From an uncultured Bacteroides sp. (GTDB lineage Bacteria; Bacteroidota; Bacteroidia; Bacteroidales; Bacteroidaceae): a stretch of 64,000 bases of DNA. The position numbers and the translations under genes are program-made. Each line of letters opens with the position of its first letter. The stretch's first letter is position 1. The notes below the pieces were generated by a model that saw only the letters and a program-made list of their open reading frames with translations, had not been told where the DNA came from and searched no databases. This document shows positions 1-64,000 of this stretch, piece after piece. The stretch lies in contig CAAEFE010000086.1 of NCBI GenBank assembly GCA_900755095.1, positions 62,001-126,000 on the forward strand, given 5' to 3'.

Positions 1-422
1 GCTCTTACGAAATAAGCCTCACCCATATAGTGATTATAAACATTACCAGCAAAGTTATCTGCGTATTTCGGCAGGTTTTCAATTAGAAAGTTGGCATCAC
101 GCAACAAAGGAAATGATTTTCCCCAATATTGAGTATCTTCACCTGTGAAGGTTTTGCAGATGTCATCTCTGCCAACAGCCTCACCTGTGCCTTCAATACC
201 CATTGCACCTAGCCAGGAACTGAAATTGAATCCCCATCTTGCCATATATTTAAAATCCTCGAAAGGCATATTACTGTACATTCGTGCCATGTAAATATCC
301 ATTCCCGATTCACTTCCTATTAAGTCTTTATCGGTAATGAGATTCTTGGGGGCAATATCCAGATCATTGCAACCACTGAATAATAGGAGACTAAACAATG
401 ATAATATAAATATCTTTTTCAT
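1..422 (-). CDS. SusD-like outer-membrane lipoprotein, N-terminal part (runs off the window)
   Basis: Only the first 140 or so residues are in the window. The protein starts MKKIFILSLFSLLLFSGCND, a signal peptide with a lipobox ending in Cys, so it should be a lipoprotein carried to the cell surface. The text that follows (DLDIAPKNLITDKDL, then SGMDIYMARMYSNMPF) is typical of the RagB/SusD N-terminal region. SusD-like proteins cap a SusC channel and bind the glycan or other ligand to be imported. The gene lies 36 bases after the SusC-like gene on the same strand, the standard susC-susD order. The ligand cannot be told from this fragment. Confidence 0.9.
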   Translation of the reverse strand, partial: MKKIFILSLFSLLLFSGCNDLDIAPKNLITDKDLIGSESGMDIYMARMYSNMPFEDFKYMARWGFNFSSWLGAMGIEGTGEAVGRDDICKTFTGEDTQYWGKSFPLLRDANFLIENLPKYADNFAGNVYNHYMGEAYFVR

Positions 423-458
423 ATAGATAATATTTTAAATTATTTTTTATTCAAAACC

Positions 459-3400
459 TTAGAAAGAAAGAGACATTCCTACTGTATAGGTTTTGTTTAA
501 CGGATACATTCTACCCAAATCGTCGTCAGGATGTTCCGGGTCGACAAATTTCACGCCTGTTATTGTAAACAGGTTGTAGGCATTGGCAAATATGCGAAGG
601 TTCATGGTCGACAAAGCTTTTATCCGAGGAAGGGTATAGCCAATTTCTATACTCTTAAGACGTAAATAAGCTGTGCTGACGCGATTGAATTCAGAGTTCC
701 CTTTTGGATAATGGCCCGTATATCCATAGTGACCGCTTACCCATTTAGTCTTCGGATCGTAGGGGTCAGCCAGAGGGTCTGTCGGATGCCAACGATCGAG
801 GAATTGCTCCAAAGCACCTCCGCCATTTTCACCCCATATATTATATAAAGGTTCTTTATATTCCATTGAACCGAGGGCAGAACCTTGAAATAATATGTTC
901 AGATCAAAATTCTTATACGCGAAGTCCAAATTCAAACTGTAATTTAACCAAGGTGTTTGATCGAATGCAAAAGGATGTTCATCTTGACCATTGATTTCAC
1001 CATCTCCATTCCAGTCTACATACTTGTAATCTCCAGGGAGTATATCTCTGTCTTTATAAATAGGGTATGTCCAGATGTCATTCCAATCAGTGTAACGTCC
1101 TGCTGAATTATAACCGAATTGAACGCCTTGATAACGGTTGTTTAAATTATCGTTGCGCCATCTGTCATAAGAACTGGACCAAGGACCTTTATCGACTGCA
1201 GTCATGTGTTTTCTACGAGTAATAGTACCTATTGCTTTTACCTTATAAGAAAAATCTCCTATTTTATTCCGGTGTGTAAGCTCCAGGTCTATACCAAATT
1301 GACGGTCGCTGTTAACGTTCTCTAATGGAGCTTCAGCGCCTATAACTGTTGGTAAATCTCCGCTACTACGGGCAAACATATTTTTGCGGCGGCGGTCGAA
1401 ATAGTCAATCACAAAACCAAATAAACCATCCCATCCCTCAAAGTCTACACCAATGTCGAATGTTCTTGATTCGTACCATGAGATACCTTCATTAGGAAGA
1501 GGTTTCGGTGAGGCGGCATAAACGAATTTATCACCAAAAACAAATCCCGGAGCGTAATGATTATAATACCCTTTTTCAGCGTTTTCGCCGGTAGCAGGAT
1601 AATTATATCCTTGTGCCCATTCATAATTCCAATTATTACTTAAATCATCTCCTAATACACCATAGCTGGCACGTACCTTCAACTGATTCACAAAAGAAAG
1701 AGCAGATATTGATTTGAAAAACGGCTCTTCAGAGATACGCCATCCTGCTGATATGGAAGGGAAGAACCCCCATTTATGCCCTTTGGCAAATTTGGAAGAT
1801 CCATCATAACGGAATTGAGCTTCAAGTAGATAACGGCTTCCATACGCATAATTCACTCTACCTATTAATGCCGAATTAGCTTCTTCATACAGATCGGAGT
1901 TACCTGAATACATTCCACCTTGTTGGGCAGTGTCTTCGCCTACAAAAAGATATGGAACGCTGAAAGCCAGATTACGTTGAGCATAGAAGTTATCTCCCTG
2001 ACGTTTCTGAGTTTCCCAACCAACTAATCCACTTATGGAATGTTCACCAAATGTGCGATTATAATTCAATATCAACTGAGCTAGAGTCTGTTGTTTATCG
2101 TACATTTTTCGAAGGAGGTTGCTCGGAGAACTGTTGTTGTACAATTTTTGAGTATAGGTATCGGTCAAATCATCATAAGCATATTGATAATATTCCTTAC
2201 GGTAACTTTCATTGTTGTCCAATCGATAATCGTAACTAAACAATGCTTTTGCCGACAAACCTTTTAAAACAGGAGTTATTGTTCCAAAATCATAATTGAG
2301 TGATGCTGAAGATTGGATATTTTTCTGTTTGTTCTTTTTGTATCCCGATACGTCGGAAGTCATGAAGGCAACCGTATTATTTTCCAATTCTAATCCTTTG
2401 TAATTTAGCATTGTATTTTCCGGATCAGCATACGCTGGATATAATACCCCTTGTGACCAATAGTTGCGAATAATATCGACTGAACTGTAATAAGGAGAAT
2501 TTCGTTCATCGAGGAAAGCACTAAGATTGAGTTCGAAAGTCAATCCTTTAAGAATTCTTGTCGAGATGTTAGAACGAATATTATATTTCTCATAATTCAA
2601 ATCTCCTGATTTGAAAAATCCTTCCTGATAGAAATATCCCATACCTATATAATATTGGGTTCTTTCATTTCCTCCTGAGATGCTGATATCGTGTTGAGTT
2701 TGCGGAGAATGGTCTGAAAATATTAATGAATTCCAATCTGTAGCTCGGCGGGAACCATTGCGGAAAGCTTCGAACTGATCTTCACCGTATATAATATTCC
2801 CACCATCTACTTTATTCATCGCCTTTTCATTATATAAAGTCATTGTTCCATACGGATCGGCCAGTTTAGGCATGTCAGATGGCTGTTGGATGGTAAAGGA
2901 ACCATTGTATGAGACTTTTGTTTTTCCCTCTTTTGAGCCTTTTTTAGTAGTTACTAATATAACACCATTGGCAGAACGTACCCCGTAAATAGCAGCCGAA
3001 GCATCTTTCAGTACAGATATATCGTCGATGTCATTAGCATTCAAACGTTGGAAGTCTTGCACGTCACGAGGAACACCGTCAATGATGACCAATGGAGCAT
3101 CATATCCACGAATATCAAAGTTATTACTATAAGATCCGGGTTCGGCACTTTTTTGCCATACGCGTACTCCGGAGATTTTACCGGTAAGCATATTCTGCGG
3201 ATTCTCATTTTTTGTTTTCAATAGGTCGGTACTTCTCACTCCTGCTATTGCACCGGTAAGGCTTACTTTTTTCTGTACACCATATCCCACAACTACTACA
3301 TCACTAAGAGTGATGTCGTTCGATTTCATAGAAACATTGATTTGTGTACGTCCATTCACTTTTTCTTCTATAGAATTATAGCCTATAAAAGAGAATACTA

Positions 3401-3638
3401 AAATAGCATTATCCGGAGCTTCAATACGATATTGACCATCTATGCCAGTTATCGTACCTACGGTTGTGTTTTTGATTACAACATTGGCCCCGATTACAGG
3501 TTCATTGGTTTCATCTGTAACAATACCTGATATGGTTCTTTTCTGCGCCCATGATGGTGAGCTCAAAGTCAGAAGAAACACCATAAGAATGCAAGAATAC
3601 AGATATTGCATTTTTTTTGCACGTTGTGTTTTCATCAT
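459..3638 (-). CDS. SusC/RagA-family TonB-linked outer-membrane transporter
   Basis: The product has 1059 residues, normal for SusC. It has a signal peptide ending near AQKRT, then a carboxypeptidase-regulatory-like domain (about residues 33-115), a TonB-box-like stretch (LSDVVVVGYGVQKK) and the plug with the conserved VIIDGVPRD and VLKDASAAIYGVRSANGVILVTTKKG-type region around residues 180-235. The rest is a long beta-barrel ending in a hydrophobic strand with terminal Phe. SusC proteins import ligands captured by SusD using energy from TonB-ExbBD. It lies between a large surface lipoprotein upstream and SusD downstream, all on the minus strand, and is read as the second gene of that operon. 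Confidence 0.95.
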   Translation of the reverse strand: MMKTQRAKKMQYLYSCILMVFLLTLSSPSWAQKRTISGIVTDETNEPVIGANVVIKNTTVGTITGIDGQYRIEAPDNAILVFSFIGYNSIEEKVNGRTQINVSMKSNDITLSDVVVVGYGVQKKVSLTGAIAGVRSTDLLKTKNENPQNMLTGKISGVRVWQKSAEPGSYSNNFDIRGYDAPLVIIDGVPRDVQDFQRLNANDIDDISVLKDASAAIYGVRSANGVILVTTKKGSKEGKTKVSYNGSFTIQQPSDMPKLADPYGTMTLYNEKAMNKVDGGNIIYGEDQFEAFRNGSRRATDWNSLIFSDHSPQTQHDISISGGNERTQYYIGMGYFYQEGFFKSGDLNYEKYNIRSNISTRILKGLTFELNLSAFLDERNSPYYSSVDIIRNYWSQGVLYPAYADPENTMLNYKGLELENNTVAFMTSDVSGYKKNKQKNIQSSASLNYDFGTITPVLKGLSAKALFSYDYRLDNNESYRKEYYQYAYDDLTDTYTQKLYNNSSPSNLLRKMYDKQQTLAQLILNYNRTFGEHSISGLVGWETQKRQGDNFYAQRNLAFSVPYLFVGEDTAQQGGMYSGNSDLYEEANSALIGRVNYAYGSRYLLEAQFRYDGSSKFAKGHKWGFFPSISAGWRISEEPFFKSISALSFVNQLKVRASYGVLGDDLSNNWNYEWAQGYNYPATGENAEKGYYNHYAPGFVFGDKFVYAASPKPLPNEGISWYESRTFDIGVDFEGWDGLFGFVIDYFDRRRKNMFARSSGDLPTVIGAEAPLENVNSDRQFGIDLELTHRNKIGDFSYKVKAIGTITRRKHMTAVDKGPWSSSYDRWRNDNLNNRYQGVQFGYNSAGRYTDWNDIWTYPIYKDRDILPGDYKYVDWNGDGEINGQDEHPFAFDQTPWLNYSLNLDFAYKNFDLNILFQGSALGSMEYKEPLYNIWGENGGGALEQFLDRWHPTDPLADPYDPKTKWVSGHYGYTGHYPKGNSEFNRVSTAYLRLKSIEIGYTLPRIKALSTMNLRIFANAYNLFTITGVKFVDPEHPDDDLGRMYPLNKTYTVGMSLSF

Positions 3639-3757
3639 AATGATAATTATTAAAATTTAGTTATGTTTTTATTCAGTATGAACTGGTTACTACTCGAATC
3701 TTTAGCCTGATAAATAGGCAAACAAGCAAAAGATTCGAGTAAGAACAGGGTCTTTTT

Positions 3758-5602
3758 TTAGTTTAATTCGACGCTGTGGAATACCAGCTTATTTTCATTG
3801 CTGCTCTTTTCTCCATTAAATACGCCTATGGCTAACACTACATTACTGCCGTTAAATTGAGCCAGGTCGTATACGAATGTAGCATAGGTATTCGGATTGT
3901 CCGGACCTCCTGCATCATGTTTGAACTTCCAACAACCATTTTCTGCAGCAGCTGCTTCTCTGGCCGTATTAGATATTGGATTTAGATTGATGAATGTTCC
4001 GTCTTCTTTGATAACAGTAAGTTTAAAGAATGTCCATTGATCACCAAACGTGCGGGTTTTCAACGTTAATTTATTATTTCCTTCTGCAATTGCAAATTTA
4101 GCATAGAAGTAGGCCTCAGGTTTATTGGTATTAGCGGCTCCGTTCCCTGTTGTTTTTATCAGATAACCTTCACTGGGGAATACTTCTGGGTCTTTTACTG
4201 TCGGCATAAATGCCCAACAATAGGCTATATGATTTACATTTCGCCACTCACGGTATGCTGCATAATAATCGCCGCTACCACCGCGAATGGGGCTTATTCC
4301 AGTGAATAATTTAGTTGTTTGAACCATTGTTGAACGGACCATTTCTGCAGTTAACTTCCATTCTTCCAAACCTGTGATAGCGGTGCCGGGCAACCAGTTC
4401 CATCCTTCGACTTTTTGTGGAGCGAAGCGTATAGCGCGAAGAACCAATTGTTTCCAATAATCACCTGTTGCGGTACGATAGATTCCGATAGCTATAATAA
4501 CTTCTTTTCCAACATAGTCGCTTAAGTCGAAATCATAATCAGTATAACTTTGCGAACCACAGGTTTTGGTTTCTCCCACTTTCACAGCTACAGGTTCTGC
4601 AGTAGAAAGATCTACTACTTGTACTCCAAAATACGCTGGAGCCTTGTCATCTGCACCATGAGTACGGATTCTTAATGACAATATCTTGTTGTCTTCCGTA
4701 ATCTTCTTGCTGCCATAAGTATAAGAATCAAATGCATCCAGATTGGCCGGATTTTTTTGTTCATCCCCCGTATTTCTAATTCTTAGAGTGGTTCCTTCAG
4801 GCTGTTCTTCCATATTGCCCCAGAAACTCAAAGTACACATATAATCGGTTGACCAATCCCAATGAGGATAGCTATCGGCATTTTTTCCGCCTCTGTATTC
4901 ATTATAAAGCCATTTATCAGCCTCTTTCAAATCATCAGCTGTTAAACCTGGCAATACTTCTACTCCACCCAAGCGAATATCGAGAGTGGCTATCTTATCT
5001 ATAAACTGGGCTTTCTTGATATCCCTTGAAACTGCTACATAACCGGTTTTACTAAATGTAATAGAATAATCATCAATAATGAGACTTTCAAATAAGTATG
5101 TACCATCATTGTCGGTAGTTGTAGTCAATGACCCCAGTTTTACTGTTACCCCTGCAAGAGGAGCATTGTTGTTCTTAGCATCAGTTACAGTACCCATAAC
5201 CTTTGCTGCTGCACTTAGCATCTGAATACTTATAGATGCTACTTTATTAGCATCGAACTTGCCGGCTAAAACAGTTGCGCTGGTAGTCAGATAATTTTTT
5301 TTGGTAAATGTAATGGTACGTTTATCCATAGGTACATTGGAGAAAGAGTACTTTCCATCGGCACCAGTAGCTGTAGAACCTTCGACATCAGAAATAGTAA
5401 CTGCAACACCACTGATAGATGTGTTGTTTTCGTCAGTTACCATACCTGTTACAGTGCCATAGTCGGACTTGGTCGAATCATCGTCATCGCTACACGAACT
5501 AGTTGTGAAAGCGATAGCTCCCGCTAACATAAAGAACGTAAACGTTCGTAAGTTTTTCATTAGTTTCATACGCAATTCAAAATAAAGTTTTTTGTTTTTC
5601 AT
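3758..5602 (-). CDS. Surface lipoprotein with two carboxypeptidase-regulatory-like (Ig-fold) domains
   Basis: This 614-residue protein has a lipoprotein signal (ending TTSSCS, followed by a run of Asp that suits surface export). Two tandem carboxypeptidase-regulatory-like domains follow, at about residues 48-125 and 133-210. The remaining 400 residues hold two related halves (each with a WLYNEYRGG/AYREWRNVNH-like start and a TLRIRNTG/KTRTFGD-like strand), possibly ligand-binding beta-sandwiches. No catalytic signature is apparent. It is the first gene of the SusC/SusD operon. Start choice is open: an in-frame ATG twelve residues in (MKLMKNLRTF) gives a more normal signal peptide. By position it may play the SusE/F-like role of a surface binding protein. 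Confidence 0.75.
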   Translation of the reverse strand: MKNKKLYFELRMKLMKNLRTFTFFMLAGAIAFTTSSCSDDDDSTKSDYGTVTGMVTDENNTSISGVAVTISDVEGSTATGADGKYSFSNVPMDKRTITFTKKNYLTTSATVLAGKFDANKVASISIQMLSAAAKVMGTVTDAKNNNAPLAGVTVKLGSLTTTTDNDGTYLFESLIIDDYSITFSKTGYVAVSRDIKKAQFIDKIATLDIRLGGVEVLPGLTADDLKEADKWLYNEYRGGKNADSYPHWDWSTDYMCTLSFWGNMEEQPEGTTLRIRNTGDEQKNPANLDAFDSYTYGSKKITEDNKILSLRIRTHGADDKAPAYFGVQVVDLSTAEPVAVKVGETKTCGSQSYTDYDFDLSDYVGKEVIIAIGIYRTATGDYWKQLVLRAIRFAPQKVEGWNWLPGTAITGLEEWKLTAEMVRSTMVQTTKLFTGISPIRGGSGDYYAAYREWRNVNHIAYCWAFMPTVKDPEVFPSEGYLIKTTGNGAANTNKPEAYFYAKFAIAEGNNKLTLKTRTFGDQWTFFKLTVIKEDGTFINLNPISNTAREAAAAENGCWKFKHDAGGPDNPNTYATFVYDLAQFNGSNVVLAIGVFNGEKSSNENKLVFHSVELN

Positions 5603-5790
5603 AATTAAATATCTATGTATTGTAAGTTTACCGGAATTGTCAAATGTGTTTTTCTTTTTTTGATTTTTATATGCATTATAATTCGTTGTATAATTTTTAG
5701 CAAAAAAAGAGCATGACGGTTAATTTATAGGTTAAAAAGCGGTTATTTATCTAGGAAATACATTAATCTTTGCCATTTAAAGTCAATATT

Positions 5791-5802
5791 TTGATATATC
5801 AA
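5791..5802. promoter_or_regulatory. 12-base palindrome in the divergent intergenic region
   Basis: TTGATATATCAA is a perfect 12-base palindrome roughly midway in the 473-base AT-rich gap between the Sus-type operon (minus) and the regulator gene (plus). It is a reasonable operator candidate, but AT-rich palindromes of this size also arise by chance. Confidence 0.3.
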
Positions 5803-6007
5803 TAATGTTGAGAGTTCATTGTTTTTTATTAATGTAAACATATACAGAAGCTTTTTTTCTATAAATATGATACCTGGATATATCTCTGTGGAACTAAGCG
5901 CTTCTTTAATAGTGGTTTATTTAAAAATAGGAGAGATACTAGTTATGATTATTTCTTCTTGGAGAATAATTTTGAAAAAAAAATGAATATTAAAGGTGTT
6001 AAGCTTA

Positions 6008-6036
6008 TTGCAATTTGATATTTTATTTTAAATTTG
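6008..6036 (+). promoter_or_regulatory. Bacteroides-type promoter of the kelch/SARP regulator gene
   Basis: TTG at 6008-6010 and TAAATTTG at 6029-6036 match the Bacteroides -33/-7 consensus with an 18-base spacer. They lie about 40 bases before the start codon at 6076. No clear minus-strand match was found for the opposing Sus-type operon. Confidence 0.6.
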
Positions 6037-6075
6037 CATTCAATTCTTTGATTAGAAACACACAAATAAAATATT

Positions 6076-8616
6076 ATGAAGTTGTCATCTTGCCATATCA
6101 TAGCTATAATAAGTATATTTTTCTTATCATCGACCTTATACGGGCAAGGATTAGAATTTAAAGGGAATGATTATCCCATTGATGAGCGTACATCCTATAA
6201 TGTTTTTAATGATACGCCTATTCAGTTTTCGGATAAGTTTAATATAAGTTTTGAAATGTCATTAACGCGTCCTTCTCGTTTAGGTTATATCGTTAGGATA
6301 AAGAATGAAAATAATAAGATATATAATTTATCTTATTATAACGATGGTATATTCTCTGTGTTTAAATTAAACGAAGAAGGAAAGAATAGTCTCATTGCTG
6401 CCAAATTTGAGACTAAGGATTTAGTAGCATCTCGTTGGTTTCAAGTATCAATAAAATTTGATTTACAAAAAGATTCTTTATGTCTTGCAATCAAACAACA
6501 AAATTTTTTTGTACACAACCTTGAGTTACCTTCTAAATGGACTCCAGACATATATTTTGGAAAGAGTGATTATATGATTGATGTGCCAGTTTTCTCAATA
6601 AGACAACTTGTAATTTTTGATGATAAACAACAGTACAATTTTCCTTTAGATGAAAGTGAAGGAGAGGAGGTTCACTCTATTGAGGGAAAAGTATTCGGAC
6701 AAGTTAGTAATCCGAAATGGCTTATAAATGAGTCTTATAATTGGGCACAGAAGTATAAGTTTACATCTTCTAGTGTAGCAGGCTATAATTTTGATGATCT
6801 TACGGATAATATCTACATATTTAATAAAGATACTCTTATTACCTATAATTTGTACTCGGGTGATGTAATATATAGTAGTTTTGCAAATAAATGTCCTATC
6901 GATATTTTTCTGGGAACAAATTTTTGGAATAGTGAAGCTAATAAACTTTATGTATATGAAGTTCATGTAGATGATGCTGGCGGACCGACAGTTGCAACTT
7001 TGGATTTGCGAGCGAAAGAATGGACTGTAGTGAGCAATGAAAACTTACCCATGCAACTTCATCACCATAGTGTTGCTTATGATCGGGAGAATGAACGGCA
7101 TTTCATATTTGGCGGTTTTGGAGACATATACTATAGTAAAGAACTGTATGTGTATAATTATAACAAAAACAGACTGGACTCGGTAGTTTTGAAAGGAGAC
7201 CGGATAGAACCACGCTATTTTTCATCAATGGGATACCGTAAGGATGACAATTCTCTCTATATATATGGAGGTATGGGTAATGAATCAGGCGAACAAATAG
7301 TGGGACGTCAATATTTTTATGATTTACATAAAGTAGACTTGAACAATAACACGGTTTCCAAGCTGTGGGAAATACCATGGAATAGAGAAAACATAGTTCC
7401 TGTAAGAGAAATGGTTATTCAGGATGATTCTTATTTTTATACGCTTTGTTATCCGGAACATTGTTCTAATACTTATCTCAAATTATATCGTTTTGCATTC
7501 AAAGACGGAGCTTTTCAAATATTAGGTGACTCTATACCTATACGTTCCGAAAAGATAAAAACGAAAGCTAATTTGTATTATAGTGACAAACTCAATAAAC
7601 TCTTTGCGGTGGTTCAGGAATTTGACGACGATGATATATCTTCCAGTGTAGGTGTGTATTCATTGGCTTTTCCTCCGATAAGTCATGCGTCATTGAGTGC
7701 ATACAAACCTCACAGTAGAAATAGTGAATTTACTTTCCAAATATTGATAGCATTACTTATATTATTAGTTATAGTAATTATATCTGCTTTGATCTTTTTT
7801 ATCAGACGTCGTTCCCATGAGAAACAAGGAGCAAATGATAAAAAAACTGTTATAAATCCAGTAAATGTAAAATGTTCTACTTCTTTGGAACAAAATTCAG
7901 TAAAAGCTAATAGCGTTTATTTGTTTGGGGAGTTTATGGTACGTGACAGACAGAATAAGGATATAACCTATATGTTTAGTACCAAATTAAAACAGGTATT
8001 CTTATCAATTCTTCAATATAGCCCTAAAGGAGGTATCTCATCACAAAGGCTAAGTGAATTGTTTTGGCCCGGTAAATCTGAAGATAAGGTGAAAAATTCA
8101 CGTGGGGTTGCCATTAATCATGTAAGAGGAATCTTAAAAGAAATTGATGGAATTGAACTTGTATATGATAAAGGTTTGTTCAGGATTGAATACACGGATG
8201 AATTTTATTGTGATTACCTTGCTTGCGTCAAACTTTTGATGATAAATAATACTGGAGGAAATGCGACAGAACTAATTGGAATTGTATCTCGCGGGAAGTT
8301 TCTTCGGTCAATTGATATGCCAGAGTTCGATTCTTTCAAAGGAAATCTTGAGCAAAAATTAGAACCGGTATTATTGATTGAGATCGAAAATTGTTTTAAA
8401 AAAGAAGCGTATAAGATAGTTGTTGCACTTTGTGAGAGTTTATTTTATATTGATCCTATAAATGATGAGGCTCTTTGTTATGCAATTCAGTCTCTGACAA
8501 AAATGAATATGGTAAATGAGGCAAAAGTGCAATATTTAAAATTCAGTGTCGAATATATGAATACGATGAATACAGAATATCCTTACTCATTTACTGATAT
8601 ACAAAAAAAGGTATGA
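6076..8616 (+). CDS. Transmembrane one-component regulator: periplasmic sensor with kelch repeats, cytoplasmic SARP-like DNA-binding domain
   Basis: The 846-residue protein has a signal peptide (cleaved near LYGQG), then a concanavalin/LamG-like region (about 20-210). Kelch-type beta-propeller repeats follow, with HHHSVAYDRENERHFIFGGFGD and SLYIYGGMGN as clear blades. One membrane helix lies at about residues 554-576, followed by RRR. After a linker, residues 612-715 look like an OmpR/SARP winged helix (LFGEFMVRD, LSELFWPGKSEDKVKNSRG) and the C-terminus (to 846) like a bacterial transcriptional activator (TPR-type) domain. No kinase or receiver domain is present. It faces the Sus-type operon at 5602-1, which it probably controls after sensing a ligand in the periplasm. 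Confidence 0.75.
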   Translation: MKLSSCHIIAIISIFFLSSTLYGQGLEFKGNDYPIDERTSYNVFNDTPIQFSDKFNISFEMSLTRPSRLGYIVRIKNENNKIYNLSYYNDGIFSVFKLNEEGKNSLIAAKFETKDLVASRWFQVSIKFDLQKDSLCLAIKQQNFFVHNLELPSKWTPDIYFGKSDYMIDVPVFSIRQLVIFDDKQQYNFPLDESEGEEVHSIEGKVFGQVSNPKWLINESYNWAQKYKFTSSSVAGYNFDDLTDNIYIFNKDTLITYNLYSGDVIYSSFANKCPIDIFLGTNFWNSEANKLYVYEVHVDDAGGPTVATLDLRAKEWTVVSNENLPMQLHHHSVAYDRENERHFIFGGFGDIYYSKELYVYNYNKNRLDSVVLKGDRIEPRYFSSMGYRKDDNSLYIYGGMGNESGEQIVGRQYFYDLHKVDLNNNTVSKLWEIPWNRENIVPVREMVIQDDSYFYTLCYPEHCSNTYLKLYRFAFKDGAFQILGDSIPIRSEKIKTKANLYYSDKLNKLFAVVQEFDDDDISSSVGVYSLAFPPISHASLSAYKPHSRNSEFTFQILIALLILLVIVIISALIFFIRRRSHEKQGANDKKTVINPVNVKCSTSLEQNSVKANSVYLFGEFMVRDRQNKDITYMFSTKLKQVFLSILQYSPKGGISSQRLSELFWPGKSEDKVKNSRGVAINHVRGILKEIDGIELVYDKGLFRIEYTDEFYCDYLACVKLLMINNTGGNATELIGIVSRGKFLRSIDMPEFDSFKGNLEQKLEPVLLIEIENCFKKEAYKIVVALCESLFYIDPINDEALCYAIQSLTKMNMVNEAKVQYLKFSVEYMNTMNTEYPYSFTDIQKKV

Positions 8617-8722
8617 TGTTGTCCCCTTCATCTTTTGTTGTAAAGGCTGATGAATAGGTATATACAAGGTGAAGGATAGCTGATTCACCCGCCCTTTCCT
8701 TGTGTACTTGTTTGGTGAATAT

Positions 8723-8780
8723 AAAGCTATGCTTTAGAGTATGCAAAGCATAGCTTTAGCCTACTTAAAGCGATGCTTTA
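8723..8780. repeat. Intergenic palindrome array, 22-base period (AAAGC-ATGCTTTA type)
   Basis: Three near-identical palindromes start at 8723 (AAAGCTATGCTTTA), 8745 (AAAGCATAGCTTTA) and 8767 (AAAGCGATGCTTTA), exactly 22 bases apart. The middle one is the reverse complement type. They lie in the 438-base gap after the regulator gene, which also has two larger imperfect palindromes, GGTGAAGG...TTCACC, at 8668-8690 and 8940-8960. The gap holds no gene. Confidence 0.75.
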
Positions 8781-8867
8781 CAAAAATCAAAGAGTTTGTT
8801 TCAATCATTTAGCGTATTTAAAATAAATATCCCAATGTTTGTTTCAACTATCAGGAAGAAAAATAAA

Positions 8868-8922
8868 TGCTATGAGCATACTGCATTTAGCTATAAGCAT
8901 ATTCCGATTTGCTATAATGAAA
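8868..8922. repeat. Second palindrome array, 21-base period (GCTATAAGCAT type)
   Basis: Related units start at 8868 (TGCTATGAGCATA), 8889 (AGCTATAAGCATA) and 8910 (TGCTATAATGAAA), 21 bases apart; the last is degenerate. This array follows the 22-base array in the same gene-free gap. Confidence 0.6.
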
Positions 8923-9054
8923 TAGGGGAGTGAACTCTTGGTGAAGGGCTGTCCTTCACCCGCAAACACCGATGAACAGGGAAAGGTGAAGGGGTGAAGG
9001 GATAAATGGCTTTTGCTTCATATCTCTATTTATTCTTTATGCACTTTTGGTTTG

Positions 9055-10554
9055 TTAACTGAAAATATAAACAACAATTCCGGCAATCGCCACATACACT
9101 AACGCATAAGGAATGGCCGCTTTCAGTATTTCCCCTTCTTTTCCCTGTTGGTTTCCCGCAGAAGTAGCAATGGCAATACTTTGTGGAGAGATAATCTTAC
9201 CACCTGTGGCACCTACTGTATTTGCCGCAGATAGCCAATCCGGACTAACATGAATCTGTCCTGCCACACTTGCTTGCAACTTTCCGAAAAGGATGTTGGA
9301 AGACGTATCGCTTCCGGTGATAAATGTTCCCAGACAACCGATAACCGGAGCAAATAACGGATACAAACTTCCGGTAGCCGTAGCCAGTGCTGTGGCAATC
9401 ACGGCGATCATTCCGGAACTATCCATAATAGTAGATAACCCCACGAGGCAGATAACCGTAATGAATGTTTTCTTCAACTGCTTCACGGTATTCCAAAGAA
9501 CGATGAACAGATCTTTTACTTTAGCCCCCTGAATCAATCCACCGATAAAAGTACCGATGAAAAGCAATACTCCGGCATGGGTCAGCCAGGAAATAGTATA
9601 ATTGACGGTGGACGCATTGATAGGAAGGCTGATTCTCGTAATCCAGTTATTCTCTAATGTATGACGTAATCCCGGAAAGAGGGGACTGGTTAAGATAATC
9701 AGAAACAGAATCAGTAAATAAATGCTCCATGCATTTAATATATCTTTCGTTTTCAGATGGCTTTTTCGTGCTTTCTCTTCTTTGGATGCAGTAAGTTTTC
9801 CATAAATAACGATTACGATAATAGAAAGAATACTGCCGATTATGGCCGGAGATTCAGCACCCATATATTTTGCTGCCACATATTGGCTGGCTAAAGAGAC
9901 TCCGCCTACCAATAAAGCCAGGAATATATTTTTCGGGAGCGACTTAAGTTTGGAATCAGTAAGGAAAAGTAGAACCAGCGGAATCAGGAACATTAAAACG
10001 GATAATTGCAATACGACATTCGTACTAAGATGCAATACGTCCAAATTCGTTTCTTTGGCCAATACTAATACCGGAGTTCCGATTGCTCCGAAAGCAGTGG
10101 CTACACTATTGGCAATCAGACTCACCGTTGCCGAAAAGATAGGCTTGAATCCTAGACTGATAAGAATTGCCGCCGGAATAGCTACTGCTGTTCCGAAGCC
10201 GGCCATAGCTTCCAATAGACCTCCAAATCCCCAAGTCAGTAATAACACCTGAATACTTTTATCGGTAGAAATAGATGCGAATTGCTGTTTGATAATCTCC
10301 ATCTTTTCAGTTTTCAACAATACATTATAACTGAAAATAGCCATCAAAATAATGATTAAGATAGGAGAGACAGCTTTTAATGCTCCATATAAAAAGGAGT
10401 AAAACAGATTGTCTACCGAGAAAGCAAAGCCGAAAAGAGCAATCAGCATCGTTACAATCAGAGAAATGATACTACTTTTATCACCTGACATTTTAAAAAA
10501 TGCCATCAGTATAATCAACAGTAACACTGGAATAACAGCAAGGATCAAGGTCAT
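9055..10554 (-). CDS. lctP: L-lactate permease (LctP family)
   Basis: This is a 499-residue polytopic membrane protein with about 12-13 hydrophobic segments. The family signature is clear: LLLTWGFGGLLEAMAGFGTAVAIPAAILISLGF at about residues 105-137 and FITGSDTSSNILFGKLQ near 410. LctP proteins import lactate or glycolate with protons. No lactate dehydrogenase gene is adjacent. It sits just after a terminator that closes the DUF3575/DUF3868 operon, so it probably has its own promoter. The length and the C-terminal hydrophobic tail are normal for the family. Confidence 0.9.
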   Translation of the reverse strand: MTLILAVIPVLLLIILMAFFKMSGDKSSIISLIVTMLIALFGFAFSVDNLFYSFLYGALKAVSPILIIILMAIFSYNVLLKTEKMEIIKQQFASISTDKSIQVLLLTWGFGGLLEAMAGFGTAVAIPAAILISLGFKPIFSATVSLIANSVATAFGAIGTPVLVLAKETNLDVLHLSTNVVLQLSVLMFLIPLVLLFLTDSKLKSLPKNIFLALLVGGVSLASQYVAAKYMGAESPAIIGSILSIIVIVIYGKLTASKEEKARKSHLKTKDILNAWSIYLLILFLIILTSPLFPGLRHTLENNWITRISLPINASTVNYTISWLTHAGVLLFIGTFIGGLIQGAKVKDLFIVLWNTVKQLKKTFITVICLVGLSTIMDSSGMIAVIATALATATGSLYPLFAPVIGCLGTFITGSDTSSNILFGKLQASVAGQIHVSPDWLSAANTVGATGGKIISPQSIAIATSAGNQQGKEGEILKAAIPYALVYVAIAGIVVYIFS

Positions 10555-10569
10555 AATTATCAGATTTAA

Positions 10570-10618
10570 AAAGTGGAACGTCGTTTATTATTGATATAAC
10601 AAACGAACGCCCCACTTT
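10570..10618 (-). terminator. Intrinsic terminator of the DUF3575-DUF3868 operon
   Basis: On the minus strand AAAGTGG (10618-10612) pairs with CCACTTT (10576-10570), with a second inner stem of about 12 bases. A T-rich run follows directly. It lies 29 bases past the DUF3868 gene stop. Confidence 0.65.
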
Positions 10619-10646
10619 GGTCGGTTGAATAAATAGATTTTTCTGT

Positions 10647-12101
10647 TTATTTCATCTTCACACTTAAAACTTGTTGTAATTGTTTTAAGTTGGCAAGGGC
10701 AGCTTCGTTACCTAGCTTTGCTGCCTGCTCGAATGCGGCCATGGCACGGTTAATGTCTCCGTTAAGGAAATTGTAGACTCCGGTATTGTTGATGAATTCG
10801 GCAGTATTGTGGTCGGCTTTTTCCATAAACTTCACTGCTGCATTCAAATCTTTTTGTGATAATGCGACAGCTCCTGCGTTCAGGTTGGCTACAGCGTCAG
10901 TAGGATACATGCGTACAGCAATATCGAATACATTAACAAAATCCTTGCTGCCTTTCGGATAACTGTTAGCTACCTGATACATTTCGTTCAGACTAAGATA
11001 TTTCGGATTTTCCCGGATAATGATGCGGCCTTGTTCAACATCGAAATTGACAACGGTGTAGTCAATTTTGCAATTCACTTTACGCAGTCTCGGATAAATC
11101 TCTTTCAACATGGTACGGTAAGGAGCTCCTCCACCTACGCGCATGATTTCCTGTTTACGTTTGGCATCGTCAGTCGTATTTTTGATGATGTTCAGGAATG
11201 TTTCCTTCTCCTTCATCGAAGAAGATTGGAGTGCTTTTACCAATCCATCCCAGTTCTCACCACCAAAAGTCACTTTATATAGTTTGGAAGACACTTTTTC
11301 GTTCTTAACCAGATAATCCTTCAAAGCTTCCGCACGTTTTTTGGAAAGCTGTTCATTGAAGGCAAGAGGTCCTTCCGGCGAGGCGAAACCTTCGATACTG
11401 ATACCTTTTACAGTCAGGTTCCGGTCATTCTGTATTTTGTCAAACATGGCATGGATATTCACCAATTCAGCATGATTGTTCATGAAGTCGGTAAGGATCA
11501 CCGATTTGTTGACCGGAAAATCCAGATGAGCTTCATATTGTTCGCTACGGTTTTTGACCACTTCTACGGTTGGCTGAATATAGGCAATGATAGGAGACAT
11601 GGCACTTAAACGTTTGGCTTCGGTAGATACATCATTGGTAATCAGTTCCTGTGCATTCATTTCCTGATAATTGCCGCATCCGCATAGATTCTCTACAAGT
11701 TGCAAACTGGCATTAGCCATCCAGGGTTTGTAAGGAATCACCTGCGTATAATTAAAAGTTTCCCTTTTATTATAAGGAACGATAATGGCGGTAGGTTCTT
11801 GCTTAGTGATTGCCAGACCGCGGATATATGCTTTTTCGCGTCTTTTACCATTGACGATGATTTCTTGCAAGGATACATTATGCTGTCCGTCCGTCAGCAG
11901 GGGAATAAGGCTTAAACTTCGGGCGGAACCTATTGTCAGATTCTTCATGTCGAAGGTCATGCCGACATAAAGAGAGTTACCTTGTTGCCATAAAGATACG
12001 TTCGAGAGAGTGAGCGCATCGTTCAGGAATTTTTGTGCATGAGCCGGTAGGATGGCGGCTGCAAAAGCTATAAATAGATAAATAAGTTTTCTTTTCATCA
12101 T
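10647..12101 (-). CDS. DUF3868-type envelope protein with OmpA-like and TPR C-terminus
   Basis: The 484-residue protein has a Sec signal peptide (cleaved after PAHAQ). The N-terminal 150 residues resemble DUF3868 (LTLSNVSLWQQGNSLYVGMTFDMKNL). An OmpA-like segment follows at about 190-330 (ISIEGFASPEGPLAFNEQLSKKRAEALKDYL), which in OmpA proteins contacts peptidoglycan. The last 110 residues form TPR-like repeats (AVANLNAGAVALSQKDLNAAVKFMEKADH). In Bacteroidales such genes pair with DUF3575 and often lie beside fimbrial genes; here the DUF3575 partner is present 21 bases upstream, but no fimbrillin is seen nearby. Confidence 0.8.
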   Translation of the reverse strand: MMKRKLIYLFIAFAAAILPAHAQKFLNDALTLSNVSLWQQGNSLYVGMTFDMKNLTIGSARSLSLIPLLTDGQHNVSLQEIIVNGKRREKAYIRGLAITKQEPTAIIVPYNKRETFNYTQVIPYKPWMANASLQLVENLCGCGNYQEMNAQELITNDVSTEAKRLSAMSPIIAYIQPTVEVVKNRSEQYEAHLDFPVNKSVILTDFMNNHAELVNIHAMFDKIQNDRNLTVKGISIEGFASPEGPLAFNEQLSKKRAEALKDYLVKNEKVSSKLYKVTFGGENWDGLVKALQSSSMKEKETFLNIIKNTTDDAKRKQEIMRVGGGAPYRTMLKEIYPRLRKVNCKIDYTVVNFDVEQGRIIIRENPKYLSLNEMYQVANSYPKGSKDFVNVFDIAVRMYPTDAVANLNAGAVALSQKDLNAAVKFMEKADHNTAEFINNTGVYNFLNGDINRAMAAFEQAAKLGNEAALANLKQLQQVLSVKMK

Positions 12102-12122
12102 TGTAAGTTTTAGAAAGTTCGA

Positions 12123-12710
12123 TTATTTGATGACATAAATGAAGCTAAGACCGACTTTGGTCGGGCCGAAATAATTACTGGTGTTATGTCCCAGCTTTTC
12201 ACCTCCGTCACCACGGGCATACTTATCATATTCCAGACGGGCGTATCCCACTCCGATGGTAGCTTCCATACTCCATCGTTTGCTTATGATCCATTGATAT
12301 CCGTAGGAAATACCGGCTCCGTACAGATTGCCGTCGTAACGGTCATGTCCCATTCCGAATATATTCAGATTGCTGACATTCATTTCTCCGTAATGTCCGT
12401 GTAAACCGAAGAAACTTCCGTTGAAACGTTCGCAGAGCCAATAGCGTAATTCCGGCTGAACGAGCCAATGTTTGATTTGACGGTCGTCACCAAACTTCCA
12501 CGGATTGTAGTTACCGGATATGTCGAGAGTCAGTTTCTTTGCCAATCCCACTTCGATTCCTAAATTGGGCGTAGAAGTGGCCCAATAGAGAGCATTGGTC
12601 TTGATGGCAAATTTGGGTAGATAGGTTTCATTCCGTTGTACCTGTGCATGAATACTTGTACCGAACACGAGCAGGAAACCGGCTGCTAATAAGATTTTAA
12701 TTGTTCTCAT
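12123..12710 (-). CDS. DUF3575 outer-membrane protein
   Basis: This 195-residue protein has a signal peptide (FGTSIHAQVQ) followed by amphipathic strands typical of a small 8-strand outer-membrane barrel. FAIKTNALYWATSTPNLGIEVGL and the WFKPELRYW-like segment (HWLVQPELRYWLCERFNG) are DUF3575 hallmarks. It ends FIYVIK, close to a barrel end. It is the first gene of a two-gene operon with the DUF3868/OmpA-like protein. The function of the pair is unknown; a role in anchoring surface fibres has been suggested by gene context in this phylum. Confidence 0.85.
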   Translation of the reverse strand: MRTIKILLAAGFLLVFGTSIHAQVQRNETYLPKFAIKTNALYWATSTPNLGIEVGLAKKLTLDISGNYNPWKFGDDRQIKHWLVQPELRYWLCERFNGSFFGLHGHYGEMNVSNLNIFGMGHDRYDGNLYGAGISYGYQWIISKRWSMEATIGVGYARLEYDKYARGDGGEKLGHNTSNYFGPTKVGLSFIYVIK

Positions 12711-12848
12711 TTTGTTAGGGTATAGGTTTTATTAAAAATGATAAGCGATAAACAGAAAAGCGGAGAAGTTTGTTGTCGCAACCTGCAAAAAAAAGCTCCC
12801 TAAATAAATGGATAAAGATGTTTTAAGGCATAAATGCTAACAATTTCC

Positions 12849-12883
12849 ACGCATGATGCGTTCATTATATAAAAGTACCTTTG
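12849..12883 (+). promoter_or_regulatory. Promoter with overlapping 13-base palindrome before the acyl-CoA carboxylase operon
   Basis: TACCTTTG at 12876-12883 is a -7 box, 77 bases before the first start codon. ACGCATGATGCGT at 12849-12861 is a palindrome around a single central base and covers the -33 position, where no TTG is present. A palindrome in that place could be the binding site of a repressor or activator. Confidence 0.45.
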
Positions 12884-12959
12884 TGTAATCAATATGACAA
12901 TGATTTCATTTATTACTGTTTATTTTTACACACACATACAACTTTAATAATTACAGCCT

Positions 12960-14504
12960 ATGAAAGAGCTTATTAGCAACCTGGAAGAACTGAACAGGAA
13001 AGCAGAAAAAGGCGGCGGAGACGCTCGCATTGAAAAACAACATTCTGTGGGCAAACTGACCGCCCGTGAACGCATCGATTTATTATTGGAGAAAGGTTCG
13101 TTTATCGAACTGGATAAGTTGGTAACCCATCGGTGTACCGATTTCGGTATGGAAAAGCAGAAATTTGCCGGAGACGGGGTGGTGACGGGATATGGTATGA
13201 TTGGCAAGCGCCTGGTTTATGTATTCGCACAGGATTTCACCGTATTTGGAGGAGCTCTTTCGGAGACGCACGCTAAGAAAATTTGTAAAGTGATGGACAT
13301 GGCCATGCAGATGGGAGCACCCATCATCGGATTGAATGACTCGGGCGGTGCACGAATTCAGGAAGGGGTACGTTCTTTGGCCGGATATGCCGAGATATTC
13401 CTGCGCAACTCTATGGCATCCGGAGTGATTCCGCAGATTAGCGCAATCATGGGACCTTGTGCCGGAGGTGCAGTTTATTCTCCTGCATTGACAGATTTTA
13501 TCCTGATGGTGAAAAACTCCGGTTATATGTTTATTACAGGACCGGATGTGGTGAGAAGCGTGACACAGGAAGAAGTGACAAAAGAAGAACTCGGTGGAGT
13601 AGGTGTGCACATGACAAAGTCCGGTGTAGCCCATCTTTCTGCGGAAAACGATATTGAGTGCATCAATTATATTCGTGAATTGATCTCCTATCTGCCGGGG
13701 AATAATATGGAAGAGCCTCCGTTTGTAGCGACCAGCGATTCGCCGACTCGCCTGACTCCGGAACTGGCGGATTTGATTCCGTCCAATCCGAATCAGCCGT
13801 ATAATATAAAAGAGATGATAGAAGCGGTGGCTGATGATAATAGTTTCTTCGAGCTTCAGGCAGAATATGCTGCGAATATTGTGACGGGATATATCCGCCT
13901 GAATGGAAAAACGGTGGGAGTGGTGGCTAATCAGCCATTGGTGCTTGCTGGTACACTGGATATCAATGCGTCTATCAAAGCCGCCCGTTTTGTCCGCTTC
14001 TGTGATGCTTTCAATATCCCTTTACTGACACTGGTAGATGTTCCGGGATTCCTTCCGGGAATCGATCAGGAATATGGCGGAATTATCCGTAACGGGGCAA
14101 AATTACTTTATGCTTATTGTGAGGCTACGGTGCCGAAAGTGACGGTTATTACCCGCAAAGCATACGGTGGTGCTTACGATGTGATGAGTTCCAAGCATAT
14201 CCGTGGAGATGTAAATCTTGCTTTCCCTACCGCCGAAATCGCGGTGATGGGACCGGATGGAGCTGTGAATATCCTTTTCCGTAAGGAAATAGATAAAGCC
14301 GAGAAACCCGAAGAGAAACGGAAAGAACTTCAGGATGATTATCGCGGAAAGTTTGCCAATCCTTACCGGGCGGCGGAACTGGGATATGTGGATGAAGTAA
14401 TCGATCCGGCAGTAACCCGTTTGCGGTTGATTCGAAGTTTCGAGATGCTTGCCAACAAACGGCAGTCGAATCCTCCTAAGAAACATTCTAATCTACCGCT
14501 GTAA
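12960..14504 (+). CDS. Acyl-CoA carboxylase, carboxyltransferase subunit (propionyl-CoA carboxylase beta / methylmalonyl-CoA decarboxylase alpha type)
   Basis: The 514-residue protein matches the full-length carboxyltransferase family. It has the two crotonase-like halves, with [19 protein letters not shown] (about 120-140) and the acyl-CoA oxyanion-hole glycines in [12 protein letters not shown] in the first. The second half carries VDVPGFLPG and [15 protein letters not shown]. It moves CO2 from biotin on the carrier protein to an acyl-CoA such as propionyl-CoA. The next two genes supply biotin carboxylase and the biotin carrier, so the unit is a carboxylase rather than a sodium-pumping decarboxylase, which would need a membrane subunit. 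The nearby biotin genes fit the cofactor need. Confidence 0.9.
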
Positions 14505-14582
14505 GCCTGTTTATGGATTAAATCCGTGCCTAAAATTATTAAATTGCTCTTTTAAGTTTTGACTTCTAAAAAGAAAAAGATT

Positions 14583-16094
14583 ATGATAAAAAAAATATTA
14601 GTAGCCAACCGGGGTGAGATAGCGATGCGCATCTTCCGGACTTGTCGGGTGATGAATATCTCGACAGTGGCTGTTTATACCCATGTAGACCGCGGAGCTT
14701 TGCACGTGCGTTATGCGGAAGAAGCCTATTGCATCTCCGAATCGCCCGAAGATACCTCCTACCTAAAGCCGGAATTGATATTGTCCATTGCCAAAAAGAC
14801 CGGAGCCGCTATTCATCCGGGATATGGTTTCCTGTCGGAGAATGCGGATTTTGCCCGCCGTTGCGAAGAAGAGGGAGTGATTTTTATCGGACCGAGTGCG
14901 GATATTATTTCCAAAATGGGAATCAAGACGGAGGCCCGTAAGATTATGCGGGAAGCAGGATTGCCTATTGTGCCCGGAACCGAAACACCGGTACAGGGCA
15001 TTGATGAAGTGAAGAAGGTAGCTAATGAAGTTGGCTATCCCATTATGCTGAAAGCACTTGCGGGAGGTGGAGGAAAAGGTATGCGTCTGGTACGTACGGA
15101 AGAAGAGGTGGAAACAGCTCTCCGTTTGTCGCAATCCGAAGCAGGGACGTCCTTTGGCAATGATGCGGTTTATATTGAAAAATATATTGAGAATCCGCAT
15201 CATATCGAAGTTCAGATCATGGGAGATAAGTATGGGAATGTCGTTCATCTGTATGAACGTGAATGTTCCATTCAGCGTCGTAACCAAAAGGTGATAGAAG
15301 AAAGTCCTTCTCCTTTTGTGAAAGAGGAGACGAGAAAGAAGATGTTGAAGGTAGCTGTGGAAGCCTGTAAGAAAATAGGTTATTACAGTGCCGGGACATT
15401 GGAGTTTATGATGGATAAAGACCAGAATTTCTACTTTCTCGAGATGAATACTCGTTTGCAGGTAGAGCATCCTGTGACGGAGGAGTGCACAGGCGTTGAC
15501 TTGGTACGGGATATGATAACTGTTGCTGCCGGAAATCCATTACCTTACAAACAGGATGATATTGAGTTTAGCGGAGCAGCGATCGAATGTCGTATTTACG
15601 CCGAAGATCCGGAGAATAACTTCATGCCTTCTCCCGGTGTGATTACTGTTCGTGAAGCTCCCGAGGGACGTAACCTGCGTCTTGACAGTGCCGCTTATGC
15701 CGGATTTGAAGTCTCTCTGCATTATGACCCGATGATTGCCAAGCTATGTTGTTGGGGGCGTACCCGTGCTTCTGCCATTTCCAATATGGCACGTGCTTTG
15801 CGCGAGTATAAGATTCTGGGAATTAAAACAACGATTCCTTTCCATCAACGTGTATTGAAGAACGCAGCTTTCCTGAAAGGTGAATATGACACGACGTTTA
15901 TTGATACACGCTTCGATAAGGAAGACCTGAAACGTCGTCAGAATACAGATCCGACAGTGGCTGTCATTGCTGCCGCAGTGCGACATTACGAGCGCGAGAA
16001 AGAAGCGGCTTCCCGTGCAACAACACTCCCGGTAGTAGGAGAATCACTCTGGAAGTATTATGGTAAATTGCAGATGACTGCTAATAATTATTGA
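14583..16094 (+). CDS. Biotin carboxylase subunit of the acyl-CoA carboxylase
   Basis: From the ATG at 14583 (MIKKILVANRGEIAMRIF) the protein has 503 residues. It is a standard biotin carboxylase: an N-terminal Rossmann-like domain, an ATP-grasp domain with the glycine loop LKALAGGGGKGMRLV (about 158-172) and EMNTRLQVEHPVTE (about 285-300), then the C-terminal domain with FHQRVL. It carboxylates carrier-bound biotin with ATP and bicarbonate. A TTG eight codons upstream is in frame but less likely as a start, because the family begins at the chosen ATG. The C-terminus is about 50 residues longer than the E. coli enzyme. Confidence 0.92.
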   Translation: MIKKILVANRGEIAMRIFRTCRVMNISTVAVYTHVDRGALHVRYAEEAYCISESPEDTSYLKPELILSIAKKTGAAIHPGYGFLSENADFARRCEEEGVIFIGPSADIISKMGIKTEARKIMREAGLPIVPGTETPVQGIDEVKKVANEVGYPIMLKALAGGGGKGMRLVRTEEEVETALRLSQSEAGTSFGNDAVYIEKYIENPHHIEVQIMGDKYGNVVHLYERECSIQRRNQKVIEESPSPFVKEETRKKMLKVAVEACKKIGYYSAGTLEFMMDKDQNFYFLEMNTRLQVEHPVTEECTGVDLVRDMITVAAGNPLPYKQDDIEFSGAAIECRIYAEDPENNFMPSPGVITVREAPEGRNLRLDSAAYAGFEVSLHYDPMIAKLCCWGRTRASAISNMARALREYKILGIKTTIPFHQRVLKNAAFLKGEYDTTFIDTRFDKEDLKRRQNTDPTVAVIAAAVRHYEREKEAASRATTLPVVGESLWKYYGKLQMTANNY

Positions 16095-16123
16095 TTTGAG
16101 ACTAATAAATAACGGAACAGATT

Positions 16124-16648
16124 ATGGGTACAACATTAGCTACATATTACGCCAAGCTCCAGGATATGCCGGACAGTGAATATAAGGTGGAGATTCTGGA
16201 GGACGGACCAATCAAGAAGATTGCAGTCAATGGTAAGATATATGAGGTCGATTATAACATGGGTGGCGACTCTATCCATTCGATCATCATCGATCACCAC
16301 TCGCATGGAGTGCAGATTTCTCCTTCTTCCAATAATTCATATACGATTATGAATAAAGGGGAGCTTTATCAGATTGAATTGCAGGGAGAAATGGAGAAGA
16401 TACATAATGCCCGCACTGCTGCTGAATCCGTAGGGCGTCAGGTGGTACAGGCACCGATGCCGGGAGTTATCCTGAAGACGTATGTAAAGAAAGGAGATCT
16501 CGTGAAGCGGGGTGATCCGCTTTGTGTATTGGTGGCGATGAAAATGGAGAATGAGATACGTTCGGTGACGGATGGAGTTGTGAAAGAAGTATTCGTGGAA
16601 GATGGCATGAAGGTGGGATTGAACGACCGGATTATGGTAATTGAGTAA
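16124..16648 (+). CDS. Biotin carboxyl carrier protein subunit
   Basis: The 174-residue protein ends with a biotinyl domain; the modified lysine is in VAMKMENE, near residue 140, about 34 residues before the C-terminus as is usual. VVQAPMPGVILKTYVKKGD starts the domain. The N-terminal half is a link domain without a proline-rich hinge. It carries CO2 between the two preceding subunits. It lies 29 bases after the biotin carboxylase gene and completes the operon. Confidence 0.92.
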   Translation: MGTTLATYYAKLQDMPDSEYKVEILEDGPIKKIAVNGKIYEVDYNMGGDSIHSIIIDHHSHGVQISPSSNNSYTIMNKGELYQIELQGEMEKIHNARTAAESVGRQVVQAPMPGVILKTYVKKGDLVKRGDPLCVLVAMKMENEIRSVTDGVVKEVFVEDGMKVGLNDRIMVIE

Positions 16649-16666
16649 TTCTTTGAAAAAAACGGG

Positions 16667-16725
16667 GTAAATACGTGCTTTTATTCAAAAAAATATTTAC
16701 TTTTGGCAGATAAGTACGTATTTAC
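16667..16725 (+). promoter_or_regulatory. -7 box flanked by a 14-base inverted repeat, before the hybrid kinase gene
   Basis: TACTTTTG at 16698-16705 is a -7 box 32 bases before the kinase start. It lies between GTAAATACGTGCTT (16667-16680) and AAGTACGTATTTAC (16712-16725), an inverted repeat with one G:T step. The repeat could be a regulator site or a leader hairpin; no T-run follows, so it does not look like a terminator. Confidence 0.5.
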
Positions 16726-16736
16726 ACCGTTACATT

Positions 16737-19094
16737 ATGAGTATCGAACAAAGCAAAGAAGCATTATTAGAACAGTTAGAAGCACTTAAAAAAGAAAACG
16801 AGCAGCTTAGAAAAGAACTTTCTACCCTTAGGGATGAGAAATATAACGATCGTCCTGTTAGTTTTAAAGAAAAATATGCTGTTAGAATACTAGACTCTCT
16901 TCCCGATATGCTGACTGTCTTCAATCAGAGTGAGGTAGGTATTGAAGTTGTTTCCAATGAGGAAACCAACCATGTAGGAATATCAAACAAGGATTTTAGA
17001 GGGATGCGTATGCAGGATATGGTTCCACCGGAAGCATATCAGAATATTCACTCCAATATGCGTCATGCTATCACCACCGGAACTGTTTCAACTGCACATC
17101 ACGAACTGGATTTTAATGGTGAACGCCATTATTACGAGAACCGTATTTTTCCGTTGGATGAGGAATACGTGCTGATTATGTGTCGTGATATAACGGAACG
17201 AGTAGCTACCCAAAGGCAGTTGGAAGTTTTTAAAAGTGTGCTCGATAAGGTGAGTGACAGCATTCTTGCTGTGGCGGGAGATGGAACGCTGGTTTATGCG
17301 AATAAGCAATTTATAGAAGAATACGGTGTAACGCAAGAGTTGGGTACACAAAAAGTATATGATTTGCGTGTCTCTATGACCGACAGGGGGGCGTGGGAAA
17401 AAAGATTGCAGGAAATTCGTGATAACGATGGTAGCTTTGCTTATCGGGCGGCTTATATACCTTACGGGCATACGAAGGAGAGAGTACATCAGGTATCTGC
17501 TTTTCTGATTCGTGAAAATAATCAGGAACTCATTTGGTTCTTTACGCAGGATATTACTGATGTTATCAAGAAACGGGATGAACTCCGCGAACTGAATTTA
17601 TTGTTGGATGGTATTTTAAATAATATTCCGGTCTATTTGTGTGTGAAGGACCCGGAAGATGATTTTAGATATTTGTATTGGAATAAGGCATTTGCCGATC
17701 ATTCAGGTATTCCGGCGTCTAAAGCTATCGGGCATACGGATTATGAGATATTTCCGGTGCACGGAGACGCGGAGAAATTCCGTAAGGATGATTTGGAATT
17801 ACTCCAGACTCATAAGCGTATTGATATGCAGGAAACTTATCTGTCCGCTAATGGAGAAGCACGTATCGTGCAAACTTTGAAAGCACTCGTACCGATGGAG
17901 GGACGTAAACCTTTGCTGATTGGCATTTCGTGGGATATTACTAATCTTCAGAATATTGAGCAGGAACTAATCAAGGCAAGGATTAAAGCGGAGCAATCCG
18001 ACAGATTGAAAAGTGCTTTCCTTGCTAACATGAGTCATGAGATCCGGACCCCGCTGAATGCCATTGTAGGATTCTCCCAATTATTGCCTTCTGCCGAAAC
18101 TGCTGAAGAGAAAAAGCTCTATTCGGGTATTATCAATCAGAATTCGGATATCTTGTTGCAATTGATTAATGATATTCTGGATTTATCGAAGATAGAAGCC
18201 GGAACACTGGAATATATCAAACGTCCAATGAATCTGGGAGAGGTTTGCCGAACAATTTATACTGTTCATAAAGAACGTGTGAAAGAAGGGGTAACTCTTG
18301 TTTTTGATAATGAGGAGGAGGATTTGCTCATGGAGGGAGATCAGAACCGTATCATGCAGGTGATAACGAATTTCCTGACTAATGCAAGTAAGTTTACCTA
18401 TGAAGGAGAGATCCGTTTAGGTTTTGGACGAATGGATAAAGATATTCGTGTGTATGTAAAGGATACAGGAATAGGGATAGAACCGGAAAAGGTAGATCAT
18501 ATCTTCGAGCGTTTTGTCAAACTGAACTCTTTTGCCCAAGGGACAGGATTAGGTCTGTCTATCTGTCGGATGATTATCGAAAAAATCGGTGGAGAAATAG
18601 GGGTGACTTCCGAACTGGGTAAAGGCTCCACATTCTATTTCACGATCCCTTATGAAGAAACCGGAGAGCATGGTAAATTCTTTAAAGAGTCGAAAGTGGT
18701 ATCTAAAGGAAATACAGTCAATCGTGTACAACAGATTAAGAAGATTCTGGTAGCAGAAGATGTGGAGAGCAATTTTATCTTGCTGAAGAATCTGATTGGC
18801 AGGGAATATACATTGCTTTGGGCTAAAGACGGAGTGGAAGCTATCGAAATGTATAAGCAGTACCAACCGGACTTAATCCTGATGGATGTAAAAATGCCGC
18901 GTATGGATGGACTGGAAGCAACCCATATTATCCGCTCTTATTCTAAAGAAATTCCGATCATTGCTTTGACGGCTTATGCTTTTGAGGCGGATAAAGAATT
19001 GGCATTGGAGATGGGTTGTAATGACTTTGTGACCAAACCGATTTCGGAAAGAACATTGAGAAAGGCTTTAGATAAATATTCGACTACTGTTTAA
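16737..19094 (+). CDS. Soluble PAS-domain hybrid sensor histidine kinase
   Basis: This 785-residue protein has no membrane segment. A short coiled coil (residues 3-38) comes first. Three PAS-like domains follow, at about 45-160, 165-280 and 288-405 (the last with LDGILNNIPVYLCVKDPE). HisKA carries the phospho-His in FLANMSHEIRTPLNAIVGFSQLL (about 425-447). The ATPase domain has NFLTNASKFT, DTGIGIEP and GTGLGLSI. The C-terminal receiver (about 662-785) has the acceptor Asp in LILMDVKMPRMDG and the Lys in TKPISE. It should respond to a cytoplasmic signal. Its target is unknown because no DNA-binding output domain or adjacent response regulator is present. Confidence 0.9.
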   Translation: MSIEQSKEALLEQLEALKKENEQLRKELSTLRDEKYNDRPVSFKEKYAVRILDSLPDMLTVFNQSEVGIEVVSNEETNHVGISNKDFRGMRMQDMVPPEAYQNIHSNMRHAITTGTVSTAHHELDFNGERHYYENRIFPLDEEYVLIMCRDITERVATQRQLEVFKSVLDKVSDSILAVAGDGTLVYANKQFIEEYGVTQELGTQKVYDLRVSMTDRGAWEKRLQEIRDNDGSFAYRAAYIPYGHTKERVHQVSAFLIRENNQELIWFFTQDITDVIKKRDELRELNLLLDGILNNIPVYLCVKDPEDDFRYLYWNKAFADHSGIPASKAIGHTDYEIFPVHGDAEKFRKDDLELLQTHKRIDMQETYLSANGEARIVQTLKALVPMEGRKPLLIGISWDITNLQNIEQELIKARIKAEQSDRLKSAFLANMSHEIRTPLNAIVGFSQLLPSAETAEEKKLYSGIINQNSDILLQLINDILDLSKIEAGTLEYIKRPMNLGEVCRTIYTVHKERVKEGVTLVFDNEEEDLLMEGDQNRIMQVITNFLTNASKFTYEGEIRLGFGRMDKDIRVYVKDTGIGIEPEKVDHIFERFVKLNSFAQGTGLGLSICRMIIEKIGGEIGVTSELGKGSTFYFTIPYEETGEHGKFFKESKVVSKGNTVNRVQQIKKILVAEDVESNFILLKNLIGREYTLLWAKDGVEAIEMYKQYQPDLILMDVKMPRMDGLEATHIIRSYSKEIPIIALTAYAFEADKELALEMGCNDFVTKPISERTLRKALDKYSTTV

Positions 19095-19151
19095 AAAAAG
19101 GGATTATGGCTATATGTATCCGGTGAAAGTTACTTATGATAGCCATAATCC
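19092..19151 (-). terminator. Intrinsic terminator of the biotin operon
   Basis: GGATTATGGCTAT (19101-19113) and ATAGCCATAATCC (19139-19151) form a perfect 13-base stem. Read on the minus strand it is followed by CTTTTTTTAA, giving a standard terminator 50 bases past the bioD stop. It also separates bioD from the converging kinase gene. Confidence 0.75.
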
Positions 19152-19200
19152 ACAAAAGAGTACGATTGTTGTCGAGTGAAAGTAGTCGGTGATTGTTTTT

Positions 19201-19854
19201 CTATAGATTCTTTTTTATTTCCGGAACCAGTATAAACTTCGTTTCCGGAAAATACTTTTTCAGCCAGGTTCGGATAAATTCCATTGTATCATTCTGAATT
19301 GTCTTGTCTTCTACGGTAGGATATAAATTATATAATACGGTATCTAGTACAATGCCGCGTTTTTGTATTGCTTCGAGACTAAGCAGGGTATGATTGATAC
19401 TCCCCAGTTTGCCCGAAGTAACAAAGATAAGCGGATATTTTTCTTGGACGATGTAGTCAATGGTTAAAAGTTCAGTAGTGAGGGGAACCATAAGGCCGCC
19501 TGCTCCTTCGAGTAAAACAGAGTCATACCGTTCACTCAATTCTTCGGTCGCACGTTTTATTTTATCAAAGTCGATGGGACGGTTATCTAGCTGGGAAGCA
19601 AGATGCGGAGAGGCGGGATAAGAGAAAATCTCCGGCATGGTTAGTCCCTCTTGGTCTTCTTTGGTGAAAGGGATTCCCATGATTTGCCGATGTAGGTCAA
19701 TATCTTCGGAATGACCTACATTTCCCGTTTGAATAAATTTCTGGGTGATGGTGCGATGGCCATTCTTGTTCCATTCACGAGCTAGAAAGCCGGTGGCATA
19801 GCTTTTTCCGGCATCAGTGTCGATACCGCTTACGAAATATACATTCTGTTTCAT
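19201..19854 (-). CDS. bioD: Dethiobiotin synthetase
   Basis: The 217-residue protein has the variant P-loop [17 protein letters not shown] (residues 6-22) and [13 protein letters not shown] (about 111-123), both diagnostic for BioD. It closes the ureido ring of dethiobiotin from 7,8-diaminopelargonate, CO2 and ATP. Its start overlaps the end of bioC by four bases (ATGA type), so the two are translationally coupled. It is the last gene of the operon. Confidence 0.95.
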
Positions 19855-20693
19855 ACTTTTTTCTTTTTTGCGATGATATAAATGGGATGATATGTTAAGG
19901 ACACAGAAGCGCCCTGAGTAAATTCCTGCGTGTAACGTTCACAGAAGAGTTGCAAGTCACGACGAGTCCATTGTTGTTGGGGGAGATTGTTCTTAAAATT
20001 ATTTTTTGAATTGTTGTCTGATGAACACAAATCGTTCTCTTGTTTTCCGGTAGGAGAGGATTGCGTTGATAAGCCATTGACTCCGGTTTGCTTCAAGTGA
20101 TATAGTACTTTTATCGGGTCTTCGAACGAAAGCGGGATAAGCTCTTCTTCTGAATACAGTATGTCAAAATGGGGTGACAAAGCTACTTCGAGCTCTTCCC
20201 GTGAACGATAAGGAAGTCCGTTGCCGGTAAGTTCGCGTATTTCTTTCATGTTTTCTTTTCCAAAAGTGCTAAAAGCAAAATAACCCTGATTATTGAGTAG
20301 GGTATTACACCTTTCGAAAAAGTTTTCCGGTGATTCGAACCATTGCAAGGCGGAGCAGGAAGTTATCAATGTACTTTCGGTGGGGAAAGAGACTGTTTCG
20401 GCATCTCCCGGAAGAAAAGAAACCTGCTTCTTCATTAATAAGTCCTCACAGCAATATTTCATATCGGGGCAAAGGTCATTAAGTAATAACTCTTCCGGAC
20501 GGAGGGCTTGGAGTAGCATACGGGAGTAAATACCGGTTCCGCAGCCAAATTCAATTACTTTCGAGCAGGGAGAAGGTATGTGTTCTGTAAGCAAACGAAT
20601 CATTTTACCTGCTATTTGCCGTTGCACGTTTGCTTCCTTTGGATAGGTAGTGATAGCTTTTGAAAAACGTTCTGCGATTAGTCGTTTATTCAT
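19851..20693 (-). CDS. bioC: Malonyl-ACP O-methyltransferase
   Basis: From the ATG at 20693 ([24 protein letters not shown]) the protein has 280 residues. It is a class I SAM methyltransferase with motif [16 protein letters not shown] at about 45-60 and SCSALQWFE near 110, as in BioC. It caps malonyl-ACP with a methyl group so that fatty acid synthesis can build pimeloyl-ACP. A low-complexity Asn/Gln/Ser-rich insert lies near residues 210-240 ([18 protein letters not shown]), unusual for the family. It follows bioG by about 64 bases. Confidence 0.92.
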
Positions 20694-20757
20694 AATCAAT
20701 ATTTGTTTAATAGGCTGATATACTTGATAATCACTTTATTTTAAAATGATGGATGCA

Positions 20758-21420
20758 TCAGTTCTCCGGCTGCATGAGTATCGTGTTAAAAAGCTCTTGT
20801 TGGTAATGTGCCGCTTCCACTTGTTCAAGAGAGTCCACTTGGTTTTCCCATGCCAAATATTGGTTATCCGGGAGGAAAATGCGGTCGCCTTTTCCTATGA
20901 TAGCTTTTTGCCATTTAAAATCAGAGGGCGGCAATGATAAATATTGTTGTTGTATAGCGGCAAGTTCTTCTTTGAGTTCTTCCATCGGACGCTGGGGGGA
21001 TATGGTTTGAAAAGTTTTATAGTCAGCTATTGAACCACACATTCTTCTTTGAAATTTTTGCAAGGTTTGTTCATTCAGCCCTTGAAGTGTGCCATCGAAA
21101 ATAGAGTGAGCGATACCTTTGGTTTCGTGTATGGGGTAGAGGGTGCCGTTGATGGCGATACTTTGGGAGACAGGCAGATGTGGGTACTGCTTCATGATTT
21201 GCGAAGCTGCCCAGACTCCCATCGACCAGGCGATAAGTGTAATCTGGGAATAGGTTTCCAATAAGTCGGTATCAAATGCTAATGAACGGTAATCATAGCA
21301 AATCATCCAGTCCTTATCTGTAGGATGAATGGTCAGGAAAGGAGTTTCGTCCATCCCCCAACCGGCGAAGAAAAGCAATAGATGCTTCTGATTATTCTTT
21401 ATGATAAAATGCTGCTTCAT
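20758..21420 (-). CDS. bioG: Pimeloyl-ACP methyl ester esterase, BioG type
   Basis: The 220-residue protein belongs to the DUF452/BioG family. It has the N-terminal LLLFFAGWGMDETPF and the serine nucleophile elbow in LIAWSMGVWAASQ, near residue 73. BioG replaces BioH and removes the methyl group from pimeloyl-ACP methyl ester. Its ATG overlaps the bioF stop by four bases. Placement between bioF and bioC agrees with this role. Confidence 0.9.
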   Translation of the reverse strand: MKQHFIIKNNQKHLLLFFAGWGMDETPFLTIHPTDKDWMICYDYRSLAFDTDLLETYSQITLIAWSMGVWAASQIMKQYPHLPVSQSIAINGTLYPIHETKGIAHSIFDGTLQGLNEQTLQKFQRRMCGSIADYKTFQTISPQRPMEELKEELAAIQQQYLSLPPSDFKWQKAIIGKGDRIFLPDNQYLAWENQVDSLEQVEAAHYQQELFNTILMQPEN

Positions 21421-22571
21421 TCGTTTATCAGTTTGATGAGTTGGTCAATTTCATGTTCAGTGATGTCCGCTGTCAGTGAAAAACGGATACGTGAAGTTCC
21501 GTCGGGTACGGTAGGTGGACGGACGGGCAATGCATAGAATCCTTTGCGCTGGAGTTCTTCTGCTTTCAATATGGTATCTTCACTGGCTCCTATAATCATA
21601 GGTACAATATGGCTCACCGATGGGCAATTATATCCTTTGGCTGTAAGGGCTACCTTTAGCTTTTCACTGATTTGTAGCAGGTGAGCCCTCTTATGTTGTA
21701 AAGCTGAAAGGCGTTCTAACACCCACGAAGTCCACTGGATATTGATAGGAGGAAGTGCGGTGGTGAATATAAACGTGCGCATTTTATTAATAAGATATTC
21801 CCGAATGAGTTGCCGACAGACAATATAGGCACCTGCCGAAGCAATGGCTTTTCCGAATGTTCCTACCAAAAAGTCTATATCGTTGATACAGTCCTGTTCT
21901 TCGGCACATCCTAATCCTTTTTTTCCTCGTACACCAAAAGCATGAGCCTCATCTACATAAAGAAGAACATTGGAATAACTCTTTTTGAGTTGAATGAGAG
22001 CGGGAAGATCAGCTTCATCGCCATCCATGCTGAAGATACTTTCGGTAACAATAATAAGCTGCTCATAAGCGTTATGATTTTCAGCAATCAGTCGTTGCAA
22101 CTGGGAAATATCATTGTGACGATACCGAATACATTTAGCTGATGATAATTTAATTCCGTCTATCAGGCTTGCATGCACTAGCTTGTCGGCAAGAATCAGT
22201 GTGTGAGTATTGCAAATGGCAGGAAGTATTCCTGTATTGGCATGATAACCACTATTGAATATAAGTGCACTTTCCGTTCCGAACATCGTGGCTAGCTGTT
22301 GCTCCAACTTCTGATAGTCACTAAAATTGCCGGTCAGTAACCGGGAAGAGGAGGAAGTAGGCAGGAATGTTTCAGGGGTGAGTGTTTTTAAGAATTCCTT
22401 CCTCAATGAAATGTCATTGGACAGCCCGAGATAATCATTAGAAGATAGGTTCAACATTCGTTGTCCGTTCAGCAGAACATCTCGTCCTTCGTGAATAAGC
22501 GGTGGGAGAGAACGGTAGTTCTTTTTCTCTTTCAAGGTCTGGAGTTCCTGGTTTATATGTTCTAATGTCAT
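21417..22571 (-). CDS. bioF: 8-amino-7-oxononanoate synthase
   Basis: The 384-residue protein is a fold-type I PLP enzyme of the alpha-oxoamine synthase family. It has LNLSSNDYLGLS near the N-terminus, DEAHAFGVRGKKGLG (about 208-222) and the PLP lysine in GTFGKAIASAGAYI (about 238-251). It joins pimeloyl-ACP and alanine. It follows the bioB-bioA fusion after a 221-base gap that holds a palindrome array, and overlaps bioG downstream. Confidence 0.95.
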   Translation of the reverse strand: MTLEHINQELQTLKEKKNYRSLPPLIHEGRDVLLNGQRMLNLSSNDYLGLSNDISLRKEFLKTLTPETFLPTSSSSRLLTGNFSDYQKLEQQLATMFGTESALIFNSGYHANTGILPAICNTHTLILADKLVHASLIDGIKLSSAKCIRYRHNDISQLQRLIAENHNAYEQLIIVTESIFSMDGDEADLPALIQLKKSYSNVLLYVDEAHAFGVRGKKGLGCAEEQDCINDIDFLVGTFGKAIASAGAYIVCRQLIREYLINKMRTFIFTTALPPINIQWTSWVLERLSALQHKRAHLLQISEKLKVALTAKGYNCPSVSHIVPMIIGASEDTILKAEELQRKGFYALPVRPPTVPDGTSRIRFSLTADITEHEIDQLIKLINE

Positions 22572-22670
22572 GAATTATTGTTTTAAGTAATAAGTATTCG
22601 ATATATGGATGGTTGAAAGCGTAATCAGTTGTCTATAAGATGTTTATTGTCTAAAGAAGTATCCCGAAAG

Positions 22671-22751
22671 TTTCTCACCGACCAAGGCATCCTTCCTCGG
22701 TGAGGAAAGGCCCGTTCCTCACCGAGGAACACCCTTTTGCTCACCGAGGAA
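22671..22751. repeat. Palindrome array inside the biotin operon, 22-base period
   Basis: Four 15-base units start at 22671 (TTTCTCACCGACCAA), 22693 (TTCCTCGGTGAGGAA), 22715 (TTCCTCACCGAGGAA) and 22737 (TTGCTCACCGAGGAA), exactly 22 bases apart. The second is inverted relative to the others, so it can pair with either neighbour. The array lies between bioBA and bioF and could form a stable hairpin that affects transcription or mRNA decay. Confidence 0.85.
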
Positions 22752-22792
22752 CAGATTCTTGGGTGAAAATCTGGTAATATTCTTCTTATCTG

Positions 22793-25207
22793 TCATCTTT
22801 TTTGAATAACTTTAAGTAAGCCGGAAGTCAGTTCGCTTAATTGTTCCGAAGTGATGATGAAAGGCGGCATCAGATATACCAGCTTGCCAAAGGGACGTAC
22901 CCAGATTCTTTCTTCCACAAATCTTCGTTGCATATAGGCCATATTTACCGGACGTTTCATCTCAATGACTCCGATGGCTCCGAGTATTCGTACATCAGCC
23001 ACTTCCGGAAATTCCCGTGCAGGAGCTAGTTCTTCTTTCAGTTGAGTTTCGATTCGCTTCACATTCTCTTGCCAACCGGATTCGAGCAGCAGGCGAACGG
23101 AAGCGCAAGCCACTGCACACGCAAGTGGATTCCCCATAAATGTAGGTCCGTGCATAAAAGCTCCCGGTGTGTGGTTAGAGATTGTATCTGCTATCCGGTT
23201 GCTGGTCAATACAGCAGAAAGTGTCATATATCCTCCGGTCAGTGCTTTACCGATACACATTATATCCGGTTCTACTCCGGCATGTTCCCAAGCAAAAAGT
23301 TTACCGGTTCGTCCGAATCCCGTTGCTATCTCATCGAAAATAAGAAGAATATCGTGCTTCCGGCAAAGCTTTTCTGCTTCGCGCAGGTACTGCGGATGAT
23401 AAAACCACATCCCGCCTGCTCCCTGTACCACCGGTTCCAGAATAAGCGCCGCTAACTCTTTTGAATGTTTTTCAATCATCTCTTGTAGAGGTAGTATATC
23501 TTTCGGATTCCATTCTCCGTCGAACCGGGAAGTGGGGGACGGGACAAAATAACGTACAGGCAATGCCGAACCGAAAAGACTGTGCATACCCGTCACCGGA
23601 TCACATACAGACATGGCATTCCACGTATCACCGTGATAGCCGGAACGGATAGCCACGAAATTGTTCTTTTCCGGTTTTCCTGCGGCATACCAATATTGTA
23701 CAGCCATTTTCAGTGCCACTTCTACGGCTACCGAACCGGAATCTGCATAGAATATTTTCTGCATGGAGGAAGGAACCAAAGGCAATAATAGTTTCCCCAG
23801 TTCAATGGCCGGATCATGCGTCAGTCCTCCGAACATGACATGAGACATTTTATCTAATTGTTCTTTTGCCGCCTGATTTAATACCGGATGATTATATCCA
23901 TGCACTGCACACCACCAGGAAGACATTCCGTCAATGAGTGTCCGTCCGTCTTCGAGGGTAATGGTTGCTCCGTCTGCCCGTTTCACTTTGTAGACAGGAA
24001 GCGGATCGGTAGTCGAAGTGTACGGATGCCAGATATGTTCGCGGTCAAACTGGGAACCGGCGAAATGATAACCTTCTTCTTGAATCATCTTTTTGTCTTC
24101 CGATACTTTGGAGCCGAGTGTTGTCAATAGGTCGCCTACGATAGCCGAGTTAATTCCGATATATAATGCCTTGCGCATCGCTTCGGAAGAAAGCTGTGAA
24201 CGTCCTCCGGCAAAACGCAGAAAAGCGGTTGGATTGATAAAACGAAAGATAACGATGGTTTTGAGTATTTCTTCTTCGCTTAAAGGCTGCTCATTTTCCA
24301 GTGGAGTTCCCGGAATCGGGCTAAGCAGGTTGATAGGTATGGATTGAACATTCAGTTCTGCCAATGTGAAAGCAAATTCAATCCGTTGTTCCATCGTTTC
24401 TCCCATGCCGATGATACCTCCGCAACAGATATCCATGCCTACACGACGGGCTGCATCGAGAGTAGCCAGTTTCTGTTCTTGCGTATGCGTAGAGCAGAGT
24501 TTGGAAAAATAAGACGGGGCAGTTTCCAGATTACAGTGATAACGGGTGATTCCTGCTTCATGCAGGGAACGCAATTCTTCTTCATTGAGCAGTCCCAGAG
24601 AAGCACAAAGTTGAATCGACGAATGTCGACGCATATAACGGACTGTATCGCAAAGTTGGGTAATCTGTTTGGGAGATGGTTTTCGTCCGCTGGTAACGAG
24701 GGAGAATCGGTTGACGTCCTGGGCTTCATTGTATTGGGCCTGTCGAAGACATTCTTCAGCGGGAAGGAGATCGTAAATCTCGGCTTTAGTCCGGTAGTGG
24801 GAGGATTGTGCACACCATTTGCAGTTTTCCGGACATCGGCCGGACTTGGCGTTGATGATGGAACACATGTCGAACTCGTGTGAAGCACGCGCGACGGTAA
24901 TCTCATGCGCGGCGGCATAAAGCGCCTCGCTGTCAGCCATGTTGGCTAGCCAAGCAGCTTGGTCGGGTGATATGTCGATACCCGCCAACACTTGGTCTTT
25001 GATTTCCTGAAGTGTCATAAATGTATGATAAGGGATAGTTTGTGCAGCATTCTGCTTACGAAGAGCAACGTCTACTACATTGGTATGCAGATGACCGATT
25101 TGGAATTCGCGTCCCATACTTGCAAAGGCAGCATAGTTCTTTCTTCCCCAGTAGCGAAAGCGGGAAAGAAGAGCGCGTGTGGTCTGTATGTGGCGTTGTT
25201 GCTTCAT
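22793..25207 (-). CDS. bioBA: Fused biotin synthase - adenosylmethionine-8-amino-7-oxononanoate aminotransferase
   Basis: One reading frame of 804 residues joins two enzymes. Residues 64-380 are BioB, a radical-SAM protein with [11 protein letters not shown] as the cluster motif, which inserts sulfur into dethiobiotin. Residues 385-804 are BioA, a PLP transaminase with [11 protein letters not shown] at its start and the PLP lysine in [11 protein letters not shown]. The catalytic motifs of both look intact. The start is uncertain: [11 protein letters not shown] at 25018 is the normal BioB start, while the ATG at 25207 adds 63 residues ([19 protein letters not shown] region) and sits about 25 bases after the predicted transcription start. 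It is the first gene of the biotin operon. Confidence 0.93.
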
Positions 25208-25239
25208 TGATTTTTTTACTTTTGTTCGTTAGAACGTGG

Positions 25240-25269
25240 CAAATGTACAAAGATTCTTTGGATAAGCAA
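25240..25269 (-). promoter_or_regulatory. Promoter of the biotin operon
   Basis: On the minus strand TTG (25269-25267), a 19-base spacer and TACATTTG (25247-25240) match the Bacteroides promoter consensus. Transcription should begin near 25232. No clear palindrome of the BirA-operator kind was seen around it. Confidence 0.65.
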
Positions 25270-25299
25270 GCAAGTTGATGATTTCTAGTTTCTGTGGAA

Positions 25300-26445
25300 T
25301 TATTTCTTTTTCCTGTATTCTTTGCGGGTGTTGAAGTTGAATCCGGCATATATTTGGAGAGTACCGAATCCATTGTCGACAGAGAAATTGTTGCGATGAT
25401 AATTGTAGTTTTTTCCAACAAAAGAAGTACCTACGTAATACTTGCCTGTGTTGTAGACAATCCCTGCCCGAACCAGAAAATCCAGATTGAATTTACCGTA
25501 CCATGCTTTTGCTTCATTTGTTTCTGCGTCCACATCGGAAGCTTTGTAGGCAATGGCAGGGGTGAGAGACAGGCATGCCAGACAGTTGCGGGCAAAGACC
25601 CAGTTGTAGGCGTAGCCGAAACTGATATTGGCATTGGTGTATTTAATATTCTTGACTTTCATGGCAGGATTCATCGCCTCCTGGATAAATCCCGGAAGTG
25701 CTGTATAGTCGAAGTCGAGATGATGCTTTGAAATGGAAAAACCTGCAATAAATGTACCTGCATTGCGTCGTTGATTGGTGGACTGACTGAATGCGGCAGG
25801 ATAGGAGAATTTACGGTTATTGAAGATATAATATAGATTCAGTCCTTTGATATCTACCTTTATTCCGCTGAAATCTTCGGAATAGTTGGAGGGGATATCG
25901 TCTGAAAATCCTCTGATTTTATGTATTTTGTAATCATTACCAGTGCGGCGATAGAAGATATCCACACCCAGTTTGGAACTGTATAGGCTAAGATCGAATT
26001 CTGTTCCTCTGTTCTTTCGGGTACCTTTTTTGAAAATATCGTTCACATCTACAGACCATCCCAGGAAAATCCATCGCCAGCCGAAATACAATCCTATCTT
26101 GTTGTGCGGGTTGGGAGAAAAACTAAGTTTCTGTGGCTGCGGCAATTCACTGGTGATAGAATAATACTCAAAGTTGCTGAAATGAGTAACCATCAGCGCA
26201 TAGTTATAACGGTTGGGACTGATATAGAGCGTATCGAAATCACTGAAGTTCATAAACTTCTTGATCGCTCTTTTAAAAGCACTTGGCTTGGCGGTTGCTG
26301 TGGAATCTACTTCTGTACTATCGTTGCCTAAAGAGACTTTCTCTTCAGTCTGTGCCTGTAAGGACAGTGAAAATAACAGAAAAAGATATAGAATAACCCG
26401 TTTCCCCATGTGGTTCTTTGTTGGTATAGATATTTTTTGTTTCAC
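25300..26445 (-). CDS. DUF4421 outer-membrane protein
   Basis: The protein has 381 residues, or 369 if it starts at the second ATG (26409, MGKRVILYLFLLFSLSLQAQ), which begins directly with a signal peptide and is preferred. A Lys-rich linker (AFKRAIKKFMNFSDFDTLYISPNRYNYALMV) leads into about 300 residues of alternating strands, including GLYFGWRWIFLGWSVD and NISFGYAYNWVF, matching DUF4421. It is likely an outer-membrane barrel of unknown function. It ends 92 bases before the biotin operon and may be transcribed alone. Confidence 0.8.
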   Translation of the reverse strand: MKQKISIPTKNHMGKRVILYLFLLFSLSLQAQTEEKVSLGNDSTEVDSTATAKPSAFKRAIKKFMNFSDFDTLYISPNRYNYALMVTHFSNFEYYSITSELPQPQKLSFSPNPHNKIGLYFGWRWIFLGWSVDVNDIFKKGTRKNRGTEFDLSLYSSKLGVDIFYRRTGNDYKIHKIRGFSDDIPSNYSEDFSGIKVDIKGLNLYYIFNNRKFSYPAAFSQSTNQRRNAGTFIAGFSISKHHLDFDYTALPGFIQEAMNPAMKVKNIKYTNANISFGYAYNWVFARNCLACLSLTPAIAYKASDVDAETNEAKAWYGKFNLDFLVRAGIVYNTGKYYVGTSFVGKNYNYHRNNFSVDNGFGTLQIYAGFNFNTRKEYRKKK

Positions 26446-26566
26446 GAATGTACTACCTTTCGTTGATTTATACTAGCAATCTTCTAAAAAATGTTTCGTT
26501 TCCTAAACAAAAAAGTTCAATGTACTGTTAGTTACAACAAGCAAATAAATCTTAAGCCACAAAATT

Positions 26567-29500
26567 ATGAGAATCTATTTACGTTTATTAGTCGTGTCTC
26601 TTCTGCTTTTTGTAGGAAATATAGTATATGCGGAAGCACAGCAGGAGAAACGCGTGACAGGCACGGTGACTTCTGAAGGAGAACCTTTGCCTGGTGTCTC
26701 CGTACAATTGAAAGGAGCATCTTCCGGCACCATTACCGATATTGATGGAAAGTATTCGATTGAGGTTCTTGCTACCGGTACTTTAGTGTTCCGTTTTGTA
26801 GGAATGAGAACAGTAGAACAACCGGTGAATAACCGGAGTGTGATTAATGTCACGTTGGAATCGGAAAGTAAGGAACTGGAAGAAGTAATGGTAGTAGCTT
26901 ATGCTACCGCTAAAAAGTATAGTTTTACCGGAGCAGCTTCGACGATGAAAGCAGGTGAGATTGAAAAGTTACAGACTTCCAGCATATCACGTATATTAGA
27001 GGGTACGGTATCCGGAGTACAGGCAAGTGCGGCAAGTGGGCAGCCGGGTACGGATGCGGAAATCCGTATTCGTGGTATCGGGTCTATCAACGCTTCCAGC
27101 GCTCCGCTTTATGTAGTGGACGGTGTACCGTTTGATGGTAGTGTGAACTCTATCAATCCGGATGACATATCTTCGATGACAGTATTGAAAGATGCGGCCT
27201 CTGCTGCTTTGTACGGTTCCCGTGGTGCGAATGGAGTGATTATTATCACCACCAAGCAGGGAGATCAAAATACCAAAGCAACGGTAAAGGTGAAAGCTTC
27301 CTTAGGAGGTTCCAACCGTGCCGTGCGTGATTATGATCGTGTCAGTACCGACCAATATTTTGAATTATATTGGGAAGCACTTCGCAATCAGTATGCCAAG
27401 AGTGCGGATTATACTCCGGCAACTGCCGCCACGCAAGCATCCAAAGACTTGGTAACGAAATTAATGGGAGGTGGCCCGAACCCCTATGGTCCTCAATATG
27501 CGCAACCGGTCGGTACAGATGGAAAGCTGGTGGCAGGTGCCCGTTCGTTATGGAATTCTGACTGGAGTGACGCCATGGAGCAACAGGCACTTCGCACAGA
27601 GTTAAATCTAAGTGTTTCCGGAGGTGGAAAAGCGAATCAGTATTTCTTTTCTGCCGGATACCTGAATGATAAAGGTATTGCACTCGAATCCGGTTACCAG
27701 CGTTTCAATCTCCGTTCCAATATCACCAGCGAGATGACTTCCTGGTTGAAAGGAGGCGTCAATTTGAGTTTCGCACATTCCATGCAGAACTATCCAGTTT
27801 CATCCGACTCCAAAACCAGTAATGTGATTACCGCAGGACGTACCATGCCGGGATTCTATCCCATTTATGAAATGAATACGGATGGTAGCTACAAATTGGA
27901 TGAGAGTGGAGATCGTATTTATGACTTCGGTTCTTATCGTCCTTCCGGTTCGATGGCAAACTGGAACCTTCCGGCTACTTTGCCTTTGGATAAATCGGAA
28001 CGAATGAAAGATGAAGTTTCCGGTCGTACTTTTCTGGAAGCTACGATTATTGAAGGACTGAAATTCAAGACAAGTTTTAACTTTGACTTGATTAATTATA
28101 ATACATTGGATTATACGAATCCGAAGTTAGGTCCGGCTAAAGAGAACGGAGGCGGTGTCAGCAGGATGAATACCCGCACTTTCTCCTGGACGTGGAACAA
28201 TATCGCTACGTATGACAAGACAATTGGTGAACATCATTTTAATGTTCTTGCCGGTGTGGAGGCTTATTCTTACCGCTACGATGAACTGACGGCATCACGT
28301 TCCAAAATGGCGCAGCCTGATATGCCGGAATTGGTAGTCGGTTCACAGCTGACCGGAGGTTCTGGATATCGCATCGACTATGCATTGGTGGGTTATCTGA
28401 CGCAAGCGTTATATGATTATCAGAATAAATATTTCTTCTCGGCATCTTATCGTCGCGACGGTTCTTCACGTTTTGCACCCGAAACCCGCTGGGGAAATTT
28501 CTGGTCGCTGGGTACTTCCTGGCGTATCGACCGGGAAGAGTTTATGGCAAGCACTTCCGACTGGTTATCTGCCTTAACCCTGAAAATGAGCTATGGTGCA
28601 CAGGGAAACGATAACTTGGGTACGTATTATGCGAGTAAAGGGCTTTATACCATTGTTTCCAATCTGGGAGAAAATGCGTTAGTGTCCGACCGTATGGCGA
28701 CCCCGAACCTGAAATGGGAAACGAACCTCAACTTTAACGTGGGTATCGACTTCTCCCTGTTCAACAACCGTTTTTCCGGTTCGTTTGACTTCTTTACACG
28801 TCGTTCGAAAGATTTGCTTTACTCACGTCCGATAGCTCCTTCCCTGGGATATGGTTCTATTGACGAGAATGTAGGAGCCTTGAAGAATACAGGTATAGAA
28901 ATGGTGTTGAACGGAACGATTATCAATCAGAATGGTTGGGTATGGAAACTGGGTATGAATCTGACACATTATAAGAATAAGGTGACGGATCTTCCTTTGA
29001 AAGATATGCCGCAAAGTGGTGTGAACAAGTTGCAGGTAGGCCGTTCTGTTTATGATTTCTATATGATAGAGTGGGCGGGAGTAGATCCGGAGAACGGAGA
29101 TCCGTTGTGGTATATGGATGAAGAAGATGAAAATCACAATCCGACCGGAAAACGTGTCACAACAAACGATTACGGTTCGGCTGACTATTATTACGTCAAT
29201 AAATCATCTCTCCCGAAGGTATACGGTGGATTCAATACCTCTCTTTCCTGGAAAGGATTTGATCTTTCTGCCATCTTTGCTTATAGTATCGGTGGATATA
29301 TCTACAATCGTGATATAACAATGATCCTGCACAACGGAAGTCTGGAAGGACGTGACTGGTCGACGGAGATTCTAAAAAGATGGACTCCCGACAATCGTAA
29401 TACAGATGTTCCCGCTTTGAGTACTACCACTAATAACTGGAACTCGGCTTCTACCCGTTTTTTGCAGAATAATTCGTATATGCGATTGAAAAACCTGACT

Positions 29501-29695
29501 CTTTCCTATAACTTACCCAAACAGTGGATTAGTAAGTTATCATTGAGCAGTGTACAGGTATATGTACAAGGAGATAATCTGTTTACCATTCACCGGAATC
29601 AGGGACTAGACCCTGAACAGGGAATTACCGGTATCACTTATTATCGCTATCCGGCTATGCGAACGATCTCCGGAGGTATCAACGTTTCTTTCTAA
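26567..29695 (+). CDS. SusC/RagA-family TonB-linked outer-membrane transporter
   Basis: The 1042-residue protein has a signal peptide (NIVYAEAQQ), a carboxypeptidase-regulatory-like domain (about 27-100; GEPLPGVSVQLKGASSGTIT-type), a TonB-box-like VMVVAYATAKK and a plug with VVDGVPFDGSVN and VLKDAASAALYGSRGANGVI-type sequence. A beta-barrel follows and ends in GGINVSF. It is paired with the SusD-like gene 14 bases downstream. No glycoside hydrolase, sulfatase or protease gene is close by, so the imported ligand is unknown; the biotin genes next door make a vitamin or precursor worth considering, but this is only position-based. Confidence 0.95.
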   Translation: MRIYLRLLVVSLLLFVGNIVYAEAQQEKRVTGTVTSEGEPLPGVSVQLKGASSGTITDIDGKYSIEVLATGTLVFRFVGMRTVEQPVNNRSVINVTLESESKELEEVMVVAYATAKKYSFTGAASTMKAGEIEKLQTSSISRILEGTVSGVQASAASGQPGTDAEIRIRGIGSINASSAPLYVVDGVPFDGSVNSINPDDISSMTVLKDAASAALYGSRGANGVIIITTKQGDQNTKATVKVKASLGGSNRAVRDYDRVSTDQYFELYWEALRNQYAKSADYTPATAATQASKDLVTKLMGGGPNPYGPQYAQPVGTDGKLVAGARSLWNSDWSDAMEQQALRTELNLSVSGGGKANQYFFSAGYLNDKGIALESGYQRFNLRSNITSEMTSWLKGGVNLSFAHSMQNYPVSSDSKTSNVITAGRTMPGFYPIYEMNTDGSYKLDESGDRIYDFGSYRPSGSMANWNLPATLPLDKSERMKDEVSGRTFLEATIIEGLKFKTSFNFDLINYNTLDYTNPKLGPAKENGGGVSRMNTRTFSWTWNNIATYDKTIGEHHFNVLAGVEAYSYRYDELTASRSKMAQPDMPELVVGSQLTGGSGYRIDYALVGYLTQALYDYQNKYFFSASYRRDGSSRFAPETRWGNFWSLGTSWRIDREEFMASTSDWLSALTLKMSYGAQGNDNLGTYYASKGLYTIVSNLGENALVSDRMATPNLKWETNLNFNVGIDFSLFNNRFSGSFDFFTRRSKDLLYSRPIAPSLGYGSIDENVGALKNTGIEMVLNGTIINQNGWVWKLGMNLTHYKNKVTDLPLKDMPQSGVNKLQVGRSVYDFYMIEWAGVDPENGDPLWYMDEEDENHNPTGKRVTTNDYGSADYYYVNKSSLPKVYGGFNTSLSWKGFDLSAIFAYSIGGYIYNRDITMILHNGSLEGRDWSTEILKRWTPDNRNTDVPALSTTTNNWNSASTRFLQNNSYMRLKNLTLSYNLPKQWISKLSLSSVQVYVQGDNLFTIHRNQGLDPEQGITGITYYRYPAMRTISGGINVSF

Positions 29696-29709
29696 ATTCA
29701 GACTAAATT

Positions 29710-31191
29710 ATGAGAAAAATAAAAATTAAATCCATTCTTGCCGCAGTTGCCGGACTTTTCCTGGCAACGAGTTGTAGCAGCAGTTTTTTGGATACGGACC
29801 CAACGGATGCGGTAAGTTCAGAAAAAGTACCTGTGCCCGAAAATGCAGCGGCACTTGTGAATGGTGCCTGGTATAATCTGTTTGATTATTCAAGTACTTA
29901 TGCCAATATCGGTTATCGGGCGCTTCAGTGTCTGGATGACATGATGGCAAGTGATATTGTTTCCCGTCCGAAATACGGTTTCAACTCTTCGTATCAGTTT
30001 AACGATATAGCGTTACCTTCAAACAATAGAACAGAATTTGCTTGGTATCTGATATATAAAACGATCGATAACTGTAATACTGCCATTTCCATTCAGGGAG
30101 ATTCGGAGGAACTCCGGCAGGCGCAGGGACAGGCATTGGCGCTGCGTGCTTTCTGTTATTTACACTTGGTGCAGCATTATCAATTTACTTATCTGAAAGA
30201 TAAAGATGCTCCATGTGTTCCTATATATACCGAACCGAGTAATAGTTCGACAGTTCCGAAAGGAAAATCAACAGTGGCACAGGTTTATCAGCGTATTTTT
30301 GATGATCTGAACCTGGCACAGGATTATTTGAAGAACTATGTAAGGAGTGGTGATAACCAGAAATTCAAACCGAATGTTGCCGTAGTGGATGGCCTCTTGG
30401 CTCGTGCTTATCTGTTGACAGGGCAGTGGGAAGAAGCAGCGAAAGCAGCTGAAGCCGCACGTACAGGATATACGTTGATGACAACGACAGCCGAATACGA
30501 AGGCTTCAATAATATTTCCAATAAAGAATGGATATGGGGATTTCCTCAAATACCTTCTCAATCGGATGCCAGCTACAACTTCTATTATCTGGATGCAACA
30601 TACGTCGGAGCTTATAGTAGCTTTATGGCCGATCCTCATCTAAAAGATACCTTTATTGAGGGTGACATTCGTCTGCCTTTGTTTCAGTGGATGCGTGAAG
30701 GGTATCTGGGATATAAGAAATTCCACATGCGTGCAGATGATACAGCTGATCTGGTCTTGATGCGTGCTTCTGAAATGTATTTGATAGAAGCGGAGGCGAA
30801 AGTTCGTGATGGAGTAGCTTTGAATCAGGCTGTCATTCCATTGAATACGTTGCGCAATGCCCGTGGAGTGGGAGATTATGACGTGACAGGGAAATCACAG
30901 GAAGATGTTCTTAATGAGATTCTGATGGAACGTCGCCGCGAACTTTGGGGAGAGGGATTCGGTATTACAGATGTACTTCGTACACAGGGTTCCGTAGTAC
31001 GTACTGCTTTATCTGATGAAATGCAGAAGACTGAAGTCGATTGCTGGCAGGAGGGTGGTAGCTTTGAAAAACGAAATCCTCTGGGACATTGGTTCCTTAA
31101 CTTCCCGAACGGTAAACCGTTTACAGTAAATAGCACCTATTATTTGTATGCTATTCCCCAGAAAGAAATAAACGCTAACCCTAACATATAA
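29710..31191 (+). CDS. SusD/RagB-family surface lipoprotein
   Basis: The 493-residue protein has a lipoprotein signal ending LATSCSSSFLDTDPTDAVSSEKV, the typical SusD start. The TPR-like helices are visible (AQGQALALRAFCYLHLVQHYQFTY, about 137-160), as is the C-terminal SusD pattern NTLRNARGVGDYD...ILMERRRELWGEGFGITDVLR. It binds the ligand at the surface and closes the preceding SusC channel. A strong hairpin follows 40 bases after the stop. Confidence 0.95.
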   Translation: MRKIKIKSILAAVAGLFLATSCSSSFLDTDPTDAVSSEKVPVPENAAALVNGAWYNLFDYSSTYANIGYRALQCLDDMMASDIVSRPKYGFNSSYQFNDIALPSNNRTEFAWYLIYKTIDNCNTAISIQGDSEELRQAQGQALALRAFCYLHLVQHYQFTYLKDKDAPCVPIYTEPSNSSTVPKGKSTVAQVYQRIFDDLNLAQDYLKNYVRSGDNQKFKPNVAVVDGLLARAYLLTGQWEEAAKAAEAARTGYTLMTTTAEYEGFNNISNKEWIWGFPQIPSQSDASYNFYYLDATYVGAYSSFMADPHLKDTFIEGDIRLPLFQWMREGYLGYKKFHMRADDTADLVLMRASEMYLIEAEAKVRDGVALNQAVIPLNTLRNARGVGDYDVTGKSQEDVLNEILMERRRELWGEGFGITDVLRTQGSVVRTALSDEMQKTEVDCWQEGGSFEKRNPLGHWFLNFPNGKPFTVNSTYYLYAIPQKEINANPNI

Positions 31192-31230
31192 ATAGCTCTC
31201 TTAATTTTTTGACTTTGACCTTAACTTGTA

Positions 31231-31275
31231 GACCGGTATACGTCGTGACGATGCATACCGGTCGTTTTCTTTCTT
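31231..31275 (+). terminator. Terminator after the second susC-susD pair
   Basis: GACCGGTAT (31231-31239) pairs with ATACCGGTC (31255-31263), with an inner CGTC/GACG stem, followed by GTTTTCTTTCTTTTTT. It can serve the plus-strand susD gene. It lies just beyond the converging MFS gene end. Confidence 0.8.
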
Positions 31276-31293
31276 TTTTATAAAGAGCTTTAT

Positions 31294-32496
31294 TTATATT
31301 TTCTGCTTCTTTAAATTAGGCAAAAAGAACGTGACTAATCCCAGCAGCGGCATATAAGCACAGATATTATATACATATTCAATACTCGTTTTATCCGCTA
31401 AATTACCGAGTACAGCAGATGCTACACCAGCCACCCCGAATGCAAATCCAAAGAATAACCCTGATATTAATCCGAGCTTGGTAGGAAGCAATTCCTGTGC
31501 ATAAAGCAATATGGCAGGAAAAGCGGAAGAAAGCATTAATCCCACACAGAAGCTAAGGATAATAGTCCACAGCAGATTGGCATGTGGCATTAGTAAGCTA
31601 AATGGGGCAGCTCCTAAAATAGAAGCCCAAATCACATACTTCCGACCGATACGGTCACCGACAGGTCCGCCAATTAATGTTCCGATAGCAGTAGCTACCA
31701 GGAAAATAAATAAATATAGCTGCGAATCTTGTACACTTACATTGAATTTATGAATCAGGTAGAAAGTATAATAACTGGTGAGACTTGCCATATAAATATA
31801 TTTGGAGAAAATCAGAATCAGCAATATCGCGATTGAAAGGGCTGTCTTATCCATAGGCAAAGGAAGATGAACTGGTTTTCTGACACTGACAGTCTGTGCT
31901 TTCATCCGGTTTAGATATGATTTATACCATTTGCAAATTGGGTACATCACTCCGATAGCAGCTAAAGCCACAAATGCAAATACGATGAGATGTTGCCTGC
32001 CATAAGGAGCCACCAACAGAGCAACCAGCAAAGGGCCTAATGAACCTCCGAAGTTACCACCTACCTGAAAGAGTGATTGTGCCAGTCCACGTTTTCCGCC
32101 GGAGGCAAGGAACGTGATACGGGAGGCTTCCGGATGCAGTACGGAAGAGCCAATTCCGATTAAGAATACGGAGGCTAATATCCAGTATAGATTATCAGAG
32201 AATGCTAAGTTTATCAAACCAATCAGTGTAAAGCTCATTCCGATAGGCAATGACCACGCGACGGGATGCTTATCAAAGAAAATTCCGGTAATCGGTTGAA
32301 AAACTGAAGCGGAAAGTTGATAGACTAGTGTGATAAGTCCGATTTGCGCGAAACTAAGTCCTAAATCATCTTTAAATAAAGGATAAGATGCTGATAGCAC
32401 CGACTGTAAAAGATCGTTGAGGCAATGCGAAAGACTCAATGCAATCAAAATGGAAAATGTAATTTTTCCTACGGGTTGTTCCTGATTCTGTACCAT
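31294..32496 (-). CDS. MFS exporter, fosmidomycin-resistance (Fsr)-like
   Basis: The 400-residue protein has about 12 membrane helices. The N-terminal SHCLNDLLQSVLSASYPLFKDDLGLSFAQIGLI and GIGSSVLHPEASRI segments are characteristic of Fsr-like MFS proteins, as is GGPVGDRIGRKYVIW in the second half. Fsr exports fosmidomycin in E. coli; the substrate here is not known. It is monocistronic with its own promoter. Confidence 0.85.
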   Translation of the reverse strand: MVQNQEQPVGKITFSILIALSLSHCLNDLLQSVLSASYPLFKDDLGLSFAQIGLITLVYQLSASVFQPITGIFFDKHPVAWSLPIGMSFTLIGLINLAFSDNLYWILASVFLIGIGSSVLHPEASRITFLASGGKRGLAQSLFQVGGNFGGSLGPLLVALLVAPYGRQHLIVFAFVALAAIGVMYPICKWYKSYLNRMKAQTVSVRKPVHLPLPMDKTALSIAILLILIFSKYIYMASLTSYYTFYLIHKFNVSVQDSQLYLFIFLVATAIGTLIGGPVGDRIGRKYVIWASILGAAPFSLLMPHANLLWTIILSFCVGLMLSSAFPAILLYAQELLPTKLGLISGLFFGFAFGVAGVASAVLGNLADKTSIEYVYNICAYMPLLGLVTFFLPNLKKQKI

Positions 32497-32537
32497 AATA
32501 CCTATTTACTATTGAAGTGTTCCTGAAAAATCGGCTG

Positions 32538-32566
32538 CAAAGGTACGGAAACTTCCCGTTTCTCAA
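32538..32566 (-). promoter_or_regulatory. Promoter of the Fsr-like MFS gene
   Basis: On the minus strand TTG (32566-32564), an 18-base spacer and TACCTTTG (32545-32538) fit the Bacteroides consensus and lie about 42 bases upstream of the MFS start codon. Confidence 0.6.
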
Positions 32567-32703
32567 TATATATTTGCTGTGATTAATTCAATATGATAGG
32601 AATAAAGCTCTAAGACTAAGGATTGTAAATTGTCGTTAATTCAGTTTTGAGTGACTGAACTATTCTTCATACCTACTGTTGTTAAATAAAAAAGGAGGAT
32701 TAT

Positions 32704-32949
32704 ATGGGCTTTATATGGTATATCATTATTGGTATTGTGGCTGGATTCCTCGCAGGTAAAATAATGCGCGGCGGAGGTTTTGGTCTTGTTATAAATTTAT
32801 TACTTGGTATTCTTGGAGGTGTACTGGGCGGTTGGGTGTTTGCCCTTTTCGGACTGGCAGCTTCAGGACTGATCGGAAGTTTGATAACTTCCACCGTAGG
32901 AGCTATCCTTGTATTGTGGATTGCTTCTTTATTCTCGAAATCTAAATAG
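32704..32949 (+). CDS. GlsB/YeaQ/YmgE-family small membrane stress protein
   Basis: The 81-residue protein is almost entirely hydrophobic, with three membrane helices and the family pattern IIGIVAGFLAGKIMRGGGFG, LLGILGGVLGGWVF and GSLITSTVGAILVLWI. Members are annotated as transglycosylase-associated or general-stress proteins; the molecular role is unclear. AAAGGAGGAT just before the ATG is a strong Shine-Dalgarno sequence, unusual in this window, so high expression is likely. It lies 44 bases before another small gene. Confidence 0.9.
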   Translation: MGFIWYIIIGIVAGFLAGKIMRGGGFGLVINLLLGILGGVLGGWVFALFGLAASGLIGSLITSTVGAILVLWIASLFSKSK

Positions 32950-32993
32950 ATATTTATATAATTTATTTTTAATCCTAAAAACAGAACTTGATT

Positions 32994-33281
32994 ATGGAAT
33001 GTAGACATGGAAATTTCTGGATTGGACTCGGAATTGGGTCAATCCTTGGCGCAGTAGCTTATCGTCTTTCACGTACAGCAAAAGCAAAACAATTAGAAAG
33101 TGAAATTTATAATGCTATCCATCGCATAGGTCGTGATGCTGAAATAGCTGCTGCTCATGCTGAAAGAAAAGCAGTGGATCTTGGACTTAAAGCAGTAGAA
33201 GCCGGTGCGGAAATTGCTGATAAAGTAGCAGATGAAGCCGATAAAGTGGCCGGAAAAGCAAAAGATAAGTGGGGGAAATAA
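32994..33281 (+). CDS. Small membrane-anchored Ala/Lys-rich protein (YtxH-like)
   Basis: From the ATG at 32994 the protein has 95 residues. One glycine-rich hydrophobic segment (FWIGLGIGSILGAVAYRL) is followed by a charged helix rich in Ala, Lys, Glu and Asp (VADEADKVAGKAKDKWGK), an arrangement like YtxH or LEA-type stress proteins. No enzyme motif is present. It probably forms an operon with the GlsB-like gene before it. Confidence 0.7.
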   Translation: MECRHGNFWIGLGIGSILGAVAYRLSRTAKAKQLESEIYNAIHRIGRDAEIAAAHAERKAVDLGLKAVEAGAEIADKVADEADKVAGKAKDKWGK

Positions 33282-33287
33282 GAACTC

Positions 33288-33336
33288 CAAAACGGGTAAT
33301 CGATTTAAATAGAATCGGTTACCTGTTTTATTTTAT
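33288..33336 (+). terminator. Terminator after the small stress-protein genes
   Basis: AAAACGGGTAATCGATT and AATCGGTTACCTGTTTT form an imperfect stem followed by ATTTTAT, just after the stop at 33281. Confidence 0.6.
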
Positions 33337-33383
33337 ATACGTTTAATCTTTTATTTCTAGCCTCATCAGTCACTATCTGAATG

Positions 33384-33401
33384 ATGTGTGCACGAACACA
33401 T
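33384..33401. promoter_or_regulatory. Inverted repeat upstream of the LacI-type gene (weak operator)
   Basis: ATGTGT and ACACAT flank GCACGA. The half-site resembles the TGTGTGC half of the stronger palindrome 200 bases downstream. Confidence 0.35.
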
Positions 33402-33593
33402 ATTGGTGTATCTTCCCCATTATTTTCACTTCCTTCAAGAATCAAAAGCTATTTTCCCTCTGATTTCTCATCTGATAAATGCTTTTTTCTCTATACTATC
33501 TTTACTTTTTCTTATGTTTAACAACATGTATACTTCCTGGTTGTTCTAGTTAACTAGTTGATTATTAATAATATGTTCTTTGTTGTATATTAT

Positions 33594-33609
33594 GTGTGTG
33601 CGCACACAC
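33594..33609. promoter_or_regulatory. Perfect 16-base palindrome next to the LacI-type promoter (operator candidate)
   Basis: GTGTGTGCGCACACAC is a perfect palindrome with a central CG, the symmetry expected of a LacI-family operator. It ends two bases before the -33 TTG of the promoter that precedes the LacI-type gene, so autoregulation is likely. Confidence 0.6.
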
Positions 33610-33611
33610 TA

Positions 33612-33642
33612 TTGCTTAATTCAATAATTCATTTTACTTTTG
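33612..33642 (+). promoter_or_regulatory. Promoter of the lacI-SDR-uxuA operon
   Basis: TTG at 33612-33614 and TACTTTTG at 33635-33642, with a 20-base spacer, 29 bases before the start codon. This fits the Bacteroides consensus well. Confidence 0.7.
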
Positions 33643-33671
33643 TCGATGAAAAACAAGATACTTATCAATAA

Positions 33672-34745
33672 ATGGATAAAGAGTTTTCAAATATTCGGAT
33701 TGTAGACATTGCTAAGATGGCAGGTGTCTCTGTTGGCACGGTAGATCGTGTAATCCATAATCGTGGCAGGGTATCTGAAGAAAACAGGAAAAAGGTACAG
33801 GCGATTCTGGAGATGGTACATTACCAGCCCAATCTGATGGCACGTTCATTGGCGGCCTCCAAAAAGCAATATCATCTTCTAGCGATTACTCCTTCTTTTG
33901 TTCAGGGAGAGTATTGGGAAGCTATTTCGGAAGGTATAGATAAAGCAGCGTCGGAAATGGAATCGTATAACATCACCATTACCAAACTCTTTTTCGATCA
34001 ATATAATAACAAGACTTTTGATGATATCATCCGTAATCTGCTGAATGAGAAAGTAGATGGTGTATTGATTGCGACTTTGTTTACGGATTCTGTTATCCGG
34101 CTTTCGCAGGAACTTGACAGGAATGAAATACCTTATGTGTATGTTGACTCCAACATTGGAGGGCAACATCAACTGGCTTATTTCGGAACGGAGTCTTATG
34201 ATGCCGGAGTGATTGCTGCCAGATTGTTGATGGACCGGCTTTCTTCGTCTTCCGATATATTGATGGCGCGAATTATTCATAGTGGGAAGAATGACTCTAA
34301 TCAGGGAAAGAACAGGCGCGAAGGTTTCTGCCATTATCTCACGGAAACAGGGTTCAACGGAAATCTGCATGAAGTAGAGCTGAAAATAAATGATTCAGTG
34401 TATAACTTCATGAAGCTGGATGAAATATTTGAAGCTAATCCGAATATAAATGGGGCTGTTATTTTTAATTCAACTTGCTATATTTTAGGGAATTACCTGA
34501 AAGCGAGAGGAATGCAGTCTGTCAAACTGGTTGGTTATGACCTTATCGGGAGAAATACACAGTTGCTTTCCGAAGGTGTGATAACCGCATTGATTGCGCA
34601 GCGTCCGGAGCGTCAGGGATATGATGGTATTAAATCATTGTGTAATCATCTGTTGTTCAAACAGGGCAGTGAAAAGGTTAATTTGATGCCTATCGATATT
34701 CTCTTTAAAGAGAATCTGAAATATTATCTGAACAATAAATTATAA
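33672..34745 (+). CDS. LacI-family transcriptional regulator of hexuronate genes
   Basis: The 357-residue protein has an N-terminal LacI helix-turn-helix (IRIVDIAKMAGVSVGTVDRVIHNRGRVSEENRKKV, residues 8-42) with its hinge helix (MARSLAASK). A periplasmic-binding-like sensor domain follows (about 62-357), as in regulators of sugar uptake. It is 21 bases upstream of an SDR and uxuA, so it probably senses a hexuronate intermediate and controls this operon through the palindrome at 33594-33609. Confidence 0.9.
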   Translation: MDKEFSNIRIVDIAKMAGVSVGTVDRVIHNRGRVSEENRKKVQAILEMVHYQPNLMARSLAASKKQYHLLAITPSFVQGEYWEAISEGIDKAASEMESYNITITKLFFDQYNNKTFDDIIRNLLNEKVDGVLIATLFTDSVIRLSQELDRNEIPYVYVDSNIGGQHQLAYFGTESYDAGVIAARLLMDRLSSSSDILMARIIHSGKNDSNQGKNRREGFCHYLTETGFNGNLHEVELKINDSVYNFMKLDEIFEANPNINGAVIFNSTCYILGNYLKARGMQSVKLVGYDLIGRNTQLLSEGVITALIAQRPERQGYDGIKSLCNHLLFKQGSEKVNLMPIDILFKENLKYYLNNKL

Positions 34746-34766
34746 ACATATAAACTTGTAAGAACT

Positions 34767-35579
34767 ATGAATGAATTATTTAACGTAAAAGGCAAAGTAG
34801 TTGTTATCACCGGTGGAGCTGGTATTTTAGGTAAAGGTATTGCTGCGTATCTCGCAAAGGAAGGTGCAAAAGTAGTTGTGCTCGATAGAAGTGAAGAAGC
34901 AGGAAAAGCATTGGTAGACAGTATCAAAGCCGAAGGAAATGAAGCTATGTTCCTTTACACGGATGTAATGGATAAGGAAGTGCTGGAAGGTAACAAAGTA
35001 GAAATCATGAAGGCTTATGGCCGTATTGATGTATTGTTGAACGCTGCCGGAGGTAACATGGCAGGTGCAACTATCGCTCCGGATAAGACTTTCTTCGATT
35101 TGCAGATTGATGCATTCAAGAAAGTGGTGGATCTGAACCTTTTCGGTACAGTATTGCCTACAATGGTATTTGCTGAAATTATGGTAGAACAGAAGAAAGG
35201 TTCTATTGTAAACTTCTGTTCTGAATCGGCTCTTCGTCCATTGACCCGTGTGGTAGGTTATGGTGCGGCAAAAGCAGCTATTGCCAACTTTACTAAATAT
35301 ATGGCTGGTGAACTGGCTTTGAAATTCGGTAACGGTCTGCGTGTAAATGCCATCGCTCCGGGATTTTTTCTGACCGATCAGAATCGTGCATTATTGACTA
35401 ATCCGGATGGTTCTCTGACCGATCGTTCAAAGACCATTCTCGCTCATACTCCATTCAACCGTTTCGGTGAACCGGAAGACCTTTATGGAACAATCCATTA
35501 TTTGATTAGCGATGCTTCTAACTTCGTAACAGGTACAGTAGCTGTTATCGACGGTGGATTTGATGCATTCTCTATCTAA
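34767..35579 (+). CDS. SDR-family D-mannonate oxidoreductase (fructuronate reductase type)
   Basis: The 270-residue protein is a classical short-chain dehydrogenase: cofactor loop VVITGGAGILGKGIA (about 12-26), NAAGG near residue 92, catalytic Ser in NFCSESALR and the YGAAK motif. It has the inserts seen in the mannonate-type SDRs found beside uxuA in Bacteroidetes. It should interconvert fructuronate and mannonate with NAD(P)H. Context (LacI regulator before, mannonate dehydratase after) supports this over a generic SDR. Confidence 0.8.
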   Translation: MNELFNVKGKVVVITGGAGILGKGIAAYLAKEGAKVVVLDRSEEAGKALVDSIKAEGNEAMFLYTDVMDKEVLEGNKVEIMKAYGRIDVLLNAAGGNMAGATIAPDKTFFDLQIDAFKKVVDLNLFGTVLPTMVFAEIMVEQKKGSIVNFCSESALRPLTRVVGYGAAKAAIANFTKYMAGELALKFGNGLRVNAIAPGFFLTDQNRALLTNPDGSLTDRSKTILAHTPFNRFGEPEDLYGTIHYLISDASNFVTGTVAVIDGGFDAFSI

Positions 35580-35627
35580 TATTGGGATGATATCATTCTG
35601 TTTTTAATCATAATTAGTAACTTGTAA

Positions 35628-36812
<1,185 letters not shown>

Positions 36813-36842
36813 TCGAAGTACATAGTTAGCACTTTATTATCA

Positions 36843-36888
36843 AACACTACGGCTATTATTGATTGAAATAATAGTTGTAGTGTTTTTC
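36843..36888. terminator. Bidirectional terminator between uxuA and the exonuclease gene
   Basis: AACACTAC (36843-36850) pairs with GTAGTGTT (36877-36884), with an inner CTATTATT/AATAATAG stem, followed by TTTTCATTT. It serves uxuA and touches the end of the converging gene. Confidence 0.75.
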
Positions 36889-37483
36889 ATTTGCTCTTTT
36901 TCACTGGTTGAGGAATAAGTGAAGCGAATAAATCTCCAACATGTATATCTTTATCAGCTTTCTTTGTTTTTCTTTCTTTTTTCGGTTCGGGAATAATAAG
37001 TAAAGCTATTTGTGCGCAAGCCTCTGCATCTGCCAGTGCGTGGTGGTGATTCTCTAAATGATATCCGCATCGTTCTGCTACCGTATGCAACTGATGATTG
37101 GGCAAATCTTTTCCAAAGACTTTCCTCGAAGTACGGCAAGTACAATAAAACTTATAATCAGGATAAGTCATGTCATATAATTCGTGAACCGCCCGGAGAC
37201 AACCTTCATCAAAAGGACTGTTGTGCGCTACAAGTGGCAGACCGTCTATCAATGGTTTGATTTCCGCCCATACTTCCGGAAATTCGTCGGCTTCCATCGT
37301 GTCGTCGTAAGTTAAGCCATGAACAGCTGTGGTCCATTGCGTATAATAATTGGGGCGGGGACGGATCAGACGATAGATTTTATTCGTTATTTTTCCTTCC
37401 CTTACGATGACAACCCCAACACTGCATACGCTGGTACGTTTGCCGTTGGCTGTTTCAAAGTCGATAGCTGCAAAGTTTATCAT
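36887..37483 (-). CDS. DnaQ-like 3'-5' exonuclease
   Basis: The 198-residue protein is a DEDDh exonuclease: FAAIDFETANG (Asp and Glu at residues 8 and 10), VAHNSPFDEGCL (about 86-97) and the HHALADAEACAQIA end motif with His and Asp. YTQWTTAVHGLTYDD resembles the epsilon-subunit family. A Lys-rich tail (KKERKTKKADKDIHVGDLFASLIPQPVKKSK) follows. There is no polymerase or helicase domain. It likely trims DNA or RNA ends in repair; the exact substrate is unknown. Confidence 0.88.
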   Translation of the reverse strand: MINFAAIDFETANGKRTSVCSVGVVIVREGKITNKIYRLIRPRPNYYTQWTTAVHGLTYDDTMEADEFPEVWAEIKPLIDGLPLVAHNSPFDEGCLRAVHELYDMTYPDYKFYCTCRTSRKVFGKDLPNHQLHTVAERCGYHLENHHHALADAEACAQIALLIIPEPKKERKTKKADKDIHVGDLFASLIPQPVKKSK

Positions 37484-37712
37484 CGTTTCTATTATTTTTT
37501 CGGATACAAATATAGCATAAAAAATGAGGTTGGAGAAAATATAGTAACAGGATTGGCAAATAGAAACCTTTTACTAAAAATTGAATTAAAATGGACTTTG
37601 GGGAAACATTTCCAATAAAAAACTCTTCTTTTAAAGAATTTACACTATTTTTGTTCGACATAAACCAAAGGCATGGACAAAATGGAAAATCCGGGACCAT
37701 TTGCCCCCTCCT

Positions 37713-37784
37713 GTCCAAATCAAATTGATCCCCTGAATCCAATCTAAATTGATCCCTTTTGTCCAGCTGAAAGTGACCCCTTCA
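37713..37784. mobile_element. Relic of an insertion-sequence end: three 24-base repeats (IS21-like)
   Basis: Three related units begin at 37713 (GTCCAAATCAAATTGATCCC), 37737 (ATCCAATCTAAATTGATCCC) and 37761 (GTCCAGCTGAAAGTGACCCC), exactly 24 bases apart. Multiple short direct repeats of this kind are typical of the ends of IS21-family elements. No transposase is present. The repeats stop a few bases before the nrfA relic, so they probably mark the site where an element broke that gene. Confidence 0.5.
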
Positions 37785-37790
37785 AATTGA

Positions 37791-37964
37791 ACGTACGGAT
37801 ATACTGGTGATGTTCCGCTTCCGGATATCACAACGAAAGAAAAGGCGCAGCAATATATCGGTTTGGATATGGCTGCCGAAAAGGTAGGCAAAGATAAATT
37901 TCTCGAAGAAATTGTCCCTGAATGGCTTCAAAAGGCAAAGGCAAACGGACGCATCGTTGATTAG
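37791..37964 (+). pseudogene. C-terminal relic of a cytochrome c nitrite reductase gene (nrfA)
   Basis: The 56 codons to the TAG at 37962-37964 read GYTGDVPLPDITTKEKAQ, then QYIGLDMAAEKVGKDKFLEE, then IVPEWLQKAKANGRIVD. This aligns without gaps to the last 55 residues of the intact NrfA in this window (GYTGDVPMPDISTKAKAQ..., 52680-52852), with roughly two thirds identity. Everything upstream, including all heme motifs, is gone. The DNA has diverged from the intact copy, so this is not a recent duplication. Confidence 0.85.
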
Positions 37965-37985
37965 AATTTATTTTCGCTATATTTG
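37957..37985 (+). promoter_or_regulatory. Promoter of the AraC-type gene, overlapping the nrfA relic
   Basis: TTG at 37957-37959 (inside the last codons of the nrfA relic), an 18-base spacer and TATATTTG at 37978-37985. The start codon is 16 bases further on, at 38002. Confidence 0.6.
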
Positions 37986-38001
37986 CGTACAAAATAGATC
38001 C

Positions 38002-38826
38002 ATGTATACAGAATATCAGCCTTCTCATTTACTTGTTCCCTACATTGATAGCTATTGGGAGTTTAAGGGCAATCCGGATTATGGTATGCGCATCCATATT
38101 CTGCCGGATGGTTGTACCGATTTTATATTTACGCTGGGAGAGGTGGCTAATGCTGTTGAAGAAGGGAGTCTGATTATGCAACCCTATCGTTCCTATTTTG
38201 TAGGACCTATGACAAAATATTCGGAACTCGTCACTTATACAGAATCGATTCACATGTTTGGCGTTCGTTTTTTACCTTGTGGTTTGTCTTGCTTTACAAA
38301 CCTGCCTCTACACGAATTTGTGAATAGCAGAGTCAGTACTAATGAGATGAAGGCTGTTTTTGATGACACTTTTATTGAAAAATTAGGTGAGCAGAAGCAT
38401 GTCACAGATCGAATACGAGTAGTGGAAGAATATTTGCTGGCATATTTGGCGCGTCATTATCAGCCTGCCGATTCTCATGTCGCTATGGCAGTGAACATGA
38501 TTAATCATTCCAAAGGAAAACGTTCAGTTCGCAGCTTGATGGATGATGTCTGTTTGTGTCAGCGTCATTTTGAGAGAAAGTTCAAGCATTATACCGGATT
38601 TACTCCTAAAGAATACAGCCGTATTGTTAAATTTAAGAATGCTGTGGAATTGTTGAGAACCACAACATCAGCCAATCTGTTGACTACGGCAGTTGATGCA
38701 GGATACTATGATTTAGCGCATTTTTCAAAAGAGATTAAGTCGATGTCCGGCAATACTCCTGCGTCTTTTCTTTCCCTAACCGTTCCGGAAGAAACCACAC
38801 TTACTTATATCGAACCACAAAGATAG
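38002..38826 (+). CDS. AraC-family transcriptional regulator with DUF6597-type N-terminus
   Basis: From the ATG at 38002 (MYTEYQPSHLLVPYIDSYWEFKGN) the protein has 274 residues. The N-terminal 150 residues match the sensor-like domain common in small Bacteroidetes AraC proteins (IHILPDGCTDFIFTLGE, VGPMTKYSELV). The AraC DNA-binding domain is at about 170-265, with FTPKEYSRIVKFKNAVELL and GYYDLAHFSKEIKSMSGNTPASF. The frame stays open upstream to 37912 but that part is in the nrfA relic. The next gene, a flavin-binding oxidoreductase-like protein, is a possible target. Confidence 0.88.
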   Translation: MYTEYQPSHLLVPYIDSYWEFKGNPDYGMRIHILPDGCTDFIFTLGEVANAVEEGSLIMQPYRSYFVGPMTKYSELVTYTESIHMFGVRFLPCGLSCFTNLPLHEFVNSRVSTNEMKAVFDDTFIEKLGEQKHVTDRIRVVEEYLLAYLARHYQPADSHVAMAVNMINHSKGKRSVRSLMDDVCLCQRHFERKFKHYTGFTPKEYSRIVKFKNAVELLRTTTSANLLTTAVDAGYYDLAHFSKEIKSMSGNTPASFLSLTVPEETTLTYIEPQR

Positions 38827-38907
38827 ATTAGGTAAAAGTCGCTTTTTTACAATAGAATGGGAAGATATGCCGTTACCTTTGCAAGGTTAATAAAAAACAA
38901 TCAATTT

Positions 38908-39324
38908 ATGACCACAAAAACAATGAAAGAGAAAGCAACAGAATTGTTGCAGAGATGTGAAGTAGTTACCCTTGCTTCTGTGAATAAAGAAGGTTATCCC
39001 CGTCCTGTGCCGATGAGCAAAATCCTGGCAGAAGGAATTTCCACTATCTGGATGTCTACCGGAGCAGATTCACTAAAAACAATTGATTTCTTATCGAATC
39101 CGAAAGCAGGATTATGCTTTCAGGATAAAGGAGACAGCGTGGCGTTAACGGGGAAAGTGGAAGTTGTAACTGACGAAAAGATGAAGCAGGAACTTTGGCA
39201 GGATTGGTTTATCGATCATTTTCCCGGTGGTCCCACTGATCCCGGCTATGTCTTGTTGAAATTTGAATCGAATCACGCAACTTATTGGATTGAAGGAACA
39301 TTTATCCATAAGAAACTCGACTAA
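38908..39324 (+). CDS. Pyridoxamine 5'-phosphate oxidase-like FMN-binding protein
   Basis: From the ATG at 38908 (MTTKTMKEKATELLQRCEVVTLASVNKEGYPRPVPMSK) the protein has 138 residues, a single split-barrel domain. TLASVNKEGYPRPVPM and IWMSTGADSLKTIDFLSNPKAGLCF are typical of the general-stress (YdaG/YzzA) branch of the PNPOx-like family, which binds FMN or F420. TACCTTTG at 38874-38881 is a -7 box. It follows the AraC gene by 81 bases. A role in redox stress is inferred. Confidence 0.82.
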   Translation: MTTKTMKEKATELLQRCEVVTLASVNKEGYPRPVPMSKILAEGISTIWMSTGADSLKTIDFLSNPKAGLCFQDKGDSVALTGKVEVVTDEKMKQELWQDWFIDHFPGGPTDPGYVLLKFESNHATYWIEGTFIHKKLD

Positions 39325-39360
39325 TTCTACTCGGAAAGATAGAGGAATAGCGGATTTAAT

Positions 39361-39382
39361 GAGGCTGTTCTCGAACAGCCTC
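39361..39382. terminator. Hairpin between two converging genes
   Basis: GAGGCTGTTC and GAACAGCCTC form a perfect 10-base inverted repeat. It lies between the ends of the PNPOx-like gene and the converging monooxygenase gene; the T-run is weak on both sides. Confidence 0.55.
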
Positions 39383-39391
39383 GTAATTCAT

Positions 39392-39667
39392 TTAGAATTC
39401 AAATTTTTCCAATTTCATTTCAGCCAATTTCTGAATGATACCTACATATTGAGCGAAATGAGGAGATTTTTCGTGTGCTGCCAATACTTCGGCATTCTGC
39501 CAAGTTTCGCAAATCATGAAAACGTCAGGACGCGTGCTGCTTTCGAAAGTATCATAAGCAATGCATCCTTCTTCTTTTAAAGAACAGGCAGTCAGTTCTT
39601 TTGCCGCTTTTATTGCTTCTTCGCGGTTGGATTCGTTTACACGAACAAAAACATTTAATCTGATCAT
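39392..39667 (-). CDS. Antibiotic biosynthesis monooxygenase-domain (YgiN-like) protein
   Basis: The 91-residue protein is a single ABM ferredoxin-like domain: IRLNVFVRVNESNREEAIKAAKEL, EEGCIAYDTFESSTRPDVFMICETWQNAEVLAAHEKSPHFAQYV. Such proteins act as quinol monooxygenases or heme-degrading enzymes; the lone domain cannot be assigned a substrate. TATCTTTG (39738-39731, minus strand) is a likely -7 box. Confidence 0.85.
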   Translation of the reverse strand: MIRLNVFVRVNESNREEAIKAAKELTACSLKEEGCIAYDTFESSTRPDVFMICETWQNAEVLAAHEKSPHFAQYVGIIQKLAEMKLEKFEF

Positions 39668-39810
39668 AGTCTTTTTTATTTATATAATTAAAAGAATTGC
39701 TTTCTCACAGTATCTGTGAAAAGTCGGAGGCAAAGATACTATTTTTCTATACTTCTGGTGAGTTTATTTCAAAAATTCATATAAACTTCATGTCATCCTA
39801 AAAAAACAAT

Positions 39811-39818
39811 TATATTTG
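39811..39818 (+). promoter_or_regulatory. -7 box in the 393-base gap before the RteC gene
   Basis: TATATTTG at 39811-39818 lies 240 bases before the RteC-like gene. No TTG is at the expected distance. The gap 39668-40060 otherwise holds AT-rich sequence with no gene I can support. Confidence 0.35.
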
Positions 39819-40060
39819 CATCTGAATTCTAAAAGCAATGATTTTGGGCACAATTCTTAAATTTGTTATAGCTTAATATTAGCCTCATAAACCACAGGCT
39901 AATTTCTTTCGTTTGAGTAGTTCTATACTTGAACAGGTTTTTCATTTTATCATTTTTATTATTCACTGCATCGTTTTTCAAAACTGATGCAATTAAGGTA
40001 TTCAGGCTTTTAGTCCGGTTTATGCTAATCAGATGGGAGTGGTGGGTGCGTTGAGAATGA

Positions 40061-40900
40061 ATGGAAAATTTCGTAAGAAATAGTAAGCTGAACATAGAAG
40101 AAGAAATAAAAAGGATTGAGCTTCAGACGGTTGATCCTTTGGATAGAATCAGGCAGATCATTGGTGTCGTACAGGTTTCACTGACCTCGCTGAAAACAAC
40201 TGTTGCCGGATATCAGTTTCGAAGTGCTGAAGAAGAGATTCTTTTCTTTAAAGTCTCGAAACCGCAGATTTCCGGTCTGTTGATGTTTTATGTCCGTTTG
40301 TATCAGATTGAAAAGAATCGTATCGACAAATCTCTGTCATCCCAATGCAGATATCTGAAGATTGAATTGGAGAACCTGCAAAAATCATTTTTGAATAATG
40401 ACTTTTATGAATATTACCGTGCCGGTCGAACAGAGCTTGATAACCGCTATTTTATTCGGGAGAATTATGATATTCTTTCTGATATACATTGTCATCTACT
40501 GGATAGAGATATTTCTTTTACCACCTTGCATGACTCGAGTGTTGCAGAAATTCTGGCGAATAATCGCTTGATAGAATATGTGTCGGAGGAAATAGAGCAG
40601 CTGACAGAGAAACTTCATCTTAAATTCACTTCCATTGTAGACAGTAAACTGTTGCAATGGACGGACAGTAAAGTTGCTTTGGTTGAGTTTATCTACGCCT
40701 TGTATGCAGGTAAATGCTTTAGTAATGGAAATACGAGTTTGAAAGACATTGCTTTTTGTTGCGAAACACTGTTTAATATCGAGATAGGTGATTTTTATCG
40801 TATATTCTTGGAAATCAGGAATAGAAAGAAAAGCAGAACCCAATTTCTGGATAAGTTGAAAGAACAGATTATAAAGATGATGGATGAGCTTGACAGATAA
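40061..40900 (+). CDS. RteC-family protein
   Basis: The 279-residue protein matches RteC over its length, most clearly at the C-terminus: LLQWTDSKVALVEFIYALYAGKCFSNGNTSLKDIAFCCETLFNIEIGDFYRIFLEIRNRKKSRTQFLDKLKE, split here as seen at about 196-270. RteC of CTnDOT is a DNA-binding activator of the excision genes. No rteA/rteB, integrase, excision or mobilisation gene is in this window, so it is an orphan. It could be a leftover from an integrated conjugative element or a domesticated regulator. The gene looks intact. Confidence 0.85.
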   Translation: MENFVRNSKLNIEEEIKRIELQTVDPLDRIRQIIGVVQVSLTSLKTTVAGYQFRSAEEEILFFKVSKPQISGLLMFYVRLYQIEKNRIDKSLSSQCRYLKIELENLQKSFLNNDFYEYYRAGRTELDNRYFIRENYDILSDIHCHLLDRDISFTTLHDSSVAEILANNRLIEYVSEEIEQLTEKLHLKFTSIVDSKLLQWTDSKVALVEFIYALYAGKCFSNGNTSLKDIAFCCETLFNIEIGDFYRIFLEIRNRKKSRTQFLDKLKEQIIKMMDELDR

Positions 40901-41008
40901 ATTTCAGGGCGTCTTGTGACATCTTGTGAATTATACAAATGGCTATTATCCAACTTTGCGGAGAAATATAATTGATTCACAAAGAAAGATAATCGCTTTT
41001 GTATAGTT

Positions 41009-41611
41009 ATGGAAACAACATTTACATGGGAGATAAGGGTGAAGAATTGCCCCTTATTAATTAAGAAATGCAGTCACTGTGATAGTGACCGCTTTTATTG
41101 CAGTGATAAGTTCAGGATGAATGCACAGAAGAAAAACATTGATGTCTGGCTGATTTATAGATGTGTGAAATGTGATAACACTTGTAATATGACTCTGTTG
41201 TCACGAACTAAACCCGACTTGATTGATAAAAAGCTCTTTCACAGCTTTTCTATGAATGACAGGGAAGTTGCCTGGCAATATGCCTTTTCTGCCGGAGTGG
41301 CAAGTAGGAATAATCTTCAATTAGATTATGACAGTGTTGAATATGAGGTGATAAATACCGTCTCTTTAGAAGACATCCTGAATATGAGTAGTGAGATCAT
41401 AAGTATCCAAGTCAAGTGTGATTTCGACTTGAGCCTTAAATTATCCTCATTGATAAAAAGATGTCTGCCTCTTTCCAGTACCCGCTTGAAGCTGCTGTTT
41501 GAAAAAGGGTATATTTCTTTACTTTCCGGCAAAACATCTTCCAAGTGTAAGGTAAAGAATGGCGATACTATTTTGATGGATCGAAAAAGCCTGATTGATT
41601 TCTTGGGATAA
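41009..41611 (+). CDS. DUF1062 protein with a zinc-ribbon-like N-terminus
   Basis: The 200-residue protein carries two cysteine pairs, CSHC (near 22) and CVKC (near 53), spaced as in a zinc ribbon, and conserved aromatic text (FTWEIRVKNCPLLIKKCSHCDSDRFYCSDKFRMNAQKKNIDVWLIYRC region) that matches DUF1062. The C-terminal half (LSSTRLKLLFEKGYISL, KVKNGDTILM) resembles an S4-like RNA-binding fold, which is my inference. Function unknown. It follows the RteC-like gene by 108 bases. Confidence 0.75.
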   Translation: METTFTWEIRVKNCPLLIKKCSHCDSDRFYCSDKFRMNAQKKNIDVWLIYRCVKCDNTCNMTLLSRTKPDLIDKKLFHSFSMNDREVAWQYAFSAGVASRNNLQLDYDSVEYEVINTVSLEDILNMSSEIISIQVKCDFDLSLKLSSLIKRCLPLSSTRLKLLFEKGYISLLSGKTSSKCKVKNGDTILMDRKSLIDFLG

Positions 41612-41687
41612 AATCGGTTTTACAGTTTTTTTTAATAGCTTTGTGAAATGATAATTCGCATTCTGTAAAAGAGGTTGTACTATTAAG

Positions 41688-42398
41688 ATGGAAGATATGA
41701 AAAAGGTATGTTTATTAGCTTTTGTTTTGTTTACTTGGAGTATCGTTGTGAATGCACAGGAAAGTGATGGACGATACGTTGAAGTGACCGGTTCTTCTGA
41801 AATAGAAGTCGTTCCGGATGAGATTCATTTTCTGGTTCAGATTAAGGAGTATTGGCAAGAAGAATACACCGGTAAATCAAAAAAAGAAGAAGATTTTCAT
41901 ACGAAAGTGCCATTGGCAATGATAGAGAAAGATTTGCGTAAAAGTTTGCGCAAAATAGGAATAACGGATGATGCTATCCGCACACAGGAAATAGGAGATT
42001 ATTGGCGTCAGAGAGGAAAGGAGTTTCTGATAGGTAAGCAATTGGATATCCGGCTTACGGATTTTGAGCAGATTAACTCTATTATTCGTTCAGTCAATAC
42101 GTGGGGAATTGAGTCCATGCGCATCGGAGAACTCAAACATAAGGATTTGCCAATGTATCGGAAACAAGGTAAGATTGAAGCACTGAAGGCTGCCCGTGAG
42201 AAAGCATCTTATCTGGTGGAAGCGATGGGGCAGCAGTTGGGTGAAGTGATTCGTATCATCGAACCTGCCGATAATAACATAAGCCGTTATCTTCCTTTCG
42301 AAGCGCAGAGCAATGTAAGCATGGGTGCGGCAGCTACCGAGCAGTACCGGGTTATCAAGCTACGGTATGAAATGATGGCTCGTTTTGCCATTAAATAA
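41688..42398 (+). CDS. SIMPL-domain (DUF541) periplasmic protein
   Basis: The 236-residue protein starts with a signal peptide (MKKVCLLAFVLFTWSIVVNAQ; the ATG three codons earlier is also in frame). The SIMPL domain follows: YVEVTGSSEIEVVPDEIHFLVQIKE and KIEALKAAREKASYLVEAMGQQLGEVIRIIEP. The fold is periplasmic and of unclear role. It is placed just before rsgA, but a promoter in its last codons separates the two. Confidence 0.88.
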   Translation: MEDMKKVCLLAFVLFTWSIVVNAQESDGRYVEVTGSSEIEVVPDEIHFLVQIKEYWQEEYTGKSKKEEDFHTKVPLAMIEKDLRKSLRKIGITDDAIRTQEIGDYWRQRGKEFLIGKQLDIRLTDFEQINSIIRSVNTWGIESMRIGELKHKDLPMYRKQGKIEALKAAREKASYLVEAMGQQLGEVIRIIEPADNNISRYLPFEAQSNVSMGAAATEQYRVIKLRYEMMARFAIK

Positions 42399-42414
42399 AA
42401 ATAGTCTATCTTTG
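42385..42414 (+). promoter_or_regulatory. Promoter of rsgA
   Basis: TTG at 42385-42387, a 19-base spacer and TATCTTTG at 42407-42414. The -33 box lies within the end of the SIMPL gene. Transcription from here gives a leader of about 195 bases before rsgA. Confidence 0.65.
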
Positions 42415-42454
42415 TCGCATGACAAGAAATAATAAATCGGATTTGGTTTAGTAA

Positions 42455-42599
42455 ACAATCTGTGTTTCTGATACAGATTGTCCTTTCGTTTGCTCTCGGA
42501 TGATTCCTTCCGGGAGTACTCTTTATGTCTTTATAATTTCAATTCTTAACTTGCGTACAAGGGTGCTAAAAGCATCGTGGTGCTTTGTAACGTGTACGC
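42455..42599 (+). promoter_or_regulatory. Structured 5' leader of rsgA
   Basis: The leader has a perfect 9-base hairpin (ACAATCTGT at 42455-42463 with ACAGATTGT at 42473-42481), followed by CCTTTCGTTT. A second stem of the CTCGGA/TCCGGGAG type is near 42495-42520. A third, GCGTACA (42553-42559) with TGTACGC (42593-42599), encloses a GGTGCT/AGCATC hairpin and ends 16 bases before the start codon. Such density suggests control at the RNA level, but no known riboswitch is recognised. Confidence 0.45.
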
Positions 42600-42615
42600 T
42601 GTATACATTAAGATC

Positions 42616-43704
42616 ATGAATAACGAAAATCAAACAATTCACAAATTCGACTTTAATTTAAACTGGTATGGCTGGAATGATAAACTAAGCCAACTAAAAC
42701 AAGAATCACTCTACAGCACTCTTCCTCATGGACGTATATCCATAGTACATCGTACCTGCTACGAGGTCGTTTCCGAAAACGGATTGTTTCAGTGTGAACT
42801 CACGGGAAACATGATGTATGGGAAATCTGATGCTGAATTACCCTGTACGGGTGATTGGGTGCTTTTTCAACCATTTGATGAGAATAAAGGGATTATTGTC
42901 TATATGCTACCTCGTGAGCGGACATTGTATCGCAAGAAAAGTGGTACAGTTGCCGATAAGCAGGCCATTGCTTCTTACGTCGATAAAGCATTTATTGTGC
43001 AGAGTCTTGACGATAATTTCAATGTCCGCAGAGTAGAACGTTTTATGGTTCAGGTATTAGAAGAAAACATCAAGCCTGTATTGGTACTTAATAAATCCGA
43101 TTTAGATTTTGACAGGCAGAGTGTTGAAGAACAAATAAATCATATCTCCAATCAGATACCCGTATTTTTTACGAGCATTCATCAACCCCAAACGATTCTC
43201 CGGTTGCGGGAATCCATATCAGAGGGAGAAACTGTTGTGTTTGTCGGTTCTTCGGGTGTCGGGAAAAGTTCTCTGGTAAATGCACTCTGTGAAAAATCTG
43301 TGTTGCTTACCTCCGATATAAGCCTGTCCACAGGAAAAGGCCGGCATACATCAACCCGTCGGGAAATGGTATTGATGAATGATTCGGGTGTTTTAATCGA
43401 TACTCCGGGTGTGCGTGAATTTGGCTTGGTTATCGACAATCCAGACTCACTGGCCGAAGTACTTGAAATCTCTGACTATGCAGAATCGTGCCGTTTCAAA
43501 GATTGCAAGCATATCAACGAACCGGGTTGTGCTGTTTTAGAAGCAGTCAATAGCGGTGTGTTAGATTATAAAGTTTATGCAAGCTATCTGAAACTTCGCC
43601 GGGAAGCGTGGCACTTTTCAGCTTCCGAACATGAGAAACGTAAAAAGGAGAAGTCCTTTACAAAACTTGTAGAAGAAGTAAAGAATCGTAAGGCAAATCG
43701 CTGA
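42616..43704 (+). CDS. rsgA: Ribosome small-subunit-dependent GTPase A
   Basis: From the ATG at 42616 (MNNENQTIHKFDFNLNWYGWND) the protein has 362 residues. It is the circularly permuted GTPase: an OB-fold region first, then G4 (LVLNKSDLD), G1 (FVGSSGVGKSSLVNAL) and G3 (DTPGVREFG) in that order, and a C-terminal zinc knuckle (CRFKDCKHINEPGC). RsgA helps mature the 30S decoding centre. The Arg/Lys-rich tail is usual. An in-frame TTG-type extension upstream lies in the leader hairpin and is not favoured. Confidence 0.93.
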   Translation: MNNENQTIHKFDFNLNWYGWNDKLSQLKQESLYSTLPHGRISIVHRTCYEVVSENGLFQCELTGNMMYGKSDAELPCTGDWVLFQPFDENKGIIVYMLPRERTLYRKKSGTVADKQAIASYVDKAFIVQSLDDNFNVRRVERFMVQVLEENIKPVLVLNKSDLDFDRQSVEEQINHISNQIPVFFTSIHQPQTILRLRESISEGETVVFVGSSGVGKSSLVNALCEKSVLLTSDISLSTGKGRHTSTRREMVLMNDSGVLIDTPGVREFGLVIDNPDSLAEVLEISDYAESCRFKDCKHINEPGCAVLEAVNSGVLDYKVYASYLKLRREAWHFSASEHEKRKKEKSFTKLVEEVKNRKANR

Positions 43705-43799
43705 TTTCTATTTAAACGATGCAGGTATTGGAATTTATTTTTTTCTTTAAAAGAGCAAAAAAGTTTTAGTTGCGCAAAAAGGCTGCGCACCACTGCATC

Positions 43800-43807
43800 T
43801 ATCTTTG
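43800..43807 (+). promoter_or_regulatory. -7 box before the tRNA-like RNA cluster
   Basis: TATCTTTG matches the -7 consensus; the identical 10-base context (CTATCTTTGTCG) occurs at the rsgA promoter. No TTG is at the ideal distance (a TTG at 43770-43772 is 27 bases upstream). Transcription would begin near 43814, just before the first module. Confidence 0.45.
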
Positions 43808-43822
43808 TCGAAGAAACAAGAA

Positions 43823-43859
43823 AACAGGTCAAGTACGGGTTACTTCCATACATCCTGTT
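43823..43859 (+). ncRNA. First RNA module of the cluster (hairpin with AGGTCAA/TTACTTC core)
   Basis: AACAGG (43823-43828) pairs with CCTGTT (43854-43859). The loop holds the core at 43826-43846: AGGTCAA, then GTACGGG, then TTACTTC. The same core occurs three more times in the next 330 bases. No tRNA-like arms surround this copy. It may be the 5' end of the transcript that also carries the two tRNA-like elements. Confidence 0.5.
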
Positions 43860-43902
43860 AAGATATTGACTCATACGATTATCAGTTTTCCTGTTTCGTA
43901 AA

Positions 43903-44022
43903 GGGGCAGTAGCTCAGTGGGTAGAGCATCATACATAATCTTGAGATTATCCTGATGAAAAAGGTCAATTAAGATTTACTTCTATCCTGTGACGGTCGTC
44001 GGTTCGACTCCGGCCTGCTCCA
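43903..44022 (+). ncRNA. tRNA-like RNA 1: acceptor, D-arm and T-arm with enlarged centre
   Basis: GGGGCAG (43903-43909) pairs with CTGCTCC (44015-44021), followed by A as discriminator. GCTC/GAGC (43912-43915, 43924-43927) makes a normal D-arm with loop AGTGGGTA. GTCGG/CCGGC with loop TTCGACT (43998-44014) is a canonical T-arm. A 70-base centre replaces the anticodon arm and variable loop. It has an ATCA/TGAT stem enclosing ATAATC-TTGA-GATTAT, then the core AGGTCAA-TTAAGAT-TTACTTC (43962-43982). AATCTTGA (43937-43944) can also pair with TTAAGATT (43969-43976). Without a seven-base anticodon loop it is unlikely to work as a decoding tRNA; it looks like a tRNA mimic. Confidence 0.6.
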
Positions 44023-44036
44023 CAAAAAATAAATAT

Positions 44037-44142
44037 AGAGGTAGGACAGCAGCTTCGGGATTATCTGAAATGAGGTCAACCGGGGCTTACTTCTTAACGG
44101 TGGATAACGCTGGTTCGAATCCGGCCTGTTCTACCTCTTTTT
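44037..44142 (+). ncRNA. tRNA-like RNA 2: 13-base closing stem, T-arm and conserved core
   Basis: AGAGGTAGGACAG (44037-44049) pairs with CTGTTCTACCTCT (44126-44138) with one G:T, and TTTTTA follows, so the 3' end may also be a terminator or a processing site. GCTGG/CCGGC with loop TTCGAAT (44109-44125) is a canonical T-arm. The D-arm is not tRNA-like. The core AGGTCAA-CCGGGGC-TTACTTC is at 44073-44093, and CCGGGGCT (44080-44087) pairs fully with AGCTTCGG (44051-44058) using two G:T steps. GATTATC precedes the core, as in the first tRNA-like RNA. Confidence 0.6.
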
Positions 44143-44148
44143 ATCAAC

Positions 44149-44218
44149 TAAGGTCAAGGAAGACTTACTTCAAAACCGCAGGAATGCTCCATTGATTCAC
44201 AGTCTTCCGATTACCTTA
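44149..44218 (+). ncRNA. Leader hairpin with the fourth core, just before the zinc-finger/TerD gene
   Basis: TAAGGT (44149-44154) pairs with ACCTTA (44213-44218), and GGAAGACT (44158-44165) with AGTCTTCC (44201-44208), giving 14 perfect pairs around a CAA/GATT internal loop. The core AGGTCAA-GGAAGAC-TTACTTC is at 44151-44171, so its variable bases are again in a helix, here with a downstream partner. The hairpin ends 17 bases before the start codon, which suggests binding or feedback by the encoded protein. Confidence 0.55.
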
Positions 44219-44235
44219 CTTAAAAAAACAAAGTT

Positions 44236-46482
44236 ATGAATAAAGATTTGTTGAAAGTGTCTATCAGGCAGAATGCAATCTATTTGCCTTTGATAGAAGA
44301 AGAGAAAAAGCAGGAAGAGTTGACTTCGACTACCATTGCATTGGTAGCCCAACTCCGTAAAGTAGGATATAGCTTGTCCGAAGAACTGCTGCATGCCATT
44401 AATCAGTTATATCCGACTCAACAGATGATGATTCTTCAGGTGATGAAAGAAGCATTGGGCGTGACGCTAAACTGGTCTCCATTGGTGAAAGGGTGGGATG
44501 TACCTACCGGAGAAACGCGCTTGGATCATCTGGTTACATGGATCGCTAACCTGTTTAATAGCCAGAAAGGCGTTAAACTACCTTGCGGACACGTGATCCC
44601 TGATAATACATTCCCTATGGAACGATACAATGGTTGTCCGTTCTGCGGAACCCCGTTCCAAACGGCTACTATGGAATATTTCGGACAGGGAAGTAAACTG
44701 AAAGTGCTGGAACTTTGGCAGGACAAGGAGCTGAATGCTTTTTTCTGTGACTTGCTTGAATCGCGTACAGCTCTTGATACCACACAAGCGGATAGCTTGA
44801 AAATAATGCTTGGCGAACTTCCGTTACCGGCAGTCGGAATCAAAATGAAGGAGACATTGATGTTGGTGATAGATACATTGGTGGAACAGGATAGAGCGCA
44901 GGAAGCGCAAATCTATTTCTCTACTCCGAATGATATATTGCGTTATCTGTGGTATAAGAAAACCGGATTCCTGCAAATCATAGAGCCTAAGACTATTATC
45001 CGTAAAACAGGTAGAAACAACACACATATATGTGGAGTTTTGGATAAAAGTCGTTCGGCAGCTCAAGCGAAGCGTGAGGAGTTGAAGTTGAAATATACGC
45101 GTCGTGAATGTAAAATGGTAGCTCTTTGGTTGAACAACCTGACAATGGCTCCGGAGAAGGCTTGCGAAATCATGCATCCGAAAAGAGAGATGTGGGTACG
45201 TATGATACGTGCGTTGCGTCTGGCGGAATATGCCCGTAAGCCGGAATTCGGAAATTTGAAGGAATTGATGGATATATTCTACCGCGAGGCATATACCGTT
45301 TGGCAGGGAGAAGTGGAGCGCAACCGTTTGAAGGCGGATGCGGAACAGACATTTGCTTTGTTAAAGCAGCGACCGGGTATGTTTGCACGTTCTTTATTTG
45401 CGAATATGCTTTGGTTCGGAGCGGAAGAGACGTTGGCTGCATTTAAAGAAGTGGTTCATTTGTTGCCGGCACGTTTGGTAGTTACTTTGGGTATGTATGC
45501 GGAGAGCTACTTTGAACCGGGACGTAAGAGAATGGTGAAACCTTTAGGGGGGAATGCTCTTTTGATAGAACCACATTATTTGGTGGGTCTGTATATGGAG
45601 GATCAGCTAAAAGCGATGGTGAAGGATGTACAGGATTTGTGTAAGGAAGTCGTAGCTGCCCGTTTCGCCAGTGCAACTGTCGAAAGTGAAAACAAAAGTA
45701 TGTATATTGACCCTATGTTGTTCCATATTCCGTTGGCTATCGGCGATCGTAGCGAAACAATTCAGGATACTTCCTGTGCTTTGCAGGGAACGCGTTTCCC
45801 GGTAAAGGGGGATAAAGTGCGATTGTTTATGCAGTGGGGAAAAGGGCTTCCGGCACAGCATCTTGACATGGACTTGAGTTGTCATATCACTTTGCCTTCC
45901 ACAACAGAAGTTTGTTCCTTCTTCAACTTGCAAGCTATTGGCGCTAAACATAGCGGGGATATCCGAAGTATTCCTAATAAGAAAGGTACTGCTGAATATA
46001 TCGAGCTGGATTTGAATGAACTGAACCGTGTAGGTGCGGAATATGTCGCTTTCACTTGCAATGCATATAGCAACGGGACTATCTCTCCTAATCTGGTGGT
46101 AGGTTGGATGAACTCTGCCTATCCAATGAAGATATCGGAAAGAACAGGAGTAGCTTACGATCCTTCTTGCGTACAACATCAGGTACGTATTTCCCAAAGT
46201 TTGCAGAAAGGGCTTGTTTTCGGAGTTCTGAAAGTGAAAGAACGGGAAATCGTTTGGCTGGAAATACCTTTTGGTGGACAGACGATTCTTTCTTTGGATA
46301 CACAGACCATTGAAAAGTATCTGGATAAGCTGGAAGCGAAAACAACTGTTGGTGAACTGTTAGCTGTCAAAGCACAGGCACAGGGATTGAAGTTAGTTGA
46401 TATTCCGGAAGCGGACGAGATATATACTCGTGAATGGGCATTGAATACTGCCGCTGTGACTAAATTACTGTTGGGTGATTAA
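44236..46482 (+). CDS. Zinc-finger (RING-half) protein with helical core and TerD-like C-terminus
   Basis: The 748-residue protein has no signal or membrane segment. A CxH...CxxC zinc site (Cys117, His119, Cys134, Cys137 in LPCGHVIP and YNGCPFCGTPF) looks like the second half of a RING finger. Residues 150-470 are helical and Lys/Arg-rich, perhaps HEAT-like, with KLKYTRRECKMVALWLNNL and KREMWVRMIRALRLAEYARKPEF. Residues about 520-650 look TerD-like (AKHSGDIRSIPNKKGTAEYIELDLNEL). I recall a family named MXAN_6230/SCO0854 RING-domain proteins that this may belong to; that is memory only. It is directly downstream of the tRNA-like RNA cluster, so an RNA-binding role is a fair guess. No TROVE (Ro60) or RtcB gene is nearby. 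Confidence 0.7.
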   Translation: MNKDLLKVSIRQNAIYLPLIEEEKKQEELTSTTIALVAQLRKVGYSLSEELLHAINQLYPTQQMMILQVMKEALGVTLNWSPLVKGWDVPTGETRLDHLVTWIANLFNSQKGVKLPCGHVIPDNTFPMERYNGCPFCGTPFQTATMEYFGQGSKLKVLELWQDKELNAFFCDLLESRTALDTTQADSLKIMLGELPLPAVGIKMKETLMLVIDTLVEQDRAQEAQIYFSTPNDILRYLWYKKTGFLQIIEPKTIIRKTGRNNTHICGVLDKSRSAAQAKREELKLKYTRRECKMVALWLNNLTMAPEKACEIMHPKREMWVRMIRALRLAEYARKPEFGNLKELMDIFYREAYTVWQGEVERNRLKADAEQTFALLKQRPGMFARSLFANMLWFGAEETLAAFKEVVHLLPARLVVTLGMYAESYFEPGRKRMVKPLGGNALLIEPHYLVGLYMEDQLKAMVKDVQDLCKEVVAARFASATVESENKSMYIDPMLFHIPLAIGDRSETIQDTSCALQGTRFPVKGDKVRLFMQWGKGLPAQHLDMDLSCHITLPSTTEVCSFFNLQAIGAKHSGDIRSIPNKKGTAEYIELDLNELNRVGAEYVAFTCNAYSNGTISPNLVVGWMNSAYPMKISERTGVAYDPSCVQHQVRISQSLQKGLVFGVLKVKEREIVWLEIPFGGQTILSLDTQTIEKYLDKLEAKTTVGELLAVKAQAQGLKLVDIPEADEIYTREWALNTAAVTKLLLGD

Positions 46483-46485
46483 ATT

Positions 46486-46515
46486 CTTGGGAGGAATTGT
46501 CTTTTTCCTCCTAAG
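46486..46515 (+). terminator. Terminator-like hairpin after the zinc-finger/TerD gene
   Basis: CTTGGGAGGAA and TTCCTCCTAAG pair around TTGTCTTT, four bases after the stop codon. No strong T-run follows the stem. Confidence 0.55.
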
Positions 46516-46527
46516 ATTTAAAGGTCG

Positions 46528-46559
46528 TATCGCATAAAGTTATACCTTTGTATGCGATA
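46528..46559 (+). promoter_or_regulatory. -7 box flanked by a perfect 9-base inverted repeat
   Basis: TATCGCATA (46528-46536) and TATGCGATA (46551-46559) flank TACCTTTG (46543-46550), a -7 box for the HU-like gene at 46754. A protein bound to the repeat would cover the promoter. Confidence 0.55.
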
Positions 46560-46566
46560 GATTAAT

Positions 46567-46652
46567 CGTCTGACTATAGTGTACTTTTCGTCTGACTGTA
46601 GTTTAATTTTCGTCTAACTATAGTCAGACGAAAGAGAAACTATAGTCAGACG
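46567..46652. repeat. CGTCTGACTATAG repeat array, 22-base period, with inverted copies
   Basis: Direct copies start at 46567 (CGTCTGACTATAG), 46589 (CGTCTGACTGTAG) and 46611 (CGTCTAACTATAG). Inverted copies CTATAGTCAGACG start at 46618 and 46640. Both sets have an exact 22-base period, about two helical turns. The array lies in the 5' leader of the HU-like gene and could be a protein-binding array or a strong RNA hairpin. Confidence 0.85.
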
Positions 46653-46753
46653 ATTAATTTTATGTATAGTTAGGACTAACTTCTCGTATTGAAGAGATTA
46701 AATGTTAGTCAAAAGGAGTATAAATACATAAACCTAATAAAACGAAGATACTT

Positions 46754-47374
46754 ATGAGTGCAAAGTATGATTTATATGAGACACCGGACGTTCAGAATAC
46801 AGGAGAACAACAACCGCTTCATGCCCGCATTGTCCCAAGCGGAACCTACTCGAAAAAAGAGTTTCTGGAACGTGTGTCCCACTCTTCCCAAACATTTAAT
46901 TATAATGTGATAGATGCAGTGGTAGGAATTGTGATCGATGAACTTGCCGAAGCTTTATCAGAAGGATATGTTGTAGAACTTGGCGAACTCGGGCATTTTA
47001 GCATCTCTTTGAAATGTACGCATAAAGTAATGACTAAACGTGAGATTCGTGCCGAATCAATCTGTTTTGATAACGTGCATTTGCGCACTTCCAAAGGGTT
47101 CAAAAGGAAGATTAAGCGTGAAATAGAGTTGGAACGTGTGGACAAATCCAAACACTCTTCTCAAAAAGTGGAATTTTCTATGGAGCAACGCCAACAGCTT
47201 TTACAGGAATTTCTAAAGAAAAATGGTGGTATTACCCGATTGGAATATAGTAGCCTGACCGGACTTTCCCGGCTGAAAGCAATAGATGATTTGAATATTT
47301 TCATTGAGAAAGGGATTCTTCGTAAACGTGGAGCTGGAAGAACCGTGTTTTATGTCTGGCAACATGAAGAATGA
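46754..47374 (+). CDS. HU-like DNA-binding protein with C-terminal winged helix
   Basis: The 206-residue protein has a Bacteroidetes HU-like domain at about 20-125 (HARIVPSGTYSKKEFLERVS, VVELGELGHFSISLKC, HLRTSKGFKRKIKREIELERV). The C-terminal 60 residues (LLQEFLKKNGGITRLEYSSLTGLSRLKAIDDLNIFIEKGILRKRGAGRTVFYVW) form a clear winged helix. HU-like proteins bend DNA; the second domain should give sequence specificity. It is preceded by the 22-base-period array, which it may bind. Confidence 0.85.
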   Translation: MSAKYDLYETPDVQNTGEQQPLHARIVPSGTYSKKEFLERVSHSSQTFNYNVIDAVVGIVIDELAEALSEGYVVELGELGHFSISLKCTHKVMTKREIRAESICFDNVHLRTSKGFKRKIKREIELERVDKSKHSSQKVEFSMEQRQQLLQEFLKKNGGITRLEYSSLTGLSRLKAIDDLNIFIEKGILRKRGAGRTVFYVWQHEE

Positions 47375-47457
47375 TAATCAACTAAAAAATCCTCGTGCTG
47401 TTACTGACAGCTTTGTGTTTTTTGTCATTCACGGTAACACATATTAAGATGTATAAC

Positions 47458-47488
47458 TTGCTGATTATTTTTCATACTGTTATATTTG
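47458..47488 (+). promoter_or_regulatory. Promoter of the His-rich/TonB receptor operon
   Basis: TTG at 47458-47460, a 20-base spacer and TATATTTG at 47481-47488, 31 bases before the start of the small His-rich protein. GGGAGA just before that ATG is a fair ribosome binding site. Confidence 0.7.
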
Positions 47489-47519
47489 TCCCGCTATTCT
47501 ATTAATCAATAGAGGGAGA

Positions 47520-47834
47520 ATGTATCAAAAGAAAAATATAAGGGTATATATAGCATGGATGTTATTCATGACATTCATTCCCTTCTTTGTAGTGAAGACC
47601 TTTCACTATCATGGAAGTGAGGATGAAAAGTCGTGTTCCCATGCAAAGCATTCTCACCAATCATCTGATGATTGTGCGATCTGCCAATACTCCCTTTCTT
47701 TCTTTACTGAACCTCAACCGATAGAATTTCATTGCACACTGACGCTCGTGCCCTACGAGCCGATTATTTACCAGGATAAGGTTGTTTGCAAACGAACTTA
47801 TTCGCATCATTTACGCGGGCCTCCGGTCGCATGA
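47520..47834 (+). CDS. Small membrane-anchored His/Cys-rich protein, probably metal-binding
   Basis: The 104-residue protein has an N-terminal hydrophobic helix (VYIAWMLFMTFIPFFVVKTF) and then many metal ligands: HYHGSEDEKSCSHAKHSHQSSDDCAICQYSLSFF. The CAIC pair and His cluster suggest zinc or copper binding. Similar small proteins occur before TonB receptors for metals in Bacteroidetes. It lies 87 bases upstream of a TonB-dependent receptor on the same strand and is probably the first gene of that operon. Confidence 0.7.
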   Translation: MYQKKNIRVYIAWMLFMTFIPFFVVKTFHYHGSEDEKSCSHAKHSHQSSDDCAICQYSLSFFTEPQPIEFHCTLTLVPYEPIIYQDKVVCKRTYSHHLRGPPVA

Positions 47835-47921
47835 TTACATACTCATATTTTCAATGGAGATAGATTGGCTTTCAATCTATCCTTACATTCATTTTACACA
47901 TTAAATAAAAGATTGTAATTG

Positions 47922-50081
47922 ATGCGTATCGGAATTATTTCGGGCGTAATAGGGCTATTTGTAACCTTATCCGTCCATGCACAGAAATCCGATTCAATCA
48001 AGAGCATGCTTTTGCCTGATGTTGTGGTAACCGAAACGTACCAGCAACGTCAAGCGAAAAAGTCTGCCCTTACGGTTGATGTAGCCGATCAGGATTTTTT
48101 GCGCAAACATTTTACAGGAAACTTCATGCAGGCGATGGAGAATATTCCCGGAGTACAGGCAATGGATATTGGTTCGGGCTTCTCCAAACCGATGGTTCGC
48201 GGAATGGGATTCAACCGGATTGCTGTATTGGAAAACGGAATCAAACAGGAAGGACAACAATGGGGAGCCGATCACGGACTAGAACTGGATGCTTTCAATA
48301 TCGGAGCAGTCAATGTATTGAAAGGACCCTCCTCACTGCTTTATGGCAGTGATGCAATGGGAGGAGTGATTGATGTTGTTCCGTCGGCTGTTCCTGCTGA
48401 TAATCGTGTATTCGGAGATGTCACACTGCTGGGTAAATCAGTCAATGGAACCATCGGAGGATCACTGATGCTGGGAATCAGGAAGAATGCCTGGTACTCC
48501 CATATTCGTTATTCGGAACAACATTTCGGTGACTATCGTATTCCGACGGATTCTATTGTCTACCTGACACAAAGAATTCCCATATATGGGCGTAAACTCA
48601 AGAATACAGCAGGCATTGAACGCAATATCGGACTTTTTACCCAATATCAACGAAGAGCCTATAAAGCGAATTATGCTGTGAGTAATGTATATCAAAAGAC
48701 GGGATTCTTTCCGGGGGCACATGGCATACCCGATGCGTCACGTGTGGAAGATGATGGAGACAGCCGTAATATTGAATTGCCATTCAGTAAAGTGAATCAC
48801 CTGAAAGTGACCACCCACCAGCAATATGCATGGGAGAAACTGATCTTGTCAGGCGATTTAGGTTTCCAGAACAATCACCGTGAAGAGTGGAGTGCTTTCC
48901 ATACTCACTATGGTTCGCAACCCGCACCGGAGAAAGACCCCGATAAGGAACTTGCTTTTAATCTGAACACTTTCAGTGCTTCGGTGAAAGCTCGTTTTAT
49001 TGGTTCTTCTTCGTGGGAACATATATTGGGGTGGGATGGACAACATCAACGGAACGACATTTCCGGCTATTCGTTTTTACTGCCTGAATATCGCCGTTCC
49101 ACTACCGGAATGCTTTGGCTTACGACATACAGACCCAACAATGTGTTTTCAGTCAGCGGAGGAGTGCGATATGACTACGGATATATGAATATCTCTTCGC
49201 ATGAAGATACTTACCTTGCCGATTATCTTCGGAAACAGGGCTATGATCCGGAACAGATAGACTTCTACAAGTGGAACAGTCACTCTGTGAATAAGCACTA
49301 CGGTGATTATTCTCTTTCTCTGGGATTGGTATGGACTCCCTCCGACAAACATCTGGTAAAGGTGAATATCGGGCGTAGTTTCCGCCTGCCCGGTGCGAAT
49401 GAGTTGGCTGCCAACGGTGTACATCACGGCACTTTCCGCCATGAACAGGGAGATGCAAACCTAAAGTCCGAACAAGGCTGGCAACTGGACGCTTCTTATC
49501 ATCTGAAGTACCGGGGAATTTCTTTCTCCGTCTCTCCATTTGTCAGTTGGTTCAGCAATTACATCTTTCTGCGTCCTACTGGAGAGTGGTCTGTATTGCC
49601 TCATGCCGGACAAATCTATCGCTATACCGGAGCAGAAGCGCTATTTGCAGGAACTGAAGCTACCGTAGATGTTGATTTTCTGCGCAACTTCAATTATCGG
49701 ATTTCCGCTGAATACGTTTACACCTATAATTGTGATGAACATATTCCATTGAGTTTCTCGCCACCTCCTGTTATGCGCAATACATTAACCTGGCAAAAGA
49801 ATTGGTATATGTTGTATGCAGAATGGCAGAGCATTGCCCGGCAAAATAGAGTGGACCGTAACGAAGACCGTACAGCCGGAGCAAATCTCTTTCATCTGGG
49901 TGGTTCATTGAATATTCCGATAGGTGGAAACAATGAGATTGAAATAACCCTGACCGCCCGGAATATATTCGATACCCGATATTACAATCATCTTAGTTTT
50001 TACAGGAAAGTTGAAATCCCCGAACCGGGACGTAACTTCCAGATATTAATCAAAGTTCCATTTAAAAAATTACTGAAATGA
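47922..50081 (+). CDS. TonB-dependent receptor, probably for a metal (ZnuD-like)
   Basis: From the ATG at 47922 (MRIGIISGVIGLFVTLSVHAQ) the protein has 719 residues. There is no carboxypeptidase-regulatory-like domain, unlike SusC. The TonB-box-like LPDVVVTETYQQ leads into the plug (MENIPGVQAMDIGSGFSKPMVRGMGFNRIAVLENGIKQEGQQWG region, about 70-115) and then a 22-strand barrel. The plug text with GADHGLELDAF resembles the ZnuD/CirA-like group. Its His-rich neighbours on both sides point to zinc, with copper as another option. Its stop overlaps the start of the next gene. Confidence 0.82.
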   Translation: MRIGIISGVIGLFVTLSVHAQKSDSIKSMLLPDVVVTETYQQRQAKKSALTVDVADQDFLRKHFTGNFMQAMENIPGVQAMDIGSGFSKPMVRGMGFNRIAVLENGIKQEGQQWGADHGLELDAFNIGAVNVLKGPSSLLYGSDAMGGVIDVVPSAVPADNRVFGDVTLLGKSVNGTIGGSLMLGIRKNAWYSHIRYSEQHFGDYRIPTDSIVYLTQRIPIYGRKLKNTAGIERNIGLFTQYQRRAYKANYAVSNVYQKTGFFPGAHGIPDASRVEDDGDSRNIELPFSKVNHLKVTTHQQYAWEKLILSGDLGFQNNHREEWSAFHTHYGSQPAPEKDPDKELAFNLNTFSASVKARFIGSSSWEHILGWDGQHQRNDISGYSFLLPEYRRSTTGMLWLTTYRPNNVFSVSGGVRYDYGYMNISSHEDTYLADYLRKQGYDPEQIDFYKWNSHSVNKHYGDYSLSLGLVWTPSDKHLVKVNIGRSFRLPGANELAANGVHHGTFRHEQGDANLKSEQGWQLDASYHLKYRGISFSVSPFVSWFSNYIFLRPTGEWSVLPHAGQIYRYTGAEALFAGTEATVDVDFLRNFNYRISAEYVYTYNCDEHIPLSFSPPPVMRNTLTWQKNWYMLYAEWQSIARQNRVDRNEDRTAGANLFHLGGSLNIPIGGNNEIEITLTARNIFDTRYYNHLSFYRKVEIPEPGRNFQILIKVPFKKLLK

Positions 50082-50569
50082 AAAATAAATTTTATCTCCC
50101 AATGATTAGCCTTTTGGCAACAGTTACTTTCATGTTTTCCTCTTGTGATAATGATGACTCCAGTGATACGACCAAACCTCTGATTGAACTTCACGAACCG
50201 GAAGAAGGTCAGGCTTTGGAGATAGGAAACGAACATGGGGTTCATTTTGAAATGGATTTGTCGGATGATGTCATGCTGAAATCCTATAAGATTGAAATTC
50301 ATAGTAATTTCGACCACCATTCACACGGAGGTAATAGCAGGGCTGCACAGGAAACAGTAGATTTTAGTTTCAACAGATCCTACGATGTGTCCGGACAGAA
50401 AACCGCCCATATTCATCATCACGATATTGTAATACCGGCCAATGCTACTGCAGGAGATTATCATTTGATGGTTTATTGCACGGATGCCGCAGGTAACGAA
50501 TCTTATATCGCACGCAATATCAAATTAAGTAATGAGGTGGAAGACGAAGACCATCACCATGATGAATAA
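50078..50569 (+). CDS. DUF4625 His-rich lipoprotein
   Basis: The 163-residue protein has a lipoprotein signal (TFMFSSCDNDDSSD), an Asp-rich start suited to surface export, and one beta-sandwich domain of DUF4625 type (PLIELHEPEEGQALEIGNEHGVHFEMDLSDDVMLKSYKIEIHSNF region). His clusters (FDHHSHGG, AHIHHHDIVIP, and the final DHHHDE) strongly suggest metal binding. It overlaps the TonB receptor stop by four bases. I infer that it captures metal at the surface for the receptor. Confidence 0.82.
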   Translation: MKNKFYLPMISLLATVTFMFSSCDNDDSSDTTKPLIELHEPEEGQALEIGNEHGVHFEMDLSDDVMLKSYKIEIHSNFDHHSHGGNSRAAQETVDFSFNRSYDVSGQKTAHIHHHDIVIPANATAGDYHLMVYCTDAAGNESYIARNIKLSNEVEDEDHHHDE

Positions 50570-50663
50570 GACAATACATAGAGAAAGAATGAGGTGAGGT
50601 CAAAAAGGGACGTTTGACACATTCCCATTCTGTTTTTTTACGTAATGAGTATTTTTTCTTTCG

Positions 50664-50692
50664 AAAGGTGTAATATCTATTACACCTTTTTT
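50664..50692. terminator. Perfect 12-base palindrome before nrfH: terminator or operator
   Basis: AAAGGTGTAATA (50664-50675) and TATTACACCTTT (50678-50689) form a perfect stem with a two-base centre followed by TTTG. It could end the metal operon transcript. It also lies 14 bases before the nrfH -7 box (TACTTTTG, 50706-50713), the place expected for a regulator such as a Crp/Fnr-type protein. Confidence 0.6.
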
Positions 50693-50731
50693 GTTTCCAA
50701 TCCTTTACTTTTGTGAAAAATACTTTTTCGT

Positions 50732-51331
50732 ATGATGAAGTTTCCAATAATAAATCGACTCTTTCCTTCTTATAAATGGAAGGTAGCGGCTGTCATCATT
50801 GGCGGTGTTATTGTGGGTGGAGGAGCACTGTTTATGTATATGCTCCGGGCGCATACCTATCTTGGAGATGACCCGGCTGCATGCGTGAATTGTCACATTA
50901 TGACTCCTTACTATGCAACCTGGTTCCATAGTTCACATGCCCGGAATGCCACTTGCAATGATTGTCATGTGCCGCATGAAAATGCTGTGAAGAAATGGAC
51001 CTTTAAAGGTATGGACGGTATGAAACACGTGGCTGCATTTCTTACCAAAAGCGAGCCGCAGGTCATTCAGGCTCATGAAGCCAGTTCCGAAGTGATTATG
51101 AATAATTGCATCCGCTGTCATACACAACTCAATACGGAATTTGTGAAGACGGGGAAGATTGATTATATGATGTCACAGGTAGGAGAGGGGAAGGCTTGCT
51201 GGGATTGCCATCGTGATGTTCCTCATGGTGGAAAGAATTCCCTGTCCGGTACTCCGGGAGCGATTGTTCCTCTTCCGGAATCGCCTGTTCCCGAATGGCT
51301 CCGGAAGATGGTGAATCAGAAAGATAAATAA
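50732..51331 (+). CDS. nrfH: Cytochrome c nitrite reductase, membrane quinol-oxidising subunit
   Basis: The 199-residue protein has one N-terminal membrane helix (VAAVIIGGVIVGGGALFMYML) and four heme c motifs: CVNCH near 51, CNDCH near 74, CIRCH near 126 and CWDCH near 156. This is the NapC/NrfH architecture. It passes electrons from menaquinol to NrfA at the outer face of the inner membrane. The nrfA gene follows after 39 bases. Confidence 0.95.
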   Translation: MMKFPIINRLFPSYKWKVAAVIIGGVIVGGGALFMYMLRAHTYLGDDPAACVNCHIMTPYYATWFHSSHARNATCNDCHVPHENAVKKWTFKGMDGMKHVAAFLTKSEPQVIQAHEASSEVIMNNCIRCHTQLNTEFVKTGKIDYMMSQVGEGKACWDCHRDVPHGGKNSLSGTPGAIVPLPESPVPEWLRKMVNQKDK

Positions 51332-51370
51332 GAAATGAAATACGTAATAAAATAATAAAACCGATATACA

Positions 51371-52852
51371 ATGGAAAAGAAATTAAAATCATGGCAAGGA
51401 TGGCTGTTGTTCGGAGGTTCAATGGTCGTTGTATTTGTTTTGGGATTATGCGTTTCTGCGTTGATGGAACGGAGGGCGGAAGTTGCCAGCATTTTCAATA
51501 ACCGTAAAAACGTTATCAAAGGGATTGAAGCACGAAATGAACTGTTTAAGAATGACTTTCCCCGTGAATACCAGACTTGGACGGAGACTGCAAAGACTGA
51601 CTTTGAGAGTGAATTTAATGGAAATATTGCTGTAGATGCTTTGGAAAAACGTCCTGAAATGGTGATTCTATGGGCGGGATATGCTTTCTCAAAAGATTAT
51701 TCCACTCCACGGGGACACATGCATGCCATTGAGGATATTACGGCATCTTTGCGTACCGGTTCGCCCATGAGCCCGACCGAAGGTCCTCAACCGTCTACCT
51801 GTTGGACTTGTAAGAGTCCGGATGTTCCCCGTATGATGGAGGCATTGGGTGTCGATTCTTTCTATAACAATAAATGGGGGGCTATGGGCGCCGAAATTGT
51901 GAATCCTATCGGATGCTCCGATTGTCATGATCCCGAAACAATGAATCTTCATATCAGTCGTCCCGCTTTGATAGAGGCTTTCCAACGTCAGGGTAAAGAC
52001 ATCACTAAAGCTACTCCGCAGGAGATGCGTTCATTGGTATGTGCACAATGTCATGTGGAATATTATTTCAAAGGGGATGGTAAGTATCTGACTTTCCCCT
52101 GGGACAAAGGTTTTACGGTAGAAGATATGGAGGCTTATTATGATGAGGCCGGTTTCTATGATTATATTCATAAATTGAGCCGTACTCCGATTCTGAAAGC
52201 ACAGCATCCTGACTATGAGATTTGTCAGATGGGTATCCACGGACAGAGAGGTGTTTCTTGTGCCGATTGTCACATGCCGTATAAGAGTGAAGGTGGTGTG
52301 AAATTCAGCGATCACCATATCCAAAGCCCGTTGGCTATGATTGACCGCACCTGTCAGGTTTGTCACCGCGAAAGTGAAGAGACTTTACGTAATAATGTGT
52401 ACGAACGCCAACGTAAAGCGAATGAAATCCGTAACCGTCTGGAACAGGAATTGGCAAAAGCACATATCGAAGCTAAATTTGCCTGGGACAAGGGTGCTAC
52501 AGAAACACAGATGAAAGATGTGCTCGCACTGATTCGTCAGGCACAATGGCGTTGGGATTTCGGAGTAGCTTCACACGGAGGTTCTTTCCACGCACCGCAG
52601 GAAATTCAGAGAATTCTTTCTCATGGATTGGATCGTGCCATGCAAGCCCGTCTGGCTGTATCCAAAGTATTGGCAAAGAATGGATATACGGGAGATGTTC
52701 CGATGCCGGACATTTCAACAAAGGCAAAAGCACAGGAATATATCGGCTTGGATATGGATGCTGAAAGAGCGACTAAGGAGAAATTCCTGAAAACAACTGT
52801 TCCGGCATGGTTGGAGAAAGCGAAAGAAAACGGCCGTCTGGCACAGAAATAA
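51371..52852 (+). CDS. nrfA: Cytochrome c nitrite reductase, catalytic subunit
   Basis: The 493-residue protein has an N-terminal membrane/signal helix and five hemes: the catalytic CWTCK (near 143, with Lys as the distal ligand) and four CxxCH motifs, CSDCH, CAQCH, CADCH and CQVCH. QMGIHGQRGVSCADCHMP includes the active-site His. It reduces nitrite to ammonium with six electrons in the periplasm. The CxxCK heme needs no dedicated NrfEFG lyase gene in this group. The ResB- and CcsA-like genes that follow probably serve its heme attachment. An older nrfA relic lies at 37791-37964. Confidence 0.96.
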   Translation: MEKKLKSWQGWLLFGGSMVVVFVLGLCVSALMERRAEVASIFNNRKNVIKGIEARNELFKNDFPREYQTWTETAKTDFESEFNGNIAVDALEKRPEMVILWAGYAFSKDYSTPRGHMHAIEDITASLRTGSPMSPTEGPQPSTCWTCKSPDVPRMMEALGVDSFYNNKWGAMGAEIVNPIGCSDCHDPETMNLHISRPALIEAFQRQGKDITKATPQEMRSLVCAQCHVEYYFKGDGKYLTFPWDKGFTVEDMEAYYDEAGFYDYIHKLSRTPILKAQHPDYEICQMGIHGQRGVSCADCHMPYKSEGGVKFSDHHIQSPLAMIDRTCQVCHRESEETLRNNVYERQRKANEIRNRLEQELAKAHIEAKFAWDKGATETQMKDVLALIRQAQWRWDFGVASHGGSFHAPQEIQRILSHGLDRAMQARLAVSKVLAKNGYTGDVPMPDISTKAKAQEYIGLDMDAERATKEKFLKTTVPAWLEKAKENGRLAQK

Positions 52853-52864
52853 GAGAATTTATAT

Positions 52865-54100
52865 ATGTGGAGCAAACCATGGAGTTATAAAGAAGGGCTG
52901 GTGATTGGCGCAGGATTACTGGTGATAGGGCTATTGCTGCAAATGACAGTGGGAGCCATACATTGGGACCTGTTTGCCTGTCCGGTCAATGTGATTGTGT
53001 TAGTGGTTTATATCATTGCTTTGGTAGCCATGCACCTTCTTCGCAAACGTGTCTATTTATTCGGATGGTTGAGTCATTATTCCGCTGCTGTCTCGTCTCT
53101 ATTGTGGGTGGTCGGCATGACAGTAGTGATGGGACTGATCCGGCAGGCTCCTTCCGGTCATGCTCCGGCTGATCTGCTGGGATTTTCGCAGATGATTTCT
53201 TCCTGGCCTTTTGTCCTGCTCTACTTTTGGATGGTCACCGCCTTGGGGCTGACAATCCTTCGCACCGGTTTCTCTTTGAAGATCAGCAGGATTTCTTTCC
53301 TACTGAATCATATCGGATTGTTTATTGCACTGATAACAGCCACTTTGGGAAATGCCGATATGCAAAGGTTGAAAATGACAACCCGGATGGGAAGTGCCGA
53401 ATGGCGGGCTACGGATGATAAAGGTCAACTGATTGAACTTCCGCTGGCTATCGAACTGAAGGATTTCACTATCGACGAATATCCTCCGAAACTGATGTTG
53501 ATTGATAATGAAACCGGCCGTACGCTTCCCGAAAAATCTCCTGTACATGTATTGTTGGAAGAGGGAGTGACAAATGGCAGCTTGCAGGACTGGCAGCTAA
53601 CTATTGAGCAATCTATTCCGATGGCTGCTTCTGTGGCTACCGAAGATATTTTGAAGTTTACTGAATTTCATTCGATGGGAGCGACTTATGCTGTCTATCT
53701 GAAAGCAGTCAATCAGAAGAATCAAACAACCAAAGAGGGATGGGTAAGTTGCGGTAGTTTTCTTTTTCCCTATAAGGCAATCCGGCTGGATTCTTTAACC
53801 AGTATTGTAATGCCGGAACGGGAACCGCAGCGATTTGTATCGGAAGTGAAGATTTACACACAAGAAGGAACGATCACGGGAGGAACCATTGAAGTGAACC
53901 GCCCGATGGAGATAGAAGGTTGGAAAATTTATCAACTTAGTTACGATGAAACAAAGGGACGATGGAGCGATATCAGTGTCTTCGAGTTGGTTCGCGATCC
54001 GTGGTTGCCGGTTGTTTACACAGGAATAATAATGATGATGGCAGGAGCCATCTGTCTGTTTGTCAGCGCACAAAAGAGGAAAGAGGAGGACAAAGCATGA
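52865..54100 (+). CDS. ResB-like cytochrome c assembly protein
   Basis: The 411-residue protein has four N-terminal membrane helices within about 165 residues. A periplasmic region follows (about 175-365) with a ResB-like ending (MEIEGWKIYQLSYDETKGRWSDISVFELVRDPWLPVVYTGIIMMMAGAICLF), where RDPWLPVVYTGI is a conserved ResB feature before the last helix. ResB works with CcsA to carry heme across the membrane and attach it to apocytochromes. It starts 13 bases after nrfA and overlaps the next gene by four bases. Confidence 0.85.
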   Translation: MWSKPWSYKEGLVIGAGLLVIGLLLQMTVGAIHWDLFACPVNVIVLVVYIIALVAMHLLRKRVYLFGWLSHYSAAVSSLLWVVGMTVVMGLIRQAPSGHAPADLLGFSQMISSWPFVLLYFWMVTALGLTILRTGFSLKISRISFLLNHIGLFIALITATLGNADMQRLKMTTRMGSAEWRATDDKGQLIELPLAIELKDFTIDEYPPKLMLIDNETGRTLPEKSPVHVLLEEGVTNGSLQDWQLTIEQSIPMAASVATEDILKFTEFHSMGATYAVYLKAVNQKNQTTKEGWVSCGSFLFPYKAIRLDSLTSIVMPEREPQRFVSEVKIYTQEGTITGGTIEVNRPMEIEGWKIYQLSYDETKGRWSDISVFELVRDPWLPVVYTGIIMMMAGAICLFVSAQKRKEEDKA

Positions 54101-54888
54101 GTTGGGAATACTTTATACTATTTGCAATAGCCGCACTGGTTTGTTGGGCTTTGGGAGCTTTTGCTGCCTGGAAAGGTACAAAAACGGGATGGGCTTATGG
54201 ATTTACTTTCTTAGGTCTGGCTATTTTCTTCAGTTTCATTATCGGAATGTGGATTTCATTAGAACGTCCTCCGATGCGGACAATGGGAGAGACACGGCTG
54301 TGGTATTCTTTCTTCCTTCCGTTGGCGGGATTGATAACCTATGCACGCTGGAAGTATAAATGGATTTTAAGTTTCAGTTGCATCCTTTCATTGGTCTTTA
54401 TTTGTATCAATATCTTCAAACCGGAGATTCATAATAAGACGTTGATGCCTGCTTTGCAAAGCCCGTGGTTTGCCCCTCATGTCATTGTGTATATGTTTGC
54501 TTATGCTATGTTGGGAGCGGCGACGGTGATGGCCGTCTATCTGCTTTGGTTCAAAAAGAAGGAGATTGAACGGAAAGAAATGGATTTGTGTGACAACCTC
54601 ACCTATGTAGGTCTGGCATTTATGACATTAGGTATGCTTACCGGAGCTATCTGGGCAAAAGAAGCCTGGGGACATTACTGGGCTTGGGACCCGAAAGAGA
54701 CTTGGGCGGCAGCTACCTGGTTCGCTTATCTGGTGTATATCCATTTCAGATTGGGCAAGCCATTGAAGGCACGTCCTGCGTTGATTATTCTGTTAGTATC
54801 ATTTGTCCTGTTGCAAATGTGCTGGTATGGAATCAATTACCTTCCGGCCGCGCAAGGAGTCAGTGTGCATACTTATAATTTAAATTGA
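54097..54888 (+). CDS. CcsA-family heme export and cytochrome c ligation protein
   Basis: From the ATG at 54097 (MSWEYFILFAIAALVCWALG), which overlaps the ResB stop as ATGA, the protein has 263 residues and about eight membrane helices. The tryptophan-rich heme-handling motif WGHYWAWDPKETWAAATW (about 192-209) is diagnostic of the CcmF/CcsA family, and the flanking His residues are present (HVIVYMFAYA, HFRLGK). Together with the ResB-like protein it forms a system II cytochrome c synthase, split in two genes here. The frame stays open upstream, but that part lies in the resB coding region. Confidence 0.9.
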   Translation: MSWEYFILFAIAALVCWALGAFAAWKGTKTGWAYGFTFLGLAIFFSFIIGMWISLERPPMRTMGETRLWYSFFLPLAGLITYARWKYKWILSFSCILSLVFICINIFKPEIHNKTLMPALQSPWFAPHVIVYMFAYAMLGAATVMAVYLLWFKKKEIERKEMDLCDNLTYVGLAFMTLGMLTGAIWAKEAWGHYWAWDPKETWAAATWFAYLVYIHFRLGKPLKARPALIILLVSFVLLQMCWYGINYLPAAQGVSVHTYNLN

Positions 54889-54917
54889 AATATCGAATCA
54901 CTTAAACTTCAATATCA

Positions 54918-56198
54918 ATGAAAACACTTTATTGGTCATTCTTGCTTATGCTATTGCCAAGCATGGCATATACACAAAACACGGAGAAAGAGAATGAATT
55001 TACGATGTCTATGCAAATCAGACCTCGTGCGGAGTATCGGAATGGTGCATTGACTCCACGGGATGAAGGGGTAGCTCCTACATCTTTCATCAATAACCGT
55101 GCACGCCTCTCGATGGATTATAAACGTTCGGATCTGGAACTAAAGATGTCGGCACAGCATGTCGGTGTTTGGGGACAAGACCCGCAGATTGAGAAGAATG
55201 GGCGTTTTATGTTGAATGAGGCTTGGGCGAAACTGAACTTTGGTGAAGGGTTCTTTGCTCAACTGGGACGTCAGTCATTGATTTATGATGATGAACGTAT
55301 TTTGGGAGGACTGGATTGGAATGTAGCGGGCCGTTACCACGATGCATTGAAGCTGGGATATGCCAACAAAAATAATGAAGTCCATCTGATTCTTGCTTTT
55401 AACCAGAATAATGACAATAGAACAAGTGGAGGTACTTACTATGATTCTTCTACCGGACAGCCTTATAAGAATATGCAAACCGTCTGGTATCATTATAAAG
55501 CGGATAATGTTCCGTTCGGAGCTTCTTTATTGTTTATGAATCTGGGATTGGAAACGGGTGATAAAGCCACGGATGATTCTCATACCCGCTATTTACAAAC
55601 AATGGGTACTTACCTCACTTATAAGAATAGTAACTGGAATCTGGATGGTGCTTTCTACTATCAGATGGGTAAGAATAAAGCTGCGGAGAAAGTTTCAGCT
55701 TTGATGGGTAGCATACAAGCCGCCTATACGTTTAATCAGACATGGGGAGCCGTGGCTAGTTTTGATTATTTAAGCGGTGATAAAGGAAATGGCGGTAAGT
55801 ATAAGGCTTTTGATCCTCTTTATGGGACCCATCATAAATTCTATGGAGCAATGGATTATTTTTATGCTTCTACATTTGCAAACGGTTATGCACCGGGATT
55901 GATGGATGCTCGTATCGGAGGTCGTTTCCGTCTATCTGGCAAGGTAGATATGGAACTTAATTACCATTATTTTAGTACAGCAGTTAAAGTTCAGGATTTA
56001 AAGAAATCATTAGGTTCGGAAGTTGATTATCAGATTAACTGGTCGATCATGAAAGATGTGAAACTCTCTGCCGGATATTCTTTTATGCGTGGTACGAAGA
56101 CGATGGACGCTGTGAAAACCGGCAATCATAAAAGCTGGCAGGATTGGGGATGGGTATCGTTGAATATCAATCCGAAAGTATTTTTCACTAAATGGTAG
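54918..56198 (+). CDS. Outer-membrane porin-like protein (alginate-export domain)
   Basis: The 426-residue protein has a signal peptide (SMAYTQNTE) and a barrel of the alginate_exp family: MSMQIRPRAEYRNGALTPRDEG, NRARLSMDYKRSDLELKMSAQHVGVWGQDP, NEAWAKLNFGEGFFAQLGRQSLIYDDERILGGLDWN. It ends VSLNINPKVFFTKW with a terminal aromatic residue as expected for a barrel. It lies 29 bases after the CcsA-like gene and before a terminator, so it belongs to the nrf operon. It may admit nitrite or release ammonium across the outer membrane, an inference from position. Confidence 0.85.
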   Translation: MKTLYWSFLLMLLPSMAYTQNTEKENEFTMSMQIRPRAEYRNGALTPRDEGVAPTSFINNRARLSMDYKRSDLELKMSAQHVGVWGQDPQIEKNGRFMLNEAWAKLNFGEGFFAQLGRQSLIYDDERILGGLDWNVAGRYHDALKLGYANKNNEVHLILAFNQNNDNRTSGGTYYDSSTGQPYKNMQTVWYHYKADNVPFGASLLFMNLGLETGDKATDDSHTRYLQTMGTYLTYKNSNWNLDGAFYYQMGKNKAAEKVSALMGSIQAAYTFNQTWGAVASFDYLSGDKGNGGKYKAFDPLYGTHHKFYGAMDYFYASTFANGYAPGLMDARIGGRFRLSGKVDMELNYHYFSTAVKVQDLKKSLGSEVDYQINWSIMKDVKLSAGYSFMRGTKTMDAVKTGNHKSWQDWGWVSLNINPKVFFTKW

Positions 56199-56219
56199 AG
56201 AAATAAACAGAATGATGAG

Positions 56220-56252
56220 AATCCCGGTTGACTTATGTTGACCGGGATTTTA
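56220..56252 (+). terminator. Terminator of the nrf operon
   Basis: AATCCCGGT (56220-56228) pairs with ACCGGGATT (56241-56249), followed by TTAGG. It lies 21 bases after the porin stop and just before the converging nitroreductase gene end. Confidence 0.75.
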
Positions 56253-56264
56253 GGACTTTGATCT

Positions 56265-57026
56265 CTATACCGAATATCTGCTTTTAGCCGAGGTAAATCC
56301 CTGTTGACTTAAGGCATCCGCAACTCCTTTGTAATGAAACGGATGTCGGTAGAAATCAGCTGCCAGGTCTGTCCAGTTGCCTACACGATTATTCCATGGA
56401 CGTTCTTTAAGATAATGGGCGTAGATAACGTCATATTCAGCGAGTTTATCTTTTAAATCAGTCTTATATGTCTCTTCGAAAAAGACAGCCTGTTGTGGAA
56501 AACGAGGCTTTAATCCCGGTTCTTCTGCGGGGTAGCCGATACATAATCCCAACATAGGAAAGACATATTCCGGAAGTTGCAATTCATGGACAATTTCCAG
56601 CGCATTTTTACGTACATCTCCAATAGGGACTGTTCCCAATCCCAATGATTCGGCAGCCACGACAGCCGCTTCGAGAGCGATACCGACTTCATGAGCTCCC
56701 ACGAGCAATGTGTCAATGTCCTGCATTACTTCATCGAGCGTTTGCTCTTTCTTATGGCAGGCAAGAGCCACCCTATGGTAATCAGTACAGAACACGAGGA
56801 ATACGGGAGCTTCGGCAATGTGTACCTGATTTCCGCATAATTCGGCTAAACGTCTTCTATGGTCGGTATTCTTTACTGCAATTATGGAAACGAGTTGCAG
56901 GTTTACCCAGTTCGGTGCGGCTTGTACGGCACGGATGATGGAGTTTAAATCTTCATCGCTTACCGTTCTGTCGGTGTATGAACGGATGGAACGATGTGCC
57001 AGCATACTATCTATGACTTTATTCAT
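56265..57026 (-). CDS. NfsA/FRP-type nitroreductase (flavin reductase)
   Basis: The 253-residue protein is a nitroreductase-fold FMN enzyme: MLAHRSIRSYTDRTVSDEDLNSIIRAVQAAPNWVNLQLVSIIAVKN at the start and LGLGTVPIGDVRKNALEIVHELQLPEYVFPMLGLCIGYPAEEPGLKPRFP (about 128-177), typical of the NADPH-dependent NfsA/FRP branch. It would reduce nitro compounds or free flavins. It is 40 bases after the aldo/keto reductase gene and may be the last gene of that operon. Confidence 0.88.
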   Translation of the reverse strand: MNKVIDSMLAHRSIRSYTDRTVSDEDLNSIIRAVQAAPNWVNLQLVSIIAVKNTDHRRRLAELCGNQVHIAEAPVFLVFCTDYHRVALACHKKEQTLDEVMQDIDTLLVGAHEVGIALEAAVVAAESLGLGTVPIGDVRKNALEIVHELQLPEYVFPMLGLCIGYPAEEPGLKPRFPQQAVFFEETYKTDLKDKLAEYDVIYAHYLKERPWNNRVGNWTDLAADFYRHPFHYKGVADALSQQGFTSAKSRYSV

Positions 57027-57066
57027 TTTTCTTATTATAGTTCATAATTTATAGCATTTCATGTTA

Positions 57067-57906
57067 TTACCAACCTGCCAAAGGTATTTTCCGTGTCGGT
57101 GTGGGAAACACGGTATCCAAATCATACAAATCTTCCTTTGTCAGATGAATGGAAAGGCTTCGGAAATTATCTTCCACATGGGCTACATTGCCGGCTTTGG
57201 GTATGGCAATGATACCGGATTGACGCATAGTCCACGATAATGCGATTTGTGCGGGCGATACATCGTGTCGCCGGGCGATTTCCACCAATGTAGGGTGGCG
57301 CAGAAGTCGTCCTTCTCCGATCGGCGAATAGGCCATAAGCGGCATTCTACGGGCAGCGCACCACGGCATGAGGTCGAACTCTATGCCCCGGTCGCCGAGG
57401 TTATAGAGTACCTGATCGGTGGCGCAGCCGCTTCCACCGGACAGTGAAACAATACGTTCCATGTCGGCTGTGTCCATATTACTGACACCCCATAAACGGA
57501 TTTTTCCCTCTTGTTGCAATTCGGTCATCGCCCGAACGGTTTCTTCATAAGGATGGCGTCCTTTCCAGTGCAACAGGTAGAGGTCGATATACTCCGTTCC
57601 GAGCTTCAGCAAACTTCGTTCACAGGCGAGTTTCGTTCCACGATAGCTTGCATTACTCGGTAAAACTTTGCTCACGAGAAGCACTTTCTCTCTACAGTCG
57701 CGGACAGCTTCGCCTACCAGTTCCTCGTTGTCGTACATCTCGGCAGTATCGACAAGGTTCATTCCCAGTTCGATGCCATGTTGTAATGCCCGTATTTCTT
57801 CATGCCGCCGTGCGGCGGATTGTCCCATTTTCCATGTGCCTTGTCCCAACGGACAAACAGTTTGTCCATTTGGGAAAGTGATTATTGGTCGTTCTGTTTT
57901 CTTCAT
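57067..57906 (-). CDS. Aldo/keto reductase
   Basis: The 279-residue protein has the AKR catalytic tetrad in order: Asp in NLVDTAEMYDNEE, Tyr in the same segment, Lys in VLLVSKVLP and His in LYLLHWKGRHP. SWTMRQSGIIAIPKAGNVAHVEDNF is the NADPH-binding region. Its ATG overlaps the end of the MFS gene by four bases. The substrate is not known. This gene and its upstream partners use more G and C than most of the window. Confidence 0.9.
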   Translation of the reverse strand: MKKTERPIITFPNGQTVCPLGQGTWKMGQSAARRHEEIRALQHGIELGMNLVDTAEMYDNEELVGEAVRDCREKVLLVSKVLPSNASYRGTKLACERSLLKLGTEYIDLYLLHWKGRHPYEETVRAMTELQQEGKIRLWGVSNMDTADMERIVSLSGGSGCATDQVLYNLGDRGIEFDLMPWCAARRMPLMAYSPIGEGRLLRHPTLVEIARRHDVSPAQIALSWTMRQSGIIAIPKAGNVAHVEDNFRSLSIHLTKEDLYDLDTVFPTPTRKIPLAGW

Positions 57907-59096
57907 ATTGTCACTGCCATTATGTGTTTATTGCGGCTCATTAAGCTATTCCTGATAATAATGCTTGCCACTCCGACAAGCAGGAATGCCACAGCTCCCA
58001 ACGGAGATGATTGTGTTCCCCATACGGTTATGAACATGCCACATATTGCCGTTCCCAACGTTGTTCCGAGATTTGCGGCGGTCAGGAACAATCCGTTGGC
58101 AAAATCGGGTGCTTCGGTTGCCGACGTAGATACCATGAATTGATTCCCGTTATTTGCAATACCTGCGAATATTCCCAATATCAGAATGACGATTGACGTT
58201 GGTATGGTCAGTTTCCCTAGTCCGTAAAGTACGAGATAAAGTATCGCCATGATGGCAGGTACGTATTTCAACGTGGCGAAAGGACGTTGTGCCAACAACT
58301 TTCCGGCTGCGATATTTCCGACGATATTTGCCATGCCGTAAACAAACAGCAGAAGGCTGATTACCTTGAAGGAGACATCTGTAACCGTTATCAGGTAATC
58401 GGACAAGTAGCTGTAAAATCCGAACATGGCTGCATTCATCAGTAATGCCGCAAGGAAGGAGTTCCACAATACGGGCTTTCTCAATACGCTGAGTTGTGTG
58501 CCATACGATAACCGTTCCTTAACGGGCATGGACGGTATGAGGAAAATAGTGGCGAGCAGTACAAATGCATTGACAACGGTAAAAAATACCATTGCTGCAG
58601 AGAATGAAAATTCACTGGCGATGTAGCTCGTCACGGGCACTCCGAGCACCATTCCTGCCGATACTCCGGCAAAGATTTTGGAAACGGCTTTCGGAGCATC
58701 CTCCCGACTAACGGAAGAGGCTGCGGTTGAGAAAGCGATGGATACATAGAGCGGATGAAAGAATGCCGGAATCGCACGGGTTATCAACAGTACGGTAAAG
58801 TTCGTCGTGAAGACCGAAACGAGGTTGGAAATCACGAACACGGACAAGGCGAGCACCATGACCGTTTTACGGTTTACCCGTGAAAAAAGTAACGGTACGA
58901 CGGGAGCAGAGAAGACAATGATCAGCGCAAAGAGGCTGACCGTCCAACCCGCATCCGGCACCGTAACACCGAAGGTTTCGGCAATGATAGGGATGATGCC
59001 CACTACTCCCATTTCAGTATTCAATATTCCGAATACTCCGAGTGTGAGGATGAACATCAACAAGTGGTTATGCTTATTTTTAGTTGATATACTCAT
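57903..59096 (-). CDS. MFS drug:H+ antiporter-1-type exporter (AraJ/YdhP-like)
   Basis: The 397-residue protein has about 12 membrane helices. The N-terminal part has NTEMGVVGIIPIIAETFGVTVPDAGWTVSLFALIIVFSAP and SRVNRKTVMVLALSVFVISN, typical of the DHA1 subfamily with AraJ/YdhP-like members. It would export small molecules such as sugars or drugs. It lies 9 bases after the hydrolase gene and overlaps the aldo/keto reductase gene, so the three are co-transcribed. Confidence 0.87.
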   Translation of the reverse strand: MSISTKNKHNHLLMFILTLGVFGILNTEMGVVGIIPIIAETFGVTVPDAGWTVSLFALIIVFSAPVVPLLFSRVNRKTVMVLALSVFVISNLVSVFTTNFTVLLITRAIPAFFHPLYVSIAFSTAASSVSREDAPKAVSKIFAGVSAGMVLGVPVTSYIASEFSFSAAMVFFTVVNAFVLLATIFLIPSMPVKERLSYGTQLSVLRKPVLWNSFLAALLMNAAMFGFYSYLSDYLITVTDVSFKVISLLLFVYGMANIVGNIAAGKLLAQRPFATLKYVPAIMAILYLVLYGLGKLTIPTSIVILILGIFAGIANNGNQFMVSTSATEAPDFANGLFLTAANLGTTLGTAICGMFITVWGTQSSPLGAVAFLLVGVASIIIRNSLMSRNKHIMAVTI

Positions 59097-59105
59097 GTTT
59101 TTATT

Positions 59106-60182
59106 TTATTTGAGGTTTGACTTGAAAAATGCTTCCAGTTTGTCAAACGGAATCTTCCGGTCGTAAAGGTCGGTGTGGTTGGCTCCGGGAACGATTAGTA
59201 ACTCCTTGTTGTTGCCCTTGAGGCGTTTGAAGGCATCCTCGCTGAAATAACGCGAATGGGCATTTTCGCCGTGAATGAGCAATACAGCATTATCAATCTC
59301 GTGGATATAGGTTAACAATGGCATATTGATGAACGAAAGAGCCATCGTGGGGTTCCATGCACCATTAGAATTGATGGCACGGGCGTGAAAAGCACGTTCA
59401 GTCTTGTAATAATCGAAGTAGTCTTTGACGAATTGCGGCTCGTCGCCCTTGATGCTAGTGGGCAGACCGGGCGTACCGGGAGTGGCCGTGCCGTTCTGTG
59501 CATCACGGGTCCGGATAGCATTCATCGCCTCGCGTTTGTTGCGGCGTACTTCGGCACTGTCCTCGGCATCGAAATAGCCGTTGGCATTCACGCGGCTCAT
59601 ATCGTACATTGTAGAAGCTACTGTTGCTTTGATGCGCGTGTCCATTGCCGCGGCATTCAGTCCCATACCACCGAATCCGCAGATGCCGATGATACCGATG
59701 CGTTTGGCATCTACATTGGGGTGTGCAATCAGGAAATCCACTGCCGCGCTAAAATCTTCGGTGTTGATGTCGGGCGATGCCACATTACGGGGTTCGCCAC
59801 CGCTCTCGCCCGTATAAGAGGGGTCGAACGCAAGGGTGAGGAATCCGCGTTCGGCCATTGTCTGCGCATAAAGTCCCGATGACTGTTCCTTCACAGCCCC
59901 GAAAGGGCCGCTAACGGCAATGGCAGGGAGTTTACTTTCGATATTCTTGGGTTCGTACAAGTCGGCGGCAAGTGTGATGCCATAGCGGTTTTTGAAAGTT
60001 ACTTTACGATGATTAACCTTGTCGCTCTGTGGGAACTTTTTGTCCCATTCCTGTGTAAGATTCAATGTGTCCATATGATTACTTGTTTTTTGATTTGTAA
60101 TACCGTTCGTGCAGCCGGTAAGCAACCCCATACTTAACAAGGCTGCGATAGCTGCGGATTTAAAATTCGCTGTTCTCATCAT
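59106..60182 (-). CDS. Alpha/beta-hydrolase lipoprotein (dienelactone-hydrolase-like)
   Basis: The 358-residue protein has a lipoprotein signal (ALLSMGLLTGCTNG). The alpha/beta-hydrolase core has a cysteine nucleophile elbow, IGIIGICGFGGMGLNAAAMD (about 164-183), instead of the usual serine. The catalytic His is in VPGANHTDLYDR near the end. A Cys nucleophile is the dienelactone-hydrolase pattern. Activity is probably on small esters or lactones in the periplasm. TACCTTTG on the minus strand (60227-60220) is a -7 box 38 bases upstream. Confidence 0.82.
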   Translation of the reverse strand: MMRTANFKSAAIAALLSMGLLTGCTNGITNQKTSNHMDTLNLTQEWDKKFPQSDKVNHRKVTFKNRYGITLAADLYEPKNIESKLPAIAVSGPFGAVKEQSSGLYAQTMAERGFLTLAFDPSYTGESGGEPRNVASPDINTEDFSAAVDFLIAHPNVDAKRIGIIGICGFGGMGLNAAAMDTRIKATVASTMYDMSRVNANGYFDAEDSAEVRRNKREAMNAIRTRDAQNGTATPGTPGLPTSIKGDEPQFVKDYFDYYKTERAFHARAINSNGAWNPTMALSFINMPLLTYIHEIDNAVLLIHGENAHSRYFSEDAFKRLKGNNKELLIVPGANHTDLYDRKIPFDKLEAFFKSNLK

Positions 60183-60480
60183 TCTATTATTTAAATGGTT
60201 ATTGTTCTATTTCATATTGCAAAGGTACGGCTATAAAATAAGCGGCACATTATTGTCGGGCTCAAAAGGAGTTACTCAAAAGCTCAACTATCTATTTTCT
60301 TAAAAGCTCCATGCAAATGGCAGGAAAAGTAGTTCTGAATTTATGATAATCAAGTTTGGCGGTGGACAATATGGCATCAGCATACACATTGCTATGAAGA
60401 TTGTATACTCTATATTTTCCGGTAAATTATCAGGGCTGCCCTTACCGTAAGGTTACTGTAAGGAACAAGCTGTAAGTTGA

Positions 60481-60520
60481 TATTTAAGCCTCACTGCGAT
60501 GTCGCAGTGAGGCTTAAATA
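60481..60520. terminator. Perfect 18-19 base hairpin after the AraC-type gene
   Basis: TATTTAAGCCTCACTGCGA (60481-60499) is followed after two bases by its exact complement (60502-60520). It separates the AraC-type gene from the hydrolase operon. The rest of the 373-base gap (60183-60555) has no gene I can support. Confidence 0.65.
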
Positions 60521-60555
60521 ATTTAATTAAAAAACTCAATATATTTTGCTCCGAT

Positions 60556-61392
60556 TTACACGAATGTGTCGGTCGGCGGCATACCGTACTGTTTTTTGAA
60601 GGCGGTTGAGAAGTGAGACGGGTTCTTGAAACCGATTTCGGCATAAACATCCACGACCTTTTTGCCGCCCTCTTTCATCAGGGCGTAAGCTACTTCGAGT
60701 CGTTTACGGATAAACCATTTTTCGGGAGTGAGGTCGCTGATTTTCTTGAAATCCCGTTTGAATGTGGCAAGGCTGCGTCCCGTGTAGTGTGCCATCTCTT
60801 CCATCGTGAGCTCGTACATGTAGTTCTCGTTCATAAATTCCAGAATATCTATTTTCCACGGTTCATTGAAGTCGAAAAGCGTCGGCGCGAACTTTTTGTT
60901 GATATGTAATAATGCGAGCAGACCTTCCTGCAATTTCAGTTGCATCAGGTCATCCACAGGTTTCACCTTCGGATCGAAGTAGGGCGTCATCGAAGCGAAC
61001 AGACTGGCGAGTTCGGCCGTTTTCGGAAGTTTTATCACTCCGGAATTGAGTTTCGCGGTATTGGTCGGTACTTTACGTTGTTCCAACTTACCGTACATTT
61101 CACGTAAGAAACGACGTGTGAACATCAGGAAGATACCGCAGTAGCGTTCACCATCTTTCGTCTTCTTGTACATCGTAATGTGATGGTCGCGCGGTATGAA
61201 GACGCATTCGCCTTTTCCGACATGAATTTGCTCATTGCCATTGTCGAGAATCATCTCACCCGAATAGACGTAATTGATGGCATATTCGCGGGAACGATGT
61301 ACGCAGCCGCTGAGGTCATCATAGAAGAAGCTGTAGAATACATCGTTGTAATTGAAGATAAGCTTCATTTGCCCTAATTGTTCATCTGTCAT
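60556..61392 (-). CDS. AraC-family regulator with cupin-like N-terminus
   Basis: The 278-residue protein has an N-terminal AraC-type sensor (SREYAINYVYSGEMILDNGNEQIHVGKGECVFIPRDHHITMYKK, about 31-75), a cupin, and a C-terminal HTH domain (about 175-275) with MEEMAHYTGRSLATFKRDFKKISDLTPEKWFIRKRL and YAEIGFKNPSHFSTAFKKQYGMPP. TATATTTG (61425-61418, minus) is its -7 box. It is upstream of and co-directional with the hydrolase/MFS/AKR/nitroreductase genes, which it probably controls. Confidence 0.9.
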   Translation of the reverse strand: MTDEQLGQMKLIFNYNDVFYSFFYDDLSGCVHRSREYAINYVYSGEMILDNGNEQIHVGKGECVFIPRDHHITMYKKTKDGERYCGIFLMFTRRFLREMYGKLEQRKVPTNTAKLNSGVIKLPKTAELASLFASMTPYFDPKVKPVDDLMQLKLQEGLLALLHINKKFAPTLFDFNEPWKIDILEFMNENYMYELTMEEMAHYTGRSLATFKRDFKKISDLTPEKWFIRKRLEVAYALMKEGGKKVVDVYAEIGFKNPSHFSTAFKKQYGMPPTDTFV

Positions 61393-61528
61393 ATTTTTTT
61401 GCTTTTCTTTCTGATTGCAAATATAGCAAAAACAGTTTTATTTCTCTTCGGCTCATTTATATATTTAACTTGTTTTCGATATAAGAGCCAAATTATTCCT
61501 TAGTTTCAACCCTGCCCCTGTTTCTTTA

Positions 61529-62218
61529 TTATATGAATTTCTCTAAAGCGGCCTTATTCAAAATTTCCACCCGTTTCCCTTCCATAGTGATAAGCCCTTC
61601 CTTGATAATCTTATTAATTTCTTTCGATAAGGCGGGACGTGATACATTCAGGTATTCGGCAAGTTGGGATTGCGTATGTGTAATCTCCACTATCAGGGAA
61701 TCTTTCTTCTTGTGCTCGAACAGATAAACGATAAATCTTTCCCGAACAGTCTTGCGGGAGAGTGGTTTCAGACGTGATACGGTACAGATATTGCAATTGC
61801 CTGCAATGCAGAGAAAATTGTGCAATACTTGCGGGTCCTGGCTGATAACTTTAAAGGTAGAATCCTTTGTTGCCATAAGTATCACACTGTCCTCAAGGGC
61901 AGTGAAAGTAGCCGGCAATGTGTTGTCCGAGCTAAAAAGATGTGGAGTGGCAAAAGTGCGTGGCGCAATGATATATTCAATCATCACTTCATTTCCCAGT
62001 CCGTCGATAATATCCGTGCGCAATTTCCCTTCCAACAACACATACAGTTTGTTGCAAGGCGTTCCCTGCGTAACAACTATCTCTTTCTTGTTTGCTATAT
62101 AGACTACGAAATCTAGTTTCTCCAATAGGGATTCTTTAATGTTTAAGGGCAAATTCCGAAAAAGGGGGATTTGAAACAGCTTTTCTTTATGTGTGTCGGT
62201 CAGTTGTATTTTTTTCAT
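61529..62218 (-). CDS. Crp/Fnr-family transcriptional regulator
   Basis: From the ATG at 62218 (MKKIQLTDTHKEKLFQIPLFRNLP) the protein has 229 residues. It has an N-terminal cyclic-nucleotide-type sensor domain (VVTQGTPCNKLYVLLEGKLRTDIIDGLGNEVMIEYIIAP region) and a C-terminal HTH with ITHTQSQLAEYLNVSRPALSKEINKIIKEGLITMEGKRVEIL. The N-terminal four-cysteine cluster motif of FNR is absent. TATCTTTG (62251-62244, minus) is its -7 box. It is divergent from the FMN reductase gene and a natural candidate regulator for it; an nrf-related role is also possible. Confidence 0.9.
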   Translation of the reverse strand: MKKIQLTDTHKEKLFQIPLFRNLPLNIKESLLEKLDFVVYIANKKEIVVTQGTPCNKLYVLLEGKLRTDIIDGLGNEVMIEYIIAPRTFATPHLFSSDNTLPATFTALEDSVILMATKDSTFKVISQDPQVLHNFLCIAGNCNICTVSRLKPLSRKTVRERFIVYLFEHKKKDSLIVEITHTQSQLAEYLNVSRPALSKEINKIIKEGLITMEGKRVEILNKAALEKFI

Positions 62219-62352
62219 TGTATCATGTTGTTCGTATTGTGGACAAAGATATAAATTAAATATTGGTAGAAAAAATCTTTTGTTATGTTTGAATCTGTAA
62301 TCTGGGTATATTTCTCTGTAATTTATATACATTCGCTATGTTATAAATTGTC

Positions 62353-62360
62353 TATTTTTG
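62353..62360 (+). promoter_or_regulatory. -7 box of the FMN reductase gene
   Basis: TATTTTTG at 62353-62360 matches the -7 consensus, 53 bases before the start at 62413. No TTG lies at the expected distance, as is common for regulated promoters. Confidence 0.45.
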
Positions 62361-62412
62361 CAGAGTGAAAAGACTGATTAATTCTGAAAGATGAAAGTAA
62401 TAAAAGAAAGTT

Positions 62413-62952
62413 ATGGCTAAAAAAGTTTTGATAATTTCGTCCAGTCCACGTAAAGGTGGTAATTCGGATTTGCTTTGTGATGAATTTATGAAAGGTGCTA
62501 TTGAGGCGGGCAATGAAGTAGAGAAGATTTTTCTGAAAGACAAAACGGTTCATCCTTGTACGGGATGCAGTGTTTGCAGTATGTACGGTAAACCTTGTCC
62601 GCAGAAGGATGATGCAGTGGAAATCGTGGAGAAGATGATTGCTGCCGATGTGATTGTAATGGCAACCCCGGTCTATTTTTACACCATGTGCGGGCAGATG
62701 AAGATAATGATTGACCGCTGTTGCGCACGTTATACGGAAATAACCAATAAGGAATTTTATTTCATTATTGCGGCAGCAGAAAACGATAAAGCAATGATGG
62801 AGCGTACTATCGACGGCTTCCGTGGCTTCCTCGATTGCTTGGAAGGACCACTGGAAAAAGGGACGGTCTATGGAATCGGTGCATGGAAAGTAGGAGAGAT
62901 TAAAGATACTCCCTACATGCAGGAAGCATATAATATGGGAAAGATGGTGTAA
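62413..62952 (+). CDS. NADPH-dependent FMN reductase / iron-sulfur flavoprotein-like
   Basis: The 179-residue protein is a flavodoxin-like reductase: LIISSSPRKGGNSDLLCDEF (FMN phosphate loop, about 6-25) and MATPVYFYTMCGQMKIMIDRC (about 76-96). The cysteines in HPCTGCSVCSMYGKPCPQKDD (about 49-70) resemble the cluster-binding motif of iron-sulfur flavoproteins. It may be an electron carrier or quinone reductase. It is divergent from the Crp/Fnr-type gene. Confidence 0.85.
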   Translation: MAKKVLIISSSPRKGGNSDLLCDEFMKGAIEAGNEVEKIFLKDKTVHPCTGCSVCSMYGKPCPQKDDAVEIVEKMIAADVIVMATPVYFYTMCGQMKIMIDRCCARYTEITNKEFYFIIAAAENDKAMMERTIDGFRGFLDCLEGPLEKGTVYGIGAWKVGEIKDTPYMQEAYNMGKMV

Positions 62953-63049
62953 CTGTTTGTTTTCCATATTAAAGATATTCATAAAGAATATGATAAATGG
63001 ATTTGTTCGAATATTTGAGATATAGTTTTGAACTTAACTTTTAAAACCT

Positions 63050-63106
63050 GACGGGAAATCTGGAAAAGACGGTTATGTTTTCCAGATTTTCCGCCGTCTT
63101 TTTTTA
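63050..63106 (+). terminator. Terminator after the FMN reductase gene
   Basis: GACGG (63050-63054) pairs with CCGTC (63094-63098), and the inner GGAAATCTGGAAAA with TTTTCCAGATTTTCC with one mismatch. A nine-base T-run follows. Confidence 0.8.
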
Positions 63107-63114
63107 TAAGAAGA

Positions 63115-63248
63115 GGGGAAAAGGTGAGGGTAGTGAGGGAGGATTTCTAACATTCGTGTTTTTTTTTAGAGAAAATATAGATAGGAAAAAATAAAATATA
63201 AAAATAAAAGGTTGCAATTCCTCCCTCACTACCCTCACCTTTTTCCCC
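63115..63248. repeat. 29-base inverted repeat around an AT-rich 75-base spacer
   Basis: The left arm (63115-63143) begins GGGGAAAAGGTGAGGG and ends GTGAGGGAGGA. The right arm (63219-63248) is its complement with one added T. The spacer is almost only A and T. Similar GGTGA-rich repeats lie at 8668-9000. It has no gene and no clear promoter. Confidence 0.8.
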
Positions 63249-63358
63249 TTTTTACGATTACTTAATTGACTGGATTGCTTGTTCTGCCACAGAATTATTA
63301 TAATTTTGTGGCAGAACTTTTTATTTTGTATAATTCGTTTGATAACTAACTAAGTGTC

Positions 63359-64000
63359 ATGGGCTATAAAATAACGACTCTTGTGGAGAATTGTGTCTAT
63401 GGACGTAAATTGCAGGCAGAGCATGGTCTTTCTCTTTATATTGAGACATCGGGACATCGGTTACTTTTCGATACGGGAGCATCCGACTTGTTTATCCGTA
63501 ACGCCCGCTTGTTGCATATTGACTTGCAAAAAGTCGATTATTTGATATTATCTCATGGTCATAGCGATCATACGGGCGGACTACGTTATTTTTTTGAATT
63601 GAATACGCAGGCAACCGTTGTCTGTAAGCGTGAGGTTTTTTCTCCTAAATTCAAGGATGAACGTGAGAACGGGATGATGCATACACAAAACCTCGATCGT
63701 TCCCGTTTCCGCTTTATTACAAAGCAGACCGAACTGCTTCCCGGAGTTTTCCTTTTTCCCTCTATTGATATTATAAATCAGGCAGATACCCATTTTGAAC
63801 GTTTTTGGGTTCAGCAAGAAGATGGATGCAAAATACCGGATACTTTTCAGGATGAATTGGCGGTGGTATTGGTGGAACCAGAAGGATTTTCCGTATTAAG
63901 TGCCTGTTCTCATCGGGGAATAACCAATATTTTGCGTACGGTTCAGGCTGCCTTTCCCGAATCTCCTTGTAAGTTACTTCTGGGAGGTTTTCATATCCAT
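63359..64000 (+). CDS. Metallo-beta-lactamase-fold hydrolase, N-terminal part (runs off the window)
   Basis: The frame opens at the ATG at 63359 (MGYKITTLVENCVYGRKLQAEHGLSLYIETSGHRLLFDTGASDLF) and is still open at the window end, giving at least 214 residues. SHGHSDHTGGLRYF (about 66-79) is the metal-binding HxHxDH motif of the superfamily. LFDTGAS and the later GFHIH are typical of the branch annotated as dihydropteridine/methanopterin-related phosphate synthase (RFAP-synthase-like), which binds two metals. A specific substrate cannot be given. Confidence 0.88.
   Translation, partial: MGYKITTLVENCVYGRKLQAEHGLSLYIETSGHRLLFDTGASDLFIRNARLLHIDLQKVDYLILSHGHSDHTGGLRYFFELNTQATVVCKREVFSPKFKDERENGMMHTQNLDRSRFRFITKQTELLPGVFLFPSIDIINQADTHFERFWVQQEDGCKIPDTFQDELAVVLVEPEGFSVLSACSHRGITNILRTVQAAFPESPCKLLLGGFHIH

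Follow-up and report, generated by a model that had tools for sequence, protein, structure and literature searches.

The closest described relatives of the locus reported here are the ribonucleoproteins of Ro60/Rsr and YrlA, including the rsr-yrlBA-rtcBA RNA repair operon, in which, as here, the gene of a helical-core protein has a tRNA-like small RNA as its neighbour. In the window, by which we mean the whole 64,000-nucleotide stretch analysed, a sequence-only reading had placed four RNA cores and the RNAs built on them upstream of the gene of a 748-residue protein. Their coordinates are confirmed, and covariation and co-occurrence carry the arrangement beyond chance. As this RNA family lies beside one protein gene in distant bacteria and in large phages, sometimes next to repair genes, we propose that the pair is probably an undescribed RNA-damage ribonucleoprotein.

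The core GGTCAA-N8-TACTTC occurs in the window four times, at 43827, 43963, 44074 and 44152; its N8 segment (X8) pairs with a second segment (X8') at 7, 8, 8 and 8 of 8 positions, respectively, and GATTAYC then follows each X8'. The core is a permutable element common to all four RNAs, which lie on the + strand. Hairpin 1 (43819..43891) consists of GGTCAA (43827-43832), X8 (43833-43840), TACTTC (43841-43846), X8' (43869-43876) and GATTATC (43877-43883), and hairpin 4 (44144..44223) of GGTCAA (44152-44157), X8 (44158-44165), TACTTC (44166-44171), X8' (44201-44208) and GATTACC (44209-44215). R1, a covariance model trained on Bacteroidota only, scores them at 57.0 bits (E 7e-11) and 61.2 bits (E 6.1e-12), both hairpins being in its training set. 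Between them lie two RNAs described earlier as having acceptor-like stems and T arms and no anticodon arm, a description that stands except that the D arm of the first had been missed. This tRNA-like RNA 1 (43903..44022) scores 48.9 bits against the Rfam tRNA model (RF00005, cut-off 29) and has a 7-bp acceptor (GGGGCAG/CTGCTCC), a D arm and a T arm, the anticodon arm being replaced by a permuted core in the order X8' (43937-43944), GATTATC, loop, GGTCAA (43963-43968), X8 (43969-43976) and TACTTC (43977-43982). In tRNA-like RNA 2 (44037..44138), which at 19.2 bits falls under the tRNA cut-off, an extended stem pairs 44037-44049 with 44126-44138, the T arm has the loop TTCGAAT, the D arm is absent, and the permuted core runs X8' (44051-44058), GATTATC, GGTCAA (44074-44079), X8 (44080-44087) and TACTTC (44088-44093). 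The loci compared carry 1-6 core copies each.

Y RNA models are present in Rfam and were unmatched in the search of the window, where tRNA (RF00005) alone reached the gathering cut-off. In 11 further loci (L110-L120) tRNA was likewise the sole Rfam family matched; L112 and L113 also have a tRNA-like part, and eight non-Bacteroidota loci of this set have hairpins with no tRNA match in that search. A tmRNA identity was considered and rejected, the window match reaching 29.2 bits against a cut-off of 47 and being read as the tRNA half only, and the G3:U70 alanine identity, a tmRNA-like charging signal, is present in 13 of 41 permuted copies and so is not conserved. That the tRNA-like sequences are decayed or chance products might be argued from ARAGORN, which called no tRNA in the whole window, and from the sub-threshold score of tRNA-like RNA 2. 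However, the insert that replaces the anticodon arm is kept, with covariation, across the phylum Bacteroidota, and in the nearest genome examined (G001) the likeness to other tRNA-like places is confined to ~24 nt of the D-arm region. These two results rule out decayed ordinary tRNA genes, which would have told against the earlier reading, and leave decay or chance practically no probability.

Covariation supports both forms of the RNA. The hairpin alignment scored 0.644, compared with 0.200 when shuffled and at most 0.217 when slid; as its 51 of 95 copies were picked for at least 7 of 8 X8 pairs, the inner helix is favoured in this score, whereas the outer stem was not so picked. For the tRNA-like form the score was 0.616 against 0.260 shuffled, with 97.9% of cells paired and 21 of 27 pairs changed on both sides, in an alignment of 30 of the 41 permuted copies that were found by maximising acceptor and D pairing. 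Five of the 41 belong to a second Bacteroides type, whose reported acceptor we read as spurious.

The RNA and the protein gene travel together. Of 80 Bacteroidota loci, 76 have the RNA beside the partner gene by R1 at E<=0.001, including 42 of the 46 kept out of training; the 149 matches listed are all on the + strand. Among non-Bacteroidota plasmid and phage records 34 were found and 19 examined, 15 being left out (5 Streptomyces, 3 Variovorax, 2 Vibrio, 1 Mycolicibacterium and 4 phage). All 19 fetched loci have the RNA, with weak matches counted, by R2, a model built on non-Bacteroidota loci including 10 of these 19, or in one case (L114) by R1. The expectation that the RNA elements adjoin most homologs of the protein is thus borne out in the loci examined, and the earlier interpretation as a whole is supported. 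Across 296 genomes the RNA occurs in eight and the protein in the same eight. The 12-base core pattern appears in 91 of the 296, with clusters of at least three, among the matches listed, only in the eight protein carriers, and we take the scattered copies as chance; a reversed-motif search gave 12 matches and is no valid control, since its CTTC[AC]T partly coincides with the genuine motif (GCTTCCTTC).

Viral contigs extend this picture. R2 at E<=0.05 or a descriptor finds the RNA in 26 of 32, and R2 at the same threshold in 18 of 29 loci once one of each pair of likely duplicates with identical match places (L190/L191, L195/L196, L207/L208) is dropped. The descriptor matches 36 times in 51.2 kb of flanks versus 7 times in 352 kb elsewhere, from which about one chance flank match is expected. 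The core loop reads UACUUC in Bacteroidota and UUCCUUC outside Bacteroidota, and R2 matched none of 25 Bacteroidota sources; R1 detects the hairpins of phage Weasels2 (E 1.6e-6, 0.0034 and 0.031), and in the viral locus L193 two places are matched by R1 and R2 alike.

The RNAs lie upstream of the gene and on its strand in Bacteroidota, in most Streptomyces-group loci, in Deinococcus and in most viral loci. Such an arrangement would suit a cis-acting leader, in which hairpins of the mRNA let the protein, a tRNA or a ligand control synthesis of the protein and the tRNA-like parts serve processing or sensing in cis. We consider this unlikely, though it deserves the most weight among the alternatives, as in Variovorax, Niallia, Vibrio, Weasels2, the huge phage L130, Streptomyces BHT-5-2 and the viral loci L185 and L195 the hairpins follow the gene, a complete tRNA body in the leader, with its RNase P/Z sites, should cause the mRNA to be cut, and 1-6 copies with permuted forms suit trans-acting RNAs better. 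It is also conceivable that the tRNA-like RNAs act by themselves as sacrificial substrates or competitive inhibitors of anticodon nucleases, the protein being merely co-regulated; they have a tRNA body with no normal anticodon arm, tRNA genes lie near the partner gene in 18 of 32 viral loci, and a similar idea has been put forward for YrlA (PMC7790460). Plain hairpins with no tRNA part are, however, found more widely and accompany the protein, and the same genomes carry RNA and protein, which makes this explanation improbable.

The 748-residue partner protein (44236..46482, + strand) is by its sequence a distant relative of the MXAN_6230/SCO0854 RING family, matching NCBIfam NF041916 at 136.5 bits (E 9.5e-40); as the curated cut-off of 600 is not reached, it is not a member by that rule. 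A literature search with MXAN_6230 and SCO0854 as gene names returned nothing. The half-RING zinc site seen earlier is present (C117, H119, C134 and C137 within residues 114-141; 44575..44658, + strand), Prok-RING_4, at 25.7 bits, narrowly missing its cut-off of 27; at E<=0.01 this model matches 36 of the 52 family members aligned, and the zinc-site residues are conserved in Bacteroidota. Among the literature matches listed, Prok-RING_4 turns up in papers on eukaryotes. The helical core that follows (residues 152-486; 44689..45693, + strand) had been called basic, which it is only weakly, with 50 K/R against 44 D/E. Comparison of its structure with the HEAT-repeat ring of Ro60, as had been suggested, placed Ro60 in the top three among the chains compared by VIA-align, with Z of 7.7-8.1 that are suggestive only; a PDB sequence search with the core gave nothing at E<=10, and neither model had a Foldseek match at E<=0.001. 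The third part, residues 524-691 (45805..46308, + strand), has a TerD fold with invariant D544, D546, S573-G574-D575 and E587. The earlier TerD assignment therefore holds by fold and not by Pfam TerD, which matches 0 of 52 family members at E<=0.01.

That no TROVE protein is present agrees with our searches, PF05731 matching 0 of 52 members at E<=0.01 and G001 having no TROVE match. A TROVE relationship by sequence was tried with hhalign (alignments A6, A2 and A1 against a template of 120 mostly Flavobacterium TROVE proteins, Neff 2.5) and rejected at a probability of 0.1%. ToxIN likewise has structured RNA repeats in tandem next to a single protein gene, so that a type III toxin-antitoxin-like pair, the repeated RNA inhibiting a toxin protein, could be imagined. 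We regard it as very improbable, since a zinc site and a TerD fold are what can be recognised in the protein, PADLOC gave no match to the protein at E<=1, and the RNAs are found on either side of the gene; a ToxN-like endoribonuclease had no match in Pfam, PADLOC or fold searches, lists that cannot exclude a nuclease fold.

The idea of a link to RNA quality control gains support from neighbouring genes, namely RtcB, RtcR and RNA ligase, each in a minority of loci. An RtcB cluster, defined by blastp linkage with the L012 and phage members checked against Pfam, lies in the flank of eight Bacteroidota loci and of phage Weasels2, RtcB being 0.6-0.8 kb from the partner gene in genomes G246 and G171. 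RtcB is present in 8/8 module-positive versus 5/12 module-free genomes, and TROVE lies within 3.4 kb of RtcB in 3/12 module-free genomes and is present in 1/8 module-positive ones. In Variovorax, RtcR lies upstream of the gene on the opposite strand with three small ORFs between, and in Vibrio an RNA ligase is ~3 kb from the partner gene. Among the annotated loci RtcR was seen at the Variovorax locus only, and the annotation of one of them, L127, shows TerB close by.

Ahead of the RNAs, the dyad TGCGCA-N7-TGCGCA (43771..43789, + strand), a possible operator, stands just upstream of a putative -7 promoter box, TATCTTTG (43800..43807, + strand), so named by TAnnTTTG, which we take to be the Bacteroidota -7 consensus. 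A dyad CGCA-N8-GCG(C/T)A occurs within 1300 nt upstream of the partner gene in 35 of 84 Bacteroidota loci, and elsewhere the pattern gives 16 matches in 1.09 Mb, a single site being counted up to three times. A cluster of WYL proteins lies near the partner gene in 19 of 102 loci (blastp linkage, one Bacteroidota member checked against Pfam), and a WYL-type regulator is a candidate binder of the putative operator. By eye, several related loci have a comparable box in the interval from the dyad to the first hairpin.

We rather favour the view that the locus is a two-part ribonucleoprotein system, in which core RNAs and the RING-TerD protein handle broken tRNAs together with RtcB. A regulated transcript would bear several small RNAs, each with the same core for recognition by the protein, which consists of an 8-bp helix, free in sequence, flanked by a fixed internal loop, GGUCAA/RAUUAYC, at one end and a fixed loop, UACUUC or UUCCUUC, at the other. 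The adjoining RING-TerD protein would be their partner and would most likely bind them through its Ro60-like helical core. Some of the Bacteroidota copies sit in circularly permuted form in a tRNA body, where they take the position of the anticodon arm; tRNA-processing enzymes should excise these copies, which would present a tRNA elbow and acceptor end. The particle and RtcB may then deal with broken tRNAs, the mimic filling the tRNA seat until displaced by a damaged tRNA or reporting it, and the TerD domain would relay the state of the particle. TerD has been put forward as a possible sensor of ligands or nucleotides (PMC7824862, PMC7159879). Large phages probably bear the module to survive host defences that cleave tRNA.

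The locus gives a protein family known only by a database name a dedicated RNA family, and both now stand in an RNA-repair setting otherwise occupied by Ro60 and Y RNAs. Direct tests of the role of TerD in the RNA-damage response are now within reach, as are tests of why large phages keep the pair near their tRNA genes, and the covariance models are a ready means of finding the system in any genome. The modularity of the RNA is striking, since one element has been transferred in circularly permuted form to where a tRNA body would have its anticodon.

Compared with Ro60/Rsr-YrlA, some loci of the module similarly adjoin RtcB or lie near RtcR, of the chains compared Ro60 gives the best alignments with its helical core, and three related genomes with no module have TROVE near RtcB. 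Unlike Ro60, its protein has a TerD fold after the helical core where Ro60 has vWA, and it matches TROVE neither by Pfam nor by profile comparison. In the stretches searched no Rfam family recognised the core, which separates it from Y RNA; unlike YrlA, the permuted copies replace the anticodon arm and up to six copies share a locus, and unlike tRNA genes they carry the core in place of that arm. With the RtcB/RtcA/RtcR operons the module shares an RtcR gene near it in Variovorax and an RtcB neighbour in several Bacteroidota, whereas its own protein matches no known ligase or cyclase in Pfam or NCBIfam. It resembles the Ter (tellurite/stress) systems in the TerD fold with conserved acidic residues and differs in that this domain is embedded in a multi-domain, RNA-associated protein. 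To MXAN_6230/SCO0854 it is homologous, yet far below the family cut-off. The chances seem to us evenly balanced that bacteria and jumbo phages possess, in this module, a second class of RNA-repair ribonucleoprotein that does not depend on TROVE: a RING/helical/TerD protein with its own, widely conserved RNA family, whose core can be closed at either end and placed in a tRNA scaffold, which turns the tRNA into a sensor of or seat for damaged tRNA. On this view the module can stand in for Ro60 next to RtcB, and its protein, with TerD where Ro60 has vWA, may be a structural cousin of Ro60.

The 20-base signature GGTCAA-N8-TACTTC occurs four times in the window between 43.8 and 44.23 kb, upstream of the gene at 44236-46482 (+) that encodes the 748-aa protein with RING, helical and TerD-fold parts. 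Each N8 (X8) has a pairing partner, another 8-mer with GATTATC or GATTACC after it. This partner is downstream of X8 in copies 1 and 4, which form hairpins with TACTTC at the start of the loop; in copies 2 and 3 it is upstream, so that the core is circularly permuted and carries a tRNA-like body at its TACTTC end. The body of copy 2 comprises a 7-bp acceptor, a D arm and a T arm (48.9 bits with the Rfam tRNA model), that of copy 3 a longer stem and a T arm without a D arm (19.2 bits).

The window and the upstream stretches (at most 1200 nt each) of 80 Bacteroidota homologs yielded 148 cores. X8 and its partner form all 8 pairs in 98 of them and 7 pairs in 37, compared with 5.7% and 15.5%, respectively, when the X8 sequences were dealt out at random. 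Across 51 hairpins 82.2% of the cells were paired and covariation reached 0.644, versus 0.200 in shuffles and at most 0.217 in slid controls. Alignment of 30 tRNA-like copies showed 97.9% of the cells paired and both-side changes in 21 of 27 pairs, present in acceptor, D, T and core helices alike. By our own reading, 36 of the 41 permuted copies are set in a full tRNA scaffold, and the discriminator is followed by C in every one of the 41. A covariance model trained on hairpins from 34 of the 80 loci (R1) matched upstream of the gene in 76 loci at E<=0.001, including 42 of the 46 outside its training set, and found no match at this threshold upstream in the other four (L043, L045, L053 and L055). 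Among the matches listed, from a search of both strands of 1.05 Mb, 149 of 149 were on the gene's strand. R1 matched 8 of 296 genomes of the phylum and the protein profile matched the same 8, which are not independent, as they are confined to two genera. The array itself varies: it is partly duplicated, as two blocks with near-identical cores, in L008 (upstream of 1406) and L012 (upstream of 3707), and in L010 (4097-4333), L011 (5591-5823), L006 and L008 the permuted core of a tRNA-like RNA itself encloses a second core hairpin, which has its own T-arm-like loop.

Searching plasmid and phage records with tblastn revealed relatives of the protein in Variovorax, Streptomyces, Embleya, Kitasatospora, Deinococcus, Niallia, Vibrio and Mycolicibacterium, and in Rhodococcus phage Weasels2, an uncultured 485-kb phage and three other phage records; 19 of 34 non-Bacteroidota records were analysed. 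At these loci the gene is accompanied by a variant hairpin, stem-GGCU..-X-UUCCUUC-loop-X'-..UUUCC-stem, on its own strand and no more than 800 nt away. The pattern matched 25 times in 30.4 kb of flanks, at 16 of the 19 loci, compared with 6 times in the 450 kb outside them; shuffling gave a mean of 0.28. The hairpin loops carry UUCCUUCUAA, which is similar to the anti-Shine-Dalgarno tail of 16S rRNA and may mimic it. A second model (R2), for which 10 of the 19 loci (Streptomyces group, Deinococcus, Variovorax) supplied 15 hairpins, also matched beside genes outside its training loci, in part weakly (Mycolicibacterium, E 0.034; Niallia, 0.041), and the Weasels2 hairpins were matched by R1 only, not R2. 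Counting weak matches, R2 or R1 found the RNA in all 19 loci. In 32 IMG/VR contigs that encode the protein and were used for no model, 12 of them exceeding 200 kb, R2 matched 21 at E<=0.05, in every case on the gene's strand and less than 900 nt away, and R2 or the descriptor matched 26. R2 gave no match on 25 Bacteroidota sources; two hairpins of locus L193 were matched by both models, and thus the two RNA types are tied together. tRNA genes occur within the 4-7 kb kept around the gene in 18 of the 32 viral loci. Eight sites in phage loci have a tRNA-like T arm inside a core or following it. Phage cores with a tRNA T arm in the loop or immediately behind it were seen in L186 (4681-4790), L203 (about 880 and 1060), L204 (100-316), L216 (about 900), L185 (about 3940) and L114 (about 6618), which suggests that tRNA-mimic versions of the core RNA exist in phages too. 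On this sequence evidence, both the RNA family and the way it is paired with the protein gene are well supported. Among the literature matches listed, none describes the family or the protein with an RNA partner, and the gene neighbourhood may have been noticed before; the nearest of those listed concern a Salmonella RNA-repair operon (PMC7790460) and jumbo phages (a review, PMC7824862).

Neighbouring genes were clustered for 102 loci, the flanks being short in many of them. A cluster of WYL regulators, one member of which was tested against Pfam, is represented at 19 loci; in 18 of these the WYL gene lies upstream on the other strand. In 35 of 84 loci the RNA array is preceded by a dyad, CGCA-N8-GCG(C/T)A. 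An RtcB cluster is represented at 8 Bacteroidota loci, at distances of 75 to 1982 nt from the protein gene, and in Weasels2 at 3.1 kb, Pfam RtcB being matched by the L012 and Weasels2 members; genomes G246 and G171 have RtcB 0.6-0.8 kb away from the gene. Elsewhere RtcR is found on the other strand upstream, separated from the gene by three small ORFs (Variovorax), an RNA ligase about 3 kb downstream (Vibrio) and an RNB ribonuclease about 1 kb downstream (Streptomyces L118). On plasmids of Deinococcus and Streptomyces VWA-domain genes also occur close to the module (L115, 8660-12041; L111; L118; L121), in L115 and L121 together with MoxR or an AAA ATPase. In the window neither RtcB nor WYL adjoins the protein gene; the flanking genes encode an HU-HIG DNA-binding protein (46754-47374), the RsgA GTPase (42577-43704) and RteC (40061-40900), none of which belongs to the commonest neighbour clusters of the 102 loci. 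Short CGTCTGACTATAG-like repeats in both orientations lie at 46560-46660, between the protein and HU-HIG genes.

The invariant part of the core is the two ends of the 8-bp helix, its sequence being free, as would be expected of a protein reading both ends at a set distance. We therefore infer that all copies bind one and the same protein. We propose that RNase P and RNase Z would cut out the tRNA-grafted copies, which once freed would present a tRNA elbow and an acceptor end; beside RtcB their simplest role would be a seat or gate for broken tRNAs. A role in tRNA damage is the best inference for the RNA-protein module. As to the TerD part, the usual suggestion is ligand sensing (PMC7824862, PMC7159879), and calcium binding appears in the title of the TerD-fold structure 2kxt.

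Among the closest known systems is the RNP of Y RNAs and the TROVE protein Ro60/Rsr, a possible relative of the RING-TerD protein. TROVE has been described as an RNA-repair RNP platform whose partner is tRNA-like (PMC7824862), and it has been suggested that Rsr/Y RNA could take part in the decay of tRNA or that the nuclease could be inhibited by YrlA (PMC7790460). RtcB is present in 8 of 8 module-positive genomes versus 5 of 12 module-negative ones, the latter selected by us from the same two genera. TROVE is present in 1 of the 8 versus 3 of the 12, and in all three negatives (L181 in G223, L180 in G058, L183 in G203) it lies within 3.4 kb of RtcB. In related genomes, it is as if the TROVE RNP and the RNA/RING-TerD module were alternatives beside RtcB.
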